A stretch of DNA of 41,166 nucleotides from positions 1 to 41,166 of the forward strand of contig WFSA01000035.1 in assembly GCA_015486215.1 (NCBI GenBank), read 5' to 3'. Position numbers and translations under genes: made by a program. Position 1 is the first letter of the stretch, and each line of letters opens with the position of its first letter. This document shows, in pieces, positions 1 to 41,166 of the stretch. The notes under the pieces are model-generated. The model made no database searches. It was not told the DNA's origin and saw nothing but the letters and a program-made list of their open reading frames with translations. This stretch comes from Anaerolineae bacterium (GTDB lineage: Bacteria > Chloroflexota > Anaerolineae > Promineifilales > Promineifilaceae).

Positions 1-139
1 CAAATTTACACCGTTTTTAGCAGCTCCACAATTGACATAACATGTGAATTGCGGGGAATTTATACGTTACGATTGTCGTGATCGTATGTCGTGATCCGTT
101 TCGTGATCGGTTTTTTCGATTTTCGATCACGAAAACGAT
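1..139 (-). repeat. Repeat F, truncated copy
   Basis: This is the reverse complement of the repeat seen complete at 10815-11028 and 25554-25736. It shares the motif around TTTACACCGTTTTTAGC and the GTGATCG-rich palindromic core. It runs off the left window edge and stops abruptly where repeat A begins at 140. The missing end does not reappear on the other side of repeat A, so it was lost by deletion or recombination. Confidence 0.8.
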
Positions 140-373
140 GTATCTTCTCAATAAAGCGTGGACAAGACTTGACAAATTTCATCAGCACTTTATTTTACAC
201 GAGTATCATGTATCTTCTCAAAATTTCGGGGAGACTTGACAGGTTTTCTATAATATTTTCGTGTAAAACGCGAGACTCTTATGAAACCTGTCAAGTCTTT
301 GCCCCAATTTATTGAGATGTTACAGTATCATTAAGAAAATTTGTCAAGTCTCCCCAGAATACTGAGAAGATAC
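140..373 (+). repeat. Repeat A, split by a nested A-prime element
   Basis: A 112-bp inverted-repeat element whose ends are GTATCTTCTCA and its complement. The left part is 140-209 and the right part 332-373; the A-prime element at 210-323 and its duplicated target lie between them. The 8 bp outside the two ends do not match, unlike most A copies here, so the outer junctions have been rearranged. It reads in the same direction as the redoxin gene downstream. Confidence 0.85.
210..323 (+). repeat. Repeat A-prime (A-related MITE) inside repeat A
   Basis: A 114-bp relative of repeat A, starting GTATCTTCTCAAAATTTCGG and ending GAGATGTTAC, with long internal complementarity. It is flanked on both sides by AGTATCAT (202-209 and 324-331), an exact 8-bp target-site duplication. 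This shows directly that it jumped into an existing A copy. Confidence 0.85.
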
Positions 374-512
374 GTCTTCCGCTTGTCAAACGAGTAAAAT
401 TCACTCATATGGGAAGGATGTTACAAAAAAGATGACCGTGCATCAAACGATAACGGGGAGTGTCGAAAAAAAACAGGGACAGCGATCGCATTGATAAAAA
501 AGGAGCGTATCT

Positions 513-560
513 GTGAAATCATTGTCTATGAGTGAGCGTTTTTATTTATGCGTAAATTGA
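513..560 (+). CDS. Possible 15-residue leader peptide overlapping the redoxin start
   Basis: A GTG at 513 sits 7 nt after a good Shine-Dalgarno (AGGAG, 501-505) and opens a 15-codon frame that ends with TGA at 558-560, past the redoxin ATG at 548. The redoxin ATG itself has only a weak ribosome site, so translation of this short frame could feed ribosomes to it by coupling. No similarity is recognised and the frame could be chance. The rest of the 374-547 stretch holds no other gene that I can see. Confidence 0.25.
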   Translation: MKSLSMSERFYLCVN

Positions 561-1108
561 AAGTTGGAAAACCAGCACCAGATGTAGGACTTGTAACATT
601 AGAGGGCAAACCATCCCGTCTTTCAGAGTATTGGGGAGAGGGGCGTTATGGCAACGGCCGTTCTGCCCTTCTCATCTTCATGCGCCATCTCGCTTGACTG
701 CCCTGCCGAGATCATGTGATGCAGGTTGTGTCACACCAAGCAGCATTTGAAGCCGCCAACATTAACATCGTGACGATCTCATTTGGTACCGCCTATTGGG
801 TAAATATGTGGCTGAATGAGACCAAATCCCCCTTTCCCTTTTTGCGGGATACAGAAAAATACGCTTACAAAGCGTACAATCTGGAATCATCCACATTACG
901 CTCGTGGAGTCCGGCGACCATTCTTTATTATGCCAAAGCAAAATTGCAAGGGCGCGAAATTCTTAGTCAACGAGGGGACGCACATCAACTGGGCGGCGAT
1001 TTTCTCATCGATCCACAAGGGGTAATCCGCCTGTCGCATCCGAGTTCTGATCCCACAGATCGGCCGTCGCTTGATGAATTGATGAAAGCAGTTTACAAAA
1101 TAGGGTGA
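548..1108 (+). CDS. Peroxiredoxin-like (AhpC/TSA family) protein, probable selenoprotein with in-frame TGA
   Basis: The frame runs from ATG 548 to TGA 1106-1108 (186 residues) with one internal TGA at 695-697, codon 50. The residues around it read FMRHLA-U-LPCRDH, exactly where AhpC/TSA-like redoxins of the 'FLRHFGC..C' type carry the first cysteine of CxxC. The TGA therefore replaces the reactive Cys, giving UxxC. Both sides remain open and family-like: a KVGKPAPD start, a beta-strand ALLIFMRH before the active site, and a VIRLSHPSSD segment near the end. This is what a thiol peroxidase or redox selenoprotein would look like; the family reduces peroxides or disulfides in the cytoplasm. The alternative is a recent TGC/TGT to TGA nonsense mutation. 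Nothing else in the frame is damaged, which favours selenocysteine. selA, selB, selC and selD are not in this window. Confidence 0.7.
698..732 (+). promoter_or_regulatory. Candidate bacterial SECIS hairpin
   Basis: Directly after the TGA, CCTGC (702-706) can pair with GCAGG (721-725). A further ATC/GAT pairing (711-713 with 718-720) lies inside, and a weak outer GAC/GTC pairing at 696-698 with 730-732. The inner loop begins about 16 nt after the TGA. With the 14-nt loop, a G is its second base, as bacterial SECIS elements prefer. The stem is short, so this is only suggestive. Confidence 0.4.
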
Positions 1109-1120
1109 TGAAATGTTTCA

Positions 1121-1173
1121 GGTGACAGGCACTTGTGACAGGCACTTGCCAAGTGCCTGTCACCTTGACTTTT
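1121..1173. terminator. Bidirectional hairpin between convergent genes
   Basis: GTGACAGGCACTTG (1135-1148) pairs with its exact complement at 1150-1163, preceded by a direct copy of GTGACAGGCACTTG and followed by a T run at 1169-1173. It lies between the stop of the redoxin gene and the stop of the opposing MFS gene, so it can end transcription from both sides. The same palindrome recurs at 19749-19779. Confidence 0.6.
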
Positions 1174-2390
1174 TATGCGTCTGGTTGGGCTGGCTTATAG
1201 CGTAGCCAGACAAGTAGACCTGGCAGCAGGGCGGCCAAGCCAGCGGTGGCAAGAACGGCCGTTAATCCAATCCATTCCTCTGCAAAGCCAGACAGCCCCA
1301 TCGCCAAAAAAGAAGAAGCCCCCAGCAACGCTTGCGAAACCCCCAGCACACGGCCGCGTAACTGTTCTGGAGCCGTTTGAAATGTCGTGTTGGAACTCGC
1401 TTGCACCATCACCATACCGACACCCGAAACCGCAGAAATTAGTAACGCGATGTATAGATTTGCAGCATGAGGCAGTAAGGCGACCATCACACCAGCTATC
1501 ACTGCACCGATGGCGGCCAAGCGCGTGCGGTCAACCTGCGCCCCCCATTTTCCCATCATAATCGCACCTAGCAGCAGCCCCGCGCCCATAGATGACATCA
1601 TCATGCCATAGCCGCCCGCGCCTACGCCCAGCGTCTCTTTGGCGATGACCACGCCCAGTACGCTGAGTGCGCCCGTCGCAAAATAGACCATTGATGACAT
1701 CAGCAGACTTGCCATCACATCGCTGCGTGTACGGACGTAAGCAAAGCCGGCCTTCATATCGCTAAGGAAATTGTTTTTGCTTAGCGGTTGCGTGCGATGC
1801 GGCAGTATCAGCAAGCCGACAGCCAGCGCGGGGACAAAGAAGGTGATGGAATCTATGAAAAAAGCGGCATCCAGCCCGAATTTATCAATAACAAAGCCGC
1901 CAATCGCCGGCCCCAGCGCGATTGCACCCACATACGCCATCGAGAAAAGCGAATTGGCAGTGATCAACTGCTTCTCTGACACCAGATTGGGGATTGTGGC
2001 CGCGCGGGCGGGGATGAATAACTGATTGACGATGGACATAATCAGGTAAATACCGTATACCATCCGCAATGAGCTGGTAAAAGGAATGAGCAGAATGAGC
2101 AATCCTTGCGCCAGATTTGAGGCGACCATGACCCATTTACGATGAAGGCGATCTACCATCGCGCCGGCCGCGCTGCCCAAAATAAGGGCTGGCAACGCTT
2201 TTAACATCATCAAGGTGCTGACGGATGAGGCTGATGATGTTGACTCATACACCAGCATGATCAAGGCTACTGCCACCAATCGATCCCCTATCAATGAGAT
2301 CGCTTCGCTGCCTAATAAGACATTGAATTTGGGTTGCCGTAAAACAGCATTAAAATTGCCGTGCTGTCTACTTTTTTCCCCTGCTGTCAT
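1173..2390 (-). CDS. MFS transporter, drug/siderophore exporter type
   Basis: A 405-residue major facilitator protein of the MFS_3/EntS-like exporter group, predicted in the inner membrane with about 12 hydrophobic segments. The N-terminus NVLLGSEAISLIGDRL opens helix 1, and GAMVDRLHRKWVM is the loop 2-3 motif (D-R-x-x-R-K type). A second basic motif, WGAQVDRTRL, follows in the second half. I start it at ATG 2388-2390 because it then overlaps the stop of the upstream kinase-like gene by 4 bp (ATGA), which implies translational coupling. The longer in-frame extension upstream lies inside that gene and looks non-natural. It is probably co-transcribed with the phosphotransferase and controlled by the TetR protein at 5206-5784. 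The substrate is unknown; the context suggests a xenobiotic. Confidence 0.85.
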   Translation of the reverse strand: MTAGEKSRQHGNFNAVLRQPKFNVLLGSEAISLIGDRLVAVALIMLVYESTSSASSVSTLMMLKALPALILGSAAGAMVDRLHRKWVMVASNLAQGLLILLIPFTSSLRMVYGIYLIMSIVNQLFIPARAATIPNLVSEKQLITANSLFSMAYVGAIALGPAIGGFVIDKFGLDAAFFIDSITFFVPALAVGLLILPHRTQPLSKNNFLSDMKAGFAYVRTRSDVMASLLMSSMVYFATGALSVLGVVIAKETLGVGAGGYGMMMSSMGAGLLLGAIMMGKWGAQVDRTRLAAIGAVIAGVMVALLPHAANLYIALLISAVSGVGMVMVQASSNTTFQTAPEQLRGRVLGVSQALLGASSFLAMGLSGFAEEWIGLTAVLATAGLAALLPGLLVWLRYKPAQPDA

Positions 2391-4975
2391 AATAGTACAA
2401 TCCCTTTGTCGCCATCTATTGTGATTGTATCCCCATTTCTGATGCGTATGGTGGCATCGTTTGTGCCTAAAACGGCCGGTAATCCATACTCCCGCGCTAC
2501 CACACCAGAGTGGGAAAGTAGCCCGCCATAATCGGTGACCAATCCGGCGGCAATGCCGAACAAGGGTGTCCATGCGGGGGTAGTGGCGGGGGTGATCAGG
2601 ATTTCGCCATATTGCAGTGTGCTAAAATCGGCGGGGCCGCACACGATACGCGCTTTGCCGCTGACTGTGCCGCTGCTGGCGGCGATGCCGTGTAAACTGT
2701 TGTTAGATGTGACGGTAACGGCCGTTTTTCTCTTGCCGCCAAGTGTCATCGGCGGACGCATTTTGTGATACCGTTTTAATGTAGCCCGCCGTTCTGTTAT
2801 CAGTTGGATGGCAGTGGTAAGCAGATTATCATCGTCTTGTGATCCCACAAATTGAGCGACCAATGTCTGTATTTCAGCATTTTCTAGAAAGAAAATATCA
2901 TCTTTTTCTTGCAATATGCCTGCTTCTTGTAGACGAGCTTCAAAAATGGCTAAAACACGGCGCAGAGTGGGCAAGGTCATCACCAGATAAAACTGTTGAT
3001 TTTCACGCAAGCGGAAGTACGTTTGGGCGAGGGGCAGTGCACGGTCGAAAATAAGCCGTTTGGGCAGGGGAAGGCGTTCTCTTGCTTGGCGAACGGCCGC
3101 TTCTCGTGCTGCTGCCTGCCGTGCCTCTCCTTCTCCAGGATCGACAATTGCCTCATCTAAATAGACGCGAATCATCTCTAGAATCTGTTGCGGTTGCTCG
3201 ATCCAAGTCGGGTGCATCATCTCATAGCGGGGGGCACGATGCCCATACTGCCGCAAAAAGGAGTTTAATCCAGTTAAAAAGGAGTTGCCGCCGGGCAAAA
3301 CGACTATTTGTTCGCGCCAATCATCAGCCAATGGAGATGAAAGCAAGTGCCGCAACTGCTTATGCGGACGTGCCTGCACCGCTAACTGCCATAAGGCACG
3401 GTTTGTCTCCATTGTCATATTACCCGTCAATCCCGAAAGCATCGTCGTTGCTAAATGGCCGTTCTCATCGTTCAGCCAAGCGTGGGTAATCGCTTGTAGC
3501 AGTTGCAACGAGATTTCAGCGGCCACAATGCTGTAAGCGTGATTTTTTAGTAAGGGAGCTATCTGTGTATATTGTCCGATGAAGAGGGGCAGGAGGTCGG
3601 CCGTGCTGAATGATTCCCACTCGCGGTCTGCATCTTGGCGAACGGCCGTTACATACGTTTCCAGCAGATTGTCCCATTGGCGGTGTGTGGTGCGTATCAG
3701 TTTGCCCAGACGTGCGAATGTCATCAATAATGATGGTAAATCCTTGAGGGAGGGACGGGGCGAATCTTCTTTTGGTTCATCTGATTCTACTTCTACCGGC
3801 GGGCGGGCGGGGGATGAGGCAAATCCTTGCTTCAGCAAGGTGATATTGATATAAGGGATGCCATAAAATTGGTTAATTAACGGCGGAGAATTCTCAGGAA
3901 AAGAGCCGCCCATCACGCTCATGCTCATCTCAAGTGACGAAAAAAGCATATCGGCCGTAACCGACCATGTGAACGGAGTGATAGGCTCGGGATACCGTTC
4001 AATCAGCATGAGACGGCTCCACTCTGCACCCATCAAGTCAACTTTTTCCATTTGTTCTGGCAGGGCAGTGATGGGACGCGCTTGTAGAAGATGCAGGCCA
4101 CCGTCGGCAAAACTCCATTCTAAATCCATCGGCCGCTTGGCGTGATTTTCAACAGCGCGACCCAATGTCGCCAATTGGCTGATCTGCTCGCTGTCGAGGA
4201 CGGGCACATGTCGTTTTTCCTCTGGCACAGCTTGTTCGGCCGAGCCGGCGGCGGTGCGAATGGTCATCAGTTTTTTATCGGCAATCTGCTCATCTTTCAC
4301 CTGTCCGTCCGTTTTATCTATGGTGATGGTATCTGGTGTAACCAGCCCGCTGACGACTGCTTCGCCTAATCCCCAAGCGGCGTTGATGACGATTTCGTCT
4401 CGTGCGCCGCTGACGGGGTTGGCGGTAAACAGCACGCCGGCCGAATCGGCGGCGATGAGTTCTTGCACGACAACGGCCATGCTGACTTCATCAGGGGCGA
4501 TGTTTTCGCGCTTGCGATAGGTGACGGCGCGGTCTGTCCAGAGGGATGCCCAACAGTTTTGAACGGCCGTTTTCACCGCATCGATCCCCAGAACGTTGAG
4601 ATAGGTATCTTGTTGACCAGCAAAGGATGCGCCTGGCAAATCTTCGGCAGTCGCAGAGGAGCGGACGGCAACGACCGTTTTCTCCAAGTGTCCATATGCA
4701 GTCGTCAGTTCGGCCAAAAGTGGCTTAGGCATGACGGCATGAGTGAAAAGCTCTCGAATAGATTGCTCACCCTGTCCACCTTGCCGTGCATGATTGATAA
4801 TCTGTTCTTGCAAGCCATTAGCGGCCACAAAAGCAGTGTACGCCGTAGTTGTGAGGCAAAATCCAGCGGGAACGGGCATCCCTATCTGTGTCATTTCGCC
4901 TAAACTGGCTCCTTTCCCTCCCGCGAGAAGGATGTCGTGTTGGTTTAATTCTGAGAAAAATTTGATGTACTTCAT
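2387..4975 (-). CDS. PEP synthase / rifampicin phosphotransferase-like enzyme
   Basis: This 862-residue protein has an N-terminal ATP-grasp PEP/pyruvate-binding domain (GGKGASLGEM near residue 20, VAVRSSATAEDLPGASFAGQ near 105, LEWSFADG...LLQARPIT near 300). A long helical middle domain opens with EWSRLMLIERYPEPITPFTW, and a C-terminal swivelling phosphohistidine domain carries GGLLSHSGVVAREYGLPAV with the probable catalytic His822. Length and architecture match rifampicin phosphotransferases (ATP domain, drug domain, His domain) rather than classical PpsA, which lacks this middle domain and has a C-terminal PEP/pyruvate barrel. The start is ATG 4975, preceded by AAGGA 8 nt upstream. A TetR-type operator lies just upstream. 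It shares an operon with the MFS exporter. The phosphate acceptor may be an antibiotic or another small molecule; this is inferred. Confidence 0.8.
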   Translation of the reverse strand: MKYIKFFSELNQHDILLAGGKGASLGEMTQIGMPVPAGFCLTTTAYTAFVAANGLQEQIINHARQGGQGEQSIRELFTHAVMPKPLLAELTTAYGHLEKTVVAVRSSATAEDLPGASFAGQQDTYLNVLGIDAVKTAVQNCWASLWTDRAVTYRKRENIAPDEVSMAVVVQELIAADSAGVLFTANPVSGARDEIVINAAWGLGEAVVSGLVTPDTITIDKTDGQVKDEQIADKKLMTIRTAAGSAEQAVPEEKRHVPVLDSEQISQLATLGRAVENHAKRPMDLEWSFADGGLHLLQARPITALPEQMEKVDLMGAEWSRLMLIERYPEPITPFTWSVTADMLFSSLEMSMSVMGGSFPENSPPLINQFYGIPYINITLLKQGFASSPARPPVEVESDEPKEDSPRPSLKDLPSLLMTFARLGKLIRTTHRQWDNLLETYVTAVRQDADREWESFSTADLLPLFIGQYTQIAPLLKNHAYSIVAAEISLQLLQAITHAWLNDENGHLATTMLSGLTGNMTMETNRALWQLAVQARPHKQLRHLLSSPLADDWREQIVVLPGGNSFLTGLNSFLRQYGHRAPRYEMMHPTWIEQPQQILEMIRVYLDEAIVDPGEGEARQAAAREAAVRQARERLPLPKRLIFDRALPLAQTYFRLRENQQFYLVMTLPTLRRVLAIFEARLQEAGILQEKDDIFFLENAEIQTLVAQFVGSQDDDNLLTTAIQLITERRATLKRYHKMRPPMTLGGKRKTAVTVTSNNSLHGIAASSGTVSGKARIVCGPADFSTLQYGEILITPATTPAWTPLFGIAAGLVTDYGGLLSHSGVVAREYGLPAVLGTNDATIRIRNGDTITIDGDKGIVLL

Positions 4976-4990
4976 GTTTTTTTCCTTGCA

Positions 4991-5006
4991 GACCGAACGG
5001 GCGGTC
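4991..5006. promoter_or_regulatory. TetR-type operator upstream of the phosphotransferase gene
   Basis: GACCGAACGGGCGGTC is an inverted repeat (GACCG / CGGTC) lying 16-31 bp before the ATG of the phosphotransferase gene. It matches the site at 6199-6214 in 14 of 16 positions, and no other copy was noticed. Binding here by the neighbouring TetR protein would block transcription of the phosphotransferase-MFS operon. Confidence 0.65.
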
Positions 5007-5108
5007 GTGCCTTTGGGCAAAGAGCTGACAGGTTTCATCACGGAATCTCGTTTATATGGGCATCATACTGAAATCTGTTAGTTCTCTGACTTTTTTAGGT
5101 GCTGATTC

Positions 5109-5220
5109 GTATCTTCTCAGTATTCTGGGGAGACTTGACAAATTTTCCTAATGATACTCGTGTAAAATAAAGTGCTGATGAAATTTATCAACTCTTGTCC
5201 ACGATTTATTGAGAAGATAC
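5109..5220 (-). repeat. Repeat A (112 bp), supplies the stop codon of tetR
   Basis: A complete A element with the exact 8-bp duplication GCTGATTC on both sides (5101-5108, 5221-5228). On the minus strand it reads GTATCTTCTCAATAA, which translates as V-S-S-Q-stop in the tetR frame. Removing the element and one duplication restores an end one residue after the shared Ser (Thr-stop). It points toward the phosphotransferase gene. Confidence 0.9.
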
Positions 5221-5784
5221 GCTGATTCCGTGATAGAAAATATCGAGAAGAGCGGCTGTTCCCGCTTTTGTTGTTAGCATTGGATGGGCTAACGCTATGG
5301 TTGATGTGACCTGACCAAGAATCATGGCAACGAGTATCTGTGCCGCTTTATCTGGATCGGTGTCACGGAAAATGCTGGCGGCTTGCCCTTGCACAATGGC
5401 GGCGGACACAAGGTTGGTGTGTGATTTCCAATAGGCGTGGAGCCGGGCATCGACGCGCTCGCGTCCAGCTGGCACTTCACGGCGCAGGACTTGTACAAGG
5501 CCGGCCGATTCTTGAAAGAGGGTGAGACTGGTGGAAACGGCCGTTTCTATTCGTCGTCGTGGATCAGGTTCCGTCAGCAAAGCTGTCAGTGTATCTTTAT
5601 CAATGTTCAATTCCTCGTCGAGTAATGCCAATGCAATCGTCTGCTTGTCAGCAAAGTGATGGTAGATGGTCGATTTGCCGATGCCCGCTTCTTCTGCCAG
5701 TTGGCGCATAGAGGTAGCTGTATACCCTTGCTGAACGAACAAGCGATGGGCGGCGTTTAGAATAGTTTTGCGTGTATTTATCAT
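5206..5784 (-). CDS. TetR/AcrR family transcriptional repressor
   Basis: A 192-residue regulator. Residues 1-50 form the TetR DNA-binding domain (RKTILNAAHRLFVQQGYTAT, then SMRQLAEEAGIGKSTIYHHF as the helix-turn-helix). The remaining all-helical part binds an unknown ligand and dimerises. It lies on the same strand as, and upstream of, the phosphotransferase-MFS pair, whose promoter carries an inverted repeat of TetR type; a near-identical site lies at 6199-6214 on its other side. Both ends are modified by repeat A. The last residues VSSQ and the stop come from the copy at 5109-5220. The copy at 5792-5903 begins 7 bp before the ATG, so promoter and ribosome site are probably element-derived (GAGAAG 11 nt upstream). 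Whether it is still expressed at the original level is uncertain. Confidence 0.9.
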   Translation of the reverse strand: MINTRKTILNAAHRLFVQQGYTATSMRQLAEEAGIGKSTIYHHFADKQTIALALLDEELNIDKDTLTALLTEPDPRRRIETAVSTSLTLFQESAGLVQVLRREVPAGRERVDARLHAYWKSHTNLVSAAIVQGQAASIFRDTDPDKAAQILVAMILGQVTSTIALAHPMLTTKAGTAALLDIFYHGISVSSQ

Positions 5785-5791
5785 TATTTAT

Positions 5792-5903
5792 GTATCTTCT
5801 CAGTATTTTGGGGAGACTTGACAAATTTTCCTAATGGTACTCGTGTAAAATAAAGTGCTGATGAAATTTGTCAAGTCTTGTCCGCGATTTATTGAGAAGA
5901 TAC
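5792..5903 (-). repeat. Repeat A (112 bp) immediately upstream of tetR
   Basis: A complete element flanked by the exact 8-bp duplication TTATTTAT (5784-5791 and 5904-5911), the first base of which is part of the tetR start codon. Read on the minus strand it contains TTGACA, 16 bp, TATTTT, pointing at tetR, and its terminal GAGAAG lies 11 nt before the ATG. Confidence 0.9.
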
Positions 5904-5917
5904 TTATTTATCTCTTT

Positions 5918-6197
5918 AGGCAGGATTTATTTAACTACCAAAGTCGTCATTCCCGCGCATTCGCTTTCGCAGTTGCGCGGGCGGCGGCTCGGCAGGATTT
6001 ATTTACCTACCAAAGTCGTCATTCCCGCCCCATCCCCACCTTCGTGAGGACAGGCACTTCGTGAGGGTAAACTCTTTTAGGCGGGAATCTATGATTTCCC
6101 AGACTGTGGATTCCTGCCTTCGCAGAGCCTGCTCTTATGAAGATGGGGGAATGACAGATGGAAGTTTCGGGGGTTTATTTAATCCTCACTCCTTAAC
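5918..6197. repeat. Repeat G cluster, one end duplicated
   Basis: The motif GGCAGGATTTATTTA followed by CTACCAAAGTCGTCATTCCC occurs twice (about 5920 and 5990). It is followed by a hairpin-rich stretch with CACTTCGTGAGG and GGCGGGAATC, ending GGTTTATTTAATCCTCACTCC. The same family is present at 19626-19716, 25747-25862 and 32566-32775. No gene is visible in it. Confidence 0.7.
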
Positions 6198-6198
6198 A

Positions 6199-6214
6199 AA
6201 CCGAACGGTCGGTC
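6199..6214. promoter_or_regulatory. Second TetR-type operator
   Basis: AACCGAACGGTCGGTC, 14 of 16 identical to the site at 4991-5006, lies 15 bp before the ATG at 6229 of the decayed CGNR-type gene. Before the repeats arrived, this site would have sat between tetR and that divergent gene, the classic place for TetR autoregulation. Confidence 0.6.
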
Positions 6215-6228
6215 GATTGAGAGGTATT

Positions 6229-6758
6229 ATGCCAAATCAGAAGGATGTTGTCAACCTTTCAAATTATCTTTTACAAATAGAACTGAACGACCTTGAGTTC
6301 CGCAAGTTTGCGCCAAGTTGTGCTAGATCATTATAATAGACATATGAGCGATCAAAAAGAGCAATTTTTAACAAACGGTTTTGGGAATATTCTGTGGCTG
6401 GACATCGTAAACAGCGAACATTATGACGGTTTCGGAAATTTGACCGACCATCTCCAAGATAGTGAATGGATGGCGACGCTCTTAGAGCATTACCAATTTG
6501 CCAATATCGCGCGGAAGCAGCTGCCACAATATCTGCTTGACTTAAGAATATGGCTGCGGCATATCGCCCAAACGCTCGTCCAAAGTGCCCCCCTGACCAG
6601 CCGCGATATGGATACGCTGCGCGGCTATTTGGCAGAACCCGTACTTAGAACTCTCCATTATTCGGCCGATAAAGAAGAATACGCTTTCGCTTTCTAGCCC
6701 GTTCAATCCCATTGGCGTTGGATGCAGACTGAAATTGCGTTTTCATTAGTAAACATGT
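6229..6758 (+). pseudogene. Decayed CGNR/ABATE-domain regulator
   Basis: An ATG at 6229 with ribosome site AGAGG opens a frame ending at 6336. The reading continues one frame over from about 6293, through ATG 6344, to TAG 6695-6697. The second part, LWLDIVNSEHYDGFGNLTDH and then LLDLRIWLRHIAQTL, resembles the stress-response ABATE domain of CGNR zinc-finger proteins. After the TAG the same frame keeps reading like protein (PVQSHWRWMQTEIAFSLV) until repeat B begins at 6759. No CGNR zinc finger remains. The likely history is a frameshift, a nonsense codon and loss of the 3' end to repeats. Alternatively 6344-6697 is expressed as a 117-residue remnant. The upstream TetR-type operator suggests it once belonged to the neighbouring regulon. 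Confidence 0.5.
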
Positions 6759-6816
6759 GTAACTTCTCAAAAAGTTGGGGGCATGAGTACAGCTAATTGG
6801 GAAAGGAACGAATTTA
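6759..6816 (-). repeat. Repeat B, half copy
   Basis: GTAACTTCTCAAAAAGTTGG and the following GCATGAGTACAGC match the reverse complement of the complete B elements at 10243-10365 and 19498-19620. It is cut by repeat A at 6817 and its other half is missing. Confidence 0.7.
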
Positions 6817-6901
6817 GTATCTTCTCAATAAATCGTGGACAAGACTTGACAAATTTCATTAGGAAAATTTGTCAAGTCATCCCAGAATACTGAGAAGATA
6901 C
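6817..6901 (+). repeat. Repeat A, 85-bp internally deleted copy
   Basis: Both ends are intact but 27 bp of the centre (the CAGCACTTTATTTTACACG region) are gone, apparently by slippage between two CAT triplets. The flanking 8-mers do not match. It lies 55 bp before the first glycosyltransferase and reads in the same direction. Confidence 0.85.
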
Positions 6902-6956
6902 TGTCCATTATGAAACGTATGAAAGGTAATTTCTTAATATCTTGGGTATGATGCGT

Positions 6957-7850
6957 ATGGATGTATTTATTGTTATATTGAATTGGAATGCGGGCGACGA
7001 TACGATCCGATGCGTTAAGAGCATGGATACGTGGCAGCGCGTGCGGCCAATGATTTGGGTTGTAGATAATGATTCATCTGATGACAGCGTTGTCCGCATT
7101 AGGGAAGCGTGTCCGTCGGTGCGGCTTATTAATAATGAGTGCAATATGGGCTTTTCGGGCGGCTCCAATCGAGGGATGGAGGCGGCACTGCGCGAGGGGG
7201 ACGCGCCGATTTTGCTATTGAATAATGATGCCCGCATTGAGGAAGAGGCGGTCATTCAATTGGGGCAGACGCTTCAAGAAAACGAACAGATTGGGTTTGT
7301 GATGCCTCTTTTGTACGAGGAAGGAACGGGAAAACTGGTTACGGTCGGGAGAAGGAATCCCGTCACCCATTTAGAGGCGCGGATTATGGAACGGCCGAGG
7401 GATGCGTCTGTGATTGAGGTGGAAACGGTGTCGGGAACGGCCGTTCTCGTCAATCCAAATATGTTGCGGCAAATTGGATTGTTGGATGAGCAGTTTTTCT
7501 TTAGCGCAGAGATTGTTGATTTGTGCTTGCGGGGCAAGAAAGCTGGGTACAGTTCGGTGGTGGATGTGCGGGCGAAGGCGACCCATTCCGTTGATAGTTC
7601 ACCCGCTCTGCGAAGCACATTATATGTTTACTATATCGTGCGTAATCGCTTTTTGATTTTGCGTAAACAGTACCCGTATAATGCGGCTTTGTTTCTCTTT
7701 TGGCTGATGTATTCGTCAGCGTTAGCGGGAAAATTTTTATTGGCGGGCGAACGGCCGTCGGCGCGGGCGACCATATTAGCCGTGCGGGATGGGATACGGG
7801 GGCGATTTGGCAATCAGAATGAGCGGCTGATGCCGATAGATAAGCGATGA
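6957..7850 (+). CDS. Family 2 glycosyltransferase
   Basis: A 297-residue GT-A fold glycosyltransferase of the rhamnosyltransferase-like group, transferring a sugar from a nucleotide donor onto a growing surface glycan. The N-terminus DVFIVILNWNAGDDTIRCV is the usual first strand. WVVDNDSSDDSV binds the nucleotide, GFSGGSNRGM follows, LLLNNDARIEEEAV holds the metal-binding acidic pair, and ETVSGTAVLV...LDEQFFFSAEIVDLCLR is the acceptor/catalytic segment (the usual E-D pair is here E-I-V-D). A hydrophobic C-terminal region may touch the membrane. Start: ATG 6957 gives the family-typical N-terminus; ATGs at 6948 and 6951 are possible, and none has a strong ribosome site. It overlaps the next gene by ATGA. 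Confidence 0.85.
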   Translation: MDVFIVILNWNAGDDTIRCVKSMDTWQRVRPMIWVVDNDSSDDSVVRIREACPSVRLINNECNMGFSGGSNRGMEAALREGDAPILLLNNDARIEEEAVIQLGQTLQENEQIGFVMPLLYEEGTGKLVTVGRRNPVTHLEARIMERPRDASVIEVETVSGTAVLVNPNMLRQIGLLDEQFFFSAEIVDLCLRGKKAGYSSVVDVRAKATHSVDSSPALRSTLYVYYIVRNRFLILRKQYPYNAALFLFWLMYSSALAGKFLLAGERPSARATILAVRDGIRGRFGNQNERLMPIDKR

Positions 7851-8854
7851 ACATTCTATACCATCTTCCCATTTTGCCACCGGCTATGCCAGAAGCGGAG
7901 GCGTTGTCACAAGAGATCGCCGCCTTGCGTGTAGCGTTTAATGGCGAGTTGATCTATCTGAACCCGAATCAATTCAGCCCCGTCTACTTGCCGCGTCTTG
8001 TATTTGGCTGGCATAAATTATGGCGAGTACGGCAGTTAGAATCCATGTACGGTATACACCATTTTTTTAACCCCGATCCATTCCCTTATCCCGTTTTATT
8101 GGCGTTCGGGAAACCTGTCATTTACTCGTTGGGCAGCGGGGTGGGGGATAAACGGCCGTCTCTCCCCTATTTCTCCCGTCTGGCTGCCATAACTGTCTAC
8201 GATCAGCGTAGCTACCAAAAATTGCGCGGCTGGGGGTTGACGAATGTGCATCTGGTGCGCTCAGGGATTGATACAGGGAAATTCACGCACACGGCCGTTC
8301 CCCTCAAAAACAATATACGGCTGATGGTCGCCTCCGCCCCATGGACGGAAGCGCAATTTGTGAGCAAAGGGGTGGATGCGTTGTTGACGGCCGTTCAGCA
8401 GTTGCCCCAATTGCATTTAACCTTCCTCTGGCGCGGGCTGTTGTATGAGGAGATGATGGCACGAACGGCGCGGGCGGGAGTGGGGGATCGCGTGCAGGTA
8501 ATCAATGAGCAGGTGGATGTGAACGAAATTTTGGCGCGTCAGCACGGCACGATCAATTTAGCCAGCGACGGAGCGATTATCAAAGCGTTCCCCCATTCGC
8601 TGCTCGATTCGTTGGCGGCAGGAAAGCCAGTGTTGGTGAGCAAGGTGATCAGCATGTCTGATTATGTCAAACAGACAGGCTGCGGCGTGATTGTGGATGA
8701 GGTGACAGCGGCGGGGGTGGTGACGGCCGTGCGTGCATTTGTAGAAAAGTATGAGAAGATGAGGAAAACGGCCGTTGCTGTCGGTCAGCAAGCGTTCAGG
8801 CAGGATAAAATGATACGATCATTCCAAAACGTGTACGCAACGGTCAGCCGATGA
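7847..8854 (+). CDS. Glycosyltransferase, GT4-like
   Basis: A 335-residue protein of GT-B type. Its C-terminal half carries the recognisable donor-binding stretch HSLLDSLAAGKPVLVSKV, preceded by PWTEAQFVSKGVDALL (the usual 'F.KG.D.LI' element). The N-terminal acceptor domain, starting MNILYHLPILPP, is divergent. The start overlaps the previous stop (ATGA) and its own end overlaps the next ATG in the same way, so the three glycosyltransferases form one translationally coupled operon. The exact sugar and product are not predictable; with neighbours this suggests exopolysaccharide or cell-surface glycan synthesis in the cytoplasm. Confidence 0.75.
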   Translation: MNILYHLPILPPAMPEAEALSQEIAALRVAFNGELIYLNPNQFSPVYLPRLVFGWHKLWRVRQLESMYGIHHFFNPDPFPYPVLLAFGKPVIYSLGSGVGDKRPSLPYFSRLAAITVYDQRSYQKLRGWGLTNVHLVRSGIDTGKFTHTAVPLKNNIRLMVASAPWTEAQFVSKGVDALLTAVQQLPQLHLTFLWRGLLYEEMMARTARAGVGDRVQVINEQVDVNEILARQHGTINLASDGAIIKAFPHSLLDSLAAGKPVLVSKVISMSDYVKQTGCGVIVDEVTAAGVVTAVRAFVEKYEKMRKTAVAVGQQAFRQDKMIRSFQNVYATVSR

Positions 8855-10086
8855 AAATTTTACATATCGTTCAAGGGTACGATCCCGTCGTCGGCGGCTC
8901 AGAATGGCTGGTCAAAAACCTGTCTGAACAGATGGTCTCCAAACATGGAGACGACGTAACCGTCTTTACCGCCGCCGCTACCAAGTCCGCCTATTTTTGG
9001 CGTGACGAAGGGGAAGCGATGCCCGTCGGCACAGAGATGATCAACGGCGTAACCGTCCGCCGTTTCCCCGTATCCAAACGGTTTCAATTTATCCGTATGG
9101 TGCTGGCACGCGGCTTTTACCGCCTCAAAGTGCCGTATCACGATTGGGCGAGAACGCTTCAACTCGGCCCCATCATCCCTGAACTGCCGCAAGCTATCGC
9201 CGAAAGTGGAGCCGATGTCGTCTTCGCCACCGCTTTCCCTTTTTTGCATATGTATTACGCCGTTTCGGAGGCAAAAAAGGCGGGTATTCCCGTCGTTTTG
9301 CTCGGTGCCATCCACACGGCCGATAAATGGGGCTACGACCGCAAAATGATGCTCGACATCATCCAACAAGCAGATGCGTATATCGCGCATACGACTTTTG
9401 AGCATGATTTTCTGGCGAGACGGGGGATCGCTCCGCAGAAAATAAGTGTGATCGGTGGCGGTGTTGATGCGGCAAACTTTGCAGGGGTGAGCGGAACGGC
9501 CGTGCGTCAACAATACAATCTAGGCGACGGTCTCGTCATCGTCGCCATGTCCCGCCAATCACAGCTCAAACGGTTGGACACGCTCATCCAAGCGATGCCC
9601 CGCATTTGGGAAGCATACCCGCAGGCGAAGCTGTTGATGGCGGGGGCAAAAACGGCGTATTCCGCCCATTTAGAGACGCTGATCGCCCAATTTCCCCCTG
9701 CACAACAAGCTCAACTCATCCAAATTCAAGATTTTCCAGAATCACAAAAACCGCATATTTTGGCTACGGCCGATATTTTTGTCCATCCCTCTGGCAACGA
9801 ATCGTTTGGCATCGTCTTTGTGGAGGCGTGGGCGACGGGTAAACCTGTGATTGGAGCCAATACGGGGGCTGTCTCTTCGCTCATTGATGAAGGAAAGGAT
9901 GGGCTGCTTTTTGAATACGGAAATGCGGATAGTTTGGCCGAAAAGGTAATCGCGCTGCTAGGCGATAAGGAGAAACGGCGGGCGATGGGGCTGAGCGGGC
10001 AGAAAAAGGTGTTGGCGAAATATAGTTGGGAACAAGTTTCTAACCAATTACGATCTGTGTACGAAGAGCTGACTGGCTTGGTTTGA
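8851..10086 (+). CDS. Glycosyltransferase family 4
   Basis: A 411-residue GT-B glycosyltransferase, cytoplasmic or membrane-associated. The N-terminal ILHIVQGYDPVVGGSEWLV has the glycine-rich acceptor-domain loop. ISVIGGGVDAANF is the interdomain hinge. IVAMSRQSQLKRLDTLIQA begins the donor domain, and HPSGNESFGIVFVEAWATGK carries the ExFGxxxxEA signature that binds the nucleotide sugar. It is last in the three-gene ATGA-linked operon. Notably, its first part uses more C-ending codons than the two genes before it. The stop at 10084-10086 is followed by repeat-rich DNA without a clear terminator. Confidence 0.88.
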   Translation: MKILHIVQGYDPVVGGSEWLVKNLSEQMVSKHGDDVTVFTAAATKSAYFWRDEGEAMPVGTEMINGVTVRRFPVSKRFQFIRMVLARGFYRLKVPYHDWARTLQLGPIIPELPQAIAESGADVVFATAFPFLHMYYAVSEAKKAGIPVVLLGAIHTADKWGYDRKMMLDIIQQADAYIAHTTFEHDFLARRGIAPQKISVIGGGVDAANFAGVSGTAVRQQYNLGDGLVIVAMSRQSQLKRLDTLIQAMPRIWEAYPQAKLLMAGAKTAYSAHLETLIAQFPPAQQAQLIQIQDFPESQKPHILATADIFVHPSGNESFGIVFVEAWATGKPVIGANTGAVSSLIDEGKDGLLFEYGNADSLAEKVIALLGDKEKRRAMGLSGQKKVLAKYSWEQVSNQLRSVYEELTGLV

Positions 10087-10242
10087 TCCGCAGATTACGC
10101 CGACTGCAGATAGGGATGCGCCTGCCATTCATGTGTACACGGATTGCAAGCCTTTTTGTAACTACTCAGCCCTTGCCCAAATTAACCACAAAGACACGAA
10201 GAACATAAGATTTTTTAAGATTTTCTTTGTGATCTTTGCTTC

Positions 10243-10365
10243 GTAACATCTCAATATTTCGGGGTGAGTATAACAAATTAAGGAAGGAGCAAATTGCGTC
10301 AGTCGAGTCAACCTGTTCTTTTCCAAATCTGCTGTACTCATGTCCCCAATTTATTGAGAAGACAC
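10243..10365 (+). repeat. Repeat B (123 bp)
   Basis: Inverted-repeat element starting GTAACATCTCAATATTTCGG and ending TTTATTGAGAAGACAC. Once the later A insertion is removed, its flanks are TTTGCTTC and TTTGCTCC, a 7-of-8 duplication. Repeat C at about 36350 shows the empty site. The ends resemble repeat A, so the same transposase may move both. Confidence 0.85.
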
Positions 10366-10369
10366 TTTG

Positions 10370-10481
10370 GTATCTTCTCAATAAATCGTGGACAAGAGTC
10401 GACAAATTTCATCAGCACTTTATTTTACACGAGTATCATTAGGAAAATTTGTCAAGTCTCCCCAGAATACTGAGAAGATAC
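10370..10481 (+). repeat. Repeat A (112 bp)
   Basis: Complete element with flanks ACACTTTG (10362-10369) and ATACTTTG (10482-10489), a 7-of-8 duplication. It landed at the right edge of repeat B. Its TTGACA-like box reads TCGACA here. It points toward the phosphatidylcholine-synthase-like gene. Confidence 0.9.
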
Positions 10482-10551
10482 ATACTTTGCTCCTTTGTGG
10501 TGAAATAATTGATAGGCTGAGTAGTTACCTCTTTTTATCTGTGTTCACCTG

Positions 10552-10723
10552 GTGCGCCACGAAGCATACAACAACCAGTTGGTGAAAATCCACCCTGACT
10601 AATTTGTCATTTAGTCAGAAGAAGCAAGAACAATGCAGGCGGTGACGGCTGCAGTTGAAGCTCCTTGTAAGATGAAATCATAGCCGCATGATAATGCCTG
10701 TATTGACACGCGAAAGGAAACTG
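10552..10723 (+). mobile_element. Group II intron 5' fragment (probable)
   Basis: The segment begins GTGCGCC, the usual bacterial group II intron 5' end. It goes on with features like domain I of such introns: CCAGTTGGTGAAAATCCACC, a CTGACTAA...TTAGTCAG hairpin, GCAGGCGGTGACGGCTGC, GTAAGATGAAATCATAGCC and CGCGAAAGGAAACTGG. No reverse transcriptase/maturase frame and no domain V follow. It is cut by a repeat E end at about 10724, so it is a dead remnant. Confidence 0.5.
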
Positions 10724-10760
10724 GGAATGACAAACGTGTAATTATTTTTTATGAATGGCC
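10724..10760 (-). repeat. Repeat E, end fragment
   Basis: GGAATGACAAACGTGTAATT and the following TTTTTATGAATGGCC match, in reverse complement, the first 37 bp of the repeat E copies at 25489 and 36378. Confidence 0.7.
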
Positions 10761-10814
10761 TAATGACTTCATCTTCTACTCTACTGGATAAATTCTTGTT
10801 CCGCAGCATATGAT

Positions 10815-11028
10815 TAGGGCGATTGTAACCTCGCCTTAATTCGTGATCGTGATCGGTTTCGTGATCGAAAATCGAAAAAACCGATCACGAAACCGATCAC
10901 GACATACGATCACGACAATCATAACGCATAAATTCCCCGCAACTCACATGTTATGTCAATTACGGAGCTACTAAAAACGGTGTAAATTTGGAATTTAACA
11001 GTGCGATTTGGAGGTTGCAATCGCCCTA
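10815..11028 (+). repeat. Repeat F (214 bp)
   Basis: The ends are TAGGGCGATTGTAACCTCG and GGAGGTTGCAATCGCCCTA. An exact 9-bp duplication GCATATGAT lies outside both ends (10806-10814, 11029-11037). The centre is a large palindrome of repeated CGTGATCG / CGATCACG units around GAAAATCGAAAAAACCGATC. It is longer than the 183-bp copy at 25554 because it has more of these units. Confidence 0.85.
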
Positions 11029-11189
11029 GCATATGATAGAAGTTTGGGTTTGTTATTTGTTGCGGGAATCGGAATTCCCGCAACGCTCCACCAGATAGGT
11101 ATCGGGAATTCCGATTCCCGATACAGGCAGCGTATATCATCTAAGAACTTCCGCCAAGCTATACTAGCATATGATAGAAGTTTGGGTTT
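11029..11189. repeat. Direct repeat pair with two internal palindromes
   Basis: A 23-bp sequence beginning GCATATGATAGAAGTTTGGG occurs at 11029-11051 and again at 11167-11189. Between them are two hairpins, GTTGCGGGA...TCCCGCAAC (11059-11083) and ATCGGGAAT...ATTCCCGAT (11101-11122), both built from a GGGAATCGGAATTCCC-type core. The identity of the element is unknown. Confidence 0.55.
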
Positions 11190-11242
11190 ATCCCACCTTG
11201 TCGCGGTTGTAGAAATTGTGATTAGGGAAATATAAGGAAGTA

Positions 11243-11980
11243 ATGCAACAACATACACGATTTAACCTTGTATTGGCTTGGCTGATACATCTCTTTACAG
11301 CATCGGGGGCGGTGTGGGGCGTGTTGGCGATTCGTGCCATCAGCCACCAACAGTTGCTCCCCGCATTTTGGTATATGGCTTTGGCCGTTTTTATTGATGC
11401 TATTGACGGCACATTTGCACGATGGGTCAATAGCAAACAAGCTGTCCCTCATATTGATGGCGCATTGCTGGATAATATCGTCGATTATCTAAATTATACG
11501 ATTGTCCCCGCCTATTTTGTACTGGAAACTAATCTCATTGCTTCTCCATTGAGAACGCCGGTGGCGGCCATGATTTTGTTGACATCCGCTTACCAATTCA
11601 CGCAAGCGGATGCTAAAACGGCCGATCATTTTTTCAAAGGATTCCCCAGCTATTGGAATTTAGTCATTTGCTACATGTTTTTATGGGGATTGCACCCCAA
11701 TACCAACTTTGCCATCCTGCTGTTTTTGGGTGTGATGGTATTCGTTCCCATCAAATATATTTACCCATCACGATTAGAGTATCTGACCCATAGTAAAAAG
11801 TTGCAGCAGCTTATGCTGGTGGCGACTATTTTATGGGGCGCGGCCTCCGCTGGTCTATTATGGGTGTACCCTCAGGCGAACCGGCCGTTGACACTGTTTA
11901 TGATCGCCTTTTTCCTGCTTTATGTGCTGATCAGCGTCTATCGAACCTTCGTGCCTTTGCCCGAGAGGGCACCATTGTAG
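11243..11980 (+). CDS. pcs: Phosphatidylcholine synthase-like CDP-alcohol phosphatidyltransferase
   Basis: A 245-residue integral membrane enzyme with about eight hydrophobic segments. The CDP-alcohol phosphatidyltransferase motif is complete: DGTFAR, 12 residues, then GALLDNIVD (D-G-x2-A-R ... G-x3-D-x3-D), beginning near residue 55. The following LNYTIVPAYFVLE and the total length fit bacterial phosphatidylcholine synthase (Pcs), which joins choline to CDP-diacylglycerol, better than PgsA or PssA. A ribosome site (AAGGAAG) lies just before the ATG. The call is strengthened by the choline/betaine uptake and oxidation genes further along. Another CDP-alcohol transferase specificity cannot be excluded. 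Confidence 0.75.
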   Translation: MQQHTRFNLVLAWLIHLFTASGAVWGVLAIRAISHQQLLPAFWYMALAVFIDAIDGTFARWVNSKQAVPHIDGALLDNIVDYLNYTIVPAYFVLETNLIASPLRTPVAAMILLTSAYQFTQADAKTADHFFKGFPSYWNLVICYMFLWGLHPNTNFAILLFLGVMVFVPIKYIYPSRLEYLTHSKKLQQLMLVATILWGAASAGLLWVYPQANRPLTLFMIAFFLLYVLISVYRTFVPLPERAPL

Positions 11981-11999
11981 AAAATAATGCTTTTTTTGG

Positions 12000-12068
12000 C
12001 ATGGTTCATTTTGTGCGAAATGATCTTTACAGTTTAAGGGCGATCACAAGGGTCGCCCCTACGATTTC
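12000..12068 (+). repeat. Repeat D, partial copy in the pcs-hydrolase gap
   Basis: GGCATGGTTCATTTTGTGCG followed by AAATGATCTTTACA matches the ends of repeat D at 25890-25990 and 36229-36340. It is followed by GGGCGATCACAAGGGTCGCC. The 144-bp gap also has AATGCTTTTTTT (11986) and GAAAAAAAGCAT (12099) as an outer inverted repeat, which could act as a terminator for pcs. Confidence 0.6.
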
Positions 12069-12124
12069 CCCCCTTTATGGCCGCCCAGTATGACAACGAA
12101 AAAAAGCATCATTCCTGATTGATT

Positions 12125-13855
12125 ATGAAAACAAATTTGCGATGGTTATATGCCATTATTCTTATTGCAATAGGGAGTGCGGTATCCGTCATTTCCCACT
12201 CTTCCCAAACGGTGTCGGCTCTGACGCAAACCCCATCCTCCACCCCATCCCCATCTGTCACCCCCTCTCCACCTCCGTCTATTACGCCCATGCTGATGGG
12301 AGTGCCGACGCGCGATTTGCGTTTTGGCATCGTTGAAGGATTCTGGGAGCCAGAAGAAGCGGCCGAACTCGGGGTCGGATGGGATCGGATTCTCTTTTAT
12401 TGGCGCGAAATTCAGCCAAAAGATTCGGATGATTGGAATACTTTGCACGTTTATGAAGAGTGGCTGGCAGAGGCGGACGCACAAGGGCGGCAGGTGATGG
12501 GGCTGCTCAAAAATAGTCCCGCATGGGCGACGGATGGTTTGCCTGAGTCGGGATTGCCGCGCGGCCTTTATTTGCCGACGGATGACCCGGATAATTTATG
12601 GGCAAATTATGTGCGCCGTATCGCCCGCTATTACGGCCCGCTCGGCGTTCATCATTGGATTGTGTGGAATGAACCTGACATCCTGCTGGGTGAACACGGG
12701 CATGAGTTCACGGGAGGTGAGGCAGATTATTATCAGTTGGTCAAAGTGGCGTACACGGTGATGAAGGAAGAAGACCCAGAAGCGGTTATCCATTTGGCTG
12801 GGCTGACCTATTGGCATGATGTGGCAAACGGCCGTCGTCCCTATCTCGAACGCTTCTTAGAAGTCGTCACCGCCGATCCCGAAGCGGAAGAGAACGATTA
12901 CTTTTTCGACGTGATCACCCTGCATATTTACTATCGTGTGCGAACCGTCCCCTCTATTGTGGCTGAAACGGATGCCATTCAACAAGAATTTGGGCTGGAT
13001 AAGGAGATTTGGATCAACGAGACGAACACGACTGCCGCGTATGATCCTGAGTGGTGGACGGAAGTGCCGCCGTTTCCCATTAATTTAGATCAGCAAGCGT
13101 ACTATTTGGTGCAGGCGTATGGATTGGGCTTTGCTGCTGGGGCGGACAGCATTGGCACCTACAAGCTGATAGATATTCATCTCCCGAAGGGGATGGAGTC
13201 GTTTGGTTTGTTGCGTCCTGATTTGAGCAAACGGCCAGTCTATTTTGCGTATCGAACGTTGGTTGAGCAATTGTCGGGGTTTACGGCCGTTTCGCAAGAG
13301 ACCGATTGGGATCATCACCTTCTGACATTCGATATGCCCGATGGTGTGACCCATCTGCTCTGGGCGCGGTCGGGCAAAGGGATCGTTCTGGATGTGCCGG
13401 CGACGATGGATGAGGCTGTTTTGGTCAGTGTCGATGGGACGGAGACGGTTGTCACCTCTACCATCAGTGACACGTATTCGATCACTTTGCCCGGTGCAAT
13501 CTGCACCGCCGAAGAGTGCCTCACAGGAGGCGAGCCGTTTTTTCTAGTGGAGAAATTCCCCGTCACCCCCACGCCGACGGCGGCCGCAACGGCAACCGCG
13601 GCCGCAACGGCAACCCCATCGGCCACGCTGACGCGAACGCCGCTGCCGACCGCCACACCATCGCCAACGCCAACAGTGACCATGTCCCCATCACCTACGC
13701 CGGTGAAAGAGTTGACCGCGCTTGTACCGACGGCAACGGTAACTGGCGCTGCCCCGCCTGAATCTGGGGTAGGCGCAAATTTATCTTATATTCTGTTTGG
13801 GTTGGCGGGGTTGATAACGGCCGTTGGCGGTTTTATCTGGTGGAAAGAGAAGTGA
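12125..13855 (+). CDS. Surface-anchored glycoside hydrolase (clan GH-A, GH39-like)
   Basis: A 576-residue exported protein. Residues 1-33 are a signal peptide or N-terminal anchor, and a threonine/serine/proline-rich spacer runs to about residue 55. The (beta/alpha)8 hydrolase domain covers roughly 60-400, with WNEPD giving the probable acid/base Glu183 and WINETNT the probable nucleophile Glu299. An Ig-like stretch precedes a second low-complexity spacer (TPTAAATATAAATATPSATL) at about 480-545. The C-terminus ends with a membrane helix (SYILFGLAGLITAVGGFIWW) followed by KEK. It should therefore sit outside the cell, tethered at its C-terminus, cutting beta-linked polysaccharide or glycoside. 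I use ATG 12125 because it gives a normal signal peptide; no clear ribosome site is visible. Confidence 0.8.
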   Translation: MKTNLRWLYAIILIAIGSAVSVISHSSQTVSALTQTPSSTPSPSVTPSPPPSITPMLMGVPTRDLRFGIVEGFWEPEEAAELGVGWDRILFYWREIQPKDSDDWNTLHVYEEWLAEADAQGRQVMGLLKNSPAWATDGLPESGLPRGLYLPTDDPDNLWANYVRRIARYYGPLGVHHWIVWNEPDILLGEHGHEFTGGEADYYQLVKVAYTVMKEEDPEAVIHLAGLTYWHDVANGRRPYLERFLEVVTADPEAEENDYFFDVITLHIYYRVRTVPSIVAETDAIQQEFGLDKEIWINETNTTAAYDPEWWTEVPPFPINLDQQAYYLVQAYGLGFAAGADSIGTYKLIDIHLPKGMESFGLLRPDLSKRPVYFAYRTLVEQLSGFTAVSQETDWDHHLLTFDMPDGVTHLLWARSGKGIVLDVPATMDEAVLVSVDGTETVVTSTISDTYSITLPGAICTAEECLTGGEPFFLVEKFPVTPTPTAAATATAAATATPSATLTRTPLPTATPSPTPTVTMSPSPTPVKELTALVPTATVTGAAPPESGVGANLSYILFGLAGLITAVGGFIWWKEK

Positions 13856-13862
13856 AGTGGTT

Positions 13863-13916
13863 CCAGACACGGGCGAAGGATAGTAGATAATCAAAACCTT
13901 TCCCCCCCGTGTCTGG
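13863..13916. terminator. Inverted repeat between convergent hydrolase and galE
   Basis: CCAGACACGGG (13863-13873) pairs with CCCGTGTCTGG (13906-13916) around a 32-nt loop containing GATAGTAGATAATCAAAACC. It lies between two convergent genes and could end both transcripts. The large loop recalls the inverted repeat at 17439-17500. Confidence 0.45.
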
Positions 13917-13932
13917 CATTACAATACAGCGA

Positions 13933-14931
13933 TTACTTACTCGTCTGCCATTTCCATGTGTCGGCGCACATGTCGTCCAGGGTGTAAACGGCCGTCCAGC
14001 CCAATTCCTCTTTCGCTTTTGTCGGATCGGCATATGTTTCGGCGATGTCACCAGCGCGGCGCGGGTAGATTTGGTACTTTATCGGTGTTCCGCACGCTTT
14101 GCCGAACGCTTTCACGATGTCCAAAACGGAGTAGCCAATGCCTGTGCCTAGATTGTATGTGACCAATCCCGGCCGTTCGGCCAATTTGTCTAATGCTTGC
14201 AAATGCCCTTGCGCTAAATCGACTACATGGATGTAATCGCGCACACCTGTGCCGTCGTGGGTGGGGTAATCGTCACCAAAAACGCGCAGATGGGGCAGGT
14301 CGCCGATGGCAACTTGGGCGATATAGGGCAATAAATTATTGGGAATGCCGTTGGGGTCTTCGCCGATTTTGCCGCTGGGATGGGCACCGACGGGGTTGAA
14401 ATAACGGAGCAGGGCGATGTTTAAGCTGTTGTCAGCGACGTATAGATCGCGCAAAATCTCTTCGATCATGAATTTGGAACGGCCGTATGGGTTTGTCGTC
14501 GCCCCAATCGGAAAATCTTCCGTGATCGGAACTGTCGCAGGATCGCCATATACGGTGCATGAGGAGCTGAATACCAGATTCTTGACCCCGTGTGCCGCCA
14601 TCACTTCGCATAAATTGAGCGTGCCGACGACGTTATTCTGATAATACAACATCGGCTTCTCAACCGACTCGCCGACCGCTTTTAATCCAGCAAAATGGAT
14701 GACCGCCTCAGGCTTTTCGTCGGCAAAAATTGTGTCGACGGCCGCTTTATCACGCAGATCGGCTTGGTAAAAAACGGCCGTTTTCCCCGTAATATCCTCC
14801 ACGCGCGTCACCGCGTCTTGTTTGCTATTGCTCAAATTGTCCACGATAACAATATCGTGATTGGCGTTTAAGAGTTCAACGGCCGTGTGGCTGCCAATGT
14901 AGCCGGTGCCGCCTGTGAGTAAAATTTTCAT
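13933..14931 (-). CDS. galE: UDP-glucose 4-epimerase
   Basis: A 332-residue extended short-chain dehydrogenase that interconverts UDP-glucose and UDP-galactose in the cytoplasm. The start is MKILLTGGTGYIGSHTAVEL, with the GxxGxxG NAD-binding loop. VIVDNLSNSKQDAV follows, then VIHFAGLKAVGES, the catalytic SSSCTVYG stretch (Ser-Ser-Ser) and NPYGRSKFMIEEIL with the Tyr-x3-Lys pair. The usual Ala of SSSATVYG is Cys here. I choose ATG 14931, which removes seven non-family residues. It lies 10 bp after the pabBC stop on the same strand, so the two may be co-transcribed. It supplies UDP-galactose for the glycosyltransferases nearby. Confidence 0.95.
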   Translation of the reverse strand: MKILLTGGTGYIGSHTAVELLNANHDIVIVDNLSNSKQDAVTRVEDITGKTAVFYQADLRDKAAVDTIFADEKPEAVIHFAGLKAVGESVEKPMLYYQNNVVGTLNLCEVMAAHGVKNLVFSSSCTVYGDPATVPITEDFPIGATTNPYGRSKFMIEEILRDLYVADNSLNIALLRYFNPVGAHPSGKIGEDPNGIPNNLLPYIAQVAIGDLPHLRVFGDDYPTHDGTGVRDYIHVVDLAQGHLQALDKLAERPGLVTYNLGTGIGYSVLDIVKAFGKACGTPIKYQIYPRRAGDIAETYADPTKAKEELGWTAVYTLDDMCADTWKWQTSK

Positions 14932-14941
14932 AAAAAAATTG

Positions 14942-16660
14942 TCAATTGCCAATTGTCAAGGTCGCCCGCCGCCAACGGCGTACGGAGTTGATTAAGTAAA
15001 TTGCGTCGCAGGAATACAGCATCTGTTTGCTGATGATGCGCTCTTGCACTTTTCCCGTTGTCAGCAGATGCCGCCGAAACGTTCCTGCTAACAATCCTGA
15101 TTCTATCGGAGGTGTGAAAAATTCGCCCCCTATTTTAACGACGATATTGCTGCTTGTCCCCTCTGTTACTTCGCCATCTTCATTCCATAGGATTGTTTCG
15201 CCGTAATTGGGGTTGCGGGCGTTGTCGTAGACGGTGCGATGGGTTGTTTTGTGATAGAGCCAACTATTGTCACGGGAAACGGCCGTTTTTGCCAAAACAA
15301 CCCGCGCTGGATCGGGCAGCGGGGTGATGGGCGCGTGCGTAACCGTGATTTTCCCATCCTGCGCCAGTAGAAGCCGCACTTTTCTCGCTTCAACAAACTC
15401 AGCCGCTATCTGTTCCAAGCGTAGCCTGAGCTTGTCGAAGGCGAAGCGGTAATCGAAATACCGCGCTGAATCCCGCAACCGCTCCAAATGATAATCGAGC
15501 AGAACATACCCGCCATCAGGCTCCCACAGTAACGATTCTAATAAGGCGAAAGACGGCCGTTTTGCCCCCAAAACCTTCGCCTTCACCTTGCACTCTTCAT
15601 ACTCATCATCCGCCGTCGAATCCCAGACGATGCCGCCGCCGACCCCGTAAATTGCCCGCTTCTTCTGCCGATCCAACAGCACCGTGCGGATGGCCACATT
15701 AAATTGCACCTGCCGATTCGGGGCGATGAAGCCGATTGCGCCTGTATAAATGCCGCGCGGCGATGGCTCCAGCCGCTTGATCAGCTCCATCGTCCGCTTT
15801 TTGGGCGCACCGGTGATGGATGCACAAGGAAACATCGCCGCGATGATGTCAGCGATGGGTGCGTCCGTTCGTGCGGTCACCGTTGAGGTCATTTGCAGCA
15901 CCGTTGGATACCGTTCAATTTCAAACAGGCGCGGTGTTTGCACGCTGCCGACCGTCGCCACCTGCCCCATATCATTGCGGATCATATCCACGATCATCAC
16001 GTTTTCGGCACGATTCTTGACCGAGGCAGTCAGCCACGCCGCATTTTCATCATCTTCGGCTAATGTGCGCCCGCGAACGGCCGTCCCCTTCATCGGTTTG
16101 CTGTACAATTTTTCCCCGTCCAGCGCAAAAAATAGTTCTGGCGAGGCGGAGGCGATGGCGTAACGGCCGTTTTGGAAATTGTCATTCCCCACATAAGCCC
16201 CATATCCCGCCGCCTGATTCTGCATTAATTGGGTAAACAGGCCGATCCCATCCCCCTCAAAATCAGCCCGCAACGGAAACGTATAATTCACCTGATATGT
16301 GTTCCCCGCCGCAATCTCATTCTTAATACGGGCGATGGCTTTCCCATAATCCGCCGCCGACACGGAGGCTGACCATGACATATCTTTAGCGAAGCGTGAG
16401 CTTGTCGAAGGCGCAGCAGCAATTGGCGCATCATACAGCCCAAACCAAACTAACGGCAGCCCCTCCATCGGTGGATGCACGTCCAGCCCAAAGGCGGCGG
16501 CGGCCTCATAAGCGATAAATCCTGCGGCGGTACGGTTTTGATGGGAAACGGCCGTTTCCACCGCCCGCAGCACCCCCATCACCTCATCCGCCCGCCAAGC
16601 AGCAAACTCTTGAACAGGGGAAGAGAAATGGAGAAAACGGCCGTTATGCTGAACAATCAT
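14942..16660 (-). CDS. pabBC: Aminodeoxychorismate synthase component I fused to 4-amino-4-deoxychorismate lyase
   Basis: A 572-residue bifunctional folate-pathway enzyme making p-aminobenzoate from chorismate. Residues 1-345 are the PabB chorismate-binding domain: AGNTYQVNYTFPLRADF, SPELFFALDG, KPMKGTAVRGRT, NRAENVMIVDMIRNDMGQV and CASITGAPKKRTMELI. Residues from about 350 form a class IV aminotransferase fold (PabC): LYHKTTHRTVYDNAR with the probable PLP lysine, and EGTSSNIVVKIGGEFFTPPI. I use ATG 16660; upstream in-frame codons are not family-like. Two copies of a dispersed sequence (TGAGCTTGTCGAAGGCG on the plus strand) lie inside the gene, one near residue 87 and one in the linker region, read in different frames. 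Confidence 0.93.
   Translation of the reverse strand: MIVQHNGRFLHFSSPVQEFAAWRADEVMGVLRAVETAVSHQNRTAAGFIAYEAAAAFGLDVHPPMEGLPLVWFGLYDAPIAAAPSTSSRFAKDMSWSASVSAADYGKAIARIKNEIAAGNTYQVNYTFPLRADFEGDGIGLFTQLMQNQAAGYGAYVGNDNFQNGRYAIASASPELFFALDGEKLYSKPMKGTAVRGRTLAEDDENAAWLTASVKNRAENVMIVDMIRNDMGQVATVGSVQTPRLFEIERYPTVLQMTSTVTARTDAPIADIIAAMFPCASITGAPKKRTMELIKRLEPSPRGIYTGAIGFIAPNRQVQFNVAIRTVLLDRQKKRAIYGVGGGIVWDSTADDEYEECKVKAKVLGAKRPSFALLESLLWEPDGGYVLLDYHLERLRDSARYFDYRFAFDKLRLRLEQIAAEFVEARKVRLLLAQDGKITVTHAPITPLPDPARVVLAKTAVSRDNSWLYHKTTHRTVYDNARNPNYGETILWNEDGEVTEGTSSNIVVKIGGEFFTPPIESGLLAGTFRRHLLTTGKVQERIISKQMLYSCDAIYLINSVRRWRRATLTIGN
15427..15443 (+). repeat. Dispersed 17-mer inside pabBC, copy 1
   Basis: TGAGCTTGTCGAAGGCG, also at 16397-16413. 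In the gene's frame this copy encodes the segment FAFDKLRL. The same core (CTTCGACAAGCTCA on the other strand) is a known type of dispersed palindromic repeat in environmental genomes. Confidence 0.6.
16397..16413 (+). repeat. Dispersed 17-mer inside pabBC, copy 2
   Basis: Identical to 15427-15443 but read in another frame, encoding APSTSSRFAK in the PabB domain, a loop that is not part of the family core. It looks like a tolerated in-frame repeat insertion. Confidence 0.6.
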
Positions 16661-16728
16661 AATAATAATGAATAATGAATGGTTAATTGTGAATGAGCGG
16701 CGCACGATTTAGACGCGCACGCCCTTCA

Positions 16729-17100
16729 TTACCCATTATTAGCTCGGGTTTGGGCGCGAATAAAAGAGAGGACGTAGCGCAAAGCATCCGCAGGATCGTC
16801 AGGGATGTAGCTTTCTTCAACGGCAGCATCATTACCATTATGAAAATGTTTGGGGTGGATGATGATATGAGGGTGGTCAGGCGCGTTATCATGGCGATGG
16901 ATCAGCCCGCGTTTGGCACGCTGTTCCCAATGAAAGGAGTAGCGCGTCCCATCTGGGCTTAACCACACATCCAGAATCGTGCCATCGTGAATACGCAATC
17001 GCAGTTTGAGAGAAACAGCCGCGCGACGGCCGATTTGACGACTTTCCTTGATTACATCATTAAATTCATCTAACGCAATGCGTTCCAATGCGTTATACAT
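16729..17100 (-). CDS. TumE-type toxin of a toxin-antitoxin pair
   Basis: A 123-residue protein resembling the TumE / DUF6516 toxin family: a central beta-rich segment RLRIHDGTILDVWLSPDGTR, then YSFHWEQRAKRGLIHRHDNA with the following PDHPH, FHNG and a C-terminal helix DDPADALRYVLSFIRAQTR. The family is defined by such a H-x-D-N-A-P-x-H-P stretch. I use ATG 17100, which overlaps the end of the partner gene by 8 bp, a common toxin-antitoxin arrangement with translational coupling. The upstream 22 codons would lie inside the partner and are unlikely. The toxic activity of this family is not settled, so I give no mechanism. Confidence 0.7.
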   Translation of the reverse strand: MYNALERIALDEFNDVIKESRQIGRRAAVSLKLRLRIHDGTILDVWLSPDGTRYSFHWEQRAKRGLIHRHDNAPDHPHIIIHPKHFHNGNDAAVEESYIPDDPADALRYVLSFIRAQTRANNG

Positions 17101-17383
17101 GTCGTGTGAATGAAGCCTGCAACTGAAGCATACGCGCCCGATAGACCGCCAAATGTTCCCACTCAATCAACTCTTCCCAAGCAGGATGGCTATAAATATC
17201 GCCGCGCTCAATTTTGGCTTTAAGCTCTTTTGGGGTGTTGACTTCGTACCGATCTTGGAAGTCAGCGATGTCCATATCGGTCAAGCGCAACTCACGAGCC
17301 GTATACGCCCCAAAACTCTCCTGCCAGAGAAAATGGGGGTCTACATTTAATTCTTGGGCAACATCTTCTAGTACAGGAAACAT
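17093..17383 (-). CDS. Putative antitoxin partner of the TumE-like toxin
   Basis: A 96-residue acidic, mostly helical protein starting MFPVLEDVAQELNVDPHFLW and containing the stretch ADFQDRYEVNTPKELKAKIE. I do not recognise a DNA-binding motif with certainty. Its place directly upstream of, and overlapping, the toxin gene, and its size, make antitoxin the natural reading. It could instead be a small helical protein specific to this module. A weak AGGA lies 12 nt before the ATG. Confidence 0.55.
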   Translation of the reverse strand: MFPVLEDVAQELNVDPHFLWQESFGAYTARELRLTDMDIADFQDRYEVNTPKELKAKIERGDIYSHPAWEELIEWEHLAVYRARMLQLQASFTRHV

Positions 17384-17438
17384 AAAATTATTATATCCTT
17401 AGCCTAAAGTCTAAGCAATTTGGACATGTTGAGCTAAA

Positions 17439-17500
17439 GTGACAGTCACGGGGGTGTATAGTTTCGGATAAACCAAGTCCGTTCGCCCCGTGACTGTCAC
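17439..17500. repeat. Large inverted repeat
   Basis: GTGACAGTCACGGGG (17439-17453) pairs with CCCCGTGACTGTCAC (17486-17500) over 15 bp around a 32-nt loop with TATAGTTTCGGATAAACC. Stem length, loop size and loop content recall 13863-13916, so both may be one family of structured repeat. Confidence 0.5.
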
Positions 17501-17899
17501 TTCCACTGAAAATAATGGGACGCGGATGGAGCGGATTTAACGAATAAACGCGGATGGAAAAAAGAAAAATCCGCGTTTATCCTAAGATTCTGCTGAAAAA
17601 AGGTCGATTTCGGAAAATTGACAGCTATGTACGCCGTTTTTACGAAGATTTTGACACGCACGAAGCATAATTTCTTTGCACGCTTCATTGCGGCGTATTT
17701 ACGCGCAACATAGGCTTGATTTACTTGTTGTTGTGCGATTTTTAGCAACTCTCCAAAATGGAGCAAATTCAGTAGGGTCTAAAATCCTAAAAATCCGCGT
17801 CCTATCCTCTACACTAGATTGCAAAGATACTTATCTCTATCTTGAACCATGCCGCAATTTGAGAAGAACAACGGCTCACTCGTTGACCATTGACAATTG
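17501..17899. other. Non-coding stretch with repeat J
   Basis: At 17516-17600 there is a partly self-complementary sequence (GGACGCGGATGGAGCGGATT, later AAAAATCCGCGTTTATCC) also found at 36558-36650. The rest, to the proC stop, shows no gene I can support. A 89-codon open frame on the minus strand here has no ribosome site and spans the repeat. Confidence 0.5.
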
Positions 17900-18739
17900 C
17901 TAAAGTGTCGGCCCTTTCGTCTTCTCCCCCAATCCCAGCGAGACCGACCGCTGGTACGCCGCCCAGATGCCGCGCGAGATGACCGTTCGCAAGCCGCCCT
18001 TTTCCATATGGTAGAGAGCTTCGGCCGTTGTGCCGCCCGGTGATGTGACCTGATTCCGTAATTCGGCCACATGCTTGCCCGACCGTTCCGCATAATCAAC
18101 CGAGCCGCGCATCGTTTGCAACACCAGTTCAGACGCGATTCGTCGTGAAAATCCCATGTGAACGCCCGCGTCAATCATCGCTTCCATCATCATAAAGATG
18201 TACCCCGGCCCAGAGCCGCTCAACGCCGTCGCCATATCCATATACCGTTCGTCGTCTACCAGAACCTCTTTACCCAACGCGCCCAGCACCGCGCCCGCTT
18301 GCTCTTTGTGCAGGGCACTCACCTCTGACGTGGCTGTCCAGACGGTGATTCCCGCGCCGATTTGGCCGGGCGTATTGGGCATCGCCCGCACGACGGAAGC
18401 GTGTGCCACGCCATCCGCCAGCCGCTTGATGGGAATGCCCGCGAGGATGGAGATGAGCAAATCTTGCCGCCGCAGTTGACCGCGCACATCGGGCATCACC
18501 TTCGCCAGCGATTGCGGCTTGACGGCGAAGATGACGACTTGCCCGTTCTCGGCCGCTTCTGCGTTGCTTTGTGTCGTGTTTACGCCATATTTGTTATGCA
18601 GAAAACGTAATCGCTCGTCCCACGGGTCGGCGGCGATGATTTGATTCGGCTTGACCGTTTTCTGATGCAGCAAGCCGCGAATCATCGCTTCGGCCATCGT
18701 GCCGCTGCCAATAAATGAGATGGTTTGTTCATTAAACAT
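17900..18739 (-). CDS. proC: Pyrroline-5-carboxylate reductase
   Basis: A 279-residue enzyme catalysing the last step of proline synthesis (reduction of pyrroline-5-carboxylate with NAD(P)H) in the cytoplasm. The Rossmann start ISFIGSGTMAEAMIRGLL binds the nucleotide. VVIFAVKPQSLAKVM, ISILAGIPIKRL and VVRAMPNTPGQIGAGITVW are family landmarks. The dimer domain has ALSGSGPGYIFMMMEAMIDA and QVTSPGGTTAEALYHMEKG. The start is ATG 18739, with AGGA 9 nt upstream; seven extra upstream codons are unlikely. Length is normal. Proline is an osmolyte, which fits loosely with the glycine betaine system, but the gene is not in the same operon. Confidence 0.97.
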   Translation of the reverse strand: MFNEQTISFIGSGTMAEAMIRGLLHQKTVKPNQIIAADPWDERLRFLHNKYGVNTTQSNAEAAENGQVVIFAVKPQSLAKVMPDVRGQLRRQDLLISILAGIPIKRLADGVAHASVVRAMPNTPGQIGAGITVWTATSEVSALHKEQAGAVLGALGKEVLVDDERYMDMATALSGSGPGYIFMMMEAMIDAGVHMGFSRRIASELVLQTMRGSVDYAERSGKHVAELRNQVTSPGGTTAEALYHMEKGGLRTVISRGIWAAYQRSVSLGLGEKTKGPTL

Positions 18740-18751
18740 AATTATTTTCCT

Positions 18752-18779
18752 GTAGGTCAAGTTTGCAAACTTGACCTAC
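18752..18779. terminator. Perfect 28-bp palindrome upstream of proC
   Basis: GTAGGTCAAGTTTG followed by its exact complement, 14 bp on each arm. It starts 13 bp upstream of the proC ATG and covers the stop of the gene fragment at 18776. It could terminate transcription entering proC or be a dispersed palindrome. Confidence 0.5.
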
Positions 18780-19094
18780 GATGATGCCTTCGCCTTACGG
18801 CCGATAGATACGCCTGTTACATTTTTCATATCACCCACATCAAAATAATCGCCGCCGACTTTATCATGACCAGCGTGATCGCTCGTAATAAAATTGCCAT
18901 GTATATGGTAAATATCTCCATCATGACGTTCTGTTTTCAGAAGAATATCATCAATCAATGCACGAACTTCCACTTCCTTTTTTGGTGTTTTTCCGCATCG
19001 GATTGTTGGTATTTTGTCGGCGCGATAGATATTTAGAAGCTCTAGGGTGAAGAAGTGAGGGTCTTTTATTTGTTTACACGCTTCACAATTGCAG
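18776..19094 (-). pseudogene. 3' fragment of a large gene, cut by half of repeat A
   Basis: An open frame without a start reads, from about 19094, ACNCEACKQIKDPHFFTLEL, then IRCGKTPKKEVEVRALIDD, and ends YFDVGDMKNVTGVSIGRKAK before the TAG at 18776-18778. The paired cysteines (CxCxxC and a later C) look like a zinc ribbon. The final G-D-Y-F-D-V-G-D-x-x-x-x-T-G-V-S-I-G pattern resembles tails of signalling or effector-associated proteins (leucine-rich-repeat/COR-type or NTPase proteins) of multicellular bacteria. The family is not certain. The upstream part of the gene is missing, replaced by the half repeat at 19095-19141. Confidence 0.45.
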
Positions 19095-19141
19095 GCTGAT
19101 GAAATTTGTCAAGTCTTGTCCACGATTTATTGAGAAGATAC
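19095..19141 (-). repeat. Repeat A, half copy
   Basis: Only the first 47 bp of the element remain (GTATCTTCTCAATAAATCG through TTTCATCAGC on the minus strand). The end that should follow is replaced by the gene fragment at 18776-19094, so a deletion has removed half the element and the neighbouring DNA. Confidence 0.85.
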
Positions 19142-19345
19142 AAAGCATACATCACGCACTACGGGGCCGTGTTGCCACGCCTCAATATCCTCTGAGAATA
19201 ATAGTTTATCATACAATGCAAGATGGAATCCTTGCGCGTAGTACAACAGTTTTTGTAGTTTTAGATTTGAGATTAGTTCACCGTACTCTTCACCTCGGTA
19301 AGCGTAATCTATAAAATAAGCTGATATGTCTATTGCCTTTAGCAT
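19127..19345 (-). pseudogene. Truncated Panacea-domain (DUF4065/SocA-like) antitoxin gene
   Basis: From ATG 19345 (AGGTG just upstream) the frame reads MLKAIDISAYFIDYAYRGEE, then LKLQKLLYYAQGFHLALYDK and EDIEAWQHGPVVRDV, the typical start of the Panacea domain found in SocA-like antitoxins. After about 67 residues it runs into repeat A and ends with the element-encoded V-S-S-Q-stop, exactly as tetR does at 5206. A full Panacea protein is about 150-200 residues, so more than half is lost. A toxin partner is not visible nearby. Confidence 0.7.
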
Positions 19346-19497
19346 AGTTGCACCTGCTTGAATATCCACGCTTCTATGTTGAGGTTTGGTTGAAGCTATA
19401 TGGTAGCCAGCATGAACATAGATTTTGTATAAACTCCATTCTGCGTATCCTATTGCTACATTTCAAAAGTCGCAACAAACCCGTTCATTGTTTAACT

Positions 19498-19620
19498 GTA
19501 ACAACTCAATATTTCGAGGTGAGTACAATAAATTAAGAAAGGAATAGATTGCGTCAGTTGAGTCAATCTGTTCTTTTCTGAATCTGCTGTACTCATGTTT
19601 CCAATTTTTTGAGAAGATAC
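19498..19620 (+). repeat. Repeat B (123 bp)
   Basis: Same length and layout as 10243-10365, from GTAACAACTCAATATTTCGA to TTTTTTGAGAAGATAC. The flanks GTTTAACT and GTTTAGGA share only the first five bases. Confidence 0.8.
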
Positions 19621-19625
19621 GTTTA

Positions 19626-19716
19626 GGAATGAGGATTAAATAAAATCGGAAACTTCCATCTGTTATTTCTGCGAAGGCAGGAATGACAATTTTGGTAGTT
19701 AAATAAACCCTCGTTC
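19626..19716. repeat. Repeat G, short copy
   Basis: Begins GGAATGAGGATTAAATAAAA and ends GGTAGTTAAATAAACCCTCG, as at 32566-32775, with the centre reduced to a TCTGCGAAGGCAGGAATGAC stretch. Confidence 0.7.
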
Positions 19717-19717
19717 C

Positions 19718-19961
19718 TTAGGGAAAACTCGTAAATAACTGTGGCCAAGGTGACAGGCACTTGGCAAGTGCCTGTCACCTGAAAGTCCAAAGTTAAAAAC
19801 GAACCTTCCCTTAGGGAAGGTCCGTAAACAACTTTGGAGTTTCATCATCGCCCCCCCACCCTAACCCTCCCCCTTTAGGGGGAGGGAACTTGCTCCCTCT
19901 CCCTTTGGGAGAGGGCTGGGGTGAGGGTAAAACGCCAAAGTTAAAAACGAGTGTTCCCTTA
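19718..19961. repeat. Two adjacent H-type repeats
   Basis: The first (19718-19812) has the ends TTAGGGAAAACTCGTAAATA and GTTAAAAACGAACCTTCCC, and holds a perfect 31-bp palindrome at 19749-19779. The second (19811-19961) has the ends TTAGGGAAGGTCCGTAAACA and ACGAGTGTTCCCTTA, with a C-rich/G-rich core that folds on itself (CCCCCTTTAGGGGG; CACCCTAACCC with GGGGTGAGGG). The second is nearly identical to 38338-38488. No gene lies between 19346 and 20008 apart from these repeats. Confidence 0.75.
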
Positions 19962-20008
19962 TGCTCGTCATTTAAGAGAACAAGCTCAAAATCGGAGGGA
20001 GATTAATT

Positions 20009-20395
20009 ATGATTTTGCTGGATAGCGACATAATGATCGATCTGCTGCGTCGATATCCACCAGCAATACGCTAGTTTGACACGTTGCCTGATAGTGAGGT
20101 GTTAATGATATCGGGATATGTCATGATGGAATTAATTCAAGGTTGTAAAAATAAAATAGAGATGGGAAAGGTGCAACGTGAATTAGCTGCCTATAGAGTT
20201 ATTTGGCCTGCGCCCAACTATTGCGATGATGCATTGACCGTTTTTACAAAACATCACCTGAGTCACGGTGCTGGATTACTGGATACGCTTATAGGCTATA
20301 CAGCAATATCGTTGACAATTCCATTGTACACATTTAACAAGAAACATTATCGCTTTATTCCAGAATTGCAGGCGATCCAACCTTATGAACGATAG
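20009..20395 (+). pseudogene. VapC-type PIN-domain toxin gene with in-frame amber codon
   Basis: With an excellent ribosome site (GGAGG, 10 nt upstream) the frame starts MILLDSDIMIDLLRRYPPAI (the first acidic PIN residue is the D of LDSD). It meets TAG at 20072-20074 (codon 22) and continues in the same frame through SGYVMMELIQGCKNK, SHGAGLLDTLIGYTAI and LYTFNKKHYRFIPEL to a natural stop. VapC relatives usually have Trp or another bulky residue at this spot (PPA..WF), so TGG to TAG is the simple explanation. PIN toxins cut RNA using the conserved acidic residues. Without read-through only a 21-residue stub is made; a restart at 20102 would lack the first catalytic Asp. The antitoxin gene was probably destroyed by the repeat ending at 19961. 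Confidence 0.8.
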
Positions 20396-20501
20396 TCAAA
20401 CAAAGATGAACGTTGACGACGATACGCCTCGATTCTCCTATGTAAAATCTCGCCGAGAGGATGTTTTTCAAACAGCCTCTAAAGATAATAAATAAAAAAT
20501 T

Positions 20502-20882
20502 ATGCAAATTCATATCATAGACGAAGCACCGGAAGCGATTGGACCATATTGTCACGCAACGCAAGTTGGGGGGCTGGTTTTTTGCTCCGGACAAACGCCG
20601 CTCGATCCTGAAACGATGCAATTGGTCGGCTCGGACATCGAACAGCAGACGGAGCAGGTGTTGAACAACCTTTCTATTGTGCTGAATGGGTTGGGACTGA
20701 CGTTGGGAAATGTGGTGAAAACGGCCGTTTTCCTCAAAGACATGGACGATTTTCAAGGTATGAACGCCGTCTACGCCCGCCTGTTCAGCAATCACAGACC
20801 CGCACGCACCACCATCGCCGTCAAACAAAACCCGCTGGACGCACTGGTTGAAATTGAGTGCATTGCTGAAATCAAAGAGTAA
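20502..20882 (+). CDS. ridA: RidA family enamine/imine deaminase
   Basis: A 126-residue RidA/YjgF-family protein, which hydrolyses reactive 2-aminoacrylate-type enamines/imines in the cytoplasm. AIGPYCHATQVGGLVFCSGQ is the family N-terminal motif. The centre has TEQVLNNLSIVLNGLGLTLG and VVKTAVFLKDMDDF. The C-terminus RPARTTIAVKQNPLDALVEI carries the substrate-binding Arg and the terminal Glu (IECIA). There is no clear ribosome site before the ATG. It precedes the dimethylglycine dehydrogenase-like gene on the same strand, where imine or amine by-products of demethylation could be its substrate; that link is inferred. Confidence 0.95.
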   Translation: MQIHIIDEAPEAIGPYCHATQVGGLVFCSGQTPLDPETMQLVGSDIEQQTEQVLNNLSIVLNGLGLTLGNVVKTAVFLKDMDDFQGMNAVYARLFSNHRPARTTIAVKQNPLDALVEIECIAEIKE

Positions 20883-20909
20883 ACGTAGTTCATATATTTA
20901 AGCACATTG

Positions 20910-20982
20910 GGCGATTCAGCGAATCGCCCCTACAGAAAGTAATTGTAGAGGGTAATTGTAGGGGCGACCCGCTGGGCCGCCC
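20910..20982. terminator. Double hairpin between ridA and the dehydrogenase gene
   Basis: GGGCGATTC / GAATCGCCC (20910-20930) and GGGCGACCC / GGGCCGCCC (20962-20982) form two GC-rich hairpins. They are related to the GGGCGACCCGCTGGGTCGCC type seen in repeat D at 36280. They probably separate ridA from the downstream operon. Confidence 0.5.
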
Positions 20983-21015
20983 AAGACCTGATACAGCCAA
21001 TAAAAGGAGTTAAAC

Positions 21016-23529
21016 ATGAGTGATTTACCCAAAAAAGCAAAAGTAGTCGTAATCGGAGCCGGCATCGTCGGCAACAGTATCGTCTATCATCTCGCCAAAC
21101 TTGGCTGGGAAGATATGGTGTTGATTGATAAAGGGCCGCTGCCCAATCCCGGCGGTTCCACAGGCCACGCCTCCAACTTCCTCTTTTTGGCGACCCACGC
21201 CAAAGAGTTTGCCGAGTTGACGCTGGACAGCGTGAAATTGTACAAAGAGTTAGGCGTATACACCGAATGCGGCGGCATCGAAGTTGCCCGCACTGAGGCA
21301 CGGATGGAAGAGTTCCGCCGCCTGATGGGATCAGCTAAAAAATGGGGCGTTGAAGCATATTACGTCACCCCCGAAGAAGTCAAAGAACTGGTTCCTTTCA
21401 TTGATGAAGAGACCATTCTCGGCGGCCTCTATCAACCTGGGGTTGGTGTTGTCGATTCATTGCAAGCTGGAACATTAATGCGCGAATATGGGGAAGAAAA
21501 GGGTGTCCTCACCTCTCATCCCAATGTGGAAGTGATGGATATCGAGACCGAAGATGGCGCGATTAAAGCAGTCATCACCGACAAAGGACGGATCGAGACA
21601 GAATACGTCGTCATCGCTGCTGGTGTGTGGAGTCCGCGTCTCGCCAAAATGGCAGGAGCGACCATCCCCCTCACCCCGCAAGTTCACCAGATGATCTCTG
21701 TAGGGCCGATTGACATTTTGGCCGAAACAGACGGTGAACTTGGGTATCCCATCGTTCGTGACATGGATACGTTCATGTATGAACGGCAGAGCGGCAGCGA
21801 TATGGAAGTCGGCTCATACGCCCATCGCGCTATTTTGGTTCACCCCGACGACATCCCCTCTAATGAAGAGGCTGAAATGTCACCGACGGAATTGCCCTTC
21901 ACCGAAGATGATTTTGAACAACAATTTGAAGATTCATTAGAGCTGATGCCCGACATTTTGGGCGATGAAACGGCTGGTATCCGTCATGCGATCAACGGAC
22001 TGCTCTCCCTCACCCCTGATGGGTATCCGCTGATTGGCGAGACACCAGAAGTCAAGAAATTATGGTCGGTAGCCGCCATCTGGATTAAAGAAGGGCCGGG
22101 CACAGGCCGCCTTGTCGCCGAGTGGATGACGCACGGCGAACCAGAGATTGATTGCCATCATTCCGACATTTCCCGCTTCTCCAACTACGCTCGCGGCGAA
22201 TATCACAGCAATGAACGGACGGCCGAAGCGTTCATCAAAACATACGGTATCGTTCACCCGCGCGAACAGTGGATTTCTAATCGTAACGTGCGCGTCAGCC
22301 CGTATTACGCGATGCAGCAAGAGTTGGGCGCGGTCTTCTTTGAGACGGCTGGCTGGGAACGGCCGCAATGGTACGCCTCTAACGAAAAATTATTAGCCGA
22401 ATTTGGCGATAAAGTGATGGATCGCCCCAACGAATGGGATTCGCGCTGGTGGTCGCCAATCATTAATGCCGAGCATTTGGCGATGCGCGAACGGGTAGGT
22501 ATGGTCGATTTGACCGCCCTCTCCATCTTCGACATCAAAGGAAAAGGGGCGGCCGATTACATGCAAAAAATGGCGATGGCGCAGATGAAAGTCAAAGTCG
22601 GGCGCGGCGTTTACACCCCCATTTTAAGCTACAAAGGGGGCTTCAAATCTGACCTAACCATCTTGCGTATGGGCAAAGATCATTATCGTGTCATCACGGG
22701 CGGCAGCGACGGCCCGCGTGATATGAAATGGTTCAGCGACCATCTGCCCAGTGACGATTCCGTCTACATGGTAGATATGACCTCCGGCCTCTCCACCATC
22801 GGCGTGTGGGGGCCAAAAGCCCGCGAGCTGATGCAATCGCTCACCAAAACGGATATGTCTAATGAAGCGTTCCGTTATGGTTGGTGGCAGAATCTCCGTA
22901 TTGACGGTGTAGAAGTGTTAGCGTTCCGTATCTCTTATGTCGGTGAACTTGGCTGGGAAATTTACGTCCCGATGGAGTACGCGCTTGGTATCGGCAAGAA
23001 AATCTGGGAAGCTGGTCAAGCATTTGGCATCGTTCCCGTCGGTATCGGCGTTTATGGCTCAACTGGCCGCTTGGAAAAAGGGTATCGCTTGATGAGCGCG
23101 GAATTGGATGCGGATTACAGTCCTGTGGAAGCGGGCTTATCACGTCCGAAGGTGAAACGGGCAGATTTCATCGGTAAGGAGGGGTATATGCAGGCGAGAA
23201 AAGAGGGGCCGACGGCCGTTCTCTGCACCCTCACCGTCGAAGACCACACCTCCAAATCAGGGGAAAAACGGTACTTGCAAGGCGGCGAGCCAATCCTCAC
23301 CCTTGACGGCGAGATCATCGTGGACGCAAAAGGGCGACGCTCCTACGCCACATCGGCCGGCGACGGCCCATCACTCGGCAAACAAATCATATTAGCGTAT
23401 CTGCCATTAGCGTACGCCAAAATTGACGAGAAACTGTACGTTGAATATATGGGCGAAAGTTATCCCGTGACAGTACGTTCGATTGACAGCACCCCCATAT
23501 TTGATCCCACCAACGAACGGATGAAGTAG
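21016..23529 (+). CDS. Dimethylglycine/sarcosine dehydrogenase-like flavoprotein with GcvT-type domain
   Basis: An 837-residue two-part enzyme. The N-terminal DAO-type FAD domain (1-420) starts KVVVIGAGIVGNSIVYHLAK. The motif GGSTGHASNF has the His that binds FAD covalently in dimethylglycine and sarcosine dehydrogenases, and NGLLSLTPDGYPLIGETPEV closes the domain. The C-terminal half (about 430-837) is a folate-binding, GcvT-like aminomethyltransferase domain: SIFDIKGKGAADYMQKMA, ISYVGELGWEIYVPMEYALG and PVGIGVYGSTGRLEKGY. Such enzymes oxidatively remove a methyl group from N-methylated glycine, pass the one-carbon unit to tetrahydrofolate and give electrons to ETF. The etfBA genes follow directly. 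AAGGAG lies 6 nt before the ATG. Dimethylglycine versus sarcosine cannot be decided from sequence alone. Confidence 0.9.
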   Translation: MSDLPKKAKVVVIGAGIVGNSIVYHLAKLGWEDMVLIDKGPLPNPGGSTGHASNFLFLATHAKEFAELTLDSVKLYKELGVYTECGGIEVARTEARMEEFRRLMGSAKKWGVEAYYVTPEEVKELVPFIDEETILGGLYQPGVGVVDSLQAGTLMREYGEEKGVLTSHPNVEVMDIETEDGAIKAVITDKGRIETEYVVIAAGVWSPRLAKMAGATIPLTPQVHQMISVGPIDILAETDGELGYPIVRDMDTFMYERQSGSDMEVGSYAHRAILVHPDDIPSNEEAEMSPTELPFTEDDFEQQFEDSLELMPDILGDETAGIRHAINGLLSLTPDGYPLIGETPEVKKLWSVAAIWIKEGPGTGRLVAEWMTHGEPEIDCHHSDISRFSNYARGEYHSNERTAEAFIKTYGIVHPREQWISNRNVRVSPYYAMQQELGAVFFETAGWERPQWYASNEKLLAEFGDKVMDRPNEWDSRWWSPIINAEHLAMRERVGMVDLTALSIFDIKGKGAADYMQKMAMAQMKVKVGRGVYTPILSYKGGFKSDLTILRMGKDHYRVITGGSDGPRDMKWFSDHLPSDDSVYMVDMTSGLSTIGVWGPKARELMQSLTKTDMSNEAFRYGWWQNLRIDGVEVLAFRISYVGELGWEIYVPMEYALGIGKKIWEAGQAFGIVPVGIGVYGSTGRLEKGYRLMSAELDADYSPVEAGLSRPKVKRADFIGKEGYMQARKEGPTAVLCTLTVEDHTSKSGEKRYLQGGEPILTLDGEIIVDAKGRRSYATSAGDGPSLGKQIILAYLPLAYAKIDEKLYVEYMGESYPVTVRSIDSTPIFDPTNERMK

Positions 23530-23544
23530 GCGGAGCAGGCAAAG

Positions 23545-23588
23545 TTACGGATTTGCGGAGTGGCAGGATCATTTCGCAAACTCCGTAA
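23545..23588. terminator. Hairpin between dehydrogenase and etfB
   Basis: TTACGGATTTGCG can pair with CGCAAACTCCGTAA (about 13 bp with one bulge) across an 18-nt loop. It ends 8 bp before the etfB ATG and leaves no Shine-Dalgarno, so it may tune the ratio of dehydrogenase to ETF. Confidence 0.4.
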
Positions 23589-23596
23589 AATCTATT

Positions 23597-24349
23597 ATGG
23601 AAATTTTAGTTTGTATAAAACGTGTGCCTGTAACGGCCGCTAAGGTGACATTGACGGCCGATGAGCAGGCGATTGATGCTAAATATCTGTCGTTTGCGCC
23701 CGGCCCGCATGAAGAGTGTGCCGTTGAAGAGGCGGTGCAAATTATTGAAAAGCACGGCGGCAAATCCACAGCGTTGACGCTGGGGACAGAAGATGCCATC
23801 GAACAGTTACGCTACGCCGCCTCCATCGGCATAGATGATCTGATTCTATTGGAAACAGACAGCGATTGGCCGCCCATGCCGACAGCAAAGGCGATTGCGG
23901 ATGCTGTCCAAGAGCAAGGGCAGCCGTTTGACCTGCTTCTGTTTGGCAACGAATCAGCCAATACGGGCGGGTATCAAGTTGGTATCCGTGTCGCTCACGC
24001 GCTGGGGTTGCCCGTAGTGACTGGTGTAAAAAAGTTGGAGTTTGCCGATGGAAAGGCGACAGCTCATCGGCAAACGGCGAGTGGATGGGAGTTATATGAA
24101 GTGCCGTTACCGGCCGTTTTCACCATCAAAGAAGGGATTAATGTCCCGCGCTATCCATCCATCCCCCGCAAGTTGAAGGCGAAACGTAAGCCCATCCAGC
24201 GCATTGTCCCCGGAAAAGGGGATGTTGGGTTAGAAAAAGTACGCCTAACTGTGCCAGATGTTGAAGCGAGTGATGTCAACATTCTTGGACATGGTGCTGA
24301 TGCCGCGCCGAAAGTTGTAGAGCTGCTCAAAGAGCTGGGGTTGGTGTGA
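23597..24349 (+). CDS. etfB: Electron transfer flavoprotein, beta subunit
   Basis: A 250-residue ETF beta subunit. It starts MEILVCIKRVPVTAAKVTLT. EECAVEEAVQIIEKHGGKST is the second family block, and GNESANTGGYQVGIRVAHAL is the AMP-binding/partner-docking region. The loop that meets the dehydrogenase is at PRYPSIPRKLKAKRKPI. It pairs with EtfA to carry one electron at a time from the upstream N-methylglycine dehydrogenase toward the respiratory chain (via ETF-quinone oxidoreductase, not in this window). Its stop is separated from etfA by a single base, so the two are translated together. Confidence 0.96.
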   Translation: MEILVCIKRVPVTAAKVTLTADEQAIDAKYLSFAPGPHEECAVEEAVQIIEKHGGKSTALTLGTEDAIEQLRYAASIGIDDLILLETDSDWPPMPTAKAIADAVQEQGQPFDLLLFGNESANTGGYQVGIRVAHALGLPVVTGVKKLEFADGKATAHRQTASGWELYEVPLPAVFTIKEGINVPRYPSIPRKLKAKRKPIQRIVPGKGDVGLEKVRLTVPDVEASDVNILGHGADAAPKVVELLKELGLV

Positions 24350-24350
24350 G

Positions 24351-25319
24351 ATGACGATATTAACAGTAATTGAACACGATCAAGGCGTTATTGAGCCGCT
24401 GACATTTGGCATGTTGACGGCCGCTCGTGAATTAGCATCAGACGCAGATGTGCCGCTCCATGCGGTGCTGATCGGTGCTGATGTGGAAGAGTTGGCGGAT
24501 GGCTTGGGTGAGTATGGAGTAGAGGCTGTCTATCTAATGGAAGACGATGCGCTGGAGGCGTTCGCGCCTAATGCGTGGGCAGCTTGTGTGCTGACAGCGA
24601 TGGATGAGGATGAGGTAACGGCCGTTGTCGGTTTAGGTAGCGAAATGAGCAATGAGATCATGGCGCATGTCGCCGCGCGTGCCGATCTGCCATTGGCGAC
24701 CAACTGCATCGCCATCCAGCCCGAAGAGGATGAAGCGTGGGCGGTAACACGGTTACGCTGGGGCGGCACATTGCACGAAGAGGCAAAGCTGTACGGCGAA
24801 CCCAAACTGTTGACCATTTTTGCATTAGGCATTGAGCCAGAAGAAGAGTCAGTCGATGTTGAAGTCATCGACGTTGAGCCTGCGTTGGAAGAAGCCGACC
24901 TGATGGTGCGTGTCGTCAGTCGTATTAAGCCAGAGCAGACGGGCATCTCATTGACCGATGCGCCAGTCGTCGTCAGCGGCGGACGGGGCGTTGGCAGTTC
25001 TGAAGGGTTCGCTATTCTGGACGAGTTGGCCGCTTTGTTGAATGGCGCGGTTGGGTGCTCGCGGGTTGTCACCAACAATGGGTGGCGGCCTCACTCAGAG
25101 CAAATTGGGCAGACGGGCGTGCGCGTCGCTCCTGAACTCTATATCGCTTGCGGTATCAGCGGAGCAACGCAGCATATGTCGGGTTGCAGCGGCGCAAAGC
25201 ATCTGTTATCCATCAATAAAGACGAGCAGGCGGCCATTTTTACAAAGTCGGATACGGCCGTTGTTGGCGATCTGCATGTAGTCCTGCCAGCGATAATCGC
25301 TGAAATGAAGAAAAACTAG
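24351..25319 (+). CDS. etfA: Electron transfer flavoprotein, alpha subunit
   Basis: A 322-residue alpha subunit. The N-terminal domain is acidic. The FAD domain at the C-terminus has the full signature: VVSGGRGVGSSEGFAILDEL, then VVTNNGWRPHSEQIGQTGVR, YIACGISGATQHMSGCSGAK and INKDEQAAIFTKSDTAVVGD. FAD bound here receives electrons passed on by EtfB. It is the last gene of the dehydrogenase-etf operon and is followed by a strong hairpin. Confidence 0.96.
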   Translation: MTILTVIEHDQGVIEPLTFGMLTAARELASDADVPLHAVLIGADVEELADGLGEYGVEAVYLMEDDALEAFAPNAWAACVLTAMDEDEVTAVVGLGSEMSNEIMAHVAARADLPLATNCIAIQPEEDEAWAVTRLRWGGTLHEEAKLYGEPKLLTIFALGIEPEEESVDVEVIDVEPALEEADLMVRVVSRIKPEQTGISLTDAPVVVSGGRGVGSSEGFAILDELAALLNGAVGCSRVVTNNGWRPHSEQIGQTGVRVAPELYIACGISGATQHMSGCSGAKHLLSINKDEQAAIFTKSDTAVVGDLHVVLPAIIAEMKKN

Positions 25320-25325
25320 CAGCTT

Positions 25326-25364
25326 GTGTAAGGAGAAAGGAAAGATTCTCCTTTCTCCTTACAC
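25326..25364 (+). terminator. Strong terminator after etfA
   Basis: GTGTAAGGAGAAAGGA (25326-25341) and its perfect complement (25349-25364) form a 16-bp stem with a 7-nt loop, 6 bp after the etfA stop. A long T run is missing, but position and stem strength make it the operon end. Confidence 0.75.
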
Positions 25365-25488
25365 GACAATAAATCAGCAATTCCCGCTCCTTGACTGAAA
25401 TAAAAATGGTTTTCGTAAAGATTCTGCCCTAAAACTTGATTTTTAGTCGAATAGCGCAACATAAAGCTACAGGAATTGCTGACAACAA

Positions 25489-25862
25489 GGCCATTTATGA
25501 AAAATAATTATACGTTTGTCATTCCCGTGAAGACGGGTATCCATATATTTTCGTAGGGCGATTGCAACCTCGCCTTAATTCGTGATCGTTTTCGTGATCA
25601 AAAATCGAAAAAACCGATCACGACGATCATAACGTATAAATTCCCCGCAATTCACATGTTATGTCAATTGCGGAGCTACTAAAAACGGTGTAAATTTGGA
25701 ATTTAACAGTGCGATTTGGAGGTTGCAATCGCCCTATATGTTTTCGAGGAGTGGATTCCTGCCTTCGCAGAGCCTGCCCTCATGAAGTGCCTGTCCTCAC
25801 GAAGGTGGGGATGGGGGGATGACAATTTGAAGTTCCGCAAGTTATTAAATTCTCGTCCCTTA
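25489..25862. repeat. Repeat E carrying repeat F, merging into repeat G
   Basis: Repeat E begins GGCCATTTATGAAAAATAAT at 25489. It is split at CATATATTTTCG by a full F element (25554-25736, ends TAGGGCG and CGCCCTA). The target TATATTTTCG / TATGTTTTCG is duplicated (10 bp, one mismatch), and the uninterrupted target is visible at 36430. The right part continues as GTGGATTCCTGCCTTCGCAG and then G-type sequence ending near CTCGTCCCTTAAC. The gap 25365-25488 shows no gene. Confidence 0.75.
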
Positions 25863-25889
25863 ACATATTCCCATAATCGACATGGTTCA

Positions 25890-25990
25890 AAATGGTGAAT
25901 ATCATCTTTACAGTTGTTGCGTGATTGGGCGACCACAAAATAAAGGGGCGACCACAAAGTGTAAAGATCATTTCACATAAAATGAACCAT
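25890..25990 (-). repeat. Repeat D
   Basis: Read on the minus strand it begins ATGGTTCATTTTATGTGAAA, then TGATCTTTACACTTTGTGGT, and has GGTCGCCC/GGGCGACC pairs. It lies about 105 bp before the binding-protein start, so promoter elements for that gene must lie within or after it. Confidence 0.65.
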
Positions 25991-26094
25991 GTCCCATAAT
26001 CTAATAAGTGAAGGAGGTGGTGTCGTCACAATAAAGTTCAACTTGGCAGCAAGAAAGAAGATGATTTTCAATACATATAAACCAGGAGAAAGAA

Positions 26095-27444
26095 GTGAAA
26101 ATTAAAACAATCGTATTATTACTTGTCCTGTTGCTCACAGCATCCCTTATGGCAGCTTGCAACTCCCCCGATACCGAAGAAAAAGAAGATACTACCGCCG
26201 CTGAACCAGCAGCCGAAGAAGAAACGGCTGCTGAAGAGCCGACCGCCGAAGAACCAGCAGCCGATGAGGCGAAAGTGTTCAAAATCGGTATTCTTGGGCC
26301 CTTCACCGGCCCCAGTGCCCGTACAGGCGAAGAGTTCAAAGTTTCCGTCGAGATGGCGTTAGAAGCGATTGATTACACCATCGGCGAATACACCATCGAA
26401 CCAGTATGGGTTGATTCCCAATCAGATCCCGAAAAAGCGACCCGTGCTTATGAAGAAGCTATCGTCAAAGATGGCATCCAAGCTGGTGTTTTGAATTGGC
26501 ACAGTTCTGTCGCTGTAGCGGTGATGGAAGTTGCTGCCAAGCATAAAATCCCCCATTTCTTCGGCTTTGGCGCAACTGAGGTTGTCAACGATAAGTTCCT
26601 CGAAGATCAAGCGACGTATGGCTATTGGACATCCAAAGGGTGGCCGATTCCCAGTAAACTCTCCCAAAATTATGTCACGGCTCTTGAAGATGCGATTGCC
26701 GCCGGCGTATGGACTCCAGAAAACAAAACGGCCGCTGTCTATGGCGAAGATACTGACTGGGGACGCAGTTTCGGTGACGGCATCGGCGCACAGCTTGAAG
26801 AGGCTGGCTGGGAAGTGGTAGATTACCAATACTTCCCCATCGATCAAACCGAGTTCTACCCCTTGTTGAATAAATTCAAAGATCAAGATGTGGCGTTGAT
26901 CGCGGGCACAAGCACCGCTCCGCCATCACTTTCTGCCTTCATCAAACAGGCTGATGAAGTGGGCATCACCTCTCTCATCGTTGCTGATGGTTTAGGCTGG
27001 GTCGGCGAATGGTATGAACTGACGGGCGACTCTTCCAACTATGTGCTGGATCAAATCCCAGGATGGACGACTGACGAGTCCAAAGCGTTTGCCGAAGCAT
27101 TTGAGGCAAAAAGCGGCACGATTCCCAGCCCCTCTTCTGGTGGTCTTTCATATGACGGCATGAACTTCTTCATCAAAGTGATGCAAACGACGTTTGACGA
27201 TGCTGGCGAGTTGAGCAGTGCGGCCGTTTACAGCACGGTGCAAGATAAAGTCTGGACTGGCGAATTGACCTATACAACGGCCGATGGCGCAATCGTGATG
27301 AGCAATTATGACTTTAGCGAGCCGCCAGACCCCATCGTCGGCAAAGGGTTCTACACATTCCCAGTTTTGCAATATATGGACGGCGATAGTCAAACGATAT
27401 GGCCGCCCGAATTCCAAGAAGTAGATTTGCAACAGAAGCCATAA
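26095..27444 (+). CDS. Branched-chain amino acid-type ABC transporter substrate-binding lipoprotein
   Basis: A 449-residue lipoprotein. A signal peptide with lipobox LMAAC (Cys22 becomes the lipidated N-terminus) is followed by an acidic Glu/Ala/Pro/Thr tether to about residue 58. A type I periplasmic-binding fold of the LivJ/peripla_BP_6 family follows: FKIGILGPFTGPSARTGEEF, LNWHSSVAVAVMEVAAKHKI and TAAVYGEDTDWGRSFGDGIG. The start is GTG 26095 with AGGAGA 6 nt upstream. It heads a five-gene liv-type locus, separated from the ATPase gene by two hairpins that would let the binding protein be made in excess. Members of this family also bind betaines, amides and urea; placement next to the N-methylglycine dehydrogenase suggests a methylated amine or amino acid as ligand, an inference. 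Confidence 0.9.
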   Translation: MKIKTIVLLLVLLLTASLMAACNSPDTEEKEDTTAAEPAAEEETAAEEPTAEEPAADEAKVFKIGILGPFTGPSARTGEEFKVSVEMALEAIDYTIGEYTIEPVWVDSQSDPEKATRAYEEAIVKDGIQAGVLNWHSSVAVAVMEVAAKHKIPHFFGFGATEVVNDKFLEDQATYGYWTSKGWPIPSKLSQNYVTALEDAIAAGVWTPENKTAAVYGEDTDWGRSFGDGIGAQLEEAGWEVVDYQYFPIDQTEFYPLLNKFKDQDVALIAGTSTAPPSLSAFIKQADEVGITSLIVADGLGWVGEWYELTGDSSNYVLDQIPGWTTDESKAFAEAFEAKSGTIPSPSSGGLSYDGMNFFIKVMQTTFDDAGELSSAAVYSTVQDKVWTGELTYTTADGAIVMSNYDFSEPPDPIVGKGFYTFPVLQYMDGDSQTIWPPEFQEVDLQQKP

Positions 27445-27457
27445 CGGCCGTGAAATG

Positions 27458-27485
27458 TTCAATTTCTCCAAGAAGTTGAATTTTT
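27458..27485 (+). terminator. Attenuating terminator after the binding protein
   Basis: TTCAATTTCT pairs with AGAAGTTGAA (one G-T pair) and is followed directly by TTTTT: a standard intrinsic terminator, 13 bp after the binding-protein stop. Partial read-through would supply the transporter genes. Confidence 0.7.
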
Positions 27486-27510
27486 GAAACGGTATTAACA
27501 ATCGGTGAAT

Positions 27511-27533
27511 GGTAGCCGGCAAAACCGGCTACC
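27511..27533 (+). promoter_or_regulatory. Second hairpin before livG
   Basis: GGTAGCCGG, loop CAAAA, CCGGCTACC: a 9-bp GC-rich hairpin between the terminator and the ATPase start at 27562. It could protect the 5' end of the downstream message or be an extra stop. Confidence 0.5.
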
Positions 27534-27561
27534 ACTCATCATTGCCCTTTGGAGTGTGTAT

Positions 27562-28290
27562 ATGAGTGCTGTACTTGAAACAAACGAGGTGCTGAAAGTA
27601 TTTGGCGGCTTAACGGCCGTTGATCACGTCACATTAAGCGTTCAGGAAGGCGAAATTTTTGGCATTATCGGCCCCAATGGAGCTGGCAAAACCACCTTCC
27701 TCAACTCAATAGCAGGAACATACGTCCCTGATGGCGGTCAGGTACGCTTTTTAGGCGAAGACACCACTGGATTTAGCTCCGACGCAATGTGTCGCAGAGG
27801 AATGGCACGCACCTTCCAAATCTCCAAACCATTCCCCAAGATGACCGCGCTAGAAAACGTGATGGTCGCTGCCACCTTTGGCAACAAAACGATAATCAAA
27901 AACCCAACCGCATTAGCCATTGAAAAATTAGCCTTTGTTGAATTCCCTATGCCAGTACACACACCGGCAGAAAGTTTAAACACCGTGCAATTAAAACGGC
28001 TTGACCTCGCCCGTGCATTAGCCAGCAATCCCCGCTTGCTACTGCTAGACGAATTGGCGGCAGGATTGACGACTGGCGAATTAGGCGATCTGATGGACAT
28101 TATCCGCAAAATCAGAGACAGCGGCGTAACCATCATCATGATCGAACATATTATGCGTGTCATCATGGGATTATGTGACCGTCTAGCCGTCATCTATTAC
28201 GGCGCAAAAATCGCCGAAGGCCCCACAATAGAAGTCGCACAAGACCCCAAAGTCGCTGAAGCGTATTTGGGCAAAAAGTACGACCTATAA
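27562..28290 (+). CDS. livG: ABC transporter ATPase, LivG type
   Basis: A 242-residue cytoplasmic ATPase of a branched-chain amino acid-type importer. Walker A GPNGAGKT is at residues 37-44, Walker B LLLLDE follows further on, and the LivG-type C-terminus has MIEHIMRVIMGLCDRLAVI and VAQDPKVAEAYLGKKY. The ABC signature, normally LSGGQ or LSYGQQRR, is LNTVQLKRLDLARALA here, unusually weak; the partner LivF keeps LSGGERK. In such heterodimers one site can be degenerate. I use ATG 27562, preceded by GGAG; the 19 upstream codons belong to the leader region. Confidence 0.92.
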   Translation: MSAVLETNEVLKVFGGLTAVDHVTLSVQEGEIFGIIGPNGAGKTTFLNSIAGTYVPDGGQVRFLGEDTTGFSSDAMCRRGMARTFQISKPFPKMTALENVMVAATFGNKTIIKNPTALAIEKLAFVEFPMPVHTPAESLNTVQLKRLDLARALASNPRLLLLDELAAGLTTGELGDLMDIIRKIRDSGVTIIMIEHIMRVIMGLCDRLAVIYYGAKIAEGPTIEVAQDPKVAEAYLGKKYDL

Positions 28291-28359
28291 ACATAAAAAG
28301 CGCGGAATGAGGGTGAAAACACCCTGTATCCTTCATATATATAGAAGAGGAGGAATACC

Positions 28360-29064
28360 TTGCTGGAAATAAAAAATATCAACGCCGGTTATGGCTACTT
28401 ACAAGTGTTATGGGATGTTTCGTTTAAGATTTCTAAAGGCGAATTTATCGCCTTAGTCGGACCGAACGGCGCAGGTAAATCCACCACGCTCAAAACCATC
28501 GCTGGTCTCATCAAGCCCAAAAGCGGCGACATTATATTTGACGGAAAGAATATCACTGGAACGCCGGCCAATTTAACCAACCGAATGGGAATTAGTTTCG
28601 TTTCCGAAAGTTTGAACCTATTTACAAATATGTCCATCTATGAAAACCTGCTCTTGGGCGCGTTCATCATTGAGGACAAACAGAAACAACTAGAAAACAT
28701 TGATTTCGTTTTTGACCTATTTCCACGCCTGAAAGCACGGCGCAATCAGCTTGCCGGCACATTGAGCGGCGGCGAGCGCAAGATGTTGGCGATTGCACGC
28801 GGTATCATGTCCAACCCATCCTTACTCATGGTGGATGAGCCGTCTTTAGGATTGGCTCCTCGATTAACGCTGGATGTGTTTGACGCTTTGGAAGTGTTGC
28901 GTCAAAGCGGCATGACTATTTTGCTGGTGGAACAGAATGTCAATACAACCCTCCATATCACCGATAGAGGATATGTTTTGGAACAAGGGCAAGTGATTTT
29001 AGAAGGCCCCAGTCGAGAACTGCTAGAAAACGATCATGTAAAGAAGGCTTTTCTGGGTATTTGA
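28360..29064 (+). CDS. livF: ABC transporter ATPase, LivF type
   Basis: A 234-residue partner ATPase with start LEIKNINAGYGYLQVLWDVS, Walker A GPNGAGKS (residues 34-41), signature LSGGERKMLAIARGIM, Walker B LLMVDEPSLGLAP and the switch His replaced by VEQNVNTTL, as usual in LivF. The start codon is TTG at 28360, supported by a very strong GAGGAGG 6 nt upstream and by the family N-terminus; there is no ATG in a suitable place. It energises import together with LivG. Confidence 0.93.
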   Translation: MLEIKNINAGYGYLQVLWDVSFKISKGEFIALVGPNGAGKSTTLKTIAGLIKPKSGDIIFDGKNITGTPANLTNRMGISFVSESLNLFTNMSIYENLLLGAFIIEDKQKQLENIDFVFDLFPRLKARRNQLAGTLSGGERKMLAIARGIMSNPSLLMVDEPSLGLAPRLTLDVFDALEVLRQSGMTILLVEQNVNTTLHITDRGYVLEQGQVILEGPSRELLENDHVKKAFLGI

Positions 29065-29129
29065 TGCGGGAGCAATTTGCCAAGCTGTTTTATGAGTAGC
29101 AAATTGCATGGCAAAAGGAGAGTGAACAT

Positions 29130-30176
29130 ATGAAGGAAGAAAAACTGCTTAAAGAACCGTTTTTGGTTGTGTTCAAACGCTGGATGATGTCAGCGGGCGG
29201 CATTACGATTACATTGGCTGTCGTGGCGGCCATCATAGCGACAATAGATTCTGGCCCGTTTATCATTGTAAATACAGTGGTCACCGGCGGCATGTGGGCA
29301 TTGCTCTCTCTGGGTCTCTCGCTGGTTTTCGGCGTGATGAACATCCCCAATTTCGCTCATGGGGAGTTCTTTTTGATCGGCTCTATGACAGCTTATTTTG
29401 TCTTTAATCCGATGCGCCTGTACCTAAACGATAACCCTTCCGCATTTTTGAGTGCCATTGCCCCCTTTTTGGGCATATTTTTGGCATTCCTTGTGGGCGC
29501 ATTGATGGGCATCATCATGGAAAAGCTGATTTTTTCGCCGTTGCGTAAACGCAGCCGCGATCAGTGGGTGATGAACTCTTTTTTGCTCACGGTGGGTATC
29601 TCAGTTGTCATTATCAACAATATCCAACTCATTTGGGGAGCTAATTTCAAAGGTATTCCCAGCTATTGGAATGTTGATCCATTAGAGTTTTTGGGCGTTC
29701 GCCTCTCGGTGGATCGGCTGGCGGCGTTATTGCTGTCTGTTATAACCTTAGCTATTTTTTGGTATTTCATGCGCCGCACCCAAACTGGACGAGCGGTGCG
29801 GGCGGTGGCGCAAGATGAGACTGGGGCGTTGCTGGTTGGCATCAACTTGAACAAAATTTTGTCGCTGACGATGGCATTGAGTGCTGGGTTGGCGGCGATG
29901 GCTGGTGCTAGTCTGCTATTTATGTTTCCTGCCTATCCTACGGCTGGACTAAAGCCGCTTTACGTGGCGTGGTATGTGGTCATTTTGGTCGGGCTGGGGA
30001 ATGTGTCAGCGGCCGTTATCGGCGGATTCATCGTTGCCCTGCTGCAAACGCTGACTTCATACTATATTGGCACGGGCTGGGAGGATGTGATTCCAACGGC
30101 CGTTATTATTATCATGCTCATCTTCAAACCGTCGGGATTGTTCGGCAGTGTTGTCAAAGGCGTTCACGAGCAATAA
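29130..30176 (+). CDS. livH: ABC transporter permease, LivH type
   Basis: A 348-residue inner-membrane permease, longer than standard LivH (about 300) because of an N-terminal cytoplasmic/TM extension. The family blocks are WALLSLGLSLVFGVMNIPNF with AHGEFFLIG, FSPLRKRSRDQWVMNSFLLT, FMRRTQTGRAVRAVAQDETG (the coupling loop to the ATPase) and YVAWYVVILVGLGNVSAAVI. A strong AAAGGAG precedes the ATG. It pairs with the LivM-type protein to form the channel. Confidence 0.93.
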   Translation: MKEEKLLKEPFLVVFKRWMMSAGGITITLAVVAAIIATIDSGPFIIVNTVVTGGMWALLSLGLSLVFGVMNIPNFAHGEFFLIGSMTAYFVFNPMRLYLNDNPSAFLSAIAPFLGIFLAFLVGALMGIIMEKLIFSPLRKRSRDQWVMNSFLLTVGISVVIINNIQLIWGANFKGIPSYWNVDPLEFLGVRLSVDRLAALLLSVITLAIFWYFMRRTQTGRAVRAVAQDETGALLVGINLNKILSLTMALSAGLAAMAGASLLFMFPAYPTAGLKPLYVAWYVVILVGLGNVSAAVIGGFIVALLQTLTSYYIGTGWEDVIPTAVIIIMLIFKPSGLFGSVVKGVHEQ

Positions 30177-30191
30177 AGGAGGAATAATCAT

Positions 30192-31214
30192 ATGAAAGAT
30201 AACGCATACACAGGAACAACAAACAAAATTTCAATCAGTGATCAGATTACGGCCGCTTTAGGTTCATTAGGAATTACGCCAATCGGCCTATTGCTAATAA
30301 TTGTTCTGTTAATTTTGCCCTTTATTCCTCCATTTAATCAGGAACATATTCTGCGCTGGCTGGTCAGCGCGGCACTCTTAGCCGCACAAGCGATTGCCTT
30401 CGACTTCACCACGGGCTACATCAACGTGGTCAACTTCGGCTTTGCCGCCTTTCTTGGGCTTGGCGCGTACACATCCGGCCTGTTGGCCGTAAATTTGGGG
30501 CTTTCGCCATGGATCGGCATCTTTGTCGGCGCGATTCCGGCCGCTTTGGTTGGATTGCTGACTGGTTTACTGACATTGAAACTACGCGGCATTTTTGCGG
30601 CTGTGATGGCATGGTTTATCGGGCTGGCTATGCTCGGTCTCACCCGTAATTTAGTAGACATCACACGCGGCCCGATGGGGTTGAGTACGCCAACATTGTT
30701 GGATACTTCCTCAAATCGGCCGTACTTCTACATTATCGTGGCGATGATGCTATTCACATACATCGTCTTACGCAAAGTTATCCATTCCCGATACGGCTTG
30801 GCATTTAGAGCAATTGGGCAAAACATGGACGCGGCACGGGCATCAGGCATCAATCCCACCTATTACCGCGTTTTCAACTTCACATTACAATGCTTGATCG
30901 CTGGCTGGCTGGGCGGATTTTACGCCCATTATTTCGGCATTTTGACCCCGCAAATCATGCTGACCTCACGCACCGTTGAGGTGCTGGCTATCGCCTACAT
31001 CGGCGGGCGCGGCAGCTTATGGGGCGGCGCGGTCATCGCCTTCCCCTTCATTTTCTTGATCGAAGGATTACGCTCTAATTTGACGGCACTGCCCGGCCTG
31101 CATCTGGTCATCTATGGCTTGTTACTCGTCTTGGTTATGATCTTTTATCCGGGCGGCTTTGCTGAATTTTACAATAAGGCTTCCAATTGGGTTAAAACCG
31201 CAATGCGTAAATAA
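30192..31214 (+). CDS. livM: ABC transporter permease, LivM type
   Basis: A 340-residue permease with about nine membrane helices. Recognisable stretches are AIAFDFTTGYINVVNFGFAA, FLGLGAYTSGLLAVNLGLSP, LRGIFAAVMAWFIGLAMLGL and the cytoplasmic loop SRYGLAFRAIGQNMDAARAS (the EAA-like contact with the ATPase). IAYIGGRGSLWGGAVIAFPF is the C-terminal family block. AAAGGAGG lies 7-8 nt before the ATG. It is the last gene of the liv-type operon and is followed by a hairpin at 31234. Confidence 0.94.
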   Translation: MKDNAYTGTTNKISISDQITAALGSLGITPIGLLLIIVLLILPFIPPFNQEHILRWLVSAALLAAQAIAFDFTTGYINVVNFGFAAFLGLGAYTSGLLAVNLGLSPWIGIFVGAIPAALVGLLTGLLTLKLRGIFAAVMAWFIGLAMLGLTRNLVDITRGPMGLSTPTLLDTSSNRPYFYIIVAMMLFTYIVLRKVIHSRYGLAFRAIGQNMDAARASGINPTYYRVFNFTLQCLIAGWLGGFYAHYFGILTPQIMLTSRTVEVLAIAYIGGRGSLWGGAVIAFPFIFLIEGLRSNLTALPGLHLVIYGLLLVLVMIFYPGGFAEFYNKASNWVKTAMRK

Positions 31215-31233
31215 TATCGGTTTTTAAGCTACA

Positions 31234-31264
31234 GACGTTCAACTTCATTGAAGAGTTGAACGTC
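31234..31264 (+). terminator. Hairpin after the liv-type operon
   Basis: GACGTTCAACT (31234-31244) and AGTTGAACGTC (31254-31264), an 11-bp stem further closed by TTCATTGAA pairing in the loop, 20 bp after the livM stop. No T run follows, so it may be Rho-assisted or a stability element. Confidence 0.6.
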
Positions 31265-31346
31265 CTGCTTGTACGGGGCGAGACGAACAGAGTGGATTTC
31301 ACACTCCGCAAGGCTGAGGCAGAGCCTGATTTTTGAAAAGCAGTAC

Positions 31347-31458
31347 CTATCTTCTCAATAAATCGTGGACAAGACTTGATAAATTTCATCAGCACTTTAT
31401 TTTACACGAGTGCCATTAGGAAAATTTATCAAGTCTCCCCAGAATACTGAGAAGATAC
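31347..31458 (+). repeat. Repeat A (112 bp) upstream of the betaine-binding gene
   Basis: Complete element with first base changed (CTATCTTCTC) and exact 8-bp duplication AGCAGTAC (31339-31346, 31459-31466). It ends 30 bp before the ATG of the glycine betaine-binding gene; its TTGATA-16-TATTTT box points at that gene. Confidence 0.92.
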
Positions 31459-31488
31459 AGCAGTACGTTTAATTAAGGAGACAAAGTT

Positions 31489-32436
31489 ATGTTGAAAAAA
31501 AGTAGAATCATTGTTCTTGTTTTGTTAACAATCGCTATCACCGCTATCTTGGCGGCTTGCGGTGGTGGAGAAAAAGAAAAACCAACCATCACCCTCATCG
31601 AAAATTCATGGCCGTCATCCGAGTTAAACGTCGCGGTGGCTGCCAATCTGCTCGAAAACGAGATGGGATTCCCCGTTGAAGTGATCTCGCTTGACGAGAG
31701 CGCACAGTGGGACGCGCTGGCCGCTGGTGATGCTGATGCCAGTTTAGAAATTTGGCCTTCTGGACACGGCGAACGCATCGCGCAATATATTGATGAGCAG
31801 CATGTAGTTGAAAATGGCGGCGAATTAGGGCCAATTGGGCTTATCGCTTGGTACGTGCCGACATATATGGTAGAAGAGGACCCTGCCTTAGCGACTTGGG
31901 AAGGGTATCTTGGCGCAGATGCGGCCGCTAAATTCTCAACGGCCGAAACTGGTGACAGCGGCACGTTCTTCGCCGGCCCTGCTGGATGGACACAGTACGA
32001 TCAACAGATTATTGATAATCTGGGCATGGATTTCAAAGTGATCAACGCCGCTTCTGAAGATGCTCTATTAGCGCAAGTGACCGCTTCTTACGAACGGAAA
32101 GAGCCGATTTTGTTCTACTTCTATGAGCCGCACGTACTATTCACACGGATCGATCTGACACAGGTTGAACTGCCCCCGTACAGCGAAGAGTGTTACGCCA
32201 AAGCTGATGCCGGCGGCGTAGATTGTGCCTATCCCGGCGATGTATTGATGAAAATTATCAGTGCAAAATTAGAAGAAAAATCACCCGAAGCGCGTACCTT
32301 CCTCAAGAATTTCAATTACACAACGGCCGATCAAACAACAATGCTCGGTTATCTTGACCAAGATATGGACGTTAAAGAATCTGCCCAAAAATGGATTGAT
32401 GACAACGAATCTGTTTGGAAAGCGTGGCTACCATAG
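31489..32436 (+). CDS. opuAC: Glycine betaine/proline ABC transporter substrate-binding lipoprotein
   Basis: A 315-residue lipoprotein (lipobox ILAAC, Cys24) of the OpuAC/ProX family. The mature part begins with KPTITLIENSWPSSELNVAV, the usual strand and ligand-contacting Trp. ADASLEIWPSGHGERI and GPIGLIAWYVPTYMVEEDP supply the aromatic box for the trimethylammonium group, and EPILFYFYEPHVLFTRIDLT is the second lobe. AAGGAG 8 nt before the ATG lies just past the repeat A target duplication. It starts the betaine uptake set with the ATPase and double permease downstream, separated from the ATPase by repeats A and G. Confidence 0.93.
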   Translation: MLKKSRIIVLVLLTIAITAILAACGGGEKEKPTITLIENSWPSSELNVAVAANLLENEMGFPVEVISLDESAQWDALAAGDADASLEIWPSGHGERIAQYIDEQHVVENGGELGPIGLIAWYVPTYMVEEDPALATWEGYLGADAAAKFSTAETGDSGTFFAGPAGWTQYDQQIIDNLGMDFKVINAASEDALLAQVTASYERKEPILFYFYEPHVLFTRIDLTQVELPPYSEECYAKADAGGVDCAYPGDVLMKIISAKLEEKSPEARTFLKNFNYTTADQTTMLGYLDQDMDVKESAQKWIDDNESVWKAWLP

Positions 32437-32453
32437 AAGTTATAGGAATGAGG

Positions 32454-32565
32454 GTATCTTCTCAATAAATCGTGGACAAGAGTTGACAAATTTCATCAGC
32501 ACTTTATTTTACACGAGTATCATTAGGAAAATTTGTCAACTCTCCCCAGAATACTGAGAAGATAC
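32454..32565 (+). repeat. Repeat A (112 bp) inside the end of repeat G
   Basis: Complete element flanked by exact 8-bp copies of GAATGAGG (32446-32453, 32566-32573). The duplicated bases are the terminal bases of repeat G, so A jumped into G. It keeps a TTGACA-16-TATTTT box pointing to the ATPase gene. Confidence 0.92.
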
Positions 32566-32775
32566 GAATGAGGATTAAATAAAACCCAAAACTTCCATCT
32601 GTTATTCTCCCATCTTCATGAAGGCAGGCTCTGCAAAGGCAAGAATCCACAGTCTGAAAAATCATAGATTCCCGCCTAAAAGAGTTTACCCTCACGAAGT
32701 GCCTGTCCTCACGAAGGTGGGGATGGGGGCGGGAATGACAACTTTGGTAGTTAAACAAATCCTCGTTTCTAGAGT
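32566..32775. repeat. Repeat G, long copy
   Basis: GAATGAGGATTAAATAAAAC through CTTCATGAAGGCAGGCTCTG, GCCTGTCCTCACGAAGGTGG and GGCGGGAATGACAACTTTGG to about GTTAAACAAATCCTCGTTTC. It has the same internal order as 5918-6197 read from the opposite end. No gene is visible. Confidence 0.7.
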
Positions 32776-32783
32776 GACAAAGC

Positions 32784-32842
32784 AGCGATGTTGCGGAGTT
32801 GCGGAGTTGCGAAGTAGGTGAACTACTTCGCAACATCGCTGA
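32784..32842. promoter_or_regulatory. Long hairpin upstream of proV
   Basis: CAGCGATGTTGCG (32784-32796) pairs with CGCAACATCGCTG (32830-32842), with an inner GCGAAGTAG/CTACTTCGC hairpin and a GGAGTTGC tandem repeat on one side. It ends 23 bp before the ATPase ATG and could terminate, attenuate or protect the transcript. Confidence 0.55.
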
Positions 32843-32865
32843 TTCGCCCCCTTGGAGTTCCCGTT

Positions 32866-33903
32866 ATGAATAAACCTAAAATAAGTTTCCGTAATGTATG
32901 GAAAGTGTTTGGTCCGACACCTGAACATATTATTGAGACTGTTAAACCAGAAACGGCCGTTTCTGATATTCTAGCAAAGACAGGCCACGTTGTAGCCGTT
33001 CGTGACGTATCTTTTGATGTGTATGAGGGGGAAGTTTTTTGTGTGATGGGCTTATCTGGCAGCGGCAAATCTACATTAGTGCGCTGCTTGAGCCGCCTTA
33101 TTGAGCCAACTGCGGGCAAGATCATCGTAAACGGGGACAATGTCGTGGAGATGAGCGAAGAAGAACTGCGCGACTTGCGTCGTCACAAAATGAGCATGGT
33201 TTTTCAACGGTTCGGCCTCTTTTCCCATCGTCGCGTGATCGAAAATATCGCCTATGGATTGGAAATACAAGGCGTTGAGCGCGAAGAGCGGATCAAACAT
33301 TCGTATGAGATATTAGAAAAAGTCGGGTTACACGGCTGGGATCAACATTATCCACACGAATTGAGCGGCGGGATGCAGCAGCGCGTCGGCTTGGCGCGTG
33401 CGTTAGCAGTTGACCCAGAGATATTGCTATGCGACGAGCCATTTAGTGCGCTCGATCCCCTCATCCGCCGCGATATGCAAAACGAACTGCTTAGATTGCA
33501 ACGAGATTTGCAAAAAACAATGGTCTTTATCACCCATGATTTTTTGGAAGCTCTCAAATTGGGTGATCGCATCGCCATTATGAAAGATGGTGAAGTTGTA
33601 CAGATCGGTACACCAGAAGATATTGTCGCCAATCCAATCAATGATTATGTGCATGAATTTACCAAAGATGTGCCGCGTGTGAAGGTGTTGACCGCCCGCA
33701 CCGTTATGAAGCCTGTCACGCATAAAGAGGAGTTGATCGGTCGCGCAGTTGCCATTGACACGACATTGGAAAAACTGATCCCGCTAACGGCCGATACAGA
33801 TGATGCGATTTTGGTGATGGATGGTGAAGATAATGTAATTGGTGAGGTGAATCGAAAACGCGTTATGATGGCGTTGGCTACGATTCAGAAAAAGGAGGTG
33901 TAA
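32866..33903 (+). CDS. proV: Glycine betaine ABC transporter ATPase
   Basis: A 345-residue ATPase of the ProV/OpuAA type. After a family-specific N-terminal helix (KISFRNVWKVFGPTPEHIIE) come Walker A GLSGSGKST, the Q-loop FQRFGLFSHRRVIENIAYGL, signature LSGGMQQRVGLARALAVDPE, Walker B ILLCDEPFSALDPLIRRDMQ and switch THDFLEALKLGDRIAIM. The C-terminal 75 residues are a CBS-like regulatory tail (VKVLTARTVMKP, then DDAILVMDGEDNVIGEVNRK) which in this family senses ionic strength. I start at ATG 32866 (GGAG 9 nt upstream); the longer frame enters the hairpin. It is spaced 2 bp from the permease gene. Confidence 0.95.
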   Translation: MNKPKISFRNVWKVFGPTPEHIIETVKPETAVSDILAKTGHVVAVRDVSFDVYEGEVFCVMGLSGSGKSTLVRCLSRLIEPTAGKIIVNGDNVVEMSEEELRDLRRHKMSMVFQRFGLFSHRRVIENIAYGLEIQGVEREERIKHSYEILEKVGLHGWDQHYPHELSGGMQQRVGLARALAVDPEILLCDEPFSALDPLIRRDMQNELLRLQRDLQKTMVFITHDFLEALKLGDRIAIMKDGEVVQIGTPEDIVANPINDYVHEFTKDVPRVKVLTARTVMKPVTHKEELIGRAVAIDTTLEKLIPLTADTDDAILVMDGEDNVIGEVNRKRVMMALATIQKKEV

Positions 33904-33905
33904 TC

Positions 33906-36002
33906 ATGGCGGCAACAAGACAACCCTCCCCTGCTAAACAGATCACCCCCGTCCGTATCATCCTGATTGCGGCCTTGCTTCTCTTTTTATACCACAATCT
34001 GATCCATAATTTAGGCGTATTCCCTGAAGAGTGGAATCTCGGTTTGCGCGAGCCGCTTGACATGTTCAAAAAATGGGTCATCGTGGCGAATCGGGATGGG
34101 CATTGGATGTTCGCCCTCTTTTTCCAACCGTTAAAAGGCTCTATTGATTTCTTCATGCGCCGCATAGAAGATTTTATGTATTGGCTGCCGTGGACGGTCA
34201 TCATCGCCTTCGTCTTCTTCTTAGCAAACAAGATCGGCGATTTAAAATTAGCGTTGCTGACTGCGTTCTCATTATTGATGATGGGCTTGCTCGGCTTGTG
34301 GGATGAGAGTATGCGGACATTGGCGTTGATGGTCACGTCCGTCATCATCGCGCTCGCCATCGGCCTGCCGTTGGGCGTGTGGGCGGCGCATAACGACCGC
34401 GTTGAGACGATGTTACGCCCCGTTTTGGATGCGATGCAGACGATGCCCGCCTTCGTCTACCTCATTCCCGTCGTTCTCTTTTTTGGCATTGCCCGCGTTC
34501 CCAGCGTCATTGCCACTATCATTTACGCCATCCCCCCCGTCGTGCGGCTGACAAATTTAGGCATTCGGCGCGTCTCGGAAGAGAGCATTGAGGCGGCGCG
34601 TTCGTTTGGCTCTACGCCGCGCCAAATTATGCTCAAAGTACAGATTCCACAAGCGATGCCTTCCATTATGACAGGGGTTAATCAGACGATTATGATGGCG
34701 TTGAGCATCGTCGTGATCGCGGCGTTGATCGGCGGCGGCGGCTTGGGCGATGTGGTTCTAAAATCGTTACGGCGGCTGCAAGTTGGTTCAGCTTTGGAGG
34801 CGGGATTGGCCATCGTTTTCATGGCAGTTTTGCTGGATAGATTGAGCTTTGCGTTCAGTCAGATTGAGCATGTCAGCGTTAAGAAACATCAAGGCTTCCG
34901 TCTTTTGCCCCGAAAATGGGGGGGGAAATCGTGGGCCAAAGCGATTGAACGCCCGATTACTTGGGTGTATGCCATGAGCGGCCGTTTGGAGAAAAAGGTA
35001 GTACACCTATTCTCCCGTCTGCTGCCCAAACAGGACGAAAATATCAACAGTGCGGGCTACTTTATCACGATGGCTCTCGGCTTATTGCTGCTGCTCGGCA
35101 TCAGTTTTGCTTTGTCGTGGGTTGAGTTCCCTGAAAATTGGGATTTATCGTTAAGTAAGCCTGTGGACACGGCCGTTAAGTGGGCGCAAGTTAATCTGTA
35201 TCAAATCGGGGATACGTTCATCGGCACGGGGCCGTTCAGCGACTTTGTTTCATTATATATGTTACGGCCGTTGCGCCTCCTGCTTCTAGAATGGTTAGCG
35301 TGGCCGATCATTATTCTGCTTATTTCCGCTCTCGCATGGAAAGCTGCCAATTGGAAATTGGCCGTGTACTCTGCGCTCAGCATGTTATTCATCGGCTGGC
35401 TTGGCCTGTGGGAAGCGTCGATGGATACGTTAAGCCAAGTGCTTGTGGCTGTCTTGATATCCGTTCTCATCGGCGTGCCGCTCGGCGTATGGTCAGCACG
35501 AAACGACAGTGCGGAGCAGTTTTTGCGCCCAATTTTGGACTTTTTGCAAACGATTCCCACCTTTGTGTACCTCGTTCCTGTGATTATGCTCTTTAATTTA
35601 GGGCGCGTTCCCGGCATTATGGCCTCCGTCATGTATGCGATCGCTCCCACCGTGCGTTTGACTAATCTTGGTATTCGTCAGGTGGACGAAGCGGCCGTTG
35701 AGGCATCGGTATCATTTGGTGCTACCACATGGCAAACTTTGCGTAATGTGCAGCTGCCTCTTTCGCTCCCCTCCATCATGATGGGTGTTAATCAAACGAT
35801 TATGATGGTGTTGGCGATGGTTATTATCGCTGGCTTGGTCGGCGCGGCTGGCTTGGGATTTAGCGTGATCGATGCGATGCAAAATAACAAGATGGGGGCG
35901 AGCATCGAGGCTGGTCTAGCGATTGTACTAATGGCAATCGTGCTGGATCGCATCACCCAATCGTGGGCGCAAAAGCAGGCGGATGCGGCTAATATAACGT
36001 AA
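33906..36002 (+). CDS. proW: Double-length glycine betaine ABC transporter permease
   Basis: A 698-residue permease made of two ProW-like units fused head to tail. Unit 1 (about 1-320) has GVFPEEWNLGLREPLDMFKK, EAARSFGSTPRQIMLKVQIP and PSIMTGVNQTIMMALSIVVI. Unit 2 (about 385-698) has FPENWDLSLSKPVDTAVKWA, EASVSFGATTWQTLRNVQLP and PSIMMGVNQTIMMVLAMVII. ProW normally works as a homodimer of a roughly 350-residue subunit; here one chain supplies both halves of the pore and both coupling loops. AAAGGAGGTG overlaps the end of proV just before the ATG. The TAA stop is inside the 8-bp duplication made by the repeat A at 36008. Confidence 0.93.
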   Translation: MAATRQPSPAKQITPVRIILIAALLLFLYHNLIHNLGVFPEEWNLGLREPLDMFKKWVIVANRDGHWMFALFFQPLKGSIDFFMRRIEDFMYWLPWTVIIAFVFFLANKIGDLKLALLTAFSLLMMGLLGLWDESMRTLALMVTSVIIALAIGLPLGVWAAHNDRVETMLRPVLDAMQTMPAFVYLIPVVLFFGIARVPSVIATIIYAIPPVVRLTNLGIRRVSEESIEAARSFGSTPRQIMLKVQIPQAMPSIMTGVNQTIMMALSIVVIAALIGGGGLGDVVLKSLRRLQVGSALEAGLAIVFMAVLLDRLSFAFSQIEHVSVKKHQGFRLLPRKWGGKSWAKAIERPITWVYAMSGRLEKKVVHLFSRLLPKQDENINSAGYFITMALGLLLLLGISFALSWVEFPENWDLSLSKPVDTAVKWAQVNLYQIGDTFIGTGPFSDFVSLYMLRPLRLLLLEWLAWPIIILLISALAWKAANWKLAVYSALSMLFIGWLGLWEASMDTLSQVLVAVLISVLIGVPLGVWSARNDSAEQFLRPILDFLQTIPTFVYLVPVIMLFNLGRVPGIMASVMYAIAPTVRLTNLGIRQVDEAAVEASVSFGATTWQTLRNVQLPLSLPSIMMGVNQTIMMVLAMVIIAGLVGAAGLGFSVIDAMQNNKMGASIEAGLAIVLMAIVLDRITQSWAQKQADAANIT

Positions 36003-36007
36003 TAACG

Positions 36008-36119
36008 GTATCTTCTCAATAAAACGTGGACAAGACTTGATAAATTTCATCAGCACTTTATTTTACACGAGTACCATTAGGAAAATTTGTCAAGTCTCCC
36101 CAGAATACTGAGAAGATAC
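36008..36119 (+). repeat. Repeat A (112 bp) directly after proW
   Basis: Complete element with exact duplication TAATAACG (36000-36007, 36120-36127); the first three duplicated bases are the proW stop codon. It points toward the choline dehydrogenase-like gene. Confidence 0.92.
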
Positions 36120-36170
36120 TAATAACGGTATTACAAGAAAAACAAAATCGGGCATGGTTCAGAGATAAAT

Positions 36171-36533
36171 GTAACTACTCAGCCATTGTCCAAATTAACC
36201 AGAAAGACACGAAGAACACAAAGTTTTTGACATGGTTCATTTCATGCGAAATGATCTTTACACTTTGTGGGCGACCCGCTGGGTCGCCCGACACAAGATA
36301 AATTGTAAAGATGGTTTGCTCAATTTTGAGCTATGCCAGATTTTCTTTGTAATCTTTGCTTCTTTGTGGTGAAATAAGGCCATTTATGAAAAATAATTAT
36401 ACGTTTGTCATTCCCGTGAAGACGGGAATCCATATGTTTTCGAGGAGTGGATTCCCGCCTGCGCGGGAATGACAATCAAAGTTTTGGATGATTTAAATTT
36501 AGAAATGGCCTAATTGATAGGCTGAGTAGTTAC
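36171..36533. repeat. Repeat C carrying repeats D and E
   Basis: The C ends GTAACTACTCAGCC / GGCTGAGTAGTTAC are flanked by AGATAAAT and AGATAAAC. D occupies about 36229-36340: its imperfect inverted ends read GACATGGTTCATTTC and GAGCTATGCC, and each arm contains ATCTTTACA. E occupies 36378-36510, ends GGCCATTT / AAATGGCC, with TAA duplicated on both sides; the copy of C at 10495 has the empty site GAAATAATTGATA. The 684-bp gap between proW and the next gene is therefore entirely repeats. Confidence 0.8.
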
Positions 36534-36557
36534 AGATAAACATCTTTACAATTTAAT

Positions 36558-36650
36558 AGGACGCAGAGCATCCGGATGAACGCAGATTTTTTTTGATTTA
36601 TCCGCGTTTATCCTGACAATCTATGTCATCTGCGTTCTATTATCTTCCTT
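36558..36650. repeat. Repeat J
   Basis: AGGACGCAGAGCATCCGGAT, then ATTTATCCGCGTTTATCCTG and ATCTGCGTTCT: a partly self-complementary sequence related to 17516-17600. It lies between repeat C and the start of the GMC oxidoreductase gene, 37 bp before its ATG. Confidence 0.5.
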
Positions 36651-36686
36651 ACGAATCCACAATTCCACCATCTCACAATTTTTAAC

Positions 36687-38333
36687 ATGAACATAAAACA
36701 GTATGATTTTATTATCGTAGGCGGCGGATCGGCTGGCAGTGTGCTGGCTGCTCGGCTGAGTGCAGACCCGTCAAACAGGGTGTTGCTTTTAGAAGCGGGA
36801 CGGCCAGATTATTTCTGGGACATCTTCATCCATATGCCGGCAGGATTGGCATTCCCCATTGGCAATAAGTATTACGATTGGATGTATGAATCGGAGCCGG
36901 AGCCGTTTATGAACGGCCGTCGTATCTATCATGCACGCGGCAAGGTGCTGGGCGGCTCTAGCAGCATCAATGGGATGATTTTCCAGCGCGGCAACCCGAT
37001 GGATTATGAAAAATGGGGCGCGGAAGAGGGGATGGACGCGTGGGATTACGCCCATTGCCTCCCCTACTTCAAAAAAATGGAGAATTGTCTCGCGGGCGGT
37101 GATGCGTATCGCGGTGCGGACGGCCCGCTTGTTTTAGAAAGAGGCCCTTGTGAAAACCCACTTTTCGGCGCGTTCTTTGAGGCGGTGCAACAGGCGGGGC
37201 ATCAATTAACCGACGATGTGAACGGGTATAAACAGGAAGGGTTTGCCCGCTTTGATCGCAATATCCAAAACGGCCGTCGCCTGAGCGCAGCCCGCGCCTA
37301 TCTCCATCCCATCAAAAAACGGGAGAACCTTGAGATCATCACCCGCGCCTTTGTGACCAGAATTTTGTTTGCGGGCAAACGGGCGATAGGGGTGGAGATG
37401 ATAAAAAACGGCCGTTCTCATAAAATATACGGCGGTGAAATCATCTCTAGCGGCGGGGCGATCAATTCGCCGCAATTATTGCAGCTTTCAGGCGTAGGCA
37501 ACGCCGGCGAGTTGAGCGATTTGGGGGTCAATATCGTCCACGATTTGCCCAGCGTGGGCGAAAATCTGCAAGACCATCTGGAAGTATATATCCAATATGC
37601 CAGCTCCAAGCCGATCACGATGTATCCCGCATTGCAATGGTGGAATAAGCCAAAAATTGGGTTGCAATGGCTGTTGCAAAAAAAAGGCGCGGCGGCGACA
37701 AACCATTTTGAGGCGGGCGGCTTCATTCGCAGCAATGAGGATGTGGCGTATCCTAATTTGATGTTCCATTTTCTCCCTTTAGCCATCCGTTATGACGGAT
37801 CGGCTCCAGCGGGACATGGGTATCAAGTACATGTCGGCCCAATGTACTCTAATGCGGTCGGGTCGGTCAAGATCAAATCAACCGATCCATACGCCCACCC
37901 TGCGCTCACATTCAACTATCTTTCCACCGAGCAAGATCGGCGTGAATGGGTTGAAGCGATCCATCACGCCCGCGAGATATTGAATCAACCTGCGTTTGAT
38001 GAGTTTAATGCGGGGGAGCTTTCGCCAGGGAAAGCGGTACAAACGGATGAAGAGATTCTCGATTGGGTGGCGAAGGATGGGGAAACGGCGTTGCATCCGT
38101 CTTGTACGTGCAAGATGGGGGTGGGGGAAACGGCCGTTATTGACCCAATCAGCATGAGAGTACATGGGCTGGAAGGGTTGCGCGTTGTCGATGCGTCCTC
38201 TATGCCTGCTGTCACCAACGGCAACATTTACGCGCCGGTGATGATGCTGGCCGAGAAGGCGGCTGATATGATTTTGGGGAATGAGGGGTTACGGCCGTCA
38301 ACGGCCGTGTTCTACAAACACAATAAGGAATGA
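36687..38333 (+). CDS. betA: GMC-family oxidoreductase, choline dehydrogenase-like
   Basis: A 548-residue FAD enzyme. The start [20 protein letters not shown] is the dinucleotide-binding loop. [20 protein letters not shown] is GMC signature 1, and [20 protein letters not shown] is signature 2. The C-terminus has [15 protein letters not shown] with the catalytic His, then [20 protein letters not shown]. These match BetA-type choline dehydrogenases, which oxidise choline to betaine aldehyde (and on to betaine) at the membrane. A betaine aldehyde dehydrogenase (betB) is not in the window. With the betaine transporter upstream and the N-methylglycine dehydrogenase further up, choline is the natural substrate, but other GMC alcohol dehydrogenases look similar. 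No clear ribosome site is visible. Confidence 0.85.
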
Positions 38334-38337
38334 TCCC

Positions 38338-38488
38338 TTAGGGAAGGTTCGTAAACAACTTTGGAGTTTCGTCATCGCCCCCCCACCCTAACCCCCCCCC
38401 TTTAGGGGGAGGGAACTTGCTCCCTCTCGCTTTGGGAGAGGGCTGGGGTGAGGGTAAAACGCCAAAGTTAAAAACGAGTGTTCCCTTA
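38338..38488. repeat. Repeat H, five bases after betA
   Basis: Nearly identical to 19811-19961: ends TTAGGGAAGGTTCGTAAACA and ACGAGTGTTCCCTTA, with the same foldable C-rich/G-rich core. Its position right behind the stop codon would let it act as the betA terminator. Confidence 0.75.
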
Positions 38489-38574
38489 ACAACTCACCCG
38501 TTTTCGGGGATCCCCGCCCCTCTACGGGGGTTCGGAATGATGACATGCTTCAAATTGCATAAATTTTGCTTTAA

Positions 38575-38895
38575 ACTTTCCGCGCTTTGATAGTGAAATA
38601 GGTGTTTTTACCCAAACCAGCAAACCTGGCGATTGCGGCACATTTAATGACTGGACAATGTTATGGATATTAGATGCGCCCAGTTTTACCAATGTCCCCG
38701 CCGCGTAGCAACCACTTTATGTAGAGTATCGCTCCATGCTGCAACAGGTTGTGAATACGACTTATGAAATACGGCCGTTATACGGCGGTAGTGAAGTCAG
38801 TGAAGAAACAAACACAAGCCATCTTTGATTTCCTAAGTTGGGCATACCCTCACTCGGAAGCGATGATTATTGAGGCGGGGCAGGGTCCGCGTTAA
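38575..38895 (+). pseudogene. Decayed gene of unknown family
   Basis: One frame reads like protein: RFDSEIGVFTQTSKPGDCGT, then FNDWTMLWILDAPSFTNVPA. It hits TAG at about 38707 and goes on with QPLYVEYRSMLQQVVNTTYE. From ATG 38764 another frame gives a 43-residue open frame ending at 38895 (KSVKKQTQAIFDFLSWAYPH, then SEAMIIEAGQGPR). The shift between frames and the stop codon suggest a dead gene. I do not recognise the family. The rest of 38489-38999 shows no gene. Confidence 0.35.
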
Positions 38896-38999
38896 TGAAG
38901 CATGGATGTCACATAATTTACTGGTGGTGCAGAAAACGGTAGGGGCATAAGAATCAATATGACTTCCCTCCGCACATATAAACCATTACAATAACACCC

Positions 39000-39881
39000 A
39001 TGAGAAACTATAAGGCGTATACATCTAAAAACCATACGATATACCATGGCGACGCATTGGAAGTGCTTAAATCACTTCCCCATCAGAGCGTAGACCTTGT
39101 TTTTGCCGATCCCCCGTATAATATCGGCAAAGTATACGCTAATTTTATTGATAAATGGCCATCAGATGATGCGTATATTGAATGGTGTACAGAGTGGTTA
39201 GATTCTTGTACTGCGTTGCTGAAACCGCATGGCAGCTTATATGTCATGGCAAGTACGCAAAGTATGCCTTTCTTTGATATTCATTTAAGAAAAAGAATGA
39301 AGATATTGTCACGAATAACTTGGCATTATGACAGTTCTGGCGTTCAAGCACGGAAATACTTTGGCTCAATGTACGAACCAATTCTCCATTGTGTTAAAGA
39401 TGCTAAAAACTACGTCTTCAACGCCGACGATATCATGGTTGAAGCAAAGACAGGTGCAAAACGAAGGCTTATAGATTACCGCAAGAAAATCCCCACCGTC
39501 TACAATAGTGAGAAGGTGCCAGGAAATGTTTGGTACTTTCCCAGAGTCCGTTACCGTATGCCAGAATACGAACAACACCCCACACAAAAGCCAGAAGCCC
39601 TATTGGAAAGAATTATTGCAGCAAGCAGTAACGAAGGTGATGTCGTTCTTGATCCATTCTCTGGAACATTTACAACGTGCGCCGTAGCTAAAAAGCTAAA
39701 CCGCAGATCAATAGGGATCGATTTACAAGAAGAGTATATTAAAATTGGTTTGCGTCGCCTAAATATCCAATCAAATTATAATGGTGAAAAATTGTTACCG
39801 CTGCAAAAAACATATTTACGAAGAAATGGCAAGCCACAAATTTCATCAGATCAATTAGTCTTACTGGAAAGTAGCGAATGA
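39000..39881 (+). CDS. YhdJ-like DNA adenine methyltransferase (probable ATGCAT specificity)
   Basis: A 293-residue DNA methyltransferase with the order of motifs typical of YhdJ: catalytic motif IV DPPYNIGK first, then MASTQSMPFFD, ITWHYDSSGVQARKYFGSMY, VEAKTGAKRRLIDYRKKIP, VPGNVWYFPRVRYRMPEYE, HPTQKPEALLERIIAASSNE and the AdoMet-binding motif I DPFSGTFTT. Agreement with E. coli YhdJ (M.EcoKII, ATGCAT, N6-adenine) is strong throughout, judged from memory of that protein. The next gene overlaps it by ATGA and encodes the probable nuclease. The gene is much more AT-rich than its neighbours, lacks CGGCCG palindromes and has no visible ribosome site, suggesting recent acquisition. Confidence 0.92.
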   Translation: MRNYKAYTSKNHTIYHGDALEVLKSLPHQSVDLVFADPPYNIGKVYANFIDKWPSDDAYIEWCTEWLDSCTALLKPHGSLYVMASTQSMPFFDIHLRKRMKILSRITWHYDSSGVQARKYFGSMYEPILHCVKDAKNYVFNADDIMVEAKTGAKRRLIDYRKKIPTVYNSEKVPGNVWYFPRVRYRMPEYEQHPTQKPEALLERIIAASSNEGDVVLDPFSGTFTTCAVAKKLNRRSIGIDLQEEYIKIGLRRLNIQSNYNGEKLLPLQKTYLRRNGKPQISSDQLVLLESSE

Positions 39882-40987
39882 AAGAACACGATTTTACAAT
39901 AATCATCCGACGTATACTCACCTCATATTTCCCAGAGTATGACAATTCTGTTCTTGAAAATAGCGAGCTATTACAATACATAAATATAAAAACTGTTTCA
40001 GCAAATAGAGGTTCAAAAGTAAGAGGCTCATTTGGGAATTTATATGCAATTTATGTTCTTGTAGAAGATTATCTAGCGCGTGACTTTCATAAAAACGGCC
40101 GTTATCGAAATGCAGAAGGGGCAAAATTTAGTGACTTGCTTTACCGTCAACGCCAACTCCCTTTTGGTAGTAAGTTACAAAACCATGCGCTAAATCATCG
40201 GATGAACAAAGAGTTTGAGCGATATTTCCCCACGTCAGAATATGTGCCAATTCTTCGGGATATGCAAACAAGCGAGTATTGGATAAACGAGAACTTACTC
40301 ATTATTAGCCTGAATAAGGGTATGCAACTCAATATCGCTCAAGCAATCATTGATATAATTGATGCTTATATCGAAGAAAAGCAAGGGGCGTTTAACGCTT
40401 TTATCAATGATTGTGAACGCTTGCAATCTGTGTCAAAAGAAAATCCAATAGAAGTCGAAAAGTATTTACTCTCATTATTACGCCCCAATGTTGATGCGCG
40501 GATATTTGAAATCGTTAGTTTTGCAATCCTAAAAATTTATTATAGCGATACATCCATATTTTGGGGTTGGAATTCTGATGCCATTGAAGAAGACACTCTC
40601 ATTCTTTACAAAACTGGACGCACAAATGCCAATGATGGCGGTATTGATTTCGTGATGCGCCCCCTTGGACGCTTCTTTCAAGTAACAGAAACGCTGGATG
40701 TGAAGAAGTATTTTTTAGATATTGATAAAATCCAAAAATTTCCTGTAACATTTGTAATAAAAAGCGAATTGTCACTGATAGAAATTCAGGAATCCTTACA
40801 AGCACAAGCTGAAGCCCAGTTTCCCATTCAACGTATTATCAACAAATACATGGCAAGTATAGAAGAAATAATCAATATACCTGTTCTATCTGCACGTTTA
40901 GGCGATGCCATAAATCAAGGAAAACTTGTAGATGTTCTAAACGAAGTGATTGTTCATAGTAAAGTTGAATTTAATATCTATACCTAA
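39878..40987 (+). CDS. Type II restriction endonuclease partner (putative)
   Basis: A 369-residue protein not recognised with certainty, but its position (4-bp ATGA overlap with a DNA methyltransferase) and one stretch, TNANDGGIDFVMRPLGRFFQ followed by VTE, look like a PD-(D/E)xK nuclease core, with D of GGID and Q-x-E in place of E-x-K. The N-terminal two thirds are mainly helical and could bind DNA. If the methylase modifies ATGCAT, this enzyme should cut ATGCAT. The gene is AT-rich like the methylase, yet it contains one AACGGCCGTT (40094). A role as an accessory protein of an orphan methylase is the alternative. Confidence 0.65.
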   Translation: MKEHDFTIIIRRILTSYFPEYDNSVLENSELLQYINIKTVSANRGSKVRGSFGNLYAIYVLVEDYLARDFHKNGRYRNAEGAKFSDLLYRQRQLPFGSKLQNHALNHRMNKEFERYFPTSEYVPILRDMQTSEYWINENLLIISLNKGMQLNIAQAIIDIIDAYIEEKQGAFNAFINDCERLQSVSKENPIEVEKYLLSLLRPNVDARIFEIVSFAILKIYYSDTSIFWGWNSDAIEEDTLILYKTGRTNANDGGIDFVMRPLGRFFQVTETLDVKKYFLDIDKIQKFPVTFVIKSELSLIEIQESLQAQAEAQFPIQRIINKYMASIEEIINIPVLSARLGDAINQGKLVDVLNEVIVHSKVEFNIYT

Positions 40988-41029
40988 CATCCCCTCACCA
41001 CAAGCGCACCCGCGCACGGAGAAGCCCCC

Positions 41030-41166
41030 ATGAAAAGAGAAATCCATGCCCCAACAGGCACAACACTCAATTGCAAAGGATGGCTGCAAGAAGCAGCGTA
41101 CCGCATGATTCAAAACAATCTTGACCCTGAAGTCGCCTACGACCCTGACAACCTCATCGTTTACGG
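41030..41166 (+). CDS. hutU: Urocanate hydratase, N-terminal part (runs off the window)
   Basis: The 45 visible codons read [20 protein letters not shown], then [19 protein letters not shown] and DNLIVYG, the highly conserved start of urocanase, which hydrates urocanate to imidazolone propionate in histidine breakdown. GGAG precedes the ATG by about 9 nt. It starts 42 bp after the restriction gene, on the same strand, but belongs to normal amino-acid catabolism; other hut genes probably follow outside the window. Confidence 0.93.

Follow-up and report, generated by a model that had tools for sequence, protein, structure and literature searches.

The question raised by this locus is whether a TGA triplet lying inside a redoxin reading frame marks a broken gene or a false start, or is read as selenocysteine (Sec). 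UxxC and UxxU Prx-like thiol:disulfide oxidoreductases (PF00578) are known bacterial selenoproteins (PMC9312934, PMC13188914), and selenoprotein L (SelL), a Prx-like protein (PMC2398784) in which two Sec residues form a diselenide, is known from fish, invertebrates and marine bacteria (PMC2397514). In the window, namely the whole stretch of 41,166 nucleotides from an Anaerolineae bacterium analysed here, we find that the UGA at 695-697 almost certainly encodes the active-site selenocysteine of a 186-residue thioredoxin-fold SelL-related redox protein, for which a catalytic cycle is proposed below.

Gene model and active site

Read from ATG 548, the frame contains a single internal TGA, which falls on residue 50 in the context FMRHLA-U-LPC, and the translation of 548-1108 is, this TGA aside, a complete redoxin (MRKLKVGKPAPD...FMRHLA-U-LPCRDH...). 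The features of the locus are the following.

548..1108, + strand: selL-related redox selenoprotein gene, 186 aa with probable Sec50 (UxxC), stop TGA 1106-1108 (translation; Pfam; NF040769)
695..697, + strand: in-frame TGA, very probably the selenocysteine codon that opens the UxxC active site (TGA also at this codon in 42 homologues)
704..706, + strand: TGC, resolving Cys53 of UxxC (translation; no residue but Cys or Sec in the 50-sequence alignment)
715..735, + strand: bacterial SECIS-like hairpin UGUGAUGCA-GGU-UGUGUCACA, starting 17 nt past the TGA (same position, and covariation, among Sec homologues)
716..1108, + strand: 130-aa truncated ORF expected from standard gene calling, with a GTG start after the TGA (ORF listing)

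The invariant active-site pattern of the family is F-x-R-H-x-x-[U/C]-x-x-[C/U], and the TGA of the window sits on the first [U/C]. A first-pass annotation had placed this TGA in frame on the first Cys of a redoxin CxxC, with an intact family-like frame on either side, and translation bears out both points, the frame being open as far as TGA 1106-1108. It had also expected automatic annotation to start the gene wrongly at an ATG after the UGA; the truncation is indeed found in the standard-code ORF list, which gives only the 130-aa ORF, but the first start is GTG 716 and the in-frame ATG at 719 comes second. The corrected gene model is of practical use, as standard annotation would truncate the gene and lose its active site.

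The 130-aa ORF is open, and it could be proposed that the functional product begins at GTG 716 or ATG 719, the upstream part not being translated in continuity with it. Such a product, however, would have neither strands one to three nor any of the active site, whereas residues 42-47, directly ahead of the TGA, are among the most conserved in the 50-member alignment, and both parts together make one confident domain in the structural model; we therefore give this reading next to no probability, and continue with the full-length selenoprotein.

The gene lies at the start of the contig, the next gene encodes an MFS transporter on the opposite strand, and the neighbours give no functional clue. 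At 513-560 lies a 15-codon ORF, which starts at GTG 513, is preceded by an AAGGAG box, and runs to TGA 558-560, overlapping the start of the selenoprotein gene; it is either a leader peptide or a product of chance.

Family assignment and predicted fold

When Cys is put in place of Sec in the query, the protein scores above the Pfam gathering cut-offs of both AhpC-TSA (PF00578; 57.9 bits, cut-off 26) and AhpC-TSA_2 (PF13911; 45.4 bits, cut-off 27), and these scores together with a predicted thioredoxin fold, seen in the model and in its fold matches, place it in the AhpC/TSA superfamily. The AhpC/TSA-like redoxin of the first-pass annotation thus stands, and a better family name is SelL-related redox protein (NF040769), whose model is matched at 144.5 bits against a cut-off of 120 over positions 2-172 of 173; it is the sole member over this cut-off in its genome. 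AlphaFold, run with the 50-member alignment, gave a pLDDT of 92, and the modelled fold is peroxiredoxin/thioredoxin-like, with Sec predicted at a helix start, residue 50 standing directly before helix 51-61. In thioredoxin folds the attacking residue is usually found at that place, just ahead of the helix.

Fold matches of the model include Bcp/PrxQ, human prostamide/PGF synthase, ResA and AhpE. The Bcp/PrxQ peroxiredoxins (2cx3, 3hjp, 3drn) rank with the top fold matches to solved structures and 2cx3 is the best sequence match, but they are distant in sequence (E 7.5e-6), and the SelL-related model fits the window protein far better than the PrxQ models do. Human prostamide/prostaglandin F synthase (PDB 9usa) is the fold match of rank 2 (TM 0.73 over the query), and its redox pair C44/C47 has the same CxxC spacing; it differs in having Cys where the window protein has Sec, and in an identity of 18%. 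With SelL the comparison rests on the Prx-like name and the family model, and Sec at the first active-site position is shared; SelL proper, however, has two Sec residues (UxxU, diselenide), whereas the window motif is ULPC, so that the protein is SelL-related and not SelL itself. No feature was found that would set it apart from the NF040769 family and the Prx-like UxxC or UxxU selenoproteins, which share with it the fold, the UxxC motif and Sec in the first position; what is new is the sequence itself and the lineage of its host, and nothing else. Since UxxC Prx-like selenoproteins are already known, the window protein adds one more to a known family, and it is a solid but expected sort of selenoprotein.

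Homologues with TGA or Cys at the active site

Homologues were searched in 298 genomes of the class and 52 of the family; the genome-contig search gave no relatives of the locus, and all homologues considered here come from the whole-genome searches. Many of them have a TGA within the frame. Among the 51 family members in which the active site was read, the window included, codon 50 is TGA in 43 and Cys (TGT or TGC) in eight, so the alignment of Cys homologues proposed in the first-pass annotation agrees with its reading: an in-frame UGA stands where homologues have Sec or Cys. In the tree, seven of the eight Cys forms make up one clade (CPQC), and the eighth (L029) is the one Cys form to branch within the main Sec clade; G288, the genome it comes from, does not figure among those in which SelA was matched. 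With Sec counted as Cys, the positions invariant in the 50-member alignment are F44, R46, H47, 50, 53, G158 and P173.

These data bear on the possibility that the TGA is a nonsense mutation or a sequencing error in a former CxxC redoxin gene, for which a single change from TGT or TGC would suffice. The TGA, however, recurs at this codon across many genera and families, in relatives whose frames are otherwise open, and the further disabling mutations that the first-pass annotation had weighed against a selenoprotein are absent from these relatives of other genera; the searched genomes included no other species of the host genus, and hence showed no strain-level variants. Moreover, downstream of the TGA, at about 60% protein identity, third positions differ in 53-65% of codons and second positions in 13-19%, third-position differences being three to four times as frequent, which indicates protein-level selection on the segment past the TGA. 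Because the same codon recurs in 42 homologues and the downstream part is constrained at the protein level, the TGA is beyond chance, and a pseudogene has virtually no chance of being the right explanation.

Our analysis finds SelL-related UxxC selenoproteins to be common across this bacterial class and both active-site positions to have undergone switches; here nature provides a series of proteins in which Sec can be compared with Cys, and a diselenide with a selenenylsulfide. A more distant redoxin group, of which two members (L074, L075) were read closely, has the motif FNRGFxUPxC with TGA also at the first position, and many further weak one-TGA matches in the class may belong to it.

Selenocysteine machinery of the host genome

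The host genome (4.1 Mb, 96% complete) contains a tRNA-Sec with anticodon UCA, SelA (E 2.4e-135), SelB (E 2.1e-111) and SelD, i.e. all four of the components that the first-pass annotation had made decisive for its proposal. The SelD gene (L051:1411-2451, - strand) has an in-frame TGA of its own at the active site, CAGUASK (UxxK), and its product is by sequence itself a selenoprotein candidate; the UxxK motif is listed for selenophosphate synthetase selenoproteins (PMC9312934). A SelA match is found in 258 of the 298 genomes of the class, and for this reason its co-occurrence with the TGA form is a weak test. One point against the reading as Sec is that SelA gave no match in the draft genomes G108 and G128, which have the TGA form; both assemblies are highly fragmented, and SelA is present in further genomes of that genus.

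An in-frame TGA might also be read as Trp or Cys if the genetic code had changed generally or a suppressor tRNA were at work. Against this, the genome has the whole Sec machinery, this very gene ends in a TGA (1106-1108), and the homologues without TGA have Cys, the usual partner of Sec; we consider that such a reading has a very small chance. The pseudogene, truncated-ORF and code-change readings are rejected on the conserved TGA, the constraint, the loss of the active site and the Sec machinery. With this machinery in the genome, and with the codon retained in dozens of relatives, the TGA very probably stands for selenocysteine.

A SECIS-like hairpin downstream of the TGA

The short hairpin noticed just past the TGA in the first-pass annotation does exist (9 bp, loop GGU) and covaries among Sec homologues, but it is weak when seen from a single sequence. 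In the window alone it is not significant, as 29% of synonymous recodings fold as well (p 0.29), and the isolated segment 695-740, folded whole, prefers another structure (z -0.32). It is the comparison between species, not the single sequence, that makes the hairpin SECIS-like. In the class of homologues with an AGUU loop, changes on both sides occur in 33 cells against 12.4 in shuffles, the covariation is 0.464 against 0.142 (0 of 500 shuffles as high), and the real structure beats every slid version. The AGGUU class, to which the window belongs, gives a weaker signal, with 4 both-side cells against 1.2 and a covariation of 0.177 against 0.124 (1 of 500 shuffles as high); here a slide of +2 has a similar covariation score with far fewer paired cells. 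A SECIS hairpin shortly downstream of the UGA is thus strongly indicated in the AGUU class and modestly in the AGGUU class. Sec forms fold at this site with a mean energy of about -10 kcal/mol, Cys forms with one of about -6 to -7 kcal/mol. The loop A-G-G-U is similar to that of the E. coli fdhF SECIS.

Proposed mechanism and UxxU relatives

The machinery, the conserved TGA, the family and the fold all support the UxxC peroxiredoxin-like selenoprotein suggested at first pass. The computations establish the reading frame, the conservation of its TGA, the Sec machinery, the family and a modelled fold; from these we infer the actual insertion of Sec and, further, a catalytic cycle with its substrate and reductant. 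In the proposed scheme, SelB with Sec-tRNA-Sec would read UGA 695-697 as selenocysteine, helped by the hairpin at 715-735. By analogy with related enzymes, Sec50 at the helix N-terminus would then attack an oxidised substrate, which may be either a disulfide or a peroxide; Cys53 would resolve the intermediate, giving a selenenylsulfide that a thioredoxin-type system would reduce.

In four relatives (L022, L063, L064 and L065) TGA is found at both active-site positions, which is the UxxU motif of SelL, and the three of them that were scanned are all over the NF040769 cut-off. They come from three genomes of one genus and one genome of another family, and the tree requires two separate changes. 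It appears rather probable that the resolving Cys was changed to Sec at least twice independently in the clade, yielding SelL-type UxxU enzymes, and that the clade represents a series from UxxC to diselenide. If this is true, it would be a natural series useful for asking why the diselenide is selected.

Flanking repeats

Just past the gene stop, the window has at 1120-1165 a perfect 16-bp inverted repeat with tandem GTGACAGGCACTT, possibly a terminator or a dispersed palindrome; an Rfam scan of 500-1200 gave sub-threshold matches only, nearly all of them to this palindrome. On the other side of the gene, nested MITE-like elements occupy 140-373, where an inner element of 114 bp (210-323), bordered by the 8-bp duplication AGTATCAT (202-209, 324-331), lies within a related outer element of about 112 bp. 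The inner element has more than 30 copies in the genome, and empty copies of the outer one exist, in which the two halves overlap by 8 bp (e.g. G000:C114:6221-6334).
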